The notes under the pieces are model-generated. The model was not told the origin of the DNA, made no database searches, and saw only the letters and a program-made list of their open reading frames with translations. 44,897 bases of DNA from a virus: IMG/VR virus record IMGVR_UViG_3300027748_000001, positions 1-44,897 of that record; one strand, given 5' to 3'. Each line of letters starts with the position of its first letter. The first letter of the stretch is position 1. Shown in pieces: positions 1 to 44,897 of the stretch. Both the position numbers and the translations under genes were made by a program.

Positions 1-50
1 CTCCTACTGCTCCCGCTGCTCCGACTGCTCCTACTGCTCCCGCTGCTCCG
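1..50. repeat. Terminal direct repeat, left copy
   Basis: Bases 1-50 are identical to bases 44848-44897. Both copies lie in the triplet-repeat gene and are in the same codon phase, so the overlap probably marks circular closure or a terminally redundant or permuted genome. Because it sits in tandem repeat, the true number of repeat units may be mis-assembled. Confidence 0.95.
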
Positions 51-133
51 GCTGCTCCGACTGCTCCTACTGCTCCCGCTGCTCCGACTGCTACGGCTGC
101 TCCTACTGCTCCGACTGCTCCCGCTGCTCCCGC
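1..133 (+). repeat. 9-nt tandem repeat TGC-TCC-NNN (left part)
   Basis: The unit is TGC TCC followed by CGC, GAC, TAC or GGC, with two units reading TGC TAC GGC or similar. The same array starts at 44756 on the other side of the junction. It encodes the Cys-Ser-x solenoid. Confidence 0.95.
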
Positions 134-478
134 CTAAAAAATAGTCGGCCAACTGACGCCGTAAAAGTATCAGTGCCTATCATCGAGAACATCCATCAGA
201 AAGTTTACGAAGCAGCATCAAATCCAAAAGCGTTGGATATGTCAACTTGGCATACATGCCAAAACACTCATTGCCGAGCTGGATGGGTTGTAACCTTGGC
301 AGGGATAGAAGGGAAAAAGCTTGAGGAGTTTTTCGACACGCCACTAGCAGCCATGAAGATTTATGATGCAAGCTCGTCACTGCCGAAAGTATCTCCAGTC
401 CGCTTCTTTGAAACGAACGAGATTGCGTTAGTCGACATGAAACGCATGGCCGAGATGGAGAAAGCGAGCCACAAATGA
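1..478 (+). CDS. Cys-Ser-x triplet-repeat protein, C-terminal part (gene continues from 44657 across the contig junction)
   Basis: The frame is open from base 2, reads Ser-Tyr-Cys-Ser-Arg-Cys-Ser-Asp and so on to base 133, then continues without a stop into a folded-looking domain of about 110 residues. That domain carries MSTWHTCQNTHCRAGWVV followed by LAGIEGKK, then NEIALVDMKRMAEME. With the 50-base terminal overlap merged, the frame joins exactly to the start at 44657, giving about 222 residues. A GTG at 173 could give a repeat-free 101-residue product, but the in-frame repeat argues for the longer gene. I recognise the combination of a Cys-rich triplet repeat with an IHQxVYxAAS / WHTCxxTHCRAGWVV domain from other phage and bacterial proteins; its function is unknown. 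The stop overlaps the next start (475) as ATGA. Confidence 0.85.
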   Translation, partial: SYCSRCSDCSYCSRCSGCSDCSYCSRCSDCYGCSYCSDCSRCSRLKNSRPTDAVKVSVPIIENIHQKVYEAASNPKALDMSTWHTCQNTHCRAGWVVTLAGIEGKKLEEFFDTPLAAMKIYDASSSLPKVSPVRFFETNEIALVDMKRMAEMEKASHK

Positions 479-942
479 CCGGCCACTATCAAGACGGCGA
501 GTTTATCGAAACCTACGTGGCTCCGGCGTGCGGCCACGAGATGTTTGACGAGTCCGAGATCGACGAAGAGGGACGCTGTGTGAATTGTTCAGATTTGAGC
601 GGCGGGAGTAGGCCGAAGCCGAGTAATCCTCTGATAGAGGAGAGTAGCGCCCCGCCCGCTCAACTCGGGGCTACCAACGAGTTATCTGGTAGCAACATTT
701 TGAGCGCGGTTGTGCTACCCGAGCCAACGCATTCTGAAGGGACAGCGAAAGCCCTAACTTCGGGCGAAGGCGAAGCGCTAGGAGTACCACGAGGGGGAAA
801 CCCTGAATCTAGCGGCGCTCAAAACCTTTCCGACATCCGCGATCTACAGCACAAGCTAGGAGCCGAAGCTGCCGGGCTAGTCTGGGCATTGAAACAACTG
901 GATAAGTATTTTAGGACACGAAACACCGAAGCCGAGGAATAG
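475..942 (+). CDS. Hypothetical protein with N-terminal Cys-His cluster
   Basis: 155 residues; the ATG overlaps the previous stop as ATGA, so the two are probably translationally coupled. The first 40 residues hold CGHEMFDESE and CVNCSDL, a CGH...CVNC arrangement that could bind one zinc. The middle is Ser/Pro/Gly-rich and likely disordered, and the last 35 residues look helical (LQHKLGAEAAGLVWALKQL). Function not recognised. Confidence 0.7.
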   Translation: MTGHYQDGEFIETYVAPACGHEMFDESEIDEEGRCVNCSDLSGGSRPKPSNPLIEESSAPPAQLGATNELSGSNILSAVVLPEPTHSEGTAKALTSGEGEALGVPRGGNPESSGAQNLSDIRDLQHKLGAEAAGLVWALKQLDKYFRTRNTEAEE

Positions 943-967
943 ATAGCACGTAAAAAGTGAGGTAAAC

Positions 968-1387
968 ATGATAGTAATAGCCAGCAAAGAAGAAAAAGAA
1001 ATACTCCGTCACCTACGCGAGATTGGAGGAGTTGAGAAGGTCAGTAATTTGACCGAACAGATCGTAACTCTAAAACGACAGATTAGCGATCTCGAAATAT
1101 CCAAGTCCAAGAAGCAAGAAGAGTTCGACAAACAAGAGCGCGAGCTTCGGCACATGATCGGACTCGAAAAGAAACGGCAAGAATTCGAGATTGAACAAGC
1201 CAAGCGGGAGACGACCGTGAAAGTCCGCGAGGAAAACTTAGACGCGGACAAGAAGCGTTTCGAAGGCCAAATGCAGTTTCACGACAAGCGATTCACGGCT
1301 GAAGTCGGCTATCTAAAAGAGATGTTGACAGACATTCTGGGGCGACTGCCCAACATCAATGTGTCAGTCAAAAGGGGAGGAAAATAA
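968..1387 (+). CDS. Hypothetical coiled-coil protein
   Basis: 139 residues; the ATG is preceded by a GAGG Shine-Dalgarno sequence. Residues 25-105 are almost entirely charged with heptad-like spacing and rich in Lys/Glu/Gln/Arg, typical of a long coiled coil. The C-terminus ends in a short hydrophobic then basic segment. No enzymatic motif is visible. It lies between small early genes; a structural or scaffolding role is possible but unproven. Confidence 0.75.
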   Translation: MIVIASKEEKEILRHLREIGGVEKVSNLTEQIVTLKRQISDLEISKSKKQEEFDKQERELRHMIGLEKKRQEFEIEQAKRETTVKVREENLDADKKRFEGQMQFHDKRFTAEVGYLKEMLTDILGRLPNINVSVKRGGK

Positions 1388-1390
1388 ATT

Positions 1391-1618
1391 ATGTTTTTAC
1401 CAGGTTCTATATTACCGTTACCATCATCATCACCTAATCTTGGCACTCTTCTAGGACAACCGTTTGACAATCAACTTGCGCGACAACAAGGATTGTCTGG
1501 CTATCTCGGACTTATCACATCTGCGTCTGTACCTACGCCGATGCCACCTACTACGAGTGAACCAAGCGAGTTTGCGTGGCTACGCCGGAGAATCGCCGAA
1601 ATCGTTTGGAAAAGCTAG
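1391..1618 (+). CDS. Hypothetical small Pro/Ser-rich protein
   Basis: 75 residues; starts 3 bases after the preceding stop with GGAGG about 10 bases upstream, a clear ribosome site. The first 50 residues are rich in Pro, Ser, Leu and Gly and probably disordered; a basic-hydrophobic helix (WLRRRIAEIVWK) closes the protein. No family recognised. Confidence 0.6.
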   Translation: MFLPGSILPLPSSSPNLGTLLGQPFDNQLARQQGLSGYLGLITSASVPTPMPPTTSEPSEFAWLRRRIAEIVWKS

Positions 1619-1619
1619 G

Positions 1620-1685
1620 ATGAAAAACACTGACGCAGCAGAGCGAGAATCACACGAGGACAGGCCGTTCCGAATTGCGCCGTAA
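1620..1685 (+). CDS. Possible 21-residue microprotein
   Basis: ATG one base after the TAG of the preceding gene, followed by a charged 21-residue frame (MKNTDAAERESHEDRPFRIA). It fills the gap to the next gene at 1689. Only position and coupling support it, so it may be untranslated spacer. Confidence 0.3.
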   Translation: MKNTDAAERESHEDRPFRIAP

Positions 1686-1688
1686 CAA

Positions 1689-2540
1689 ATGTGCATCATG
1701 AACGAAACCACCGAGTCCACAAAAGAATTGGCAGTCGTTAATCCGGCTGACCTTTACCGAATCGCAACCAATGTTGCTGGCGTTTGCGGCGATATTGTCA
1801 AGAAAACCGCGGTTGAGATCAAGGGAAAGAAATACGTGAAAGTTGAAGGCTGGGAAGCAATCGCTGCGGCACATGGTTGTTGTGCTGGAGCCGACTCTGC
1901 CGAGCGCGCTTATGCGAGCGACGGAGCACAGATCGGCTATCAAGCAAAAGGCTACATCCGAAATAGCCGGGGCGAGATCATCGGTACTGGAGACGGATTT
2001 GTCGGGTTTGATGAATTGGACAAGTACGGAAAACAAACCTGGGGAAGCCGTCCAGAGTATGCAGGCCGAGCAATGGCTCAGACACGCGCCATAAGCAGGG
2101 CTGCGCGCGCCGTATTCGCTCATGTCGTCGTTTTGATTGACGCGGGCTTGAGTACTACTCCGGCAGAGGAAGTCCCTCTTGGCGGGTTCGACAACGAGCG
2201 CATTGAGGAACGCCAAGAAGCGCGCGAAAAAGAAGCCGCAACCGCATCCAGAGGACTAGAAAAAGTAGAACAGAATCCGACGAATTGGCAAGATTACGTA
2301 CTCCATTTCAGTAAGAACAAAGGGAAACGACTAGCCGAACTAAGCCAAAAACAACTTCATTGGTATGCGCACGATTGGGCAGACAAGAAACTGGCCGAAG
2401 TCGCCGAAGGCAAAGAAATCCGAAAAGATGACGCCGCGCTAATCAAAGCCTTGATGGAATATCGGCGAGAGAGCGAAGCTTTCCGTGCAAAACAAGAGAT
2501 GGATCAACGAGAATATGAAGAGGAGAAAATTCCGTTTTGA
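1689..2540 (+). CDS. Putative ssDNA-annealing/binding protein with ExoX-like C-terminal module
   Basis: 283 residues; an alternative ATG lies at 1698. The N-terminal domain (about 15-165) has KKYVKVEGWEAIAAAHGC, then RPEYAGRAMAQTRAISRAAR, a pattern I associate with phage recombination or ssDNA-annealing-type proteins; this assignment is inference. Residues about 195-255 (NWQDYVLHFSKNKGKRLAEL) resemble the small ExoX-like C-terminal module found on many DNA-processing proteins. The protein ends EYEEEKIPF, an acidic tail with terminal IPF like the partner-binding tip of bacterial SSB. It may be the main recombination protein of this phage. A -35-like TTGACA for the next gene overlaps its stop codon. 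Confidence 0.7.
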   Translation: MCIMNETTESTKELAVVNPADLYRIATNVAGVCGDIVKKTAVEIKGKKYVKVEGWEAIAAAHGCCAGADSAERAYASDGAQIGYQAKGYIRNSRGEIIGTGDGFVGFDELDKYGKQTWGSRPEYAGRAMAQTRAISRAARAVFAHVVVLIDAGLSTTPAEEVPLGGFDNERIEERQEAREKEAATASRGLEKVEQNPTNWQDYVLHFSKNKGKRLAELSQKQLHWYAHDWADKKLAEVAEGKEIRKDDAALIKALMEYRRESEAFRAKQEMDQREYEEEKIPF

Positions 2541-2565
2541 CAATCAGTGAAATAGCCTCTAGTGT
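2537..2565 (+). promoter_or_regulatory. Promoter TTGACA-17-TAGTGT for the HNH gene at 2572
   Basis: A perfect TTGACA at 2537-2542, a 17-bp spacer and TAGTGT at 2560-2565. Only 6 bases separate the -10 from the ATG at 2572, so transcription should start at or next to the start codon (leaderless mRNA). Two other genes in the window have the same geometry (8065 and 43189). Confidence 0.55.
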
Positions 2566-2571
2566 TGTGAC

Positions 2572-3084
2572 ATGAAAATATGTTTCAAATGCCATTCTAA
2601 ATTGCCATTATCCCAATTCTACAAGCATCCCAAAATGACAGACGGTCACTTAGGAAAATGTAAGATGTGCGCCCGAAAGGATACATCTGAACGCGTTGCG
2701 CTTTTGAACGCCACCGACTTAGACTGGATTCTAGCTGAGAGAGAACGGAGTCGCACCAAGGCAGCACGACAGCGAGCTAACGGGAAAGTACAAAAAAATC
2801 GGTACATTTCGATAAAACGATATCGGCTTAGAAATCCGCTAAAATGGGCGGCAATTTGCATAGCGAATAATGCAATACAGTCGGGACGATTACACAGACA
2901 AGGTTGCGAAATCTGCGGAGAGCGTGCACATAAGCACCACGACGATTACGCTAAACCGTTGGAAGTCCGATGGCTTTGTCCGAAGCACCACGGGGAACAC
3001 CATACAGCAATACGAACGAATCAAATAATCAACCATTTCAAAAATGGAAACCGGCAACTGATTTTGGACGAGGAAGGCAAATGA
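2572..3084 (+). CDS. HNH-type endonuclease with N-terminal zinc ribbon
   Basis: 170 residues. Residues 4-36 hold CFKCHSKLP...CKMCARK, a four-Cys zinc ribbon common at the front of phage HNH proteins. A basic linker follows, then the nuclease-like core CEICGERAHKHHDDY...WLCPKHHGEHH (about 118-147), whose paired CxxC and CxxH ligands and HH residues fit an HNH/beta-beta-alpha-metal fold. It is probably a free-standing mobile endonuclease. It has its own TTGACA promoter, unlike its coupled neighbours, which fits insertion as an independent unit. Confidence 0.8.
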   Translation: MKICFKCHSKLPLSQFYKHPKMTDGHLGKCKMCARKDTSERVALLNATDLDWILAERERSRTKAARQRANGKVQKNRYISIKRYRLRNPLKWAAICIANNAIQSGRLHRQGCEICGERAHKHHDDYAKPLEVRWLCPKHHGEHHTAIRTNQIINHFKNGNRQLILDEEGK

Positions 3085-3344
3085 AAATGAGAGTAATCGA
3101 ACTTTTGGTTTTAGCTTGCTTCCTTCTTTCGGGCATATCTCTTTTGGTAATCATTTTCGAAGATGATACGCGCAATAAAGACCCACGTAACGCATTCTTT
3201 AAGCCGCCTTATGTAAGAATCACGGATAAAGAAGGCAATATCAGCCTGATGCCGTTTGAAAAAGCGTTACGACAATCTGGCAACGTCCAAATCCAGTTGT
3301 TTCCAGGAGTTTACAACACCAAATGGGAAGTTGGACTCAAATGA
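3081..3344 (+). CDS. Small single-pass membrane protein
   Basis: 87 residues from the ATG that overlaps the preceding stop. Residues 3-27 form one hydrophobic helix (VIELLVLACFLLSGISLLVI), followed by a soluble domain with many Asp, Lys and aromatic residues, so the tail could face either side of the inner membrane. No family recognised. Confidence 0.65.
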   Translation: MKMRVIELLVLACFLLSGISLLVIIFEDDTRNKDPRNAFFKPPYVRITDKEGNISLMPFEKALRQSGNVQIQLFPGVYNTKWEVGLK

Positions 3345-3703
3345 GCTTAGCCGATCACAGCGACAGCCAGCGAGTAGCCGACCGACTAAAATCATCTACG
3401 CGCCAACTGCATAAACTGGCCACTCAAGTCGGACATGCTAAAATGGTACGGGAATACGACGCAGATAGGAGAAAGGCAATTCTGAGCGTTGAAGTCGTCA
3501 AAGAGCTTAAAAATGGCCAAACAGCAACTGCCGCAGAGCACTTGGCACGATCCTCAGCAACTTATGGCGTAAAATTGCAGGAACTTTCGGTGCAATATGA
3601 CGAGGCCGAGCGGATCATTGCCGAATGGTCAGCGACCCAAGCGAGCTTCGAATGTGCCCGCAGCCTTTTAAGTTTCGAGAAAGCCACGATGAGAGACTTG
3701 TAG
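3341..3703 (+). CDS. Hypothetical helical protein
   Basis: 120 residues from the ATG that overlaps the upstream stop as ATGA. Predicted largely alpha-helical and highly charged (AERIIAEWSATQASFECARS near the C-terminus). No motif recognised. Coupled to the small membrane protein upstream and followed after 14 bases by a Lar-like gene. Confidence 0.6.
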   Translation: MSLADHSDSQRVADRLKSSTRQLHKLATQVGHAKMVREYDADRRKAILSVEVVKELKNGQTATAAEHLARSSATYGVKLQELSVQYDEAERIIAEWSATQASFECARSLLSFEKATMRDL

Positions 3704-3717
3704 AGCGCAAAGAACGG

Positions 3718-3927
3718 ATGAAAACAAAACTGTCAAAGCTTTTGAAATGCCCATTTTGTGGATCAGCGAAGATAGAACGAATGACCAGATTGAAACCAGC
3801 AACTTCCTTCAATTACTTCATTGCTTGCGATTCTTGTTATGCTCAGACCAATTTCTTTTCCACTATGGAAGAAGCGGTTCAAGCTTGGAATCGACGAAGC
3901 CTTTATGAAAAAGTCTTCTCTCGCTAA
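3718..3927 (+). CDS. Lar-like zinc-ribbon protein (restriction alleviation family)
   Basis: 69 residues from ATG 3718. KCPFCGSAKIE near residues 10-20, then ACDSCYAQTNF and EEAVQAWNRR at the end match the usual Lar architecture: CPxCG, CxxC, A(V)xxWNRR. In coliphages Lar-type proteins ease type I restriction; here the function is inferred from the family only. A longer in-frame start at 3625 would run through the upstream gene and is less likely. Its 3' end overlaps the HNH gene at 3905 by 23 bases. Confidence 0.8.
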   Translation: MKTKLSKLLKCPFCGSAKIERMTRLKPATSFNYFIACDSCYAQTNFFSTMEEAVQAWNRRSLYEKVFSR

Positions 3928-4174
3928 AGTAAGCCCTAAACGCGCCGCTCAACTCCGCCAATACAAAGCGGTTCGTGGATTATTCTTGCAAGCGCATCCT
4001 TTCTGTCAGGTCATAGGCTGCGCTCCCTTGTGCGCTACAGATGTTCATCACCGAAGAGGCCGGTGGGGAAAGCGGTTGCTGGATAAAACGCAATTTGTGG
4101 CCATATGTAGGTTCTGTCATTGGAAAATTCACGACCATCCAGCTTGGGCTAGAGAGCAGGGGTTGCTGCTATGA
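3905..4174 (+). CDS. Short HNH-like nuclease
   Basis: 89 residues from ATG 3905. The core reads HPFCQVIGCAP..., then DVHHRRGR and AICRFCHWKIHDHPAW, with Cys pairs and the HH/H residues of a minimal HNH domain. Such small HNH proteins are common in phages and may act in recombination or packaging or as mobile nucleases; which applies cannot be told here. Coupled by ATGA to the next gene. Confidence 0.75.
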   Translation: MKKSSLAKVSPKRAAQLRQYKAVRGLFLQAHPFCQVIGCAPLCATDVHHRRGRWGKRLLDKTQFVAICRFCHWKIHDHPAWAREQGLLL

Positions 4175-4320
4175 AAGCAGAGCAATGGATACTTTTAATT
4201 CCAGCGGTGCTATTTTTTGTGATGTCATCCAGTTTCACTTTAGCTAAATCATATGCAGCTGCTGTTTGGTCATTTGGAGCTGGACTGTGTTCTTTGGCAA
4301 TCTTTCTCAAAATTCCATGA
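4171..4320 (+). CDS. Two-helix membrane microprotein
   Basis: 49 residues. The ATG overlaps the previous stop and the TGA overlaps the next ATG, so it sits in an unbroken ATGA chain. Two hydrophobic stretches (QWILLIPAVLFFVMSS and a C-terminal GAGLCSLAIFL) are separated by a short Lys-containing turn. Perhaps an inner-membrane hairpin. Function unknown. Confidence 0.6.
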   Translation: MKAEQWILLIPAVLFFVMSSSFTLAKSYAAAVWSFGAGLCSLAIFLKIP

Positions 4321-4733
4321 AACCCCCATTTCTACCGCCAAACTTCGTGAAGTGTATTTCCCCGGCCCGCCGTAAAGAGCTTGGCGTGCTCACACCGGAG
4401 GAGGCACTCGCGAAGTCAGAAGTGAAATCCGAGCGGGATTTACACAAGTTGATCCGTGGGTTGCTCGGCATCAAAGGGATCGAGTTCATCGAGAGCCGAA
4501 TGGACAAAAGGACGACCCAGAAGCGCGGGGTAGCCGATTTTATCTTTTCGGTTGACGTTGAAGGGTTCGCCGTTGCCTGTTGCTGGGAATGTAAATATGA
4601 CGGAGGAGATTTAACCATTGAGCAAGCCCAAATGTTTCTTCGTATGAGTAAGTTGCCGAATCATTGGCGTTGCCGGGTAATTAGAAGCTTCGACCACGCT
4701 GTTTTTGAATTGGAAGAGCTGGGGATTACATGA
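4317..4733 (+). CDS. VRR-NUC-type PD-(D/E)XK nuclease
   Basis: 138 residues from the ATGA-coupled ATG. An N-terminal helix (SERDLHKLIRGLL) supplies a conserved Glu. RGVADFIF and, after a strand, WECKYDGGDLTIEQAQMFLR give the D...ExK triad and following QAQ helix of VRR-NUC proteins, which cut branched DNA or act like Holliday-junction resolvases. Size fits stand-alone phage VRR-NUC enzymes. It may resolve replication or packaging intermediates. Confidence 0.85.
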   Translation: MKPPFLPPNFVKCISPARRKELGVLTPEEALAKSEVKSERDLHKLIRGLLGIKGIEFIESRMDKRTTQKRGVADFIFSVDVEGFAVACCWECKYDGGDLTIEQAQMFLRMSKLPNHWRCRVIRSFDHAVFELEELGIT

Positions 4734-4864
4734 AACGCTGCTGGTTCTTCCATAAGTGGTCAAAATGGGAAAGGGTTTGGAATGACGGTTGGATTCAAAT
4801 GCGCCGGGTCTGCCTTCGTTGCGGTTACACGCAGATAGCTAAAGTTTGGCCTCCTCCTTTATGA
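4730..4864 (+). CDS. Zinc-ribbon-like microprotein
   Basis: 44 residues, ATGA-coupled on both sides. Begins MKRCWFFHKWSKWERVW and has RRVCLRCGYTQ in the second half. The Trp-rich start plus CxxCG is a pattern I recognise from short unannotated phage proteins. Four potential ligands (Cys, His, CxxC) could hold one zinc. Function unknown. Confidence 0.65.
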   Translation: MKRCWFFHKWSKWERVWNDGWIQMRRVCLRCGYTQIAKVWPPPL

Positions 4865-4917
4865 ACAAAACACCGACTCCGAATCGCTCCGCGCACACGA
4901 GGAAACAGGCATGGTGA
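4861..4917 (+). CDS. Possible 18-residue coupling peptide
   Basis: A short frame (MNKTPTPNRSAHTRKQAW) whose ATG overlaps the upstream stop and whose stop lies just inside the next gene (4911). It may be a real peptide or only a device that carries ribosomes to the SET gene. Confidence 0.35.
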   Translation: MNKTPTPNRSAHTRKQAW

Positions 4918-5213
4918 ATGCACAGTTACACCAAATCGCCTTTTCTGGACTTGAAAATATCCGGTACTCGCCGTCTCCTATTCACGGCACAGGATCGTTC
5001 GCCACGCGTAAGATTCACGAGGGCGAGGGCGTATTCCTGCCGTGGACGCCGGAAGATCAAGAAGTCTTCATCAACCACGCAGACAGCCCCAACTGCGCCC
5101 GTTCGAAAACTAAATTGTGGCCGTTCGCTCTTCGAGACATTCAGGAAGGCGAAGAGATTACTGAAGATTATCGGTTGCTTAGATTATTCGACATGGAAGT
5201 GAATTTCCCTTGA
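4911..5213 (+). CDS. Minimal SET-domain protein (putative protein lysine methyltransferase)
   Basis: 100 residues. Three SET hallmarks occur in order: HGTGSFATRKI (25-35, SAM-binding HGxGxFA), NHADSPN (55-61, counterpart of NHSCxPN) and GEEITEDY (80-87, counterpart of GEELTxDY). SET enzymes transfer methyl from SAM to protein lysines. This one lacks pre-SET and post-SET parts and is shorter than usual, but the pseudoknot-forming motifs are present. It closes the coupled chain from 3905. The target could be a host or phage protein; no data here. A TTGACA begins at its stop codon. Confidence 0.8.
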   Translation: MVNAQLHQIAFSGLENIRYSPSPIHGTGSFATRKIHEGEGVFLPWTPEDQEVFINHADSPNCARSKTKLWPFALRDIQEGEEITEDYRLLRLFDMEVNFP

Positions 5214-5252
5214 CAAGATGATTTGCCCTCTCCAAAGTGAACGTCGGACATT

Positions 5253-5269
5253 GCCTGTTCTGAACAGGC
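5253..5269. promoter_or_regulatory. Perfect palindrome, possible operator
   Basis: GCCTGTTC-T-GAACAGGC, two 8-base arms around one base, lies directly against the -35 of the promoter at 5270. Its position suggests a repressor site, perhaps SOS-like (CTGT...ACAG), though the spacing is not that of the E. coli LexA box. It is not followed by a T tract, so it is unlikely to be a terminator. Confidence 0.5.
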
Positions 5270-5298
5270 TTGACACAAATGAAAACATTCCTGATATT
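5270..5298 (+). promoter_or_regulatory. Promoter TTGACA-17-GATATT
   Basis: Consensus -35 at 5270-5275, exact 17-bp spacer, and GATATT (4 of 6) at 5293-5298. The predicted start, about 7 bases later, is the first base of the stem of the candidate small RNA. A second TTGACA lies 60 bp upstream at 5210-5215 with a weaker CAAAGT at 17 bp. Confidence 0.6.
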
Positions 5299-5303
5299 TC
5301 GAA

Positions 5304-5390
5304 AGCCACTCAGGAGAGATGCGCAAGGTTGGCCGTGCGCATTTCGGGTTCGTCTTGTGTCAAACCTTTCAGACCTGAGTGGCTCTTTTT
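5304..5390 (+). ncRNA. Candidate phage small RNA with terminator stem
   Basis: AGCCACTCAGG (5304-5314) is fully complementary to CCTGAGTGGCT (5374-5384), and a C plus five Ts follows. Inside lies a second perfect stem ATGCGCA / TGCGCAT (5319-5325 / 5336-5342), and GGTT / AACC (5347-5350 / 5363-5366) can form a third. AAGGTT in the P2 loop can alternatively pair with AACCTT at 5363-5368. A promoter ends 6 bases before the first stem base. Promoter, closed terminal stem and T tract together fit a small RNA of about 85 nt better than a simple terminator. A 19-codon frame starting at 5319 overlaps the stems and is probably incidental. No known RNA family recognised. Confidence 0.55.
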
Positions 5391-5692
5391 GCCCTGCAGT
5401 GTCTCCTATCACCGCGCCAGGGTAATTGGCTCGGGTACCGCCTTAAAAGTCAGACCCGGTTCAGCGAGATTTTACGGGAAGCTGGAAACCGATCTTAACC
5501 ATCGGGGCGAACGAGAAAACGTCCGGTTTAGTTTGGAGAGCGCGTTCTGCCAAGCGAGGGCGTGAGTAAAGATGAAACGTCACGGAAACTTCATCTCAAG
5601 GGAAGCAGCAAGCGGTACCAGAAAGGCTGAAATCACCAAAAGTGGTGATAAAAGTCTCGTTTTGCTTAAACTCAGGGAAGCAGCTCTAAGAC
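5391..5692 (+). other. Gene-free region with several hairpins, upstream of an HNH gene
   Basis: No convincing coding frame. Local stems include CCGAT/ATCGG around a CTTAACC loop (about 5489-5505), TTGGAGA/TCT-g-CCAA (about 5533-5552), AGATGAA/TTCATCT (about 5570-5596) and ATCACCA-AAAG-TGGTGAT (about 5632-5649). GGAAGCAGC occurs twice (near 5601 and 5677). The density of hairpins suggests transcribed structured RNA or a regulatory leader. I tested it by eye for tRNA, group I and group II cores without a convincing match. Confidence 0.4.
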
Positions 5693-6022
5693 ATGTTTTC
5701 ATATCAACAGTACCTAGATTCAAATGAATGGAAAAAGATCAAAATTAGAAAAGAAAGATCGGTCAAGAAAAGATGTTCGATCTGCGCAAGCTCAGAAAAG
5801 ATAGACCTGCATCATTTATTTTATCGACCCGCCCTCGATTCAGTTAGAAACTCCGGTCTAAGATGGTTATGCCGACATTGCCACGGCATCGTTCATTCCT
5901 TGAAAAAGTCAGGAGAGCTTCACTTCCCGAAGCCAACGAACCATCATTCTTGCTTCGCAATAACGAAAACGGCAGTGAGAAAACAACTAGGCTTAGGGAA
6001 TCGGAACATGTTCAAGAATTGA
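5693..6022 (+). CDS. HNH endonuclease
   Basis: 109 residues. YQQYLDSNEWKKIKIRK at the N-terminus, then RCSICASSEKIDLHHLFYRP and LRWLCRHCHGIVHSL: CxxC, DLHH, CxxCH and the final H are the metal and catalytic positions of a small HNH domain. Start ATG 5693 has only a weak ribosome site. It follows a gene-free hairpin-rich region and, like the HNH gene at 2572, may be an inserted mobile gene. Confidence 0.85.
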   Translation: MFSYQQYLDSNEWKKIKIRKERSVKKRCSICASSEKIDLHHLFYRPALDSVRNSGLRWLCRHCHGIVHSLKKSGELHFPKPTNHHSCFAITKTAVRKQLGLGNRNMFKN

Positions 6023-6150
6023 ATCTGGAATACGGCAAAAAGAGAATCTGTTCTGAGTGCGGGAAGAACGAAGTTTACAGAGATATTAAGACGATGGATT
6101 TATGCGAATTGTGTCTGTGGAAACTAGTGCAGAATGAAAAAGAGCGATAA
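6019..6150 (+). CDS. Zinc-ribbon microprotein, unusual start
   Basis: About 43 residues; the frame has no ATG, and the best start is TTG 6019, which overlaps the HNH stop. RICSECGKNEVYRD...DLCELCLWKLV supplies two CxxC pairs 15-20 residues apart, a classic zinc ribbon. Overlaps the next gene by 17 bases. The start is uncertain but the Cys pattern makes a real protein likely. Confidence 0.55.
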   Translation: MNLEYGKKRICSECGKNEVYRDIKTMDLCELCLWKLVQNEKER

Positions 6151-6322
6151 GCCAATAATTTTAAGCTTGCGAAAAGTGAAAATGCTTTTCAAAAGGTATC
6201 CGAGCGGATTCAAGATTTGTCCTAAACATCGAGCCGTTTTCGCAATGTACGAAGGTTGGTGCGCCGATTGCCAAGCAGATATTGATTACAAAGCCGGTCG
6301 ATATTTGGACAAGATTTACTAG
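6134..6322 (+). CDS. Small zinc-binding-like protein
   Basis: 62 residues. A basic N-terminus (KKSDKPIILSLRKVKMLFKR) is followed by ICPKHRAVF and GWCADCQADID, a CxxH...CxxC set that could bind one zinc. Possibly nucleic-acid binding. No family recognised. Confidence 0.6.
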   Translation: MKKSDKPIILSLRKVKMLFKRYPSGFKICPKHRAVFAMYEGWCADCQADIDYKAGRYLDKIY

Positions 6323-6324
6323 CC

Positions 6325-6495
6325 ATGAAAACAAAAGCGACCCGAAAAAGAAAAATCCTGCCAGCGCCTGGATTTTTACCGTGTGGTTGCAAACTAGAGG
6401 TGAACGACCGGATGAACTCCTCGGTTTTTTGGAATTTCTTTACAAAAGTGGTGCAGTGCCATAAATGTGGTCGCATTTACGTTCCTAAAAAATGA
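6325..6495 (+). CDS. Zinc-ribbon-like microprotein
   Basis: 56 residues, ATG 6325; the stop overlaps the next ATG as ATGA. A basic start (MKTKATRKRKILPAPGF), then LPCGCKLEV and, 20 residues later, VVQCHKCGRIYVP: two Cys pairs suited to a zinc ribbon. Small size and position in a coupled string resemble the genes at 4730 and 6134. Confidence 0.6.
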   Translation: MKTKATRKRKILPAPGFLPCGCKLEVNDRMNSSVFWNFFTKVVQCHKCGRIYVPKK

Positions 6496-6902
6496 CTCTT
6501 TCTGACATCCGCCAGATCATGCGTTTACCGACTTCCCCGACCGCTAAACGCATCGCAGACCTTTTTCAGCGCCGCCACAATACCGGCTGGGCTGATAAGG
6601 AAGTCCGTGCATTCCGCAAGATCGACTTCCAAGAACAAGATTTGGCTTTGCTCGAACGCTACTACGCAGCCGAACGGCGCAAGGGCGATAAAGGCGTGCA
6701 CCGGCGCGATCTGTTCACGTTCTTAGGAAACTATAGCGGAGAACTTGATCGTGCTAGGTATTGGAGTGCACGTGTGAATAGACCTAACGGCAGCAAGAAA
6801 CCAAAAGAAATGGGGGCGGCGAGCGAGAAGGATTTTAGCGAAGCAGGAAAACTGGCACGAGCCGAAGTGGAGCGGCTTCGGGGTGAGCTTTTTCGTTCCT
6901 AG
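6492..6902 (+). CDS. Hypothetical protein
   Basis: 136 residues, ATGA-coupled to the gene upstream. Mostly helical and basic, with paired Trp/Arg-rich segments (FRKIDFQEQDLALLERYYAA, then RRDLFTFLGNYSGELDRARY). Similar lengths and compositions occur in unannotated phage proteins, but I cannot name a family. A DNA- or RNA-binding role is plausible from charge only. Confidence 0.6.
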   Translation: MTLSDIRQIMRLPTSPTAKRIADLFQRRHNTGWADKEVRAFRKIDFQEQDLALLERYYAAERRKGDKGVHRRDLFTFLGNYSGELDRARYWSARVNRPNGSKKPKEMGAASEKDFSEAGKLARAEVERLRGELFRS

Positions 6903-6914
6903 AGGCCAAACAAT

Positions 6915-7037
6915 ATGGCGTTACCTAAACCGTATTACGAGGATGATTACACCACCATCTACCACGGCGACTGCCGCCAGATTTTGCCATGCTTGCCGGA
7001 GTTGGCTTCGGCAACTTGTTACTTGGTTGCCTTGTAA
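6915..7037 (+). pseudogene. N-terminal remnant of a DNA methyltransferase
   Basis: 40 codons: KPYYEDDYTTIYHGDCRQIL then PCLPEL, which matches the opening of phage N4/N6 DNA methyltransferases (xPYYxDxxxTIYxGDCRxxLPxL). In an intact enzyme a DPPY catalytic motif follows within about 20 residues; here the frame drifts and stops at 7035, and no DPPY or FxGxG motif appears in any forward frame downstream. It looks like the stump of a deleted gene. Confidence 0.6.
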
Positions 7038-7137
7038 AATTATTAACGCAGGGCCACTCGAAAATCATCGCTACATTCCACGACTAGCCAGCGCGACGAA
7101 AGGCTGGGCGGAGGGTTCGTGGAAAGTTGATATTTTC

Positions 7138-7278
7138 ATGTTTGTTCATTGTTGGCAAATATGGAGCAATGGATGGAACTATGATTGCGATGCGTTACGA
7201 GACGCTGGGATAGGGCCAGCAATGCGAGCACTGGCAGCAGAAAGGCAAGAGTTACGCGAGAGCTTTTTCCATGAGTGA
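7138..7278 (+). CDS. Possible short protein or gene fragment
   Basis: In a frame open from 6883 to 7278, the last part reads WNYDCDALRDAGIGPAMRAL then AAERQELRESFF, protein-like and amphipathic, while the front overlaps the methyltransferase remnant in another frame. ATG 7138 would give 46 residues. It may be the surviving 3' end of a gene whose front was lost with the methyltransferase deletion. Confidence 0.35.
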   Translation: MFVHCWQIWSNGWNYDCDALRDAGIGPAMRALAAERQELRESFFHE

Positions 7279-7354
7279 CACACAGAGTGAGTTTGTCAAA
7301 ACGCATTCGGCAAAAAGACCAAACTTATCCGCACCGCAATCGACGCAGCCATGA
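7271..7354 (+). CDS. Possible 27-residue microprotein
   Basis: Short frame (MSDTQSEFVKTHSAKRPNLS then 7 residues) overlapping the end of the previous frame and ending in an ATGA overlap. Weak support beyond coupling. Confidence 0.3.
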   Translation: MSDTQSEFVKTHSAKRPNLSAPQSTQP

Positions 7355-7367
7355 ATCAAAAACCAAA

Positions 7368-7547
7368 ATGAGCGAGACAAGAAAGCAAGATTGGAGACGA
7401 AGTTTACAACGCGGAGTTTTGCTGCTAGCTGGCGTAACATTAGTTGTGGATTCATTTCATCACGACGATCTAGCTAAATTCGTGGCGCAATTCTTAGTAG
7501 GTGCATTTTTGCTTCTAGTCCGAGAATTTCCACCAGAACTAAAATGA
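7368..7547 (+). CDS. Small membrane protein
   Basis: 59 residues from ATG 7368. Basic start (MSETRKQDWRRSLQRG), a hydrophobic stretch GVLLLAGVTLVVDSF, a short charged turn (HHDDLAKF) and a second hydrophobic stretch VAQFLVGAFLLLV. Likely a two-helix inner-membrane protein. Function unknown. Confidence 0.55.
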   Translation: MSETRKQDWRRSLQRGVLLLAGVTLVVDSFHHDDLAKFVAQFLVGAFLLLVREFPPELK

Positions 7548-7567
7548 GCGCCACCTACGCCCACCAA
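7544..7567 (+). repeat. Partial duplicate of the start of the gene at 7881
   Basis: ATGAGCGCCACCTACGCCCA plus CCAA here matches 7881-7904 at 22 of 24 positions, both beginning with the same six codons for MSATYA. Here the frame stops after eight codons. The copies flank the gene at 7567-7884, as expected if that gene was inserted at the 5' end of the other with duplication of the junction. Confidence 0.65.
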
Positions 7568-7884
7568 TGAAACCGATAGATATGATATCATTGGTAAGCG
7601 GGCAACACGATTTTGCCCAACATCGGGTGGAAGGTTGCCTCGAAGCACAACGCCAAGAGGATGCATGGATAGAAAAGTTGCGGAAGGAAGGAATAAAAGC
7701 AGCACATCCCGATGATGGTTGGGTAGATCGACAAAAGAATACCATACATTTTGCATATCCTCATTTCGATGACGGAGCCAGAATTGGAAATAAAATCGCA
7801 CTTGGACAACCAGACAATTTTCGCATCGTCACTATTACTGGACACGCTAATGAATTGATACTCGAAAGGTGGGCATTCACATGA
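7567..7884 (+). CDS. Hypothetical protein, possibly an inserted gene
   Basis: 105 residues. N-terminal half has DFAQHRVEGCLEAQRQEDAW; the C-terminal half is beta-rich (NTIHFAYPHFDD...RIVTITGHANELIL). Not recognised. Flanked by 24-bp near-identical sequences (7544-7567 and 7881-7904). ATGA overlap with the next gene. Confidence 0.6.
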   Translation: MKPIDMISLVSGQHDFAQHRVEGCLEAQRQEDAWIEKLRKEGIKAAHPDDGWVDRQKNTIHFAYPHFDDGARIGNKIALGQPDNFRIVTITGHANELILERWAFT

Positions 7885-8054
7885 GCGCCACCTATGCCCG
7901 CCAAGAGTACGAGAAGAAGTACCGGCGCGAGCACCGTGACAAGTTGCGAGAACAGAAACGGGCTTGGGATGCTGACCCGGTGAATCAGGAGCGGCGACGG
8001 GCTTACAACCGGAACAAGAAAATAAATATTGACAGCGCAACCAGCTTGCGCTAA
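7881..8054 (+). CDS. Basic repeat-module protein, HNH N-terminal domain without nuclease
   Basis: 57 residues. YARQEYEKKYRREHRDKLRE, then KRAWDADPVNQERRRAYNRN has the same Tyr/Arg/Lys repeat style that precedes the HNH/endonuclease VII cores at 11433, 21436 and 25028, but no Cys/His nuclease core follows. A truncated endonuclease or a stand-alone DNA-binding module. The promoter for the next gene lies inside its last codons. Confidence 0.55.
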   Translation: MSATYARQEYEKKYRREHRDKLREQKRAWDADPVNQERRRAYNRNKKINIDSATSLR

Positions 8055-8057
8055 AAG
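8029..8057 (+). promoter_or_regulatory. Promoter TTGACA-17-TAAAAG with palindromic spacer
   Basis: TTGACA at 8029-8034, a 17-bp spacer made of the inverted repeat GCGCAA-CCAGC-TTGCGC, and TAAAAG at 8052-8057. The ATG at 8065 is 8 bases past the -10, so the mRNA would be leaderless or nearly so, although AAAAGGG could also act as a ribosome site. The palindrome between -35 and -10 is where a repressor would block polymerase. Confidence 0.6.
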
Positions 8058-8064
8058 GGTGATT

Positions 8065-8580
8065 ATGAAACTAATTGAAGCAATGAAGTTGATTAAGGAA
8101 TTACAGGTAAAAGCCGATGATTTACGCACGAAAGTAAAGACGTACTGTGCCGACTTTGACTTTGAAACTCCGATGTATCCAGATCAGAAAAGGCAGGTCG
8201 GCGAGTGGATTCAGGCACACAGCGACATTCTGAAAGAAATCCTAAAGCTGCGTACACGGATTCAGAAAACCAATCTGAAAACCAATGTGGACATTCAACT
8301 TAACGGCGCAACCGTATCAAAAACCATTGCAGAGTGGATTCACCGCCGACGTGATCTAGCGACTTCTGAGCTTGCAATGTGGCAAGGACTCGGTGATAAG
8401 GGCATGAAGGAAGGTCAAAGCCTGCCTTCAACATCTCCCGGTGTTCCTCCGACTCCGGTTAAGATTCGACGCTATTACGATCCGACAGAGCGGGATAATA
8501 AAGTCGAATTATATCGGTCCGAACCAAGCGTAATTGACTGGACACTTGAAGTCGTGAACGCCACAACTGATTTGGCATAA
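8065..8580 (+). CDS. DIP1984/septicolysin-like family protein
   Basis: 171 residues from ATG 8065. Opens MKLIEAMKLIKELQVKADDL, has RTRIQKTNLKTNV followed by LNGATVSKTIAEWIHRRRDL, the order (MKLxEAL, RIxxTNxxT, GxxLxExIxxRDxL) typical of the DIP1984-like family of all-helical proteins in bacteria and phages, whose function is not settled. The last third (Pro-rich linker plus RRYYDPTERDNKVELYRSEP) is an added strand-rich tail. Driven by the operator-containing promoter at 8029. Confidence 0.65.
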   Translation: MKLIEAMKLIKELQVKADDLRTKVKTYCADFDFETPMYPDQKRQVGEWIQAHSDILKEILKLRTRIQKTNLKTNVDIQLNGATVSKTIAEWIHRRRDLATSELAMWQGLGDKGMKEGQSLPSTSPGVPPTPVKIRRYYDPTERDNKVELYRSEPSVIDWTLEVVNATTDLA

Positions 8581-8655
8581 GACCTTTTGCTACAGGGAGA
8601 GATACAAAACCGGCAATAATGCAGCGTAAGACAGTGACGACACAACTGACAATCA

Positions 8656-8740
8656 GCCGCAATGGTGAAATGGTAAACACGACAGACTTAAAATCTGTTG
8701 GCCTGAAAAGGCTTTGCCGGTTCGAATCCGGCGTGCGGCA
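8656..8740 (+). tRNA. tRNA-Leu (anticodon UAA)
   Basis: Acceptor GCCGCAA pairs with GTGCGGC (6 of 7), D arm contains GGTAAA, anticodon stem ACAGA/TCTGT encloses CTTAAAA with anticodon TAA at 8689-8691, a class II variable arm GCCT...AGGC follows, and the T arm GCCGG-TTCGAAT-CCGGC is perfect. Discriminator A at 8740; CCA is not encoded. The long variable arm is as expected for Leu. Confidence 0.9.
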
Positions 8741-8952
8741 CATGCTTATGGAGCATAGTGCAACCAAAATTAAAGGCTCAAGTCTCAAGACCAAAGTCAG
8801 CAAGGTTCAATCCTGTCAAGGTAGTAAGAGGCAAGTGAGCAGGGATGTAGCGCAAGGCGTAGTCGCCAGCGAATGTCCTCTGACAAGTTACGTTTCTGCG
8901 TTTTTCAACTGGAACTTCGGAGGCTTCCTTTCTGGGAGCGAAATCAATTTAC
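8741..8952 (+). other. Gene-free stretch after the tRNA
   Basis: No convincing coding frame. GGTTCAATCCTG near 8803 resembles a T loop, but the stem beside it and the anticodon arm do not pair, so it may be a decayed second tRNA or chance. Confidence 0.3.
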
Positions 8953-9093
8953 GTGGAACATAAGAAATTCCTACGCAAACAAGGAGCTAAAGGCGGAAAA
9001 GCTGGAAAAGGCAAAGCCAAAAAGCGCGGCGATTCCAACTACTATCGAAAACTCGCAAATCGGCGGGTTTACAACGCGAAGGTGAAACAATAG
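8953..9093 (+). CDS. Small Lys/Gly-rich basic protein
   Basis: 46 residues from GTG 8953: EHKKFLRKQGAKGGKAGKGK, then KRGDSNYYRKLANRRVYNAK. The GxKGGKAxxGKxK pattern with a (K/R)RGDSxYY(R)xLA motif is one I associate with small basic phage proteins. Probably nucleic-acid binding. No ATG is available, so the start is tentative. Confidence 0.6.
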   Translation: MEHKKFLRKQGAKGGKAGKGKAKKRGDSNYYRKLANRRVYNAKVKQ

Positions 9094-9112
9094 AAAACAC
9101 ATTACAGCATGG

Positions 9113-9286
9113 GTGAAAGTTAAAATCACGAGTTACATGATTATTCGCGAGTCTTCTTACGGAGCACTTGAGGACGCCGTAAATCACATGATAACGCTCG
9201 GTTGGAAACCTATTGGCTCTATCTGTTGTGGTTGGATACGATTTTACCAAGCGATGACAAAAACAGTAAACTATCCTGACGAATGA
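9113..9286 (+). CDS. DUF1737-like small protein
   Basis: 57 residues from GTG 9113. YMIIRESSYGALEDAVNHMI then TLGWKPIGSICC...FYQAMTK follows the DUF1737 layout (hydrophobic strand, helix LxxxVNxxxxxGWxPxG, strand, (Y)YQA(M/L)). Function of that family is unknown. Stop overlaps the next ATG as ATGA. Confidence 0.65.
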   Translation: MKVKITSYMIIRESSYGALEDAVNHMITLGWKPIGSICCGWIRFYQAMTKTVNYPDE

Positions 9287-9606
9287 AACGTAGAACATTT
9301 CTGCAAAAAAAACTAAGCGGTTTGCTGTTCTCGCTCCCGTTCCTATTCGTATCGACGTTATCAGAGACCGAAATCGAACGTCTTGAAGACGCATTTTACA
9401 AGTCAGCAAACGACCTGAACAAATATCGAAGGACGCACGGATTTAACCCAGGCGTGCGAGTGCGAGCACAATATCGTGACGAGTCTCCATTAGAAGGGGT
9501 AATCGCGCCTTACGGATCATCTTGGAGCACAGTAGATCACACGTGTGTTCCCGTAATGATCGACAAGGGCTACTGCCAGCCGTGGCCGACACTCGGTCAA
9601 GATTGA
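9283..9606 (+). CDS. Hypothetical protein with signal-like N-terminus, probably frameshifted
   Basis: 107 residues as read. MKRRTFLQKKLSGLLFSLPF resembles a twin-arginine or Sec signal peptide. The body ends VPVMIDKGYCQPWPT-LGQD at TGA 9604. Skipping one base at about 9592 continues in another frame as SVKIEAEEINKEVLKSVSGR through DIEEQKLRSLW to a TGA at 9716-9718. That extension has good protein composition but no start codon of its own, so the true product is probably about 145 residues, with either a sequencing error, a mutation or +1 recoding. Confidence 0.55.
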   Translation: MKRRTFLQKKLSGLLFSLPFLFVSTLSETEIERLEDAFYKSANDLNKYRRTHGFNPGVRVRAQYRDESPLEGVIAPYGSSWSTVDHTCVPVMIDKGYCQPWPTLGQD

Positions 9607-9734
9607 GGCCGAGGAGATCAATAAAGAGGTACTAAAATCCGTGTCTGGTCGTGATCGACGTACATTAAATGATATCGAAGAGCAAAAACTTAGATCGTTA
9701 TGGATAACATCAGTGTGATAACAGCAATCTTCTC

Positions 9735-10109
9735 GTGAACATTCATATCGAAGTCATACCGCATGAACAGCAACGGTACGAAACCGTTGGAGACTGGCGC
9801 TGGAATGAGGGTGACTTGACCATTAGTGTAAGTAATACATCGAACTGGAAGTATGAAGCACTCGTGGCTGTCCATGAATTATGCGAAGTTTTGATGTGTA
9901 AAAATGACGGCGTATCACAAGAGGACGTTGATGAGTTCGATCAGGCGTATGAAGCACACCGAAAACCGAACGATGATTCGGAACCGGGCGATGATCCTGC
10001 CGCTCCTTACCGGAAACAGCATTTCATCGCAACGAATATCGAACGGATTTTAGCGGTCGCTTTAGGCGTTGACTGGAAACGCTACGAGGATACGCTTTAC
10101 GAACTTTAA
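9735..10109 (+). CDS. Conserved phage protein with HExxE motif
   Basis: 124 residues from GTG 9735. YETVGDWRWNEGDLTISVSN, then ALVAVHELCEVLMCKNDGVS, VDEFD, DDPAAPYRKQHFIATNIERI and VDWKRY: an arrangement I recognise from many tailed phages. HELCE could be a metal-binding zincin-like site, but activity is unproven. It is the last rightward gene; its stop overlaps by 4 bases the stop of the convergent gene at 10106, leaving no room for a terminator. Confidence 0.75.
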   Translation: MNIHIEVIPHEQQRYETVGDWRWNEGDLTISVSNTSNWKYEALVAVHELCEVLMCKNDGVSQEDVDEFDQAYEAHRKPNDDSEPGDDPAAPYRKQHFIATNIERILAVALGVDWKRYEDTLYEL

Positions 10110-11458
10110 GCGATAGCCTTTACTAACTCGGTTTCATCCGGCAACTGCAACCCGCCAAAGTCTAGTCCAAATTCTTCCCCTTTTCTGAACTCAGCAATCG
10201 CCTTTGGCAGCATGTCCACCTTCGCTATGCAATCGCCCGGCTTAATCAATTTACTTCGTTCCTGAACGAGCCTGATCGCTTCCAGCGGATCATCCGAGAT
10301 TGCCACGACTGATCCAATTTCCTTAAGTGGCACCGGCTGCGGCAAGACTTCTCTGAGTCCGTCAACGATGTGATAGTTCTTGAGCTTGATGAATGGCGCG
10401 ATCTCTTCGGGGAACCGGACGGTCTGTGCAGTTGTCGCTGCGTAATCGCAGTGGATAATTGCTAGACACGAGTACTTAGCCTTGAATTTCAGTGGCACGA
10501 TAATGCCTTCCGCGCCGTACCAAAACACTTCGCCCCAATTCTCGACTGCTTCTTGGTAAACTTCGCTCGGCGGACTTCCTGCGCGCATCGTGAGGTCAAC
10601 CACGTACGGGGTCAAATCTTCCGGCAACCGAATCTCGGTTGAGAAGAAGTTCCGACACTCATATTTGCGAAGGATCGGAGCGAGTTTGTCGTTTACCTCT
10701 CGCACTTGCTCTGGTAAATCGTCATAGCCAACTACTGCCCCGAAATAGGCTTCATCCTTTTTCTCAATTCCTAGCAGTGACTCAGGCGGGTACTCTCCAT
10801 CGACTGAAATCCCGTCATACCCGATTTCCACGGCGGGATAAATTTCATCTTCAACGGTGAATCGCATCTCTTTCATCACCGTGCCGAGTCTGTACTCCAA
10901 GCCTTTCAGTTCTGTCTCGGTTGATTCAGGATCGTCTGGGTCGTACTCAAAAGTTTCCGAGTCACCACGATTTCCTGATATTTTTACCCAAACACAATTC
11001 TTCTTCTCGTAAAGACTTTTCCGTAGAGCATCCACGCCCACGACTTCTTCCCACGGCTGTTGCGGTAACCCGATCTTTTCTAGCAATCGTTTCGTATCAG
11101 CTCGGAACAGTTCGAGATCATCCGCACGCCCGCTGCCCCACACACGTCGTCCCATGCGCCGGAGTTGTGCTTGAATATCAGCATCGCCTGTGTCAAGGAA
11201 CAGGAAAAGATCGATAGCCTCCTCATCAACCACGTCCCAAAAATCTCGTGGGTTATCAGGGTCAAGACCGCATATCCTTTCGACATTTTTTAAGCCATAT
11301 CCTATACGTGTGGAAGTTGAAGTTGGGAACTGTGATTTATAGGGAACGTACAGAAACGTTCTTCCAAAGATTTCCGATAACTTTTCAGACCAGGAACAAA
11401 AAATCCCCCTATCGAATAAAAGGCAAGTTTTATCAGACAGGTTCATATTCCCATTCAC
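10106..11458 (-). CDS. ATP-grasp enzyme, PurD-like
   Basis: 450 residues (alternative start 11446). The N-terminal third has a Rossmann-like alternation ending MGRRVWGSGRADDLELFRAD, where PurD-type enzymes place their lid; VWVKISGNRGD supplies an ATP-binding Lys and STEIRLPEDLTPYVVDLTMR then AGSPP supplies the acidic Mg-binding strand seen as ExNxRxGxP in ATP-grasp ligases. These enzymes join carboxylates to amines via acyl phosphate. The substrate is unknown; a nucleotide, sugar or peptide modification is possible. It is the last gene of the leftward transcript, overlapping the HNH gene upstream. Confidence 0.65.
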   Translation of the reverse strand: MNGNMNLSDKTCLLFDRGIFCSWSEKLSEIFGRTFLYVPYKSQFPTSTSTRIGYGLKNVERICGLDPDNPRDFWDVVDEEAIDLFLFLDTGDADIQAQLRRMGRRVWGSGRADDLELFRADTKRLLEKIGLPQQPWEEVVGVDALRKSLYEKKNCVWVKISGNRGDSETFEYDPDDPESTETELKGLEYRLGTVMKEMRFTVEDEIYPAVEIGYDGISVDGEYPPESLLGIEKKDEAYFGAVVGYDDLPEQVREVNDKLAPILRKYECRNFFSTEIRLPEDLTPYVVDLTMRAGSPPSEVYQEAVENWGEVFWYGAEGIIVPLKFKAKYSCLAIIHCDYAATTAQTVRFPEEIAPFIKLKNYHIVDGLREVLPQPVPLKEIGSVVAISDDPLEAIRLVQERSKLIKPGDCIAKVDMLPKAIAEFRKGEEFGLDFGGLQLPDETELVKAIA

Positions 11459-12083
11459 CTATCAGTTTGTCGCCTTTTGAAAAATTACACTTCTTACAAG
11501 CAGGTACTAAATTATCATTGATATGATGTCCGCCACGAGCTAGTGGAACGATATGGTCAATTGTGAAATTCGAGGCGTCTAGTTTCTGGCAGCACCAATG
11601 ACAAAATTTAGAGATACGTCGCAAAAGCCTAATTTTATTAGAACAATCTTCAAATGGACGACACAATTTCTTAGCTTTTCTTTGGTGATAGTATTGAACA
11701 TACCGACTTAAGTTGGCTAATCTCCATTTCTTCTTGGAAGCTGCGTGCTTGTCGGGATTAGCCCGTCTCCATTTAGTACTTTTAGCGCGAACTTTTTCTG
11801 GATATTTTAGTTCCCAATTCCTACGATAACCTTTAATCTTGTCAGGATTAGCTTTTCGCCACTTTTTATTATGAACCTTCCATTTAGGTTTGTTGTTTAA
11901 TCTCCATTTCTTCATCCTAGCCTGAACTCTTTCAGGATGAGCTGATCTGTATCGTTTAGCGATAATATGGCAATTATCACGATGTTCTTTATTCCACTTT
12001 CGTGATAGTTCTAGCCAATAATCGCGCTTGCGGAGATATTGTTTTCTTCTTTTGGAAGGATCACGAAATCTTTTCGTTTTCAT
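11433..12083 (-). CDS. HNH endonuclease with tandem basic repeats
   Basis: 216 residues. Residues 45-135 hold at least five copies of a roughly 17-residue unit like KKWRKANPDKIKG / TKWRRANPDKHAAS. The core CHWCCQKLDASNFTIDHIVP then LARGGHHINDNLVPACKKCN has the CxxC, DHIVP, N and CxxCN landmarks of an HNH nuclease. Likely a free-standing homing-type endonuclease; the repeats probably bind the target DNA. ATGA overlap with the long virion gene upstream shows insertion without loss of coupling. Confidence 0.85.
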   Translation of the reverse strand: MKTKRFRDPSKRRKQYLRKRDYWLELSRKWNKEHRDNCHIIAKRYRSAHPERVQARMKKWRLNNKPKWKVHNKKWRKANPDKIKGYRRNWELKYPEKVRAKSTKWRRANPDKHAASKKKWRLANLSRYVQYYHQRKAKKLCRPFEDCSNKIRLLRRISKFCHWCCQKLDASNFTIDHIVPLARGGHHINDNLVPACKKCNFSKGDKLIGEWEYEPV

Positions 12084-15000
12084 CGTCGTCCAGCGGATCG
12101 TTCGAGTTCCATCAACTGTTGTTCCTCTGGACTAAACTCCAACGAAGCTGATATTCCATGCCGTGTATCGTAAGTAGCTTTGGATCGTTGCTGACGGAGC
12201 TTAACTCTTTCCTGCAACGCTTCGGCTGTGGCTACCAGTTTCGATTTTTCTAACCCAGGCATCCATTCCGGCAACCATTTCCCTAATCGGCGCGGCTCGT
12301 ATTTGAGAGAAGAATGTGCGCTTAGGGCTGCACTGGCGAGAATCTTCACCAAATGAGAATTGTCACCATCTTTTCGATATGCTTCGTATTCGCGCGGGAT
12401 ATTGTAAAGTTGCGACAGACCCCAAAACATGTTCATTACTCGTGCTCGTTGCGCAGGATCGTTATTTAAGGCCGCCATTGCAGCGGAGATTGTGTTCGGA
12501 GCTTGACCGCCGCCAGGCCCGAAAATCAACGTGGTAGCAGCAACGCCTAAAAGACCTTTCGGATTCTGGATTGCTTCGGCCAATGGTGCATCAAGATAAT
12601 CACTCGGTAAATGCACCCACCAACCTGTTTTCCGGTAGGCAATCTCCCTGAGATATTCAACTGAGCCTAGAAAAAGAAGTGTCCGTATCGGATGCGAGGT
12701 CAACTGCTTTGCTAAGGTGACGTACGTTCCAACACGCCACGGAACGAAGTAATTGAATGGAATGTTTTTCCAAAAACTCATTGCGCCTGAATTAGCATCG
12801 TACCGAATCAAATCTAACCATACATGATTTGCAGCTTCCTGATCTCCCATTCCTTTTCTGATATACGATTTCCATAGTGAGTAGCGCATAGCTGGATCAG
12901 CTTTGGCGAAGATGAATCGAGTTGACGGCTTGTTCAGCATCAATCCTTTTGAAGCAAGTTTTTCAGCCCATGTCCCGATCTCACTTGCTTTCAGTTGCGG
13001 CATACGTTCGCCAGTTTCTGTAAACGGCATCACCTGATCGAACCGTTTACGAAGTACGCTTGGTTCCGACATCGAAAAATCTTTCGTGTCAAACTTGAAT
13101 TTGGTATTGCCTACGCGCGCCAGAACATACTTGAAGAACATATTCTTCGTGGTGTGAGGCAACGGATTTATCAAGCTTGGATTGCGAATATAAGTATTAA
13201 TTAACTGCTGCATCCGGCTTAGAGGATTCATTCCTCCAGGCTTTAGATTTTGCTCCAAGAATTTTGCTTCCTGCCGTGTCCGTGCCCAATAATCGTTCCC
13301 GCCGAATCCACGAACTTTGGCGATTTGTTTGGTCGGACTTGCTGCAAACGCTTCTTGTTTTGAATCGAACAGTACTTTGCCTTTCATATTTCTGAGCATG
13401 TCTGCTGTAGCCTCCAATCGAGCAGAAGTCAGCTCACGTAGGAACACCGATTTCTTGATCGGTTCGTACTGAACGTCATTTTTGATTCCGTCTTTGATCG
13501 TTTGATAGACACGCGAGTTATCAAAGGAACCAATGGTAGATCGGATTTGTCGGCTGAGATTGCCGATCTTGGCATGGACATCGACAATGTTTTTGCCTTC
13601 TTCGTTGGTCAGGCGCGCCAAATACGGGTCTCCAGTGTAATCAGGCGGTTCTACGCCCAAATCTTGAGCAGCTTTAATCTCAATCGGGATTCGGCGATCG
13701 CGATGTCGCATAATTGCCTGAACATCTGATGGAAGTTTCGAGACGACATCTTCGTATGCCTGTTTTGGCTGGCTTCCTGTTGCAAGCCTCCCTCGATAAT
13801 TCTTAACCGCAGTATCTTCGATGTCGATCAATTCCTCTTCAGGTCTGGCACGAAGTGCTTTCCACCAATCGGTTTTAGTAAAGTGCTCCATGTAATCCAT
13901 GTCCGATTTTATCAACCGTTGGTGCTCGCTGATGACTGGCGAATCGGGCGCAACTCGTGTCGTGGCTAAATCACGCGGCCATGCATCATCCCACCAACGC
14001 CTGAACACATTCGTTGTCCTCATAGCGTAATGCGGAACTGGATCATCTCCGGGCGGTGTATCGGGTCTGACAATTGAAGTTGGCGGAGGCGGTTTGGACG
14101 CACCAGTTTCTTGATTGATCTCAGGAGCTTTGATAACGTTGGACGGCTTTTCGATTGGCCTCACATCGGATGCCGCTGGTTCCGTTCTCTCAGGAATCGG
14201 TTTTAATTCAGCGGCAGCTTCCCTAGTAACGGCTCGGTATGCTTTGACGCCTGCTCCAAGAGTTCCCATAAGGGTGACGACCTGTAATCCTGCTTCCCAG
14301 CGTTCAGGTGAACCGGCAGGTGTTTTCTCTGCTTCCTTTACTTTCTGCCAGATTTGTGGACTGCTCATCACGATGTCAGCTAAACCAACTGGCGGGATGA
14401 AAACGTCGATCAATCCTCTAGCCGTTGTCAGTCCACTAACGAAATCCTCAGCCGTGTTCGTGACAGCTTTCCCAGCTCGAACAATCTGAGATTCCCCTTC
14501 TTTGTACGGAATCTTGGCAAATGTCAGAGCCGGTTTATTAGCCTCAATCGCCTCTTGGGGAGTGATAGGTTTTCCAGCGCGTAGATCGACCAAATTGAGC
14601 CACGATGATTTCTTTGGATTCGGAACCGTTTGAGCAAGCTCAGTGGTAGCAACTTGGTTACGCAAACTAGGGAACTGAACAAGCGAGTCGGCAGTGGGTT
14701 TTGAAGAGATGAATTTGTCACCATCCCAATGACCAGCCAATTCCGGTCTAAACTTTGCATAAATAGATTGATCTGAGAACGTTGGATGATTTGGTTTCTT
14801 GAATGTGTCCGGCCAATGGCCTGTTGAACTAGGAGTAATTCCAGCTTTATACGCCCCGCGGTAGTCGTAATCTAAACCAGAATCCTTTGGAGCAACTCTA
14901 TCCTTCCAAGACTGGAAGCCGTCTTCTTCAGATGGCATCAATTCCGTATTGTAATCATTCCTGAACGCCACGCCAGCCGCTATGGACTTGTCTGCCGCTG

Positions 15001-15223
15001 CCTGAGCATCATTTCCCCGTTGCGACACGCTAGCGGGCTTCTGGGATTCAGGAATCGGCCTTCCTGAATGCTGTTGAATAAACGTTGCCGGGTCGAAGCC
15101 TTGACCGTTCGACTGGTTTACCGAATGTTTTGCTATGAATCCAGCCGGATCAAACGTGCCGTCGCTAGTTTGTACCGTAGCCGTTCCAGCGATAAAAGCT
15201 TGCGGATCAAAGTCATCCGGCAT
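12080..15223 (-). CDS. Large virion-type protein, putative internal/ejection protein
   Basis: 1047 residues from ATG 15223 (TGACATG junction with the upstream gene). The N-terminus has three FDPxxFI motifs at residues 5, 24 and 43, exactly 19 apart. Long helical stretches follow, a hydrophobic segment lies at about 260-300 (VFIPPVGLADIVM region) and the last third is helical and basic. No enzymatic motif seen. Size, position after the tail genes and absence of a tape measure suggest a protein ejected with the DNA in a short-tailed phage; this is inference. Confidence 0.65.
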   Translation of the reverse strand: MPDDFDPQAFIAGTATVQTSDGTFDPAGFIAKHSVNQSNGQGFDPATFIQQHSGRPIPESQKPASVSQRGNDAQAAADKSIAAGVAFRNDYNTELMPSEEDGFQSWKDRVAPKDSGLDYDYRGAYKAGITPSSTGHWPDTFKKPNHPTFSDQSIYAKFRPELAGHWDGDKFISSKPTADSLVQFPSLRNQVATTELAQTVPNPKKSSWLNLVDLRAGKPITPQEAIEANKPALTFAKIPYKEGESQIVRAGKAVTNTAEDFVSGLTTARGLIDVFIPPVGLADIVMSSPQIWQKVKEAEKTPAGSPERWEAGLQVVTLMGTLGAGVKAYRAVTREAAAELKPIPERTEPAASDVRPIEKPSNVIKAPEINQETGASKPPPPTSIVRPDTPPGDDPVPHYAMRTTNVFRRWWDDAWPRDLATTRVAPDSPVISEHQRLIKSDMDYMEHFTKTDWWKALRARPEEELIDIEDTAVKNYRGRLATGSQPKQAYEDVVSKLPSDVQAIMRHRDRRIPIEIKAAQDLGVEPPDYTGDPYLARLTNEEGKNIVDVHAKIGNLSRQIRSTIGSFDNSRVYQTIKDGIKNDVQYEPIKKSVFLRELTSARLEATADMLRNMKGKVLFDSKQEAFAASPTKQIAKVRGFGGNDYWARTRQEAKFLEQNLKPGGMNPLSRMQQLINTYIRNPSLINPLPHTTKNMFFKYVLARVGNTKFKFDTKDFSMSEPSVLRKRFDQVMPFTETGERMPQLKASEIGTWAEKLASKGLMLNKPSTRFIFAKADPAMRYSLWKSYIRKGMGDQEAANHVWLDLIRYDANSGAMSFWKNIPFNYFVPWRVGTYVTLAKQLTSHPIRTLLFLGSVEYLREIAYRKTGWWVHLPSDYLDAPLAEAIQNPKGLLGVAATTLIFGPGGGQAPNTISAAMAALNNDPAQRARVMNMFWGLSQLYNIPREYEAYRKDGDNSHLVKILASAALSAHSSLKYEPRRLGKWLPEWMPGLEKSKLVATAEALQERVKLRQQRSKATYDTRHGISASLEFSPEEQQLMELERSAGRR

Positions 15224-15224
15224 G

Positions 15225-16013
15225 TCATTCCTCTGTATCTCCTGAAGCAGACGATTGCGTGGCAGCAGGAGCGGCAGCCATCCGCTTAATAATGGATTGT
15301 TTGATTGAGTTCCAGACACCCGTCAAGTTTGGGTCTTTAACGTTTTTTGGATTTGTCGCCCAATCGTAGGCTGCTTGTAAATCCGACGGAAGTTTCTGCC
15401 GTAAAGTGGATTTCTGAGTAAGTGAATCAGTCGGATCACCAGTACGTCCCTGTGCCCAACTCAAAAGTTCTTTCTCATCTTTGGTCAATGCAGGCACTTT
15501 CGGCTGTGGCGTTTTGATCTGTTGCGTGCCTCCTTTTGGAGTGGTGAGAACCTTAATCGGAGGCCCGCCAGTTGGGTCAGGTATGGTTGACACCGTTGGT
15601 GGAGATAGATTCTGTCGTCCAAAAGCAATCGCGGTTCGGAGGTAAGCATTCTCCGCTCGTGATGCTGCGCTCTCGTTTTTCATGTCTTGAGCCATCTGGA
15701 ATGTGTACCCTTTTATCATCCCGCTTTGTTGTGCCGGACTAGACTTTTGATATTTGATCCATTCTTCGTTGCTCATTAGCGGTTTACCTTTTTGCGAATA
15801 CTGACCCGTTTGAGGATCGACTACCCATGTCGGTTGCCGAGCATAATTAGCAACCACTTCGTTCTGAGCTTTTTCTCGCTGAAGTTCTTCGTTCTCTTTC
15901 TTATATTTTTGAATCTCTTGCAGGGCGTTCGTTAAGCCTTCATTCAGACCGCCAAATAATCCGCCCAGAGCGCCGCCGCCAGGCGTGATGTAATCTGAAG
16001 GTCGCAATGGCAT
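15225..16013 (-). CDS. Hypothetical virion-associated protein
   Basis: 262 residues. Gly-rich hydrophobic start (GGGALGGLFGGLNEGLTNAL), a coiled coil (EIQKYKKENEELQREKAQNE), then a Gln/Ser/Pro-rich middle and a helical end (SDLQAAYDWATNPKNV). Sits between two putative virion genes, so an internal virion role is likely. Family not recognised. Confidence 0.6.
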   Translation of the reverse strand: MPLRPSDYITPGGGALGGLFGGLNEGLTNALQEIQKYKKENEELQREKAQNEVVANYARQPTWVVDPQTGQYSQKGKPLMSNEEWIKYQKSSPAQQSGMIKGYTFQMAQDMKNESAASRAENAYLRTAIAFGRQNLSPPTVSTIPDPTGGPPIKVLTTPKGGTQQIKTPQPKVPALTKDEKELLSWAQGRTGDPTDSLTQKSTLRQKLPSDLQAAYDWATNPKNVKDPNLTGVWNSIKQSIIKRMAAAPAATQSSASGDTEE

Positions 16014-16017
16014 AAAG

Positions 16018-17205
16018 TTACGCAGCCTCCATAATTGGTTCTCCTCGGACGAAATCGAAGTGTTGGAATGGACGGTAGTATTTTCCGAACTGCGTCAAAT
16101 CTACCAGTTTCAAATCACCAAGTTTTAAGACCGCTTCTGGTTTCTTTTCTTCGACATCTTGCGCTATCGGCCCTTCGAACCATTCCGATCCGCCTTTGTA
16201 GCGCCAACGTTTAATGGGGATGCCTTCTTCAGTTTTGCGGCCCGTATCGGTGATGTCCTCTTTCAAGCGTTCATCGGAAGCAGCAGCGAAACCGAATGCT
16301 CCCATGAGACTCGCGATAGTTGCTGCTGTTGCCGTTGATGAACCAAGAGCGCCCAGGGCAGTTCCAAGCTGTTGCTGTTGATTTTGAAAAGAACCAAGAC
16401 CATAAGCATTTTGGTTTTGAATGTTCGCTTGGTAAATATCGCTGGCGAACGGATTATTCGGATTGAACAGACTTGACCCGGCTCCGGTCAACTGAGGATA
16501 GCCGCTGCTGCCACCTGAAGATGATGCCGTCCCGCTCGGCCCGCCCACAATCGTTGACCACGGATCAAGCATTGTGGTTGAGAAAATCTGAGCGGAGCGT
16601 TGCGCATTGGCTAGTTGATTCTGACGAGCTTGTTCTGCGTTTAGAGCAAATCCCTGGGCCTGAGCTTGACGCTGTTGTTGCAAGGCCGATGTATTGACTG
16701 CTTCCGCTGCCAAATCTGGATTACTTCCCGCAAGTCCCATACCTGCAAATTTGGCTCTGGTTGCCTGTTCGATCTGTCGGAGTTGATCGGGTGGCAGAAC
16801 ACCGCCCTGATTTAACTGATCCGACGCTTGCGCCTGAATCTGTTGCAGAATCGGGCTAGTCTGCAAACCGCTTTGTAGTGTGTTTAGACCGCTTGCTAAA
16901 TAGGGGTTAGCTCCCAAAAACGCTCGTTCAGCTTGTCCGCCGTATTGACTGACATTAGCGATGTTTCCTTGAGCGCCAAGAGCCTTTCCCTGCGTTGTAA
17001 GTGCAATGTCACCGGGTTGATCTGCCGTCCCAAACATTTGTTGTTGCGTACCCTGTAAGTTCAAAAGTCCGTACTGAGGATCGAATCTTTGATTTAACCC
17101 TAAAAATCCTTGGGCGGTATCTCCGTAACCACGAAGTTCTTGTTTAAGCAACTTTTCATAATTAAGCTGTTGCGGCTGTGGAGGACTGCTAAAGAGAGCG
17201 CTCAT
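16018..17205 (-). CDS. Virion protein with C-terminal S74-type chaperone domain
   Basis: 395 residues. Residues 1-300 are rich in Gln, Ala and Gly with repeated QQQ stretches. From residue 310 the sequence SDERLKEDI...GIPIKRWRYKG...GPIAQDVEEKKPEAV is the hallmark of the peptidase S74 / intramolecular chaperone domain, which trimerises and cleaves itself from phage spikes and fibres. Here the domain is short (86 residues) and caps a helical Gln-rich protein rather than a beta-helix. ATGA overlap upstream. Confidence 0.75.
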   Translation of the reverse strand: MSALFSSPPQPQQLNYEKLLKQELRGYGDTAQGFLGLNQRFDPQYGLLNLQGTQQQMFGTADQPGDIALTTQGKALGAQGNIANVSQYGGQAERAFLGANPYLASGLNTLQSGLQTSPILQQIQAQASDQLNQGGVLPPDQLRQIEQATRAKFAGMGLAGSNPDLAAEAVNTSALQQQRQAQAQGFALNAEQARQNQLANAQRSAQIFSTTMLDPWSTIVGGPSGTASSSGGSSGYPQLTGAGSSLFNPNNPFASDIYQANIQNQNAYGLGSFQNQQQQLGTALGALGSSTATAATIASLMGAFGFAAASDERLKEDITDTGRKTEEGIPIKRWRYKGGSEWFEGPIAQDVEEKKPEAVLKLGDLKLVDLTQFGKYYRPFQHFDFVRGEPIMEAA

Positions 17206-17522
17206 AAATGTAGTAGTTTTCTTAAAAACCGTTCGCTCGGATAAATCCTGAGCGTTGTGTCATTGCGTATTCCACGACAAAAAGCTGTGTATGGAAGCGG
17301 AGCTGGCATTGACCGGATTATCTCGTAAATATCGCCCACGGCGATGTCGATAAACCACGCAGATTTCCCGTCAAAATCAAATGCCCCAGCCATAGCAAAA
17401 CATTTTGGAGTAGATACGACAGCGCCATTTTCCGAAAACAACTGTTTCACGAGCTGATCCTGAAACGAAATCCGTGGCTCAACCTTAGCCCAAATCTCCG
17501 CTGCTTGTTCAATCGGTCTCAT
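17202..17522 (-). CDS. Hypothetical protein
   Basis: 106 residues from the ATGA-coupled start at 17522. Helical N-terminus (MRPIEQAAEIWAKVEPRISF), then a beta-rich part with AMAGAFDFDGKSAWFIDIAV. No family recognised; context suggests a small tail or virion protein. Confidence 0.6.
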   Translation of the reverse strand: MRPIEQAAEIWAKVEPRISFQDQLVKQLFSENGAVVSTPKCFAMAGAFDFDGKSAWFIDIAVGDIYEIIRSMPAPLPYTAFCRGIRNDTTLRIYPSERFLRKLLHL

Positions 17523-18097
17523 TGCATTCCTCGCATACTGCCGCCAAGCCAACTATACGGTAAGGCCATGTTCCTTCCTGCTGGTAATTGCCCTGGTAAT
17601 CCTGGAAACACTGTCGGATAACCGCCACTGCCTGCTCGCGGCGGGCCAATAGGCGATCCGGGCTGTATCGGTGTGCCTCTATGCCTGCCTATAATGTCAA
17701 GAATGTGTCCGAGTCCAAACGTAGGATCGGCACCACTCGGTACACCGGCAGGGCCACCAAAGCCAAATGGACTACCTCCGCCAAACCCTCCGGGGCTACC
17801 TGTGATTCCTCCTGCTGGCCCGCCGCCGATTCCTGCTGGTGCTCCACCTACCGGGCCAAATCCTGCTGGACTTCCGATCCCTGGTGCCACGCCACTAGGC
17901 ATTCCGCCTGGAATACTGCCAGCGACACTTCCCGCAAAAGCATCGGTTGCACCTAGATTTGCCGCTGGAAAGTCGATTCCGCCAATGTTTCCAGCACCAA
18001 GACCACCGCTATCTGGCCCGCCACCGGAGATGGTTCCGCCGCCCAGCGAGTCAGGAGCAAAACCTTGCTCTGGTAATTTATTTAGAAGTCCGCTCAT
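17519..18097 (-). CDS. Gly/Pro-rich collagen-like virion protein
   Basis: 192 residues from ATG 18097, which has a strong AGGAGA site. Residues 15-170 are dominated by Gly, Pro, Ala and Ser (GGAPAGIGGGPAGGITGSPG), not a strict Gly-x-y collagen repeat. A longer in-frame start at 18265 lies inside the upstream gene and is rejected. Probably a flexible linker or decoration component of the tail. Confidence 0.65.
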   Translation of the reverse strand: MSGLLNKLPEQGFAPDSLGGGTISGGGPDSGGLGAGNIGGIDFPAANLGATDAFAGSVAGSIPGGMPSGVAPGIGSPAGFGPVGGAPAGIGGGPAGGITGSPGGFGGGSPFGFGGPAGVPSGADPTFGLGHILDIIGRHRGTPIQPGSPIGPPRAGSGGYPTVFPGLPGQLPAGRNMALPYSWLGGSMRGMQ

Positions 18098-18111
18098 ATC
18101 ATTTCTCCTGT

Positions 18112-18666
18112 TTACACGGCATTCATCAAAAAGCCCATGACCGTGATATTCCCAAACATGGTCGTTGAGTTGTTCTTGTTGACTACATTTACAGACAATG
18201 CTCCAGCCACTCCGCGCGTGGTTACACCACCAGTATTTGTGCTTCCGATTCCGGCTCCTACCCAATTACTAGCTATCCAAAACACTTTTCCAATCGCACT
18301 TAGTCCGCTGCTATCAGTTGACGCAATGTTGAGTGCCAGAACGTTTACGACTGAATCCTGTATTTGTAAATTTACCGCTCCAGTAGCAGTAAATCCTGTC
18401 AGACTGCTAATCACACCCCAACCTCCCGTGCAGATGAACATCTTACCAGTCGGAATTATGTAGCCTGATGACACACCGCTTATTCCAACAACGGTCAGTG
18501 ATACGTTATTGAACACCATCACTATCGGTGTCGGCTGTTGAGTATCATCAATAGCGATGATTGGCGTAAACCCTTGGTTGAGCTTGGCGTTGTTAACGTT
18601 CTCCAAAGTTCCTAGCGTGTATCCAGGAGTAGTAACGATTGTCGCTGCAAATCCTGTCCCGATCAT
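18112..18666 (-). CDS. Putative tail/decoration protein
   Basis: 184 residues, ATGA-coupled to the propeller-like gene. Almost all beta-strand, rich in Gly, Ser, Thr, Asn and Val (VMVFNNVSLTVVGISGVSSG), as in phage fibre or decoration domains. No family recognised. Confidence 0.6.
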   Translation of the reverse strand: MIGTGFAATIVTTPGYTLGTLENVNNAKLNQGFTPIIAIDDTQQPTPIVMVFNNVSLTVVGISGVSSGYIIPTGKMFICTGGWGVISSLTGFTATGAVNLQIQDSVVNVLALNIASTDSSGLSAIGKVFWIASNWVGAGIGSTNTGGVTTRGVAGALSVNVVNKNNSTTMFGNITVMGFLMNAV

Positions 18667-20351
18667 CCTACCCTCCCGACCTGGCGATCTTTGACACTCG
18701 ATTCAACTTGTGCCGAAAGCAGTTCGCAACGACCCTGAGTATTGTCGATCTGATATTGCATGGTTCGACCACGAGCTTGAGTTGAAAACCGTAACGGAGT
18801 CGATGTCAACTGTTCCAAAGGTAGTCCGGTTCCAAGATTCACACCGCCTTGAACTGTCGTCATACCCACCGAATAGTCTTGTCTGCCAGGGACGAAGAAA
18901 TCATTGTTCGCATTGGTAGGATTGTAAGGTGGTAAATTAAACTGGTCGTACTGAGTTGGGTCTTTGGTGATTGGCACCGGATTTAAGATTCTTGAATCGC
19001 CAGCGTTCTCAGTTATTTGGGTCACAGTAATTGATGGACGTAAAGTATTCGTCTCGAACTTGAGTCGCTTAAAATCACGCCGGGCAACAGGATTCCAGTG
19101 TGCTTGTGGATAAGCACGAGTACGAATCATGTCCACGATCTCATGCTCGCCATCGGTCAAAATATCTGTGTTACCTTCATACATCAGATAAACTGCTGTA
19201 TTCTGATAATCGACCGCAAACAGTCGTTTCTGGCCACGATAAGTAAAGATATGCAGCGCATCCAGAGAAATCGGGCCGTTCCATTTGTCGTATCCTTCCC
19301 AGTTCCGTGTCTGATTGTTGTAAACCAACATGCAGTTATTGACAGACGATCCATCAATAGGAACAGCAAAGTAATCGTAAGGCGAAATGGACGCTGCTAC
19401 CGCTCCAGTGGCAGGCCAGTTGATCCGGTCAATCAAGGGCTGTATCGGGTCGCTTAATGGGACAGGTGAAGCCGCGATCCTATCTTGAAACACTTGGCTA
19501 ACAGCGTGAACCCCGGTTCGTGATAAGAAATGAACATCGTTTCCGGCCATTATGACTGCTTTGCGTGCGGCCAAACCTATCTCGGAACTGAGAACTGTTG
19601 CAGATGTCAAAGTTAAGTCGCCCAAGAAATTTATCAGCAAATCCATGCTCCGTTGTTTTGCTACGATCAGGTTGGCGTTCGCATACGGAATAAACCCGAT
19701 GATATTATCTGACGTACCAGTGTTGACTCTGAAAACTGCGTTGATCGGATCGTACGTCGTATAATCTAGGATCAGAGTAGCCGTAACCGTATCCAAAACC
19801 GAGGCGCTATACCCTGGGAACACGCACCTGCTGCCGAAGTTTACCGACCACGGAATGGACGGCAATATCTTGGTGCTGACATCAGCCGGATTCGATTTCG
19901 TCACGTTCTGGAATAACACTGTTGGATCGCCATTCCAAAATTTAGTCGGTTGCCCTAGTTGTTGCAGAAGCACGATATTAAATTGCTGCGTCAACTCCAC
20001 TGCTCCTGACATCGTAAATCCATTAAAAGCAATCGTATCCATTGCTGTGCCCTCACGGATCGCATATGCTTGCGTTGCTGTAGCGATTAAAAGCAGTTCT
20101 ACTCCATTCGGGTTAGAATAGATGGCACTTCCCAAGATCGGGCCAGTCAACCCACTGTTGGCGAACACCGGAATCAAGGTGCCTTTTCGCGGTTCGAGCT
20201 TGCCTTTCCAGCAACGTTTGTTGATCGCCTCGGCGTAAAAGCCAGGCTCTAACGAGGCCGGATCGGTTTTCATGTTCATGCCGAAAAAAACTGAATCGCC
20301 GTCCTTATTGTCAGGCGGCGGCGATATTTGAGAAGTGGGGTATCGAGGCAT
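18663..20351 (-). CDS. Beta-propeller-like tail/hub protein (P22 gp10 / tail-tubular type)
   Basis: 562 residues from ATG 20351, four bases after the upstream stop. Recurring strands such as GNDVHFLSRTGVHAVSQ and PIDGSSVNNCMLVYNNQTRN-WEGYD are typical of short-tailed phage hub/stabilisation proteins that fold as propellers (AVPxDG...LVYNxxxxxW). It probably forms the nozzle or tail tube. Assignment rests on pattern and context. Confidence 0.6.
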   Translation of the reverse strand: MPRYPTSQISPPPDNKDGDSVFFGMNMKTDPASLEPGFYAEAINKRCWKGKLEPRKGTLIPVFANSGLTGPILGSAIYSNPNGVELLLIATATQAYAIREGTAMDTIAFNGFTMSGAVELTQQFNIVLLQQLGQPTKFWNGDPTVLFQNVTKSNPADVSTKILPSIPWSVNFGSRCVFPGYSASVLDTVTATLILDYTTYDPINAVFRVNTGTSDNIIGFIPYANANLIVAKQRSMDLLINFLGDLTLTSATVLSSEIGLAARKAVIMAGNDVHFLSRTGVHAVSQVFQDRIAASPVPLSDPIQPLIDRINWPATGAVAASISPYDYFAVPIDGSSVNNCMLVYNNQTRNWEGYDKWNGPISLDALHIFTYRGQKRLFAVDYQNTAVYLMYEGNTDILTDGEHEIVDMIRTRAYPQAHWNPVARRDFKRLKFETNTLRPSITVTQITENAGDSRILNPVPITKDPTQYDQFNLPPYNPTNANNDFFVPGRQDYSVGMTTVQGGVNLGTGLPLEQLTSTPLRFSTQARGRTMQYQIDNTQGRCELLSAQVESSVKDRQVGRVG

Positions 20352-20355
20352 GACT

Positions 20356-20583
20356 TTAACCAGTGTCACCAGGATTTAAGCGGCGTTCATTACCAGAATA
20401 CTTTGTGGAGCGATATATGTTCACAGGTTTAGGAACACTGTATTTTCCTCCTTCTCCCGAATCGTATTCTTGTCGCTTATAGTTAAAATATTGCCTCAGA
20501 CCTCTGCGCCCTCCATATCGTCTCAATGCACGACCACGCTGCACGTCAGTCATAGTGTCACCAGGATACATTCCATCAGGCAT
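20356..20583 (-). CDS. Small basic hypothetical protein
   Basis: 75 residues from ATG 20583, which has AGGAG six bases upstream; ATG 20589 is also possible but too close to that site. Arg/Tyr/Gly-rich (RALRRYGGRRGLRQYFNYKR). Possibly a nucleic-acid-binding or minor virion protein. The 149 bases before it hold only a doubtful 26-codon frame. Confidence 0.6.
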   Translation of the reverse strand: MPDGMYPGDTMTDVQRGRALRRYGGRRGLRQYFNYKRQEYDSGEGGKYSVPKPVNIYRSTKYSGNERRLNPGDTG

Positions 20584-20738
20584 AATCATCTCCTTTTTTG
20601 TTTACGTTTCTTTTTAATATTAATACCAGTGATCCGACCAGAATTATCAGACGCGTAAAATACCTTTGTGCCTTCTCTGGAACCGTACTCGCGTTGCATT
20701 TTATTTGAGAGTTTTGGAGCCTTTTGGTCAACGGTATA

Positions 20739-21245
20739 TTACACAGTGATGGTTGTTCTTAAATCTTCTGTTCTAGCAATCCAGCCTTTGAGATACCGAA
20801 GCCGCAACCGAGTAGGGAGCGATTTGTAATGTGCTTCTCGCGTATCCAAGTACTTCGACAATTCCTTTGAGCCAGCAGCACTGACTGCAACAAGAGTTTT
20901 AGGCCCAATAAATCCTTCCGATTTCACTCCCACCACTTTCTGTAAAGCCGGGATTGCCCAGCCCATTCCAAGGTTAACAGCAGCGTCAAACACAGCGAGA
21001 TCAAACCCCATTGGCAGATCGTTGCACCGGCATTTTGTCCATTCGTTGTCATGGTAAATTTGGATAGCTTCATCTTCAGTTAAAGCACAAATATCGACAT
21101 GCGGATGTGAACGTTGGTCAATTCCGAATTTGGTTGTCCCACCTGGATCGTGTTTGTCATGTTCACAAATCACGTCTCCATTTGAATCATACTCAGTCTC
21201 GTGCTCTAACACGAACGCGATGCTTTTCTCGAAAGATTCTTTCAT
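20739..21245 (-). CDS. Endolysin, GH108-type N-acetylmuramidase
   Basis: 168 residues. FVLEHETEYDSNGDV places the catalytic Glu near residue 16, DPGGTTKFGIDQRSHPHVDI (33-52) is the GH108 signature, and LTEDEAIQIYHDNEW, DLAVFDAAVNLGMGWAIPAL complete the lysozyme-like fold. It should cleave the MurNAc-GlcNAc bond of host peptidoglycan at lysis. No signal peptide, so it needs a holin; several membrane proteins lie upstream in the same transcript. Confidence 0.85.
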   Translation of the reverse strand: MKESFEKSIAFVLEHETEYDSNGDVICEHDKHDPGGTTKFGIDQRSHPHVDICALTEDEAIQIYHDNEWTKCRCNDLPMGFDLAVFDAAVNLGMGWAIPALQKVVGVKSEGFIGPKTLVAVSAAGSKELSKYLDTREAHYKSLPTRLRLRYLKGWIARTEDLRTTITV

Positions 21246-21439
21246 TCATCGTTGCCTAGTTCTATATCGCTAAATGTTCCACGAATCTCGCTGAACGGTT
21301 TCTCATAAATCGGGGTAAACCGTTTCCGATCTGGATGCCGCAGAATCTCCAAAAAATCATGTGACCAAACAGTTTTCCCTTTATCGGTTTCACATCCAAA
21401 CCAGATTGAATTGTAAGGTATCGTATCTAAGAATGTCAT
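21242..21439 (-). CDS. Hypothetical small protein
   Basis: 65 residues, ATGA-coupled to the endolysin downstream and to the HNH gene upstream. Acidic/aromatic (YNSIWFGCETDKGKTVWSHD). No family recognised. Confidence 0.6.
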   Translation of the reverse strand: MTFLDTIPYNSIWFGCETDKGKTVWSHDFLEILRHPDRKRFTPIYEKPFSEIRGTFSDIELGNDE

Positions 21440-22095
21440 ATGAGTTGAAATTGATGGTCACTAATAACTCGATCATGCTTTGAAAAGTTATCTACAGACC
21501 ACATTGGTTGAAGATTACTGAAGTGAAAACATCTCTTCTGGTGATCCGGTTTAGTCAGATCGAAAAGCGAGCACGGAACAATGTGATCCACATTCCATTT
21601 ATCTTTCCCAAGTCCATAATTTTGCCATGACATGTCAGGCTCGAATTTGGATTCGAGATAAATTAAAAAGTCTGATATGGGGCATCCCAAAATATCTGTC
21701 GTTCTCTGAGATTTCTGAACCTTGCCGCGAATGACTTCCCACAACCTTCGCCTTAAATTCCCCAAAATCTTGATATTCGGTTGGTTGTAATAGTCTTTAT
21801 TCCGATGATACCAACGTCTAAATTTGGCTCGTTCAACCTCAGGATTTTTCTCCCACTGCCTTGCTCTTGAAATACGTTGTCTTTTTCTAGTTGCATCAAC
21901 GTCTCGATAGTAATACTCCCTGTGTTGAGCACGTATCTGAGATCGTAACCTTAAATATCTTTTCTGGTGATACTCTCGAATTTGGACTCTATATTTTTCC
22001 CGATATTTCTTCGCCGATAATCTAACTTCATCAGGATGATTCAACTTCCATCGACGTGTTCTATCACGATTACTTTGACGTTGAGTTTCGGTCAT
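21436..22095 (-). CDS. HNH-type endonuclease with basic repeat N-terminus
   Basis: 219 residues from ATG 22095. Residues 5-130 are Arg/Lys/Tyr-rich short repeats (RRWKLNHPDEVRLSAKKYRE style), followed by LGCPISDFLIYLESKFEPDM and the core WNVDHIVPCSLFDL...HFSNLQPMWSVDN. DHIVPCSxFD and NLQPMW are typical of phage HNH enzymes that lack the Cys pairs. Inserted inside the lysis region between ATGA-linked genes. Confidence 0.8.
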   Translation of the reverse strand: MTETQRQSNRDRTRRWKLNHPDEVRLSAKKYREKYRVQIREYHQKRYLRLRSQIRAQHREYYYRDVDATRKRQRISRARQWEKNPEVERAKFRRWYHRNKDYYNQPNIKILGNLRRRLWEVIRGKVQKSQRTTDILGCPISDFLIYLESKFEPDMSWQNYGLGKDKWNVDHIVPCSLFDLTKPDHQKRCFHFSNLQPMWSVDNFSKHDRVISDHQFQLI

Positions 22096-22096
22096 G

Positions 22097-22186
22097 TCAC
22101 GGCCCTCTGAATGCGTAAACAAACACGAACACGTACATCGCGATTGCGCCGAGCACGAATCCAATTATGCCAAAAATCCAGTTCAT
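22097..22186 (-). CDS. 29-residue membrane microprotein
   Basis: MNWIFGIIGFVLGAIAMYVF then VFVYAFRGP: one hydrophobic helix with a basic C-terminus. The ATG overlaps the stop of the 24-codon frame upstream (ATGA) and the TGA is one base before the HNH ATG. Shares its first 15 bases (MNWIF) with that upstream frame. Confidence 0.5.
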   Translation of the reverse strand: MNWIFGIIGFVLGAIAMYVFVFVYAFRGP

Positions 22187-22257
22187 TTCTGTTCGTCTAT
22201 CCAATAAAGAATCAAGCCTGGTATCGACATGATCCATGTTGTAAAAATCCAGTTCAT
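22183..22257 (-). CDS. 24-residue membrane microprotein
   Basis: MNWIFTTWIMSIPGLILYWI then DEQK: one hydrophobic helix. Starts by ATGA overlap with the gene at 22254 and ends by ATGA overlap with the 29-residue frame. The shared ATGAACTGGATTTTT start suggests a tandem duplication that diverged. Confidence 0.45.
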   Translation of the reverse strand: MNWIFTTWIMSIPGLILYWIDEQK

Positions 22258-22922
22258 CGTTTTTGAATCGCGGTCAACGGATGCAGCTCGCAACCATTCC
22301 CTGCCACACCTGTCTGCCCATGTATGAAGTCCAAAAAGAACATGCCCGTAATCGTGACCTCAACCGGCGTCCGTAACCGGCTGAACTTTGCCGTCACCCG
22401 ACCAAAGTTGTCCTCGATGTATTTCCGCACCGTAGCCGATGCCTGAGCCAGTTTCGGATCATCGGTGCAATCCGGCGAGATTGCTTCGGCAATCATGGTC
22501 AGGTTCTTGTTCTTCGGGCTGGCAATAACCAGATGGAAGTCTGAATCAACTTCGCGCTTAAAACCGATCAAAATGGCGTCCACGGTGTAGAACTTCTGTT
22601 CCGCTGGTAAACGCCCCTGAACCTTCTCCAACGCAGCCCTAGGCAACGTAGGCACGGCACGGAGGCTTTCCACGGTCGATTCCTCAATTGATTGCGATCC
22701 GCTGGTGTGCGTCTTGGCTTCCCACCGTTCTTTCCCGCACGGATCGCCAAAGGCTGACCCGGCCAGAATAAGCAGGATCGCCCCGACGATCATTCCTACG
22801 GTCTCAACGTAGAATTTACGTCGGGCTAATCTCCGATTACACTTCCATTGGCGACAAGCATCCGACCATGAGTCAAAGTTGTCGGCATACGAATACGCCG
22901 CTTCATCTTCCAATGGTTCCAT
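22254..22922 (-). CDS. Exported protein with conserved HGQTGVAxNGxELHP domain
   Basis: 222 residues. A basic stretch and hydrophobic helix (FYVETVGMIVGAILLILAGS, about 38-58) form a signal anchor. Then GDPCGKERWEAKTHTSG..., REVDSDFHLVIASPKNKNLT, and near the end VTITGMFFLDFIHGQTGVAG and CELHPLTAIQ. I recognise this domain (GxxRxxVKTxxD, DxHLVI, FFDxxHGQTGxAxNxxELHP) from small secreted bacterial proteins of unknown function. Inside a phage lysis-like cluster it may act in the periplasm or at the cell surface; that is inference. Confidence 0.65.
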   Translation of the reverse strand: MEPLEDEAAYSYADNFDSWSDACRQWKCNRRLARRKFYVETVGMIVGAILLILAGSAFGDPCGKERWEAKTHTSGSQSIEESTVESLRAVPTLPRAALEKVQGRLPAEQKFYTVDAILIGFKREVDSDFHLVIASPKNKNLTMIAEAISPDCTDDPKLAQASATVRKYIEDNFGRVTAKFSRLRTPVEVTITGMFFLDFIHGQTGVAGNGCELHPLTAIQKR

Positions 22923-22927
22923 TCGGT

Positions 22928-23275
22928 TTATTTTGGAGTCGGAGTGCTTGGTAATTGCGCAGAGATACCGTCGATCTTGGTCTGAGCCGCTGTGATTTGA
23001 GCCGATTCAGCGGTCAAATCCAACGGGTTTCCAGCAGCCGAGTTCTTGTCGATAATCGCTTGGACTGCTGTATCAATCGCAGTTACTTGTGCGTCAAGAT
23101 CGGCCAAGAAACTCGTGATCTGTGCATCGAATTGTGCTTGCGTTATTGCCATTTTTTTTATCCTTTCTTCTATTCTGTTTAACTGACTTCGTAATTTTCG
23201 TGTTCCAAGCTCTACAGCCTCGACTGCTGCCCATTTCCATATTTGCAGCGCTTGACTGTTGAGTTCGCCGGACAC
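22928..23275 (-). CDS. Small helical protein, start uncertain
   Basis: 115 residues from GTG 23275, or 74 residues from ATG 23152, which has a strong AAAGGA site seven bases upstream. The upstream extension (QIWKWAAVEAVELGTRKLRS) is protein-like and fills the gap to the previous gene, so both products may exist. The main part is a helical hairpin (QFDAQITSFLADLDAQVTAI), then a Pro/Thr tail. Function unknown. Confidence 0.6.
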   Translation of the reverse strand: MSGELNSQALQIWKWAAVEAVELGTRKLRSQLNRIEERIKKMAITQAQFDAQITSFLADLDAQVTAIDTAVQAIIDKNSAAGNPLDLTAESAQITAAQTKIDGISAQLPSTPTPK

Positions 23276-23277
23276 AG

Positions 23278-23466
23278 TTATTTATCGGGCTGCCACCAGG
23301 GTTGTGATTCCAAATCTTTGATGTGAGCGTCCAGTTGCTTTTCTTGATCCGGCGTCAATTCCCCACTTTGTTTCAGGTTGGTTGTGACCTTCTGAACCAA
23401 GCCGGTGATTTCTGTGGCCGTGCTGATTAGAACTGGCAATAGTTGTAGTATTAGATTGACTGGCAT
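23278..23466 (-). CDS. Small membrane-associated helical protein
   Basis: 62 residues. Hydrophobic N-terminus (NLILQLLPVLISTATEITGL), then a charged helix (SGELTPDQEKQLDAHIKDLE). Family not recognised; its place beside a lipoprotein in the lysis-like cluster suggests an envelope role. Confidence 0.6.
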   Translation of the reverse strand: MPVNLILQLLPVLISTATEITGLVQKVTTNLKQSGELTPDQEKQLDAHIKDLESQPWWQPDK

Positions 23467-23467
23467 A

Positions 23468-23869
23468 TTAGTGTTTGATCTGAGTTAGGTACTGTTGTGA
23501 TTGGGTGATTACTGCTGTGAGAACCGAGAGAGCCGTTTGCAGGTTCACTTTGTTCTCAGCAGTCCGACTGTACTTGTATGTCTGAGTCAAGTTCCGAGCC
23601 GTGGCTATCCATTGTGGAGCGTTCTTGCGAACGTAATTCGCATACTCATGGATTTTAGGCGCGGACTGTTTTAGCTGCGGGTTTTCGTATTCGATCTTGA
23701 GGAATGTGTCGATGATGTCCACAGCGTTAGCTGTAGTTTTCTCGGCATTCACCACTATCGGATCGCCAGTCGTGGTAGCACAGCTTGCAATAAAGAGTGT
23801 GCCGATGTTGGCAGTACTCAGTAACAAGAGCGCAGCCAGAACTGTAGCTGCATTTTTTGGTCTTTTCAT
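23468..23869 (-). CDS. Putative lipoprotein
   Basis: 133 residues. A basic start (MKRPKNAATVLAALLLLSTA) and hydrophobic core end in IASCATTTGDP, a usable lipobox with Cys at about residue 30. The mature part is helical (TTANAVDIIDTFLKIEYENP). It could be an outer-membrane subunit of a spanin-like pair or another envelope factor. ATGA-coupled to the microprotein upstream. Confidence 0.65.
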   Translation of the reverse strand: MKRPKNAATVLAALLLLSTANIGTLFIASCATTTGDPIVVNAEKTTANAVDIIDTFLKIEYENPQLKQSAPKIHEYANYVRKNAPQWIATARNLTQTYKYSRTAENKVNLQTALSVLTAVITQSQQYLTQIKH

Positions 23870-23991
23870 TGTTTTGGAACGAACGTTGAGACTCCGAGTA
23901 GAATGACCGCCGCGCCCAGGAGTCCAGGATAGGCATACGACAGTGCGGCGAGAATAATTGCCGCTATAACTAGGATAAGTTGGATGTTCAT
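23866..23991 (-). CDS. 41-residue membrane microprotein
   Basis: MNIQLILVIAAIILAALSYA then YPGLLGAAVILLGVSTFVPK: two short hydrophobic segments around a YPG turn. ATG lies three bases after the upstream TAA and the TGA overlaps the lipoprotein ATG. Probably an inner-membrane hairpin. Confidence 0.6.
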   Translation of the reverse strand: MNIQLILVIAAIILAALSYAYPGLLGAAVILLGVSTFVPKQ

Positions 23992-23994
23992 AAG

Positions 23995-24318
23995 TTATGG
24001 AGGAGATGAGGTTTTTGTAATTTCAACCAAAGGTGGTTTTAGTTCAGGAGGTACCACAGTTCCGGTTGCACTCTGTTGCACTGTTCCGCCTGTTACATTT
24101 CGATCTTTAACTTGCTTCGCGAATGCAATAAATCCACCTAGAAAAATCCATTCCGAAAGGTTCCATAAAATTCCTTTGGTCGGCTCAGGTATCCACTGAA
24201 TTACCTGCGGTTTGTCATGAATGAAATAAGCTAGGATCGTGATGTATCCGCTAATCGAAGTACGGTAATTAGCTCCGAACACCCAAGCGATAGCTTTTGA
24301 TATGATCCCGTTGTTCAT
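23995..24318 (-). CDS. Holin-like membrane protein
   Basis: 107 residues. One moderately hydrophobic stretch (SGYITILAYFIHD) near the N-terminus and a second (LSEWIFLGGFIAFAKQ) in the middle, ending in a Pro/Thr-rich polar tail. The size and layout fit a phage holin, but several neighbours are equally possible. ATGA overlap with the gene upstream. Confidence 0.55.
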   Translation of the reverse strand: MNNGIISKAIAWVFGANYRTSISGYITILAYFIHDKPQVIQWIPEPTKGILWNLSEWIFLGGFIAFAKQVKDRNVTGGTVQQSATGTVVPPELKPPLVEITKTSSPP

Positions 24319-24596
24319 ATTAGTCTCTTCTTTTTATCCAGTAAAACCAAGATCACTCCGACATCGCACCAAAGAAACAAACCGGCAACGAAAAACATAA
24401 AGAATGTTTCGTATCGCGACACGAACACATGCCAAATCATTGCGGCGCTTAAGGTCGCTGTGATTCCGCAGTGACCGCTTGCTACCATCGCGATGTGCAA
24501 CAAACGCTTGCTCATCACGTATCGGCTAAACACAGCCACGGAGAGTCCACAAAGGAATGCAGCGTTCATAATTAGCACCCAATCAAGTATCGTCAT
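24315..24596 (-). CDS. Three-helix membrane protein, holin candidate
   Basis: 93 residues from ATG 24596 (overlaps the upstream gene by 14 bases). Three hydrophobic helices (WVLIMNAAFLCGLSVAVF; MVASGHCGITATLSAAMIWH; FMFFVAGLFLWCDVGVILVL) and a basic C-terminus (LDKKKRLI) fit a class I holin topology. The endolysin is about 3 kb downstream in the same direction. Confidence 0.6.
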   Translation of the reverse strand: MTILDWVLIMNAAFLCGLSVAVFSRYVMSKRLLHIAMVASGHCGITATLSAAMIWHVFVSRYETFFMFFVAGLFLWCDVGVILVLLDKKKRLI

Positions 24597-24894
24597 TCGA
24601 ATCCGGCTCGATCCCATTCTTGCGTTCTAGTTGACGTAGCCTCCTCCTAATCTCTAGTTCTGTTTGTCTAGCCAGATTAGATTGCTGAAACTCCGATTTT
24701 ACTGTTTTAAGAATCTCATCTTTCACTTCTAGTATGTCAGTTTTTACTTCACTCTTTACTTCTATCAGATTCCCTTTGATTTCTTCTTTCACGCTTTTAA
24801 GAACTAGGTGGACATATCCAGTAACTAGTCCGCCGATAAAAAGTGCGACTGTCACTGCGGTCGATAAAATCTGAGGCCAATTTGTGCTGTTCAT
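24583..24894 (-). CDS. Membrane-anchored coiled-coil protein
   Basis: 103 residues. One N-terminal membrane helix (ILSTAVTVALFIGGLVTGYV) followed by a long charged coiled coil (KEEIKGNLIEVKSEVKTDIL). This layout resembles inner-membrane spanin subunits (i-spanins) or phage sensor proteins. With the lipoprotein at 23468 it could form a two-component spanin, which is untested. Confidence 0.6.
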   Translation of the reverse strand: MNSTNWPQILSTAVTVALFIGGLVTGYVHLVLKSVKEEIKGNLIEVKSEVKTDILEVKDEILKTVKSEFQQSNLARQTELEIRRRLRQLERKNGIEPDSNDDT

Positions 24895-24909
24895 TCACGA
24901 TATTCACCA

Positions 24910-25026
24910 TTACCACAATGAAAGCGTAAATCCCATCAACCCTGTTATTACAACCAACAAAGTCATAATCCAAATGAGACATTTTTCAGTCTTGGAGAAT
25001 TTATATTCGGTCTTAATCATTTTCAT
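24910..25026 (-). CDS. 38-residue membrane microprotein
   Basis: MKMIKTEYKFSKTEKCLIWI then MTLLVVITGLMGFTLSLW: basic start and one transmembrane helix. The ATG is one base after the stop of the endonuclease VII-like gene, so translation is probably coupled. Function unknown. Confidence 0.6.
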   Translation of the reverse strand: MKMIKTEYKFSKTEKCLIWIMTLLVVITGLMGFTLSLW

Positions 25027-25027
25027 T

Positions 25028-25537
25028 TTATCTTATCCTTCTGGCTAGATATTTTATTGCCTTTTCTAGAACCTCCGGCTTGTCTTTAAAAAGTCCAATT
25101 CCCGTATTGCAATAATGGCAAAGAATACCTCGAATATCTCCTGTCGAATGGTCGTGATCGACATGAGTTCTTGAATCCAGATATAATTGTTCCCCGCAAA
25201 TAGCGCACATAGAGTTCTGACGATTCATCAATGCGTGATACTGTTCTGACGAAAGCCCGTGCTTGCTAGTAATATTCCACATTCTAACCTTGTGTTTAAT
25301 TCGACGATGGTATTCTCGCCTTTGTAATTTGTGAGTCTGAAAATATTTACGGTTACATTCCCTTGTCTTTTCTGGATACTTTTTACGCCACTGTCTAGCG
25401 TATTGTGCTGCTCTAGCCTTATATCCTTCTGACTGGCAATATATATTTCGGTAAGATTTTACACGTTCGGGATTTTCACGCTGCCATTTTTTGGTGGCCT
25501 CGCTTGCTCTTTTTTTACGTTCTTCAATTGTAAGCAT
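25028..25537 (-). CDS. Endonuclease VII-like HNH nuclease
   Basis: 169 residues. N-terminal 80 residues are Arg/Lys/Tyr-rich repeats (KKWQRENPERVKSYRNIYCQ). The core MCAICGEQLYLDSRTHVDHD then HSTGDIRGILCHYCNTGIGL has the CxxC, (H)VDHDHxTGxxRGxLCxxCN pattern of recombination endonuclease VII relatives, followed by a helix ALKYLA-like. It may resolve branched DNA or spread as a mobile nuclease. Confidence 0.85.
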   Translation of the reverse strand: MLTIEERKKRASEATKKWQRENPERVKSYRNIYCQSEGYKARAAQYARQWRKKYPEKTRECNRKYFQTHKLQRREYHRRIKHKVRMWNITSKHGLSSEQYHALMNRQNSMCAICGEQLYLDSRTHVDHDHSTGDIRGILCHYCNTGIGLFKDKPEVLEKAIKYLARRIR

Positions 25538-25545
25538 AAACTTTG

Positions 25546-27786
25546 TTAGCGGATGCGTCTCGCTCGAATAGTTCCATAGCTTTTGAGCGAACTCACGGTA
25601 AATGTTCCCTTCGCTACGAGATAAACGGTGGTTGTGCTGGCAATCGAGACCCGCACCGTTGGAACCGCGAAAGTGCAGTCGGCTCCTGCTGTAGGAACCG
25701 CTGCCGGAGTCTCAAAATCGAATAAACTGTCTTGCGCACCAATCGTTGCGCTAGTTGTGCTGATGCTGCCGACCAAGTTTGTGTAGCTTGTGGTTGCTCC
25801 AAAGATGAAATCGACTGCGCCGGTCACATCCCAATCGCCTGCCGTCAGGCTAATTGAGGTCACATTGGCTGCGGTGTTGGTTGTCAACGTGATCGAACTT
25901 CCTGTAGCGAGTGTAGCAGTAACATATTCGCCGGGATTTCCAGCTGTAGCGTTGTCATTTGTTGATGTTCCCTCTGACAACTCAGTAATAAATGAACCGT
26001 CTGTATTTTTGTTAGATGAAAAGGATTTACTAGTAGTTCCTGTAAAGTCATATTGTCTCCCACTCCAGTTATCAAAAGTATTTCCTTGAACTATCAGCCC
26101 AGCAACATTTCTAATCAGTAAAGGAAAACCGCCGGTTAAACTGCCTCTTCCGGTAGTAAGAGAAACAACCGTATTCCCTTGCACTTTGTAATTAGAATTA
26201 GTCGCCCCAGCATCAGAATAAAATCCATTACCTTGCGCTCCACCTTCAGAACGATTCTGTAATTGGAGAAAGTTCCCAATCAACGAAATTCTGTCGTTAA
26301 TCGCTCCGGCACCTTGAGTATATAGCGAACCTGTCGCACATCGGATAGCTGTATTCCCTATGACCTGTAAGTTCTTTTGAGAGCCGGTATCGCAGTAGTT
26401 CATCACCGAAGCGTCTACCGAAGTGTTATAAAGAATTTGGCAGTCTTTAGAATGTCCTATGCCAAAAGCGTAATTGTTGAAACCACTTCCGCCGTGATTG
26501 GTTAAGTCGCCATATCCATCGTTGATTCCTCTCACCACGCTATATTCGATTGATGAATTAGTAACGGGGTGGTTCGCGCTATTTCCTGCCATTGAGAAAC
26601 CATCGCTATAATTGCCGTATGGACTTTCAGCTATACAAAACCTGTAGTGATTATTTGTCCCGTCCAATGTCCCTGCTACCTGACCATTACGAATAAAAAA
26701 CGGGAAACATTCCTGCGAGTTAGCTTTTGACCCAAACGTATTTATGGATCGTACACGCTCCATTGTTATATTCGTTCCACCAAGAATAGCTACAGCCATT
26801 ACTTTAAGATTTTTCTCGCCCGCCAAAGTTACCGACACGCTGCTGGCAGTTATCGTTGCGTTTGCTGACATTACAAGCTGTGAATCGGTAGTGATATTGC
26901 CATCGGTGAACATCGAACCGCTGCCTCCGGTGCACCCAGTAAATGAGCTTGCTGTTTTGCCAGTATAAGTAATGACGTTAAATCGCGTTACCGTGCTCTC
27001 AACCAATATGGTTCCCGTAGCAGCAAAATCGGTTGTGCCGTTCGTGGCCGTATTTACAGTGTAGGTTCCAGACATCGCAACTCCGTCCGAACTAGCTCCT
27101 GTAGTTGTTGCCGGTATCCTGACGACTGTAGTGCTGGCAGGAATCCCACTACCAGAAATTCCTTTGAACAAATCTCCCCAACGAAAACTGGCTGTAGCAG
27201 ATTTTACTGTTGCACTTCCACTTGTAGTAACTCCATCAGCAAAGGTACGTTGTCCATTGGTTGTGTCGGCAACGTTAGGAGCTATGTTAGGTAAATTACA
27301 GTCCACGGTTAGATCGGATATATAAAACCCGTTTACCTGCCCGTTCGAATCACTGTTTATTACGTCCACTTCTCCAGTAACACCACCAAATCCACTGGTG
27401 TCAGCTTGGATTGTTGTCACGTACATTCCAGAGCTAATGATTTTCCATCCACTTAGAACCTTCCATGATTTAGACGGAGCGACAACAGTTTTGAACGTTC
27501 CTGGCCCTAAATGGATGGTTGTATTCGCTGTCAACGAGGCCATTACGGTATCAAATTTAGCTGACGTGCTTCCGTCAAATGGATCTTCTGCCGTGCCAGC
27601 GCATCCTGTCATTCCGTCTGAGCCGCACCCTGTGGGATTGCGGACTGCGATCCAAATTTCTTTGTTGAGACCTCGCGCGGTTGGTGTGCCAAGAAATTGA
27701 CTAATGCCTGTGATAGGAGGCGGAATCGGCTGTGCTAATACCGACACGCTTAACACTAAAGATATAAAAATTATCTTTCTTATCAT
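25546..27786 (-). CDS. Right-handed beta-helix tail protein with signal peptide
   Basis: 746 residues from ATG 27786 (ATGA overlap). MIRKIIFISLVLSVSVLAQ followed by PIPPP is a textbook Sec signal peptide, unusual for a virion protein. Residues 60-170 and 320-600 have repeated short strands and Asn ladders typical of pectate-lyase-like beta-helices (receptor-binding or glycan-cleaving spikes). Residues about 180-260 insert a Gly/Ser/Thr strand module related to one in the gene at 29975. Possible role: depolymerase or adhesin, or an exported protein made during infection. Confidence 0.65.
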   Translation of the reverse strand: MIRKIIFISLVLSVSVLAQPIPPPITGISQFLGTPTARGLNKEIWIAVRNPTGCGSDGMTGCAGTAEDPFDGSTSAKFDTVMASLTANTTIHLGPGTFKTVVAPSKSWKVLSGWKIISSGMYVTTIQADTSGFGGVTGEVDVINSDSNGQVNGFYISDLTVDCNLPNIAPNVADTTNGQRTFADGVTTSGSATVKSATASFRWGDLFKGISGSGIPASTTVVRIPATTTGASSDGVAMSGTYTVNTATNGTTDFAATGTILVESTVTRFNVITYTGKTASSFTGCTGGSGSMFTDGNITTDSQLVMSANATITASSVSVTLAGEKNLKVMAVAILGGTNITMERVRSINTFGSKANSQECFPFFIRNGQVAGTLDGTNNHYRFCIAESPYGNYSDGFSMAGNSANHPVTNSSIEYSVVRGINDGYGDLTNHGGSGFNNYAFGIGHSKDCQILYNTSVDASVMNYCDTGSQKNLQVIGNTAIRCATGSLYTQGAGAINDRISLIGNFLQLQNRSEGGAQGNGFYSDAGATNSNYKVQGNTVVSLTTGRGSLTGGFPLLIRNVAGLIVQGNTFDNWSGRQYDFTGTTSKSFSSNKNTDGSFITELSEGTSTNDNATAGNPGEYVTATLATGSSITLTTNTAANVTSISLTAGDWDVTGAVDFIFGATTSYTNLVGSISTTSATIGAQDSLFDFETPAAVPTAGADCTFAVPTVRVSIASTTTVYLVAKGTFTVSSLKSYGTIRARRIR

Positions 27787-28109
27787 GCCGAAATCACGAT
27801 CCATTTATCACCAGTTGTTCCATTGATATTAACTGAGTTGGATGGAGCAAATCCAGATTGCCATACCTCTGATCCGCCTGGCTTAATTTCAATCGACGGG
27901 AAAGCAGTTGTAGCAGCCGACCCAAGAGCAAACCAGATTGAATTGGCATTTGTTGCTGGCGCAGTGATACGAAGATATGTCCTCGATCCAGCAGCTAACG
28001 CTACAACGTTACTTCCGGCAAGTGTTCCAGAAGCGGTTGTTGTTGTCGCTGCTAAAGTTGAACCGCCAGTTAATGTTACCGGAAGAGGAATTGGTGCTAA
28101 ACGATTCAT
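27783..28109 (-). CDS. Small beta-rich tail/fibre protein
   Basis: 108 residues, Ala/Thr/Ser-rich beta strands (GSRTYLRITAPATNANSIWF; GGSEVWQSGFAPSNSVNING). Typical of phage fibre or decoration domains. ATGA overlap with the beta-helix gene downstream. Confidence 0.65.
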   Translation of the reverse strand: MNRLAPIPLPVTLTGGSTLAATTTTASGTLAGSNVVALAAGSRTYLRITAPATNANSIWFALGSAATTAFPSIEIKPGGSEVWQSGFAPSNSVNINGTTGDKWIVISA

Positions 28110-28111
28110 AG

Positions 28112-28747
28112 TTATTGGACGGACAAAGTTGCTTTTGTATATTGAGCGAAATTACCTGCTGACAAAGACAACGTAGCGGTAGTTACAGATGCCGTAGATT
28201 TCCAAATCCCAGCTATCAATCCTAATGCTGCCGTACTTGAGAGACGGAAACTAAACTGACTCAACACGCTCTGGTAGAATCCTGCGCCAAGTCCGCACAT
28301 GCGCATATCAACTTGAGTCGGATAGTTTGCCGTAGCAGTAGCAGCGTTAAAATACGATACCACCATATTAATCTGGCCTAACGTCGCCGATTGAACTCCG
28401 GTAGCACCTGTTGCATAGAAACTTTCAATATCATAGTTGCCGCCAACATCGTTGTTAAACACGAGTTGTAAAAATGCGGTCTCAGCGGCGGCAGTTCCTC
28501 GTCCACATATTTCTATTCTGGCGTTTGTATATCCAACTGGAAATGTTAATACGATTGACGCTTGCCCTCCGAATGGAACAATAACAGTTTGGACAATCCT
28601 ATGAACTCCTGATCCAACTCCAATTATGTTTGGTACATAAGTGTTGCGAGATATACCACCTTGTTCTATTGGAACCACATCAGTAGCAGCAATAGGTAAT
28701 GCAGCCGAATTAAGTGAACCTCCAAGTTGGCCTATATCTACACTCAT
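28112..28747 (-). CDS. Putative tail/fibre protein
   Basis: 211 residues from ATG 28747, which overlaps the upstream stop as ATGA (a longer frame to 28786 exists but is not needed). Opens MSVDIGQLGGSLNSAALPIA; beta-rich with repeated Ala/Thr/Gly. No enzymatic motif. Context places it among tail accessory proteins. Confidence 0.65.
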   Translation of the reverse strand: MSVDIGQLGGSLNSAALPIAATDVVPIEQGGISRNTYVPNIIGVGSGVHRIVQTVIVPFGGQASIVLTFPVGYTNARIEICGRGTAAAETAFLQLVFNNDVGGNYDIESFYATGATGVQSATLGQINMVVSYFNAATATANYPTQVDMRMCGLGAGFYQSVLSQFSFRLSSTAALGLIAGIWKSTASVTTATLSLSAGNFAQYTKATLSVQ

Positions 28748-29373
28748 ACAAAATACGGTATCTCGGCGTACATATAATCGAACCACGCAGTAGGAGACGT
28801 GCCTGCACCTGAGTTGGAAATTATTCCGTAAGCTGTACCTTGACCTATTAGAATTGCTCCATCAACCAGCTCGCGATTTACGGTACTGAAAGCTGTCGTA
28901 ACTTGATCGGTAGTGATCGCTCCGTGACTAGCAGCAAGTCTGACCTGAACCGCTGTTGTCATTCCTGTAGCTAATTCAAAAGCTTTCAAGCTCCCTCCTA
29001 TATTTCCGGTCAGCATATTGATCGGATTTAAAACTGTTCCACCAGGGGAACCTGTTTGGTTCGGGAATAGCACATGCGTCATATATCCGGCTGCGAATGT
29101 GCCGCTTCCCCAACGAAATGCTGTCGATAAAATGATGCCGAGTTTACCTGAGCTTGGAGGATTCCATATCGCCAATGACGCAGTTGTGGTGAGCGACACG
29201 GTGAGTGCTCTGGCAGCAGTATTTACCGCTGCGAACACGATTCCCTGTCGAACCAAATCGTAGAAATGAGCGTGAGCATCTGCGATTCGTTGTGCCCCAT
29301 CCGGCGTGCCTGTCTTTGGAGCAGTTGTACCAGTCCCGCCGTAAACTGGCCCGACTCGTAATTGGTCTGCCAT
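28744..29373 (-). CDS. Putative tail/fibre protein
   Basis: 209 residues. MADQLRVGPVYGGTGTTAPK, then beta-rich segments such as LTVSLTTTASLAIWNPPSSG. Same composition as its neighbours; probably part of the fibre or baseplate-like assembly. No family recognised. Confidence 0.65.
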   Translation of the reverse strand: MADQLRVGPVYGGTGTTAPKTGTPDGAQRIADAHAHFYDLVRQGIVFAAVNTAARALTVSLTTTASLAIWNPPSSGKLGIILSTAFRWGSGTFAAGYMTHVLFPNQTGSPGGTVLNPINMLTGNIGGSLKAFELATGMTTAVQVRLAASHGAITTDQVTTAFSTVNRELVDGAILIGQGTAYGIISNSGAGTSPTAWFDYMYAEIPYFV

Positions 29374-29381
29374 AATAACCT

Positions 29382-29978
29382 CTAACTAAAAGCTTCCATG
29401 TTGAAAGTATCTTGATCTAAATCCCATACATCATCATCTGTATCTGTCCATGATGCGTCTGGATCATCCTCTATATCCACCCGTATTCGTCCAGCCGGAG
29501 TAATACTTGACGCATAGTTCTTACCATCAACGAGCGTAGGTTCAGTAGCCGAACATAGTGATAAAGCGGGTATTCCAGCACTCATAGTAACCAAGTTATC
29601 GGTATCAAGAGCTATTTCATTCAAACTGGTCTTGATCGAATCCATGTTTCCGCCAGTTTCCTGAGCCGCATTTGCCGGAAGCGGCAACGCTGCCGCAGAT
29701 ACCGGCTGTGTTGCTTGCCAAAACGTACCTGAAACAGGTTGTGTGGCTGGAAAGTTTGATACAGATACGCTGCCGCTGACCGGCTGGGTCGCTGGAAAAT
29801 TCGACACTGATACTGACCCGCTTACTGTGACGGTACCAGTTACTGAATCTATTGTGACGTGACCCACGAGCCGACCTGTTCTGTCGGTCACGTCCACCGT
29901 CGAGGTTGTGCCGCCGCCAGCAACAGGAACTGGCTTAGTAGCTGGATTTATGACTTCAACGTAGGATGGTAAACTCAT
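29382..29978 (-). CDS. Fibre-like protein with SNFPATQPVSG repeats
   Basis: 198 residues from the ATGA-coupled start 29978. Residues about 45-95 contain two near-identical copies of SVSVSNFPATQPVSG and a third degenerate copy. This short beta repeat is common in phage tail proteins. The C-terminus is acidic (DDPDASWTDTDDDVWDLDQD). Confidence 0.7.
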   Translation of the reverse strand: MSLPSYVEVINPATKPVPVAGGGTTSTVDVTDRTGRLVGHVTIDSVTGTVTVSGSVSVSNFPATQPVSGSVSVSNFPATQPVSGTFWQATQPVSAAALPLPANAAQETGGNMDSIKTSLNEIALDTDNLVTMSAGIPALSLCSATEPTLVDGKNYASSITPAGRIRVDIEDDPDASWTDTDDDVWDLDQDTFNMEAFS

Positions 29979-31186
29979 GGGACTATAATTGGTTGACCAG
30001 TCTCTGTTACAACTGGCACTTTGCCTTCTGTGATCCAGCTCGGACGCCGATCTTGCGTAAGCGGACTGAATAGCGCGTCGTTCAAAGTACTGACAAATCC
30101 GCCCGTAAACGGCAGAGAATAGCACCAACCGTCACGTGATCTATGCTGGCGTCCAAGGTTGTACCGAAACTTCTGGCCTTGTGCAGCCAACGTGTTTATT
30201 TTTCCGCTCAGTAAATCGTCTGCCTCTTTCAAGAGAACCGCCTCAGTTTGAGAATCGTCGGCTGCGTCTCCGGCTACTGCGCGTGTCAGATAATCCACTA
30301 ACACGATTGGCAATGGAACAATAAACCATTGCGTAATATCAGTTGGTAGAGCCGTGGTCTGTCGGACACCGCATTGGTAACAATTACCGTCTGTATAAAA
30401 AACCGTCTGTCCGTACGAATAAGTACCTTGTTGCCAATTTGTAGCAGTAAATTTGCTTGGTACGATCTTGTAATTTACAAACACCGTGGCACCGGAATAC
30501 GGCCATACATCAATCCCTTTTTCGGATGGTCGATACGGAATCCCAGGCGGATAAAGAGATGGAACGAGACGAGGATTAACGTTGTAAACCCCGCGCATCA
30601 TACCGATAGGCCGTTGACCCATTTGATCGTAAGCGATGTATTTGTCCAACGTAGTGATCGGCGTCCAATAAGTCGTGTTGATTGGAGTGGTTCCTTGTGG
30701 AACTTCGCTCAGAGCCGTGAAATACGCAGGTGAACGCGAGATGGTAAACGTCACCCCTGTTGCCGTTGCGGTTGTCGCAGTATCCAAAACAACCGTGGTC
30801 GAGTTTGTGAACGTCAGAATCTTCGTGCCTGGAACAATTCCAATTCCAGCGACAACATTCCCTGCATCGCTCGCCGTGAAATTAGCTGTTGCGCTAACCA
30901 GACTCGTGTTGGTGTTTATTACGCCATCAGAGAATTTTGGCAGGAAATAAACATCATCTCCTGTAAAATAATTCTGATCGCTACGCCAGACTGTTCTGAA
31001 CGCGCGTTCTTCAGTGACGAAGAACTCAGACCAATCCCACATTTCCCAGGTATCGGTGATCCGAGTATTGAGAAATGCCATCCATTGCGTCACAAAATCG
31101 GTTGAGAACTCCGGTTTCGTAGGATTGATCGAGAGCAGTGCTGCGACCCCGTATAGAAAGTCTGTAAGCAAATTAGCAGTTCTCAC
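29975..31186 (-). CDS. Putative connector/tail-completion protein
   Basis: 403 residues. Aromatic-rich N-terminus (WMAFLNTRITDTWEMWDWSE). Residues about 90-150 carry a strand-rich insert (SATANFTASDAGNVVAGIGI...TKILTFTNSTTVVLDT) seen as an add-on module in phage structural proteins. The C-terminal third is helical and Asp/Glu-rich (LTRAVAGDAADDSQTEAVLL). Position between head and fibre genes suggests a head-tail joining or tail-completion role. Confidence 0.6.
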   Translation of the reverse strand: MRTANLLTDFLYGVAALLSINPTKPEFSTDFVTQWMAFLNTRITDTWEMWDWSEFFVTEERAFRTVWRSDQNYFTGDDVYFLPKFSDGVINTNTSLVSATANFTASDAGNVVAGIGIVPGTKILTFTNSTTVVLDTATTATATGVTFTISRSPAYFTALSEVPQGTTPINTTYWTPITTLDKYIAYDQMGQRPIGMMRGVYNVNPRLVPSLYPPGIPYRPSEKGIDVWPYSGATVFVNYKIVPSKFTATNWQQGTYSYGQTVFYTDGNCYQCGVRQTTALPTDITQWFIVPLPIVLVDYLTRAVAGDAADDSQTEAVLLKEADDLLSGKINTLAAQGQKFRYNLGRQHRSRDGWCYSLPFTGGFVSTLNDALFSPLTQDRRPSWITEGKVPVVTETGQPIIVP

Positions 31187-31557
31187 TTGCCCCTCACAAT
31201 CTCTTGACCGTTCGAATAAAAATTATGCTTCACCTTAGCCCCAGGATTATCTCTGAAGAACGCTTTTACAAAATCGGGATCATTCCAACATTCGTCCCCG
31301 TAAAGTTGTCGCATCTGAAAATAAACCGGCATCGAGATTCGACCCACAACTTCGCCAAATGTCGTGGTCTTGTTCCGGCCATCGACATTGAATCGGTTCA
31401 GGCGCGCCTGTGATTCAAGCACCCTTCTCTGCTGAATCCTGGCTTGAGCCAGAAGTTGATATTTTAGATCGCTCCGATACGGACTACGGAATATCTCTTT
31501 CCGTTCTTCAACCGGAGTTTCCGGTAAGAGCCGAGGGATATGTCCGTTGTTCTGCAC
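31183..31557 (-). CDS. Hypothetical head-completion protein
   Basis: 124 residues; ATGA overlap with the gene downstream. Basic and helical (LKYQLLAQARIQQRRVLESQ) with an aromatic C-terminal part (YFQMRQLYGDECWNDPDFVK). Small size and place just after the capsid genes fit head completion. Confidence 0.6.
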   Translation of the reverse strand: MQNNGHIPRLLPETPVEERKEIFRSPYRSDLKYQLLAQARIQQRRVLESQARLNRFNVDGRNKTTTFGEVVGRISMPVYFQMRQLYGDECWNDPDFVKAFFRDNPGAKVKHNFYSNGQEIVRGK

Positions 31558-31562
31558 ACAGA

Positions 31563-32060
31563 TTAGGATTTAGTTAGAATTGACATTGCTGACCTAGCCA
31601 GCGACAACTTAGATGGCGTAAGGATTTCAGCGTAAATCTCGAACTCCCCGACGTTAATGTTGTTGAGAACTTTGGCTGTCATCGAATTGACAGTTAAAAC
31701 TAGATTATCGGCAGATGTATATGGAGCTACCAAAGCCGATGGCCCTTGTGCTTCATTAACAAATGTCCCGTTAGCGTTCAGTTCCTGAGCAGCCCAAAAT
31801 CTTGTCGCACTCCCTCCGTCGCCCAAGCTCATGGTGTCACTATTGAAAGCGGCATCATCGTCATCCTGAAGCGGTATTTTCAGATAATAACAGGCGTACC
31901 GGACAATATCTCCTATCGCCAAAGGAATTATATTCCATGTCTGGGCAGTTGCGGCACTGGTCTGTGTCAGCGCATCAGCAGTGACTACAACTTGATACCT
32001 AGTGTAGAAGTAAGCCGCTTCTTGAAGATTTAACGGATTTACAAAAATTCCTGTTGCCAT
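31563..32060 (-). CDS. Putative capsid decoration/head protein
   Basis: 165 residues. Beta-rich Thr/Ala/Ser sequence (VVTADALTQTSAATAQTWNI) immediately downstream of the major capsid gene, the usual site of decoration or head-stabilising proteins. No family recognised. Confidence 0.6.
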   Translation of the reverse strand: MATGIFVNPLNLQEAAYFYTRYQVVVTADALTQTSAATAQTWNIIPLAIGDIVRYACYYLKIPLQDDDDAAFNSDTMSLGDGGSATRFWAAQELNANGTFVNEAQGPSALVAPYTSADNLVLTVNSMTAKVLNNINVGEFEIYAEILTPSKLSLARSAMSILTKS

Positions 32061-32072
32061 TGTGTTTTCTCC

Positions 32073-33080
32073 TTATGAACCAACAACTTTAATGTGACTC
32101 CGAGGATCGCCCGGAACTAAACCTAAGATTGACTGGATACCTTCTCGCGGCCCACCACCTGAATCGATCAACGGAACTTCTTTTAGCATCTCGCGTGGAC
32201 GAAGCTCGATCTGTTGCATATCGAGAAAGTACCCTCGTTTCGAATTGATGAGATATTCGGTGTTGACCGGCATGATCGTAAACGTTCCCCATTGCGTTCG
32301 AATGACTTCAACTGACGGTCCCCAATACTCACCTGCTTCATACTCAGTTGTCATTGTCCTAACACGCGCCGTCGATGAACCTGCCCCGGCTGGATCGTAC
32401 CGCGTCCAACCGTTAAAAAGGTTTTGAACATCCACGCCGACAAATCCGGTCAGCTCATTCGACATTCCGAACTTGTCCCAGCGATTCTGAGCCATTGCTG
32501 TAAACACAGTTTCGGTCAACCCGGTACTGAATCCATTCCCCAACGTAGCACTGTAGATTTGAGCAGTAGGAGTTTGAAACGCGACTGGAACAGGCAACTC
32601 AGTACTAAATCCAGGCGTGGTACCGTCATTGATCCATTTATCAAGACCTCTGGTCAAACTTCCAGCGCCAGTATCATCTTGACTGTCTTGACTAGAAAAT
32701 AATTCTTTCTCAATGTCTTTCCGGTGCTCGATGCTTTGGTCGATGACCGCTTCGGAAAATTCGCTTACTACGCCAGCTACAATATTTCCTTCCGCAATGA
32801 AACCTACCTGCGGTTGCCGACGCCAGACTTCGCCCCGGTACGAAATCAAGGCGCGTGGCGGATCGACATCGCCAACTCCGAAATCCAATCCATCTGTTAC
32901 ACCGCCGCTTTTACGGGTACCAAGCTGTTTAACCTGGTAGGAAGCGAGTTGAACATTATCAAGACGTTTCCCCTTTCGAGCCATTGAAAATAGCGGAGTT
33001 TCGGTGACACCAGCTAGCCAGATAATATCGGCCAAATCTTCGCGTCTGCCGGTTTGGGTTGAGGTTAAAATTGCAGGCAT
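32073..33080 (-). CDS. Major capsid protein (SU10/DUF5309-like)
   Basis: 335 residues. The start ILTSTQTGRREDLADIIWLA then GVTETPLFSMARKGKRL matches the (T)xxTGxREDLsDxIxxxxPxxTPxxSxxGKG opening of the SU10-like (DUF5309) capsid family, which has an HK97-type fold. Later IDQSIEHRKDIEKELFSSQD and VEVIRTQWGTFTIMP are spine helix- and core-like. Follows a scaffold-like gene, as usual. Confidence 0.8.
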   Translation of the reverse strand: MPAILTSTQTGRREDLADIIWLAGVTETPLFSMARKGKRLDNVQLASYQVKQLGTRKSGGVTDGLDFGVGDVDPPRALISYRGEVWRRQPQVGFIAEGNIVAGVVSEFSEAVIDQSIEHRKDIEKELFSSQDSQDDTGAGSLTRGLDKWINDGTTPGFSTELPVPVAFQTPTAQIYSATLGNGFSTGLTETVFTAMAQNRWDKFGMSNELTGFVGVDVQNLFNGWTRYDPAGAGSSTARVRTMTTEYEAGEYWGPSVEVIRTQWGTFTIMPVNTEYLINSKRGYFLDMQQIELRPREMLKEVPLIDSGGGPREGIQSILGLVPGDPRSHIKVVGS

Positions 33081-33095
33081 ACAGTTTTCCTTTTG

Positions 33096-34211
33096 TTAAA
33101 CTAAAACTTTTCTCTTTGTGCTGAATCGGCCTTCTTGTTCCCAGTATTCTCTTAACGCTTGTGCCGCAACCTTCGGGTCGCCTTTGCTCTTGATAATGTT
33201 CGCCTTCATTTCTTCATTTTTCTTGTTGTTAGCAGGCGCGACAACGCGCGATGGACGGTTTGCTACAGCCGGAGCCACTGGCGCTTTCGGCTGAAGAATG
33301 GCGGCTGGAATATCCGATTTGTCGCCGTTCTTAGCCGTAGCCTTGCTTCGCTCTTGATCGGTCTTGTAACCAAGAAGGAAAATTCCGAGCAACATGTTCC
33401 GAGCGGGATGATTTATTAGAGCAGGAAAATCTTGCAGTAGAGATTGCGCGGTGTTGTAATCTTCTGAACCACGCGTCATCAGTTCAGGAAACTTTACTCT
33501 GGCAACTTGATCGAACGTTGCTTTTTGATTCAACTGCGCTTGTTTTTGCGGGATATGCTGGATCAATAAATCTTCGGCTTCGCGCCGGTACTGACGCATT
33601 CGTTTAGCGTCGATTATTTCTTCTTTGTCTGTGCCTTCATTGATCGTTACGCCTTCGATATTGTCGTCTGCCCAATCCCGAATCAGTTTTGCCCGATCAT
33701 GGGCAGCTTGGAGTTGAGCAGTATTCGTGACTGCCGCTAACGGATCGGATACACTTGGAGCCAAAACTATTGGTTCGAATCCTTGCAACTGCGATTCAAG
33801 TGCTTTGGCTTTAGCCTCGAAATCTTTTCGTTCCTGCTCTAGCTTTGTAGTTTTGCCAGTCAGTTCTTCGATCTGATTGGCAAACTTAGCTGTTTCCTCT
33901 TCGGCAGTTGCAACTGAAGCAGGTTCTGGTTCGGTCGGCTCCGGCTCAGGTTTTGGTTGAGCCTCAACTGATACCGGCTCAGGCTCGATTGTTCCACGTG
34001 GAACAACTTCCTTGTTCAGCCGAGCATCTTCACCGTGACTTTCTGCTTCAGGTTTACGAGCCTTGCTCAGTTGCTCCTGAATCTTTGGAGGGATACCAGC
34101 ACGCGCAAACGCGCTCTCAAGATTGAACTTGAGCGGTTCAGGTTCCCCACGAATTGCAAACGTATCCTGAGGCTCTTCCGCAGGAACTTCAACAGACTGT
34201 TTCTCTGCCAT
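33096..34211 (-). CDS. Scaffold-like protein
   Basis: 371 residues. Acidic, Glu/Pro-rich N-terminal region (PEPVSVEAQPKPEPEPTEPE), a coiled coil (about 105-145, IEELTGKTTKLEQERKDFEA) and a basic helical C-terminus (ALREYWEQEGRFSTKRKVLV) that would bind the coat protein. Composition, size and position directly before the capsid gene fit a scaffolding protein. Confidence 0.75.
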   Translation of the reverse strand: MAEKQSVEVPAEEPQDTFAIRGEPEPLKFNLESAFARAGIPPKIQEQLSKARKPEAESHGEDARLNKEVVPRGTIEPEPVSVEAQPKPEPEPTEPEPASVATAEEETAKFANQIEELTGKTTKLEQERKDFEAKAKALESQLQGFEPIVLAPSVSDPLAAVTNTAQLQAAHDRAKLIRDWADDNIEGVTINEGTDKEEIIDAKRMRQYRREAEDLLIQHIPQKQAQLNQKATFDQVARVKFPELMTRGSEDYNTAQSLLQDFPALINHPARNMLLGIFLLGYKTDQERSKATAKNGDKSDIPAAILQPKAPVAPAVANRPSRVVAPANNKKNEEMKANIIKSKGDPKVAAQALREYWEQEGRFSTKRKVLV

Positions 34212-34270
34212 CGCGGGCGAGTTGACGACTCAAACCCATTGCTGGCAAGAACACGATTGTCGTAACCGAA

Positions 34271-34300
34271 CTAAATCGGACTAAATCGGACTAAATCGAA
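34271..34300. repeat. Three 10-bp direct repeats
   Basis: CTAAATCGGA, CTAAATCGGA, CTAAATCGAA head to tail (one helical turn each) in the short gap before the scaffold gene. Spacing of one turn suggests adjacent binding of a protein on one face of the DNA; could also be slippage. Confidence 0.85.
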
Positions 34301-34304
34301 GAGA

Positions 34305-34583
34305 TCACCTACGGCTTCGCTCAGAAGCTATCTTGCGAAGTGCATGAATCCTATCCCTTATTCGACCTGACCATTCCGCACCGCCATTGTAGAAATGCGG
34401 CAACTCTCGATTGCTCGATGACAATTCAGCTTTCTCGTGTGCTTCCTGAATGTGTTCTTCGATAATCTGCATGGTAGCTTGAAATTGTCGGTCGGTCGCC
34501 GGAATACTATACGCCTTGATTAAATCCTCTTCGCTAAGTAGAGGCGCTGAGACGACGACAACTCGCGGGCGATTCCAGAACAT
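34305..34583 (-). CDS. Hypothetical protein
   Basis: 92 residues from ATG 34583, which overlaps the upstream stop (TGATG); a start at 34619 is also possible. FWNRPRVVVVSAPLLSEEDL, then helices (QATMQIIEEHIQEAHEKAEL). No family recognised. Lies between head genes and the 10-bp repeats. Confidence 0.6.
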   Translation of the reverse strand: MFWNRPRVVVVSAPLLSEEDLIKAYSIPATDRQFQATMQIIEEHIQEAHEKAELSSSNRELPHFYNGGAEWSGRIRDRIHALRKIASERSRR

Positions 34584-35098
34584 CACATCCGATGCAGATA
34601 AGCTTTGTCGCCCTTCCATCGTGGCGATCCGCCAATCTGACGAAGCATCCCTGCAACGCCCGGTTCCGAGATGGCTTTGAGCTTATCGCCTATCGTGTAT
34701 TTAAGATTCGATCTTACCTGAACCCGAAAGATTGTTCCGTCCTCGGATTTGGCTTCGAGCACATACGGATTCTGATACAGCCGATGAACCTGAAGGATGT
34801 ACTCGCCGTTCTGCGCCCCGGAAACGGTTTGAACATCAGCCGGAGCTACGGTTGACCCCACAACGGAGCCGTTGTTGGTTGCACTTACATCACCTCCTAA
34901 CGAAAGTACTTCTACTTTCAGTTCGTCTAGGATTTTCTTTACCCCTGATTCGGTCAGGAGAATCTTGCGCCCGCGACGCTTGTCCTTCTTCCAATCTTTT
35001 CTGTGAACCAGAGTTTTATTCCTGATCGCAACGAGGATTAGACGATCCACGCCAAGCGTTTTAGCAAGCTCACTTTCCTTGACGAACTTATTAGACAT
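34583..35098 (-). CDS. Putative DNA-binding protein
   Basis: 171 residues from ATG 35098 (TGATG overlap). N-terminal 45 residues look like a helix-turn-helix (KESELAKTLGVDRLILVAIR) followed by a very basic stretch (RKDWKKDKRRGRKI). The C-terminal half is beta-rich (GEYILQVHRLYQNPYVLEAK). No named family; possibly an accessory regulator. Confidence 0.55.
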   Translation of the reverse strand: MSNKFVKESELAKTLGVDRLILVAIRNKTLVHRKDWKKDKRRGRKILLTESGVKKILDELKVEVLSLGGDVSATNNGSVVGSTVAPADVQTVSGAQNGEYILQVHRLYQNPYVLEAKSEDGTIFRVQVRSNLKYTIGDKLKAISEPGVAGMLRQIGGSPRWKGDKAYLHRM

Positions 35099-35220
35099 CA
35101 AATTCTCCTACTTTTCTTCCCGACATCGCCTACCCTGCTCTGTTTCCGGCCAGCGTATGCCGCGTGCTTACCTTTCTTGCCGGATTTAGCGCCGCGTTTT
35201 GCTTTGTGTTTTGTTGCCAT
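35098..35220 (-). CDS. 40-residue basic microprotein
   Basis: MATKHKAKRGAKSGKKGKHA then AYAGRKQSRVGDVGKKSRR: about 40% Lys/Arg with Gly/Ala, a nucleic-acid-binding composition. AAGGCGGTG lies upstream and the stop overlaps the next ATG (TGATG). The TATAAT directly before the ATG is too close to serve this gene as a -10. Confidence 0.6.
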   Translation of the reverse strand: MATKHKAKRGAKSGKKGKHAAYAGRKQSRVGDVGKKSRRI

Positions 35221-35236
35221 ATTATATCACCGCCTT

Positions 35237-35875
35237 CTACTGTTTTACATCTATAATCGTTTGACGTGAACGTGTTAAAGAGAAAACTTCAGTGCTAACG
35301 TCTCTCAAGGTAATCCTTCCAATTTTAAATCCCCTTCGTTTCAGTTCACAGAAAATATCCATGTCAGAAAATTTCTGGAGTTTGACTCTTTTTGAATATG
35401 GTCTTCTGTTAAAAAGCTGCTCACTAACAGTTGCCCACCTACAATTAGATGGGTCATAATCACCATTCACATTGATTCGATCCAGTGTTTTTCCTTTTGG
35501 ACGACATCCCATATCTCTGTAAAATTGCTCGAACTGTAACCATTCTTTACAAACCTTTATTCCTCTACCTCCATAATTCATATAGGCATGATTATTTGGA
35601 TCAAGGCATCGACTCTTCATACTTACCCAACTCCTATATTCCCTTGATTTCGACATTCCATGTGTAGAAACTCTCAGCGTTGCGACCTCTATATTCCAGC
35701 AACCACATGATTTCACCCTACCGCTATTAAGAACATCTCTTCTTATAGTAACCTCTTTTCCGCAATCACATTTACAACGCCACACGGCTATCCTGCTGAC
35801 GGGATGAATATGATCTATTACTGTAGGAACAAGCCGACCGATCCTCTTTCCTTCCATATCAAGTTTAGCCTTCAT
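35237..35875 (-). CDS. AP2/HNH-type homing-like endonuclease
   Basis: 212 residues. WRCKCDCGKEVTIRRDVLNS, VKSCGCW, then HGMSKSREYRSWVSMKSRCL, NYGGRGIKVCKEWLQFEQFY, RDMGCRPKGKTLDRI and CRWATVSEQLFNRR: the order (CxCDCG, SCGC, HG...Y..W..M..RC, YGGRGI, W..F..F..DMG.RP, LDRI, NCRW) is a common phage endonuclease-like family. The start lies inside the portal stop region, coupling it to the portal gene. Confidence 0.8.
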   Translation of the reverse strand: MKAKLDMEGKRIGRLVPTVIDHIHPVSRIAVWRCKCDCGKEVTIRRDVLNSGRVKSCGCWNIEVATLRVSTHGMSKSREYRSWVSMKSRCLDPNNHAYMNYGGRGIKVCKEWLQFEQFYRDMGCRPKGKTLDRINVNGDYDPSNCRWATVSEQLFNRRPYSKRVKLQKFSDMDIFCELKRRGFKIGRITLRDVSTEVFSLTRSRQTIIDVKQ

Positions 35876-38078
35876 TTGAAGGAGGTAGCGCCGGAGTCGG
35901 CGCTTTTCCTGAAAATGTTTCGCTGACTTGCATACGACCTATCTGAGCATTTTCCCGTTGAGCAAGTTGCCTTTGATGAAACGTCATTCGGTTCTGTAAG
36001 ACCTTTAGAATATCTGGATTCTCCTGAATCTTCTTTTGCACAACTGGATTTGTCTGTAAAAGCTGTTGTAGATACTGCTGCCCTATCTGAAGTCGCAGTT
36101 GATGATTGACGCCTTCGGGCAACTCTACATCGGCCCCGCTCCCTATTATCCCACGTATCGCCTCTTTCTCATCCTTGATTTCCTTCTCGGACGATGGCCC
36201 AGGTTTACGAATTGAAGTGTCAGCTAAAGTCAAATCCATCCCTTCCATGAAATGCCGGATAAGATCGGTGTGATCGACTGCACCCTGATTATCGAGCGGA
36301 ATAAGTTGCATGATAGCTTCTCTCTTATCTTTCCTGAAATCCTTGTCCAACTCGCGCATATCAACCGTCATGGTAAACTCAAACTGACCCTGAATATCTT
36401 GCCGTGAAAGTTTGAATGGTCGGCTCAGTTGACCCACTACTCGCGTCACTTCATCATCGGGTAGAAATTCCTGTGCTAGTTGGAACGCCTGATCTATTGG
36501 TCGGCTAAATTCCATCAACAAATCGTTGGCGTATTCCTGCAAATAAAGCTGTTTCAAGACCGGATCGACTTCACCAAACAAAGGAAAACGTTCGTACAAG
36601 TCCCGTAGAGTAGCGTTCTCAATTTCAATAGACCGATTCTCATTTTTAGGTGTTGGCCACCAAGAAGGATTGGTTCCTCGACTGTAAGGCATTATCACGC
36701 CCGGCTCGAAATTAGCGGTAAACCGAATCACATCCCGCTGGTCAGCCAACATCGGTGGACGAGTTTCCAAATCGGATAAGTTGATCCGGGCATCACGTTG
36801 ATGTTTAATCTCGATTTCCTGGGTATAAGCGATCTCCGGTATCCCGCGACTCGTCAAAATCGGGCGTTCGTGTTTTTCGAACCGGCAAGCGTCGTACGGC
36901 ATTTTACCATGCTTATATCCATACGGGCCATGCTTCGCCCACGCATCGCAATCGGGATGGAAAGTGGTTTCGTACAAGGTCGGTACACCGCCGTCCAAAC
37001 ATTTCCGGTAGAAATGATTCAGCTCGATCTGATTATCGAAATCGTCATGGTAATAGGCGATATTGGTCGGCCCGATCAGACCGCGTTGTAGTGCAATTCT
37101 ATTAGCCCACACCGGCCTAGTCGCATAGCCGCGATGTGAAATTACTTCTTCAACGAAATCTTCATCATACCCGTATTCAGGCATGTCGATTCGATCCGTG
37201 AGTTCTGTCACCGTAACTCGTTCAATCCTGTTTATCCACGGCGACTTTTGAAGATTATCGACGTAAACCGGGAACTGAACATCAACCATTGTCCGTAGCG
37301 CGGTGAACCGGGGTTTGCTGACGTAGGTGTACGGAACAGGGATTTGAGCAGTCCGAAGTTCACGTAAATCTTTAATGATCTCCCGCGCTTTATCTCGGTC
37401 GATTATCGGCGACATCATCTGAACAAATGTTATCAGCTCTGTTTCCTGAGTCGGATCGCTGATCGCGCTCTGGAAATAATCTAGCATCCGGTTCTGACCG
37501 TTCTGCATATTGGCGAACTGTTGCAGAGCCATCATGGAAATTTCTACATAATCAATTCGGCGTTCAGTTTCCCAAACCGTCTCGATTACGGACGAACCAA
37601 ACCCGTTGCGCCATTCACAAGCCAGCGGCCATTCCAGCAAGACCTCTTCTTTCATGTGAGTGAACACAAGCCAGTTCATCAAGATCGTGGCTTGCTCAGA
37701 CTGACGCTGCGCATTAAACGGGCGAGTGCTTTTTGCTTGCAGCTTCATGTTGTGCAGTACATGATTGGCAACGGTCGAATACCAATTCATAACTTTGGCT
37801 ATGGTTCCTACGCGAACATCAGAACAACCACGCCACGGCCAGATCGAGTCAGTTTCTACGTTCTCATCTTCCGGCCATTTTCTACCATCGACATTTTGAT
37901 TTTCCCAAATCGAGTGCCACCATTTCCAAGCCTGCTCGTTGCGCTGGAAATAATTAGAAGCATCGCCCTGTAAATCTTCCAGCGCGCGTTTGAGCACGCT
38001 TAAATCAGGTTCGTCAGCAGCATGTTCAAGAGCATAACTTTGCTCGTCCTCGACTTCTCCATTGTTGAGAGCAACCAT
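35865..38078 (-). CDS. Portal protein
   Basis: 737 residues. Trp-rich start (QAWKWWHSIWENQNVDGRKW), SIWPWRGCSDVRVGTIAKVM, many amphipathic helices with Asp/Glu and a long C-terminal helical tail (GQQYLQQLLQTNPVVQKKIQ), as in large P22-like portal proteins. Direct placement after the large terminase and before scaffold and capsid supports it. It would form the dodecameric ring for DNA entry. Confidence 0.75.
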   Translation of the reverse strand: MVALNNGEVEDEQSYALEHAADEPDLSVLKRALEDLQGDASNYFQRNEQAWKWWHSIWENQNVDGRKWPEDENVETDSIWPWRGCSDVRVGTIAKVMNWYSTVANHVLHNMKLQAKSTRPFNAQRQSEQATILMNWLVFTHMKEEVLLEWPLACEWRNGFGSSVIETVWETERRIDYVEISMMALQQFANMQNGQNRMLDYFQSAISDPTQETELITFVQMMSPIIDRDKAREIIKDLRELRTAQIPVPYTYVSKPRFTALRTMVDVQFPVYVDNLQKSPWINRIERVTVTELTDRIDMPEYGYDEDFVEEVISHRGYATRPVWANRIALQRGLIGPTNIAYYHDDFDNQIELNHFYRKCLDGGVPTLYETTFHPDCDAWAKHGPYGYKHGKMPYDACRFEKHERPILTSRGIPEIAYTQEIEIKHQRDARINLSDLETRPPMLADQRDVIRFTANFEPGVIMPYSRGTNPSWWPTPKNENRSIEIENATLRDLYERFPLFGEVDPVLKQLYLQEYANDLLMEFSRPIDQAFQLAQEFLPDDEVTRVVGQLSRPFKLSRQDIQGQFEFTMTVDMRELDKDFRKDKREAIMQLIPLDNQGAVDHTDLIRHFMEGMDLTLADTSIRKPGPSSEKEIKDEKEAIRGIIGSGADVELPEGVNHQLRLQIGQQYLQQLLQTNPVVQKKIQENPDILKVLQNRMTFHQRQLAQRENAQIGRMQVSETFSGKAPTPALPPSNEG

Positions 38079-38081
38079 ATT

Positions 38082-38273
38082 TTAAGGCACGGTTACTGTG
38101 CAACTGTACCTGCAATTCGGACATGGAGCACTGATCGCATTAGCGCTGTTTGCATCCTTGAACCAAGTGAAAACATCTTTGGGCTGTAGCTGAAACACTG
38201 CTGCGCATTTTGGGCAAGTGATCTGAGTTGCATACGGGAATGCCAGTGTATTACCCGGAGTGAGAATTGTCAT
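38082..38273 (-). CDS. Zinc-ribbon protein
   Basis: 63 residues. ITCPKCAAVFQLQPKDVFTW ... APCPNCRYSCTVTV: two CPxC pairs form a zinc ribbon. Small proteins of this type are frequent between terminase and portal genes. Overlaps the HTH gene upstream by 23 bases. Confidence 0.7.
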   Translation of the reverse strand: MTILTPGNTLAFPYATQITCPKCAAVFQLQPKDVFTWFKDANSANAISAPCPNCRYSCTVTVP

Positions 38274-38463
38274 GTGAAGGCGGACTCGCCAGCCTTTCTA
38301 TCTGCGACGTGTAATACATACGCCGATTTTTCTTAGCCGGTTGAAACACATCTATCAATCCAAGCTGCTCCCAGAGTTGCAACTGGTACAGGGATAGATT
38401 AGGGAAAAACGCCAGCACATCACGGCGACGAATTAACGGTGTAGTCGGGAGCTTATTTAACAT
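38251..38463 (-). CDS. MerR-like winged-helix DNA-binding protein
   Basis: 70 residues from ATG 38463. LIRRRDVLAFFPNLSLYQLQ then LWEQLGLIDVFQPAKKNRRM-YYTSQIERLA is the MerR/excisionase-type winged-helix layout (helix, turn, helix, wing with R(R)MYY). No ligand domain. Could regulate late transcription or aid packaging. Confidence 0.65.
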   Translation of the reverse strand: MLNKLPTTPLIRRRDVLAFFPNLSLYQLQLWEQLGLIDVFQPAKKNRRMYYTSQIERLASPPSHDNSHSG

Positions 38464-38666
38464 CTTCTCCGTTCGAGTTCGTTTTGTATGAAAGGATACA
38501 GAATCACACGAGCTAGTCCTTCTAGTCCACATTCGCAAGGTGCGGTAAGCCACGCATCACGTTTATACAAATCTTTGTCACTTAACTTGCGAATAGCGTC
38601 TTGAACTTCACGGACAAACTTCATGTGTGTTTCTTCCTCTTCCGTAGCCATTCTCCAAGTTCTCAT
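38457..38666 (-). CDS. Small hypothetical protein
   Basis: 69 residues from the ATG that overlaps the terminase stop as ATGA (38651 also possible). Helical and charged (FVREVQDAIRKLSDKDLYKR), with CECGLEGLARVILYPF near the end. Not recognised. Confidence 0.6.
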   Translation of the reverse strand: MRTWRMATEEEETHMKFVREVQDAIRKLSDKDLYKRDAWLTAPCECGLEGLARVILYPFIQNELERRRC

Positions 38667-40405
38667 CGATGCTGCATTTGCTTTGACCAGTCGCTGCGCG
38701 GGCGCAACTTCTTTTCATCTACGAAATCCAACTCCGATAAATATGCCATTCGGCAGCAATCAATGGGGTCTTTACACGCGCCTTTTGTTCCGTCCTTTGC
38801 CGTCCAATGCGACATCGCCCATATCATGTTTGGGCAATTTTCCGTGAATAGGAGATTCGGTTCATTGATCCTAGCAAGACGTGCCGAGAATTTACCTAGC
38901 TCGATCTCTTGATCGTATTCGAGAGCGTTGTTAATCATCTCGATACTTCCATCGTTATCGTCGCGTAGGATATTCTTTTCTGAAGTCGATGCAAGGAAAT
39001 TTATTTGTATGTCCTCCAACTGTTCAATCAAGGTGGTTGACCCTTCGCGTTCCTGCTTTGGCGAATTCGAATAGCGAGCATCAATCCAGCGTTCGAAAAT
39101 CCCTTCGCCTTTCTCAACTCGCAAGATTTCTTCCTTGTACCAATCCAATCCTTTCCCGTAAGTATCTTGAGCCGGGCCGCGAGCGCCATCAAAAGCATCA
39201 CTATTGACCGCCCATTCACCCGGATCACCAAAAGTTGGGATGTACGCGTCTTTATGTCCAAACGAAGGCCATTCTCGGTAAACAATTTTTTTACCATGTG
39301 ACGGACAATAAATCCAAATCATAAACCAATTCCGACCTGAGCACGGATCAACTAGGTGGTACCGTATTCCGTCTGGATTACCCTTCAAGATTTCTTCAAA
39401 CCGATTCATCGAAATAACATGAACGCTTTCTTTGAACAGTGGGAACTGAACATGAACAGCTTTAGAACAAACTCCGTAAACTTTCATCTCGATTTCCGTT
39501 CTGCTCTTGTGGCGCACTTCTTCAATCATAGCCGGATAATTGCCGAAAGGATTATCGCTTGTATGAAAGTAAATAACTCGCGCTCGTTGATCCTTGCATT
39601 GTTTGATGCGCGGCACCATCTCGCATCCAGAAACTTTCCCGTCAGCATCTTTTACCGTGAGCAACTCCGCAGACGTTTCTTCAATGGTTTTGGCATCATC
39701 AAGATAATATCCGACAGTTGGCGTGTATCCTTTTTTGGGTGTAAAGGTAATATGAAAAAGCCCATTTCGAGTGAGAAGTCGGTACGAAAGTTCCGTGATC
39801 CATTCCAGCGGTACAAGTTCGTCTGCCCAAATCATGTCGAGTTCTACGCCTTCCAAGTTGTCCACATTCATCTCGTAAAACTTGAACGAGCACTCACTCC
39901 GGTTTGGAAGCACAAAGATATTTTCAGTGAATCCACCGGCAATGGTGTATTTAACCTTCGTGGTTTTGGTTCGTCTGAGCATCCCAGTCTGTTCGTTGCG
40001 CCATTCTGCGGGTAGATATTTCCAGATCATGCGCATCTGATTTAGGCGGGACTGTGCTTCGGTCGAATCGCAACACCACACTCTGATCCCAGGATTAGCG
40101 ACCATGAGTTGAACAGCGCGCTTGGCTGCTCGCTCCGTTTTACTTGCACGGTGTCCGCCTAGGTTGACTTCGTGAATCACTCCGACCGGAAACTTCGCCC
40201 TCAGTTCCGAACGATGTTTGTCCGCCAGTTTCCATATCGGCGGTTCGTACCCATAGCGCAGCGGATCGTACTGTGCCGCTTGGAGAAGTTTCTTGCGGTA
40301 CTCGTAAAAGTCTGCCGCAGCTTTTGGATCAGCCGCTTCTTCTTCCGGTGTCCACAGACGAAGTACCGGATGCGGTTCACGTCCAGTAAAGTTAAGCTGG
40401 TTCAC
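38663..40405 (-). CDS. terL: Terminase large subunit
   Basis: 580 residues. NLGGHRASKTERAAKR around 81-96 is the Walker A loop, DMIWADELVPLEWI around 190-203 the Walker B with catalytic Glu, and YHLVDPCSGRNWFMIWIYCP opens the RNase H-like nuclease domain (first Asp), with further acidic residues downstream. It powers DNA packaging and cuts the concatemer. The portal follows after three small genes. Confidence 0.9.
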   Translation of the reverse strand: MNQLNFTGREPHPVLRLWTPEEEAADPKAAADFYEYRKKLLQAAQYDPLRYGYEPPIWKLADKHRSELRAKFPVGVIHEVNLGGHRASKTERAAKRAVQLMVANPGIRVWCCDSTEAQSRLNQMRMIWKYLPAEWRNEQTGMLRRTKTTKVKYTIAGGFTENIFVLPNRSECSFKFYEMNVDNLEGVELDMIWADELVPLEWITELSYRLLTRNGLFHITFTPKKGYTPTVGYYLDDAKTIEETSAELLTVKDADGKVSGCEMVPRIKQCKDQRARVIYFHTSDNPFGNYPAMIEEVRHKSRTEIEMKVYGVCSKAVHVQFPLFKESVHVISMNRFEEILKGNPDGIRYHLVDPCSGRNWFMIWIYCPSHGKKIVYREWPSFGHKDAYIPTFGDPGEWAVNSDAFDGARGPAQDTYGKGLDWYKEEILRVEKGEGIFERWIDARYSNSPKQEREGSTTLIEQLEDIQINFLASTSEKNILRDDNDGSIEMINNALEYDQEIELGKFSARLARINEPNLLFTENCPNMIWAMSHWTAKDGTKGACKDPIDCCRMAYLSELDFVDEKKLRPRSDWSKQMQHR

Positions 40406-40629
40406 ACCGGAAGCGGCGCTTGATGCCCGATTTCCCAGCGTCTCAAGATCGCATACTCAGCCGCGTTAAGTTTCTGGCGCTTCTTCTTCGCTAAAAGCTT
40501 GTCTATCGCTTTAGCCTGATCCTGGTGCGACATCATGTTAAACGCTTTCCAGCGGGCGTCGTGGCGCTGGGAATAGACCTTTTGCGACTTCTCATCTACA
40601 GCAGAAGTAAAGTACGGATCGAAGCCCAT
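40402..40629 (-). CDS. Small hypothetical protein
   Basis: 75 residues from ATG 40629; an upstream TTG is less likely. Basic and helical (QAKAIDKLLAKKKRQKLNAA). Stop overlaps the terminase start region by 4 bases. No family recognised. Confidence 0.6.
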   Translation of the reverse strand: MGFDPYFTSAVDEKSQKVYSQRHDARWKAFNMMSHQDQAKAIDKLLAKKKRQKLNAAEYAILRRWEIGHQAPLPV

Positions 40630-40688
40630 AAAAGGAAACCGGAGAAAGCTGAACCTGAGCCGCAAGAACCACCTTCCCCGGCTCCAAA

Positions 40689-40928
40689 TTATTTCTTCTT
40701 GACTTTCTTACCTTTGGCGGTCGTTGAGGTTTTGGCTGCTGGTTTGCTGAACTCAATGTGCCCATGACAAGTCGGGCAATGATGTACGACTTTCCCAGGC
40801 TTATGATCCACTAAAGTCGCTCCCGCACTATCGGTACCGTCCAGTTCCACTACCGTCCCGCACTCCGGACATGTTCCTTCCATCCCTTGCCACCATGGTT
40901 GTTTATTGGCTGCATCTTTGATTATCAT
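40689..40928 (-). CDS. Zinc-ribbon protein
   Basis: 79 residues; GAAAGGAA precedes the ATG. GTCPECGTVVELDG and HHCPTCHGHIEFSK give CPxC...CPxC zinc-ribbon ligands; the tail is Lys/Thr-rich (TSTTAKGKKVKKK). Likely nucleic-acid binding. Confidence 0.7.
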   Translation of the reverse strand: MIIKDAANKQPWWQGMEGTCPECGTVVELDGTDSAGATLVDHKPGKVVHHCPTCHGHIEFSKPAAKTSTTAKGKKVKKK

Positions 40929-40942
40929 TTACTTTTTCCTTT

Positions 40943-41179
40943 CTAAAAAAGAAGCCGGAGAAGGCTCTCTCGTTTAGCTCCACGCGCTTCATATAAAACA
41001 TCGTTTTGCCGCACACCTTCTCCGACTTGAGAATTTGCTTTATCACAAAAAAAACACTTGACAAGATTTATTTTCGTCCTACGCTTCCGACTCGAAATGA
41101 GTTGTGATCTCGTTTTTGGTGAAGCGATACTAGCCGCATTAATCCTCTCGGCGCGATAAGCACCAGTTTCCTCATACAA
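40943..41179 (-). CDS. Doubtful 78-residue protein
   Basis: Frame with one CxxC (KCFFCDKANSQVGEG) and a basic middle. It has no ribosome site, its start lies in a hairpin (41167-41186), and its stop lies in a GAGCC-TTCTCC-GGCTTC-TTTTTT terminator-like element on this strand. Could be a small zinc protein or non-coding leader. Confidence 0.35.
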   Translation of the reverse strand: MYEETGAYRAERINAASIASPKTRSQLISSRKRRTKINLVKCFFCDKANSQVGEGVRQNDVLYEARGAKRESLLRLLF

Positions 41180-41531
41180 GAGGAAAACAAATCTACCTGG
41201 CTGACTGCCAGAGAAGGAGTACTTTCTTTCATACTCAAATCAGCCTGTCGCCCTCATTCACACCTTCCTTGCAAATCACATCTGTTATACGGTTGTTACA
41301 GACCCCTTTTTGTCCTAAGAATTTCCACGACTGGGGTTGAGTCAAGTGTTGACGAGGCCCAGCAAGGGGCCAGACCCCCGCCGCCCCCCTGGTCTTAGAG
41401 TGTGACAGGCTATGCTCAATAGTAGATACCATACCGAGTCTGAGTGTATGCTAGACTGACACCAAGTAAGCTATTGAGCAGCATAGACTTAACCATAACA
41501 TCAGACAAGCTCCGAAATATAAAGCCCTAGC
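41180..41531. other. Gene-free region with nested inverted repeats before the small-terminase genes
   Basis: CTATGCTCAATAG (41410-41422) is complementary to CTATTGAGCAGCATAG (41471-41486) with a 3-base bulge; inside it AGTCT and AGACT pair. TTTCCTC-ATACAA-GAGGAAA (41167-41186) is a second hairpin at the edge. A C-rich run lies near 41386-41394. No good promoter or coding frame was found. Candidates: replication origin, packaging site or late-transcript leader. Confidence 0.45.
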
Positions 41532-41744
41532 TTACCGCTTTTTACTAGGTTTGCGCTTGGGTTTATGACGCAACACAAGGGGCAAAGACTCGCGTTCAGG
41601 ATTTACGCCTACATACCCAATCTCGAAACCTCCTGCTGGCGTCCAAGAACGGATTGGCTGGCCATTTGATGTGTACCATTGCCTATTAAGAAGGCTATCC
41701 AAAGTCTTCTCGCTTAACCCTACAGGCTTAGCCTTTCGCTTCAT
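41532..41744 (-). CDS. Small basic hypothetical protein
   Basis: 70 residues from ATG 41744, which overlaps the upstream gene by 17 bases. Basic ends (MKRKAKPVGLSEKTLDSLLN; HKPKRKPSKKR) around an aromatic/Gly centre (RQWYTSNGQPIRSWTPAGGF). Might bind DNA beside the packaging genes. No family recognised. Confidence 0.6.
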   Translation of the reverse strand: MKRKAKPVGLSEKTLDSLLNRQWYTSNGQPIRSWTPAGGFEIGYVGVNPERESLPLVLRHKPKRKPSKKR

Positions 41745-42237
41745 CAACAACGGTAGCCTCGATTGTCTTGGGCGCATTGCCGGGTTTAAGGCTGTTAAGC
41801 TTGTCATAGAGATCGGCAAAGCCTGGGCCTGGGTTGACCTCTAGGATAGCGGTAGCTTCTCCGGCAAGCAGCAACATCTTCTCAGTGGCAACACCAAAAG
41901 CGATGGTGGCCTGGGTGATGTTGGCGGTATCGATCTGATCTTCTACGCGATCAATAGCTTTGTGAGCGACACGAGCAGCCTTGCGCATCAGGGTCGATTT
42001 AGCTGCGGCAATGCCCTGCGCTTCATTGCGCTCTACTGCGGCGACCGTGCGTCGATCGACGTGGCAGATGTCGGCGATTTGACGGATAGTAACTTGTTCG
42101 CGCGGTTCGGCTAAGAGTTCGACCACCTTCCGGTAATCCGCTGGGCGCAGGTTCTTCAGTTCTTCGCCGGTGTAGCGTGGATCATAGGGTGCGTTTGGAA
42201 TCGTTGCGACTGTGCCGTTTCCGTTGTTTTGGCTCAT
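41728..42237 (-). CDS. HTH protein, small-terminase candidate
   Basis: 169 residues. Residues 45-75 form a helix-turn-helix (VTIRQIADICHVDRRTVAAV), then long helices (MRKAARVAHKAIDRVEDQID). The DNA-binding start, helical middle and position upstream of the large terminase in the same transcript suggest the small terminase subunit; a transcription regulator is the alternative. Confidence 0.6.
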   Translation of the reverse strand: MSQNNGNGTVATIPNAPYDPRYTGEELKNLRPADYRKVVELLAEPREQVTIRQIADICHVDRRTVAAVERNEAQGIAAAKSTLMRKAARVAHKAIDRVEDQIDTANITQATIAFGVATEKMLLLAGEATAILEVNPGPGFADLYDKLNSLKPGNAPKTIEATVVDEAKG

Positions 42238-42243
42238 TTCGGG

Positions 42244-42531
42244 CTAAAACGTACTCGGTTGAACATGTTTCGGCTTCACAGGAGCCTCGCCAGCGCGTCG
42301 GGGAGAAAGTTCCGCTACTCTGACACTCCCTGGATACAAAGAGACGGCCAGACTCGATCTGAGCGTCGCCAGCTCGTGCTTTAGATTGTCGGCACGATTA
42401 GATTCGGCTGCGATTAGGTTGGCCGTGGAAACGCTGAATTCTCTATTGGCACGCGGCGCGACCAGAAGTTTGACTTTAATCAGATTGCTCACAAATGAAT
42501 CAGGATCGATCTTCTCCGAAACTTCCATCAC
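42244..42531 (-). CDS. Hypothetical protein
   Basis: 95 residues (or 94 from ATG 42528). Helical first half (KIDPDSFVSNLIKVKLLVAP; SNRADNLKHELATLRSSLAV), basic Pro-rich end. Not recognised. Second gene of the leftward transcript. Confidence 0.55.
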   Translation of the reverse strand: MMEVSEKIDPDSFVSNLIKVKLLVAPRANREFSVSTANLIAAESNRADNLKHELATLRSSLAVSLYPGSVRVAELSPRRAGEAPVKPKHVQPSTF

Positions 42532-42561
42532 GTCGTCAGTTTGAAGCGAGGCGATGAGCGT

Positions 42562-42798
42562 TCATTGCTTGTCGAATTCTGGCGGCACTAGACAACTTCG
42601 TGCGTAATCAATCCATTCCCACGGTATTTCAGCGTAGCCATCAATTTCAAGACCTTCTTGAGTAGCAATTACGTCCCATGTATCGCCAAAGTAGCCGTCG
42701 ATTACCGGCAACTCGTAAATCAGTTTTGATCTTTCACTTACTGCCACAACTTTAGAGCCGTAGCACACACAAAAGAGCGATGCAAGCCCTATTTTCAT
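42562..42798 (-). CDS. Hypothetical protein, first gene of the leftward arm
   Basis: 78 residues. A hydrophobic start with Cys (MKIGLASLFCVCYGSKVVAV) may be a weak signal peptide; then an acidic aromatic part (EIDGYAEIPWEWIDYARSCL). No family recognised. Confidence 0.55.
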   Translation of the reverse strand: MKIGLASLFCVCYGSKVVAVSERSKLIYELPVIDGYFGDTWDVIATQEGLEIDGYAEIPWEWIDYARSCLVPPEFDKQ

Positions 42799-42864
42799 GC
42801 TTGAAACCCTGAAAAGCCGAGGAGTCTTGGCACACGCTTAGAGGCGGATGTGATATATTGCTTG

Positions 42865-43029
42865 ATGACGGTGAAAGAAGCAGGGCGCAAGGGCGGCCAC
42901 GAACGAGCAAAGGTTTTAAGCAAGGCACGCAGGATAGCAATCGCAATCGCGGCAGCACATGCAAGGTGGTCGGGGCGCAAAACACCTGCCGATCTGGACG
43001 AGCTGGAATCGACGAAAAATGCAAAATGA
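42865..43029 (+). CDS. Small basic protein with RKGG motif
   Basis: 54 residues: MTVKEAGRKGGHERAKVLSK, then ARRIAIAIAAAHARWSGRKT. The VxEAGRKGGxxRAxxLSxxRRxxIAxxAAxARW pattern is a well-known small phage/plasmid protein family of uncertain role, probably DNA binding. TATATT at 42854-42859 is only 5 bases before the ATG, so the transcript would again be leaderless. It lies alone in the divergent region. Confidence 0.7.
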   Translation: MTVKEAGRKGGHERAKVLSKARRIAIAIAAAHARWSGRKTPADLDELESTKNAK

Positions 43030-43057
43030 GCACCAAACCTTTTACGCAAATAGTAAA

Positions 43058-43182
43058 TTGGCACAGCCCATGCTTAGCGTTAAGTTTCTATCGCGAAACA
43101 GTGATTGGCATGATCCATGCTTAGCCATAAGCAAAATAAAAGAAAATAAATGTTGACGGACATGCATAGCGTCAAGTAGAGT
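43058..43182 (+). promoter_or_regulatory. Three tandem promoter/operator units
   Basis: TTGGCA (43058), TTGGCA (43105) and TTGACG (43153), 47 and 48 bp apart, each followed at the same distance by a CATGCTTAGC-type element (CATGCATAGC in the third) and TAAG/CAAG. The element plus TAAG forms CTTA-GCGT-TAAG-like palindromes. Position between divergent genes suggests a control region with repeated repressor or activator sites. A fourth degenerate copy (TTGGCA then CGCTTAG) lies at 42827-42841. Confidence 0.65.
43153..43182 (+). promoter_or_regulatory. Promoter TTGACG-18-TAGAGT for the rightward arm
   Basis: The third unit has the best -10 (TAGAGT, 43177-43182), and the ATG of the next gene is 6 bases on, predicting a leaderless mRNA. 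The operator-like element lies in the spacer, so its occupancy would block polymerase. Confidence 0.6.
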
Positions 43183-43188
43183 CTGGAC

Positions 43189-43623
43189 ATGAGCGAAAAC
43201 ATTAAGACAACGGAAATGGTCGGCGATTCACCTGGAAAGAGGTCGCATGTCACATACAGCAATCCAGAAACTAGCAGGAATATTCCCGATTGGCCATTTG
43301 GTCGTGAGCTAAAGACGATGGCGCACTTCTATATCGAAACCGATCCAAAGCGCGGCCAGCGGGCTTGTAGGCGCACCGTTGACCCTCGTAATGGAACGTT
43401 AAGCGCGCCTAAAAAGCTAACCTTCGCCAAACAAGCGCGGATCGTGGATGGTTCAGACGGTAAAACCTACATCATCGAACTGACAGATTTCGGCTTTGTT
43501 TCGGTGATGCAAGGCAATATGAAATTCCAACAAGAGGCGATTTTCGACACTGATCCTCGACATACCCCGCTCGTTGAAATGCTCAAGGGCGAGTGCGGCC
43601 CAAACGGAGGCAGCAGCAAATGA
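43189..43623 (+). CDS. Hypothetical protein, first gene of the rightward chain
   Basis: 144 residues. N-terminus polar; the centre has MAHFYIETDPKRGQRACRRT and LTFAKQARIVDGSDGKTYII, beta-rich. No family recognised. It directly follows the triple promoter region and is ATGA-coupled to the next gene, so it is probably expressed early. Confidence 0.7.
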   Translation: MSENIKTTEMVGDSPGKRSHVTYSNPETSRNIPDWPFGRELKTMAHFYIETDPKRGQRACRRTVDPRNGTLSAPKKLTFAKQARIVDGSDGKTYIIELTDFGFVSVMQGNMKFQQEAIFDTDPRHTPLVEMLKGECGPNGGSSK

Positions 43624-43958
43624 TTAAGGATAACGAAACCCTGATGCCACAAATTGCATCACCCGCGAGCAGACCGGCACAGCGCGTCCCGATACTGATT
43701 GAGATCACGGAAGAAGATCGGCAGAATGCTGGACAATATATCGACAATCATAATTGCCTCGTTTGCACAACGCTGAAACGGCTTGGATACAAATCTCCAC
43801 ATGCGACTTCCAAATATGTATGTCTAAATAACTCAGACGACCGCTACTTCGGCGGCGATGATTTAGGCGTGGTGAATCTCTGCGAGATGCCAGCTTTCAA
43901 GCCACCGTTTTACTCGTCCGAAGTCGTAGGCAAACAGATCATCCTCTATCCCGTATGA
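43620..43958 (+). CDS. Hypothetical protein
   Basis: 112 residues from the ATGA-coupled ATG. VPILIEITEEDRQNAGQYID then NHNCLVCTTLKRLGYKSPHA contains a CxxC; the rest is beta-rich. Family not recognised. Also ATGA-coupled downstream. Confidence 0.65.
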   Translation: MIKDNETLMPQIASPASRPAQRVPILIEITEEDRQNAGQYIDNHNCLVCTTLKRLGYKSPHATSKYVCLNNSDDRYFGGDDLGVVNLCEMPAFKPPFYSSEVVGKQIILYPV

Positions 43959-44134
43959 CAAAACCTAAAACAGCTAAAAGCCAATCAACTGAGGAAGGCG
44001 AGGCTGGAATAGCAATCCGGCTTTCTCATGGCAAGATACAAGTTTGGAATAGCGATACCGGCGAACTGCTTCTGACTCGTAACGTCACAGAAGGCTTTTG
44101 GGAACGCCTTTGGAAAACACTCAGCGAATCTTAA
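43955..44134 (+). CDS. 59-residue hypothetical protein
   Basis: MTKPKTAKSQSTEEGEAGIA, then LSHGKIQVWNSDTGELLLTR and a Trp-rich helix (GFWERLWKTLSES). ATG overlaps the upstream stop. No family recognised. Confidence 0.65.
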   Translation: MTKPKTAKSQSTEEGEAGIAIRLSHGKIQVWNSDTGELLLTRNVTEGFWERLWKTLSES

Positions 44135-44137
44135 ACT

Positions 44138-44419
44138 ATGAATCCGCCTAAGAGTCCGAGCGCACAGAAGATCGCGCCGATCGCGCTGCTCTTGCAGAAT
44201 CTTGAGAGCGACGCGAGAGGCGAATCCATGCCGTTTAATGATAGCTTCGAATTGGTGCAATGGCGTCTCGAAATGGCGCGACAGGCTCTAGTTTCGCATG
44301 AAGCCTTACTAGAAGCGTTGCGGGATTTAATTGCCGATTGTGATCGACAAGGCGCTACCGATGCCGATTATTCACTTTACGAGGCTCGCGCCGCGATCTC
44401 ACTCGCTGAAAAGCCATGA
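44138..44419 (+). CDS. Hypothetical helical protein
   Basis: 93 residues, starting 3 bases after the upstream stop. Helical and acidic (LVQWRLEMARQALVSHEALL, RDLIADCDRQGATDADYSLY). ATGA-coupled to the next gene. Function unknown. Confidence 0.65.
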   Translation: MNPPKSPSAQKIAPIALLLQNLESDARGESMPFNDSFELVQWRLEMARQALVSHEALLEALRDLIADCDRQGATDADYSLYEARAAISLAEKP

Positions 44420-44613
44420 AAGCTATTGCCGGAACAGATTTGAAGAAAGGGCAGTTTGTGTATCGGCTGAACTTTTCTGATGAGCACGGAGAAGCAAAAG
44501 TGTTTCCCGCGCCTCTAGCGAGCGCCGCGTGGCCCTCGAATAGCATAGGCTTCACTCTTACCAAGGATTACGCGAAAGGCGAAGAAATTCCCTTGTTCCC
44601 GATCTCGCCATGA
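44416..44613 (+). CDS. Small hypothetical beta protein
   Basis: 65 residues: MKAIAGTDLKKGQFVYRLNF, then SIGFTLTKDYAKGEEIPLFP. Reads like a small beta-barrel (LKxGQFVY, DYxKGEEI). ATGA-coupled on both sides. Not recognised. Confidence 0.65.
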   Translation: MKAIAGTDLKKGQFVYRLNFSDEHGEAKVFPAPLASAAWPSNSIGFTLTKDYAKGEEIPLFPISP

Positions 44614-44660
44614 AAATTTACTTTGGATTCTTTTGGAGAAACACTGACGACAACAAATGA
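44610..44660 (+). CDS. Possible 16-residue coupling peptide
   Basis: MKIYFGFFWRNTDDNK, bounded by ATGA overlaps on both sides, linking the previous gene to the triplet-repeat gene. May be a real peptide or only a coupling device. Confidence 0.35.
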   Translation: MKIYFGFFWRNTDDNK

Positions 44661-44897
44661 AAACATGGATAGAAGATAAAAACGGCAATAAATGCTCAGT
44701 AGAATTTTGGGGCAGCAAAGAAGCCGCACAAACCGCGTTGGATAGCCTCAAAAACTGCTCCCGCTGCTCCGACTGCTACGGCTGCTCCGACTGCTCCTAC
44801 TGCTCCCGCTGCTCCGACTGCTCCTACTGCTCCCGCTGCTCCCGCTGCTCCTACTGCTCCCGCTGCTCCGACTGCTCCTACTGCTCCCGCTGCTCCG
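44657..44897 (+). CDS. Cys-Ser-x triplet-repeat protein, N-terminal part (continues at base 1)
   Basis: The ATG at 44657 overlaps the stop of the preceding 16-codon frame as ATGA. About 33 non-repetitive residues (MKTWIEDKNGNKCSVEFWGS, then a short helix ending LKN) precede the triplet repeat Cys-Ser-(Arg/Asp/Tyr/Gly), which runs to the window end. With the 50-base overlap merged, codon phase is kept into base 2. Nearly every Cys is TGC and nearly every Ser is TCC, so the repeat exists at DNA level and may change length by slippage. A Cys every third residue suggests a stacked solenoid or a metal-binding surface; this is inference. It is the last gene of the rightward chain that starts at 43189. 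Confidence 0.85.
   Translation, partial: MKTWIEDKNGNKCSVEFWGSKEAAQTALDSLKNCSRCSDCYGCSDCSYCSRCSDCSYCSRCSRCSYCSRCSDCSYCSRCS
44756..44897 (+). repeat. 9-nt tandem repeat TGC-TCC-NNN (right part)
   Basis: Continuation of the same array, starting at codon 34 of the gene at 44657. This low-complexity stretch is the likely reason the assembly opened here. Confidence 0.95.
44848..44897. repeat. Terminal direct repeat, right copy
   Basis: Exact 50-base match to bases 1-50. Position 44848 is the third base of a codon in the gene starting at 44657, and base 1 is likewise a third codon base in the frame ending at 478. Collapsing the copies gives a circle of 44,847 bp. Confidence 0.95.

Follow-up and report, generated by a model that had tools for sequence, protein, structure and literature searches.

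Our analysis of a 44,897-nucleotide viral contig (IMG/VR record IMGVR_UViG_3300027748_000001, positions 1 to 44,897; hereafter the window) reveals a gene, split between the contig ends, that encodes an array of Cys-Ser-x triplets. Within any one gene, the DNA of the Cys-Ser scaffold is homogenised, whereas the x codon stays diverse; phages that are otherwise almost the same have gained, lost, and reordered units; and pentapeptide repeats can take the place of the entire Cys array. Relative to the preliminary description of this DNA, the new elements are the single hypervariable residue per unit on a DNA-homogenised scaffold, the exchange of that scaffold for pentapeptide repeats, and the array differences between phages almost identical over 8 kb. 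The pattern suggests that the array is a fast-evolving binding surface, and we give slightly better than even chances to a modular, probably cytoplasmic phage binder that comprises an N-terminal cap, a rod-like variable array, and a constant C-terminal domain and is diversified by shuffling and selection. Judged from sequence, the gene is a member of a large, undescribed phage family, which is widespread (hosts in Bacteroidota, Proteobacteria, and others), has a middle part that outpaces its surroundings in evolution, and has a triplet unit that matches no repeat family among the libraries searched.

The window start and window end share an exact 50-base identity within a TGC-TCC-NNN array, and joining them over these bases yields one 222-residue open reading frame (44657..44897 joined to 51..478, plus strand). 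The merged protein consists of a 33-residue N-terminal cap, 25 contiguous C-x-x units that are mostly C-S-x, a linker, and a 101-residue C-terminal domain. Specifically, the cap is of type A (MKTWIEDKNGNKCSVEFWGSKEAAQTALDSLKN, 44657..44755, plus strand; the same cap in 27 aligned relatives); the 5′ part of the array, in 9-nt units TGC-TCC-NRC, runs to the contig end (44756..44897, plus strand); the 3′ part (2..133, plus strand) begins in the bases, 1–50, that equal the last 50 of the window and are counted once in the 25 units; the linker (134..172, plus strand) is variable among relatives; and the C-terminal domain, termed D1 (WHTCxxTHCRAGWVV; predicted to be helical), occupies 173..478 on the plus strand with the stop codon. 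The C-terminal domain matches PHROG 31265 (E 2.3e-31, 110.7 bits), and the cap plus array matches PHROG 15341 (E 9.7e-18), both unnamed families of phage proteins of unknown function; these results bear out the regular Cys array and C-terminal domain of the preliminary description.

The array gene overlaps both neighbours by ATGA, as read from the sequence: at 44657–44660, the TGA of a possible 16-codon reading frame (44610..44660, plus strand) overlaps the array-gene ATG, and at 475–478, the array-gene stop overlaps the start of the downstream gene (475..942, plus strand; no family found). In full-length relatives, a cap, an array, and a C-terminal domain of the same kinds lie within a single reading frame. 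The one-frame relatives and the ATGA overlaps provide independent support for joining the window ends, and the join is right in kind. The earlier claim of a single gene of 222 codons spanning the junction through a 50-base overlap is confirmed. A shorter in-register overlap, of 23 bases, also fits and lengthens the reading frame to 231 residues, a consequence of the 27-base higher-order period of the array; joining with zero overlap breaks the frame. The frame proposed to run across the junction is held by every in-register join, at 222 or 231 residues, so the array length is not fixed by the open frame alone.

For random cut pairs within the window array, the probability of an overlap of at least 50 bases is 1.6e-4, indicating that the overlap is a real repeated k-mer, beyond a mere 9-base period. 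An assembler that fails to cross a repeat leaves the same k-mer at each end of the contig, and the contig end falls inside the array gene in 19 of 80 viral relatives; together, the repeated end k-mer and the relatives broken in the gene make the window copy number a minimum. The genome is likely closed, as also proposed earlier; how many repeats it really has is unreadable from the assembly. Genomes of the Rheinheimera Barba phages were closed likewise from identical k-mers at contig ends (PMC6715854), and many records of the MT497 series of Rheinheimera phages start within ~300 bases of the pentapeptide gene with the C-terminal domain D2 (described below), several of them at the gene itself, like the window in its array. 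Such arrays interrupt many phage contigs, whose "complete" ends may conceal missing repeats.

Scans of viral contigs identified 209 relatives, and 27 relatives are present among 84,980 species genomes (Bacteroidota, Proteobacteria, and others). No Pfam family, including PF00805, matches the window protein, a terminase-based search found no close relatives of the window phage, PADLOC defence models gave no match for relatives L013, L082, and L108, and literature searches returned neither of the strings CSDCSDC and THCRAGW. Two further pattern scans for same-phage variants added little. A search with array DNA only returned many monotonous SGCSGC/SCCSCC matches, which resemble unrelated low-complexity repeats read in another frame and were set aside. 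The phage collection contains one cultured Cys-array phage, Flavobacterium phage FL-1. Its Cys-Ser-x array was annotated out of frame, as the "hypothetical protein" APZ82901.1 (L009:7609-8313, KY421186.2) with APVAPI repeats; the array gene, read correctly, has a frame break within its C-terminal domain, real or a sequencing error.

The array gene of the window sits among small plus-strand genes across the junction, with an endonuclease-like gene (PHROG 2340) at 2572–3084 on the plus strand; the minus strand carries matches to a head protein (PHROG 1328) and to terminase (PF03237, narrowly exceeding the cut-off). In Caulobacter phages, the array gene lies near genes for DNA polymerase and helicase, and YqaJ is present in 4 of 25 records (the window and 24 relatives). 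These neighbourhoods appear compatible with an early or DNA-metabolism role. Neighbour clustering of the loci revealed no constant neighbour gene; the largest cluster (51 loci) consists of antisense frames of the array gene itself. Elsewhere in the window, an intergenic short tandem repeat of ACTAAATCGG (2.9 copies) is located at 34270–34298.

Complete arrays contain 9 to 51 units (median 28); this comparison of repeat counts upholds the expectation that array length varies among genomes. Cys is encoded by TGC or TGT and occupies 2371 of 2377 register positions, a count biased upwards by the definition of arrays through Cys runs, with rare replacement by S, F, or N. The second residue is mostly Ser, for which all six codons (TCC/TCG/TCT/TCA/AGC/AGT) are used across genes; in the least homogenised arrays R, T, I, V, and aromatics have come to occupy this position, and x stays D, G, R, and N. 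Overall, x is D, G, or R, then Y, N, S, or H, and its codon is N-R-Y in 97% of units, with the second base almost only A or G. Gly x codons are GGY in 616 of 620 cases, versus 62% in the rest of the genes; CGN x codons are CGY in 477 of 477, versus 57%; four-fold x codons, too, shun a purine third base. By the genetic code, we infer, only a pyrimidine third base keeps N-R variation free of stop codons.

Silent bases are near-constant within a gene (for example, T is the last base of all 29 x codons in L019) and differ between genes of similar composition (L085 uses TGT throughout and L086 TGC throughout); being gene-specific, they argue that the scaffold is conserved as protein. Heterozygosity at the three bases of each codon is 0, 0, and 0.04 for Cys, 0.10, 0.19, and 0.13 for Ser, and 0.47, 0.47, and 0.06 for x. 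The first two x bases thus stand at 0.47/0.47 versus 0.04–0.13 at the three silent positions, and in 82 of 83 genes x is more heterozygous than the silent positions. The silent bases are alike across D, G, R, and Y units, indicating that x differences are renewed or protected during turnover. The diversity of x would reflect selection for diversity or mutation focused on x.

These data bear on three other accounts of the array. If the array were a neutral low-complexity spacer, a slippage-driven tandem repeat needed only for its length and Cys richness, x would have no role; the wide range of complete arrays, the presence of just 4–6 units in some members (L091, L095, L089), and the interconversion of D, G, R, and Y by few base changes would fit. 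Such a spacer predicts equal silent and x variation, whereas distinct unit variants number 387 protein-changing versus 22 silent in 83 genes (counts that are not of independent mutation events); moreover, genes with different silent bases draw on the same few x residues (D, G, R, Y, N, H, and S), and position-limited variation is found in pentapeptide arrays as well. We regard the neutral account as distinctly unlikely. Targeted mutation instead of selection could generate the diversity of x, and confinement of variation to bases 1 and 2 of a stop-proof N-R-Y codon is what a dedicated enzyme, such as that of a diversity-generating retroelement, might leave; the AAY codons of diversity-generating retroelement targets are a comparable stop-proof design. 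However, reverse transcriptase (PF00078) is present in 0 of 25 records (the window and 24 relatives), no template repeat is seen, and the near-restriction of the second x base to A or G is unlike A-to-N mutagenesis, so that enzymatic hypermutation is very unlikely.

The third account places the variable code in nucleotides, not in protein, as in VIPR vrRNA arrays, which are noncoding RNAs with GGY/NN pentanucleotide repeats (PMC13142463). The two systems share a phage-borne fixed scaffold with variable dinucleotides. In contrast to the noncoding GGY/NN repeats, the Cys-Ser-x array is coding, with period 9 in the reading frame and conserved caps; its scaffold bases vary between genes and are conserved only as Cys-Ser codons, with two different Ser codon families in use; its second variable base is limited to A or G; and the period differs in the pentapeptide versions. 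A guide RNA-like repeat has next to no credence with us.

Comparison of close phages reveals the turnover of units. Across 8288 bp, a single mismatch and a single 27-base gap separate L022 from L024, whose arrays contain 28 and 25 units, respectively. L055 and L073 have the same cap, no difference in the DNA that codes for the C-terminal domain, a 99% identical upstream flank, and arrays of 50 versus 30 units in different order. Both pairs are metagenome assemblies, in which repeats may be misordered, and many arrays come from short-read assemblies with possible collapsed or misordered repeats. Pentapeptide arrays of cultured phages differ likewise next to identical downstream flanks: 3162 of 3162 bases are identical between Caulobacter phages RapA and Jess A, and 3132 of 3132 among Rheinheimera phages Barba25A, 10S, and 13A. 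In Barba25A (L238) and Barba13A (L243), the pentapeptide array is split into two frames, really or by assembly error, with flanks that are those of the intact phages.

The replacement of one array type by the other is seen under two C-terminal domains. D1, the domain of the window protein, follows A(D/N)LXX-type arrays in L010, L070, L082, L105–L108, L110–L113, and others, and L082 matches PF00805; a second domain, D2, follows Cys arrays in L136 and L198 and pentapeptide arrays in Caulobacter, Rheinheimera, and Moraxella records. Membership in the pentapeptide group was defined by at least eight A(D/N)LXX pentapeptides and PF00805, a definition that leaves the window protein outside the group. 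The caps track the array type, with caps A, B, and C found only with Cys-Ser-x arrays and cap P only with pentapeptides, in a set that is no census, its loci having been fetched via C-terminal domain or array. Phage pentapeptide arrays resemble the Cys arrays in occupying the same place and in being homogenised with one to three variable codons, and most follow the Cys-array rule of constant silent bases and variation limited to few codons; they differ from Cys-Ser-x arrays, with period 3 and Cys, in having period 5, no Cys register, and another cap. Two side observations concern these genes: on one contig of Xanthomonas sp. NCPPB 1128, 37 kb separate two pentapeptide D1 genes of identical sequence (L112, L113), possibly in two related prophages, and Cys-Ser-x arrays in L133, L165, and L188 are followed by a third, short C-terminal segment (LKYAI..VxLTKEEYExKMKEI).

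The pentapeptide repeat fold is a right-handed quadrilateral beta-helix, and the pentapeptide proteins MfpA and Qnr work through DNA mimicry (PMC8145042). The interchange of Cys and pentapeptide arrays, along with DNA-metabolism genes near the array genes of several phages, could accordingly point to a gyrase-binding DNA mimic in which the Cys array would substitute for the pentapeptide rod. The mean net charge per unit is, however, −0.15, with 19 of 86 arrays net positive, and a constant target does not call for hypervariable arrays; a gyrase mimic seems quite improbable. The interchange bears equally on a metal-storage or redox protein of metallothionein-like type, in which repeated CxxC would bind metal or buffer thiols and x would tune solubility. 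Cys spacing in the arrays is apparently compatible with metallothionein-like metal proteins: CxxC recurs throughout, and Cys persists in units that have I, V, T, R, or K in place of Ser. The same C-terminal domains occur with Cys-free pentapeptide arrays, so metal is not the shared function, and the diversity of x is left unexplained; metal storage or redox buffering as the function is thus unlikely. The near-absolute retention of Cys nevertheless appears to ask for Cys chemistry or a strict core.

Structure prediction is confident for the C-terminal domain. In an AlphaFold model of relative L013, this domain is helical (pLDDT block means 92–97 over residues 151–223), and most of the Cys-Ser-x array has pLDDT 34–47; in a second, single-sequence run, the array was again without confident structure. 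A PDB fold search with the model gave no significant match (best Z 2.1, VIA-align), and BFVD gave one short match, A0A1P8VWG3 (50% identity over 68 columns). The sequence search against solved structures returned only weak matches, for example the beetle thermal hysteresis (antifreeze) protein 1EZG (E 0.009), a Cys-rich beta-helix whose likeness to the array lies in regular Cys spacing and is probably compositional. 1EZG is secreted and disulfide-bonded. The N-terminal sequence of the window protein shows no hydrophobic export signal, which makes disulfides less likely here.

The period-3 repeat with Ser also resembles the His-Xaa-Ser protein HxsA4 (NF038313), raising the idea of a modified peptide precursor, His-Xaa-Ser-like or lanthionine, in which enzymes join Ser and Cys side chains. 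The NCBIfam match to HxsA4 is weak and far under the cut-off (E 0.015, 16.1 bits versus 55), and the array phages lack consistent maturation enzymes: of 25 records, 1 has a radical SAM protein and 0 have a LanC-like protein (PF05147). The C-terminal domain, moreover, is large and conserved, and a modified precursor is extremely unlikely.

For the modular binder that we favour, the array would form a rigid rod or solenoid on which evenly spaced x side chains make up a recognition surface. Duplication and deletion of units, with selection for x diversity, would re-tailor this surface, presumably in an arms race against some molecule of a host or competitor; the C-terminal domain would serve as a constant effector or dimerisation part. 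The Cys requirement might reflect a metal-thiolate ladder of repeated CxxC or a thiol core, which we prefer to disulfides because no export signal is evident. TAL effectors have near-identical DNA repeats with variable recognition codons and change by unit shuffling. Their likeness to the Cys-Ser-x array is in the variation pattern alone: TAL effector repeats are helical and of 34 residues, whereas the array has 3-residue Cys units, for which DNA binding is not indicated. Rather unlikely as a whole is a further-reaching proposal, namely that phages possess a protein-level recognition code in which each unit supplies a single variable contact with a target that is linear or repetitive, shuffling proceeds without reverse transcriptase, and two rod scaffolds are interchangeable, one of them a previously unseen triplet solenoid with a metal-thiolate or thiol core. 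Cultured Caulobacter and Rheinheimera phages carry the pentapeptide form, making array function and turnover directly testable.
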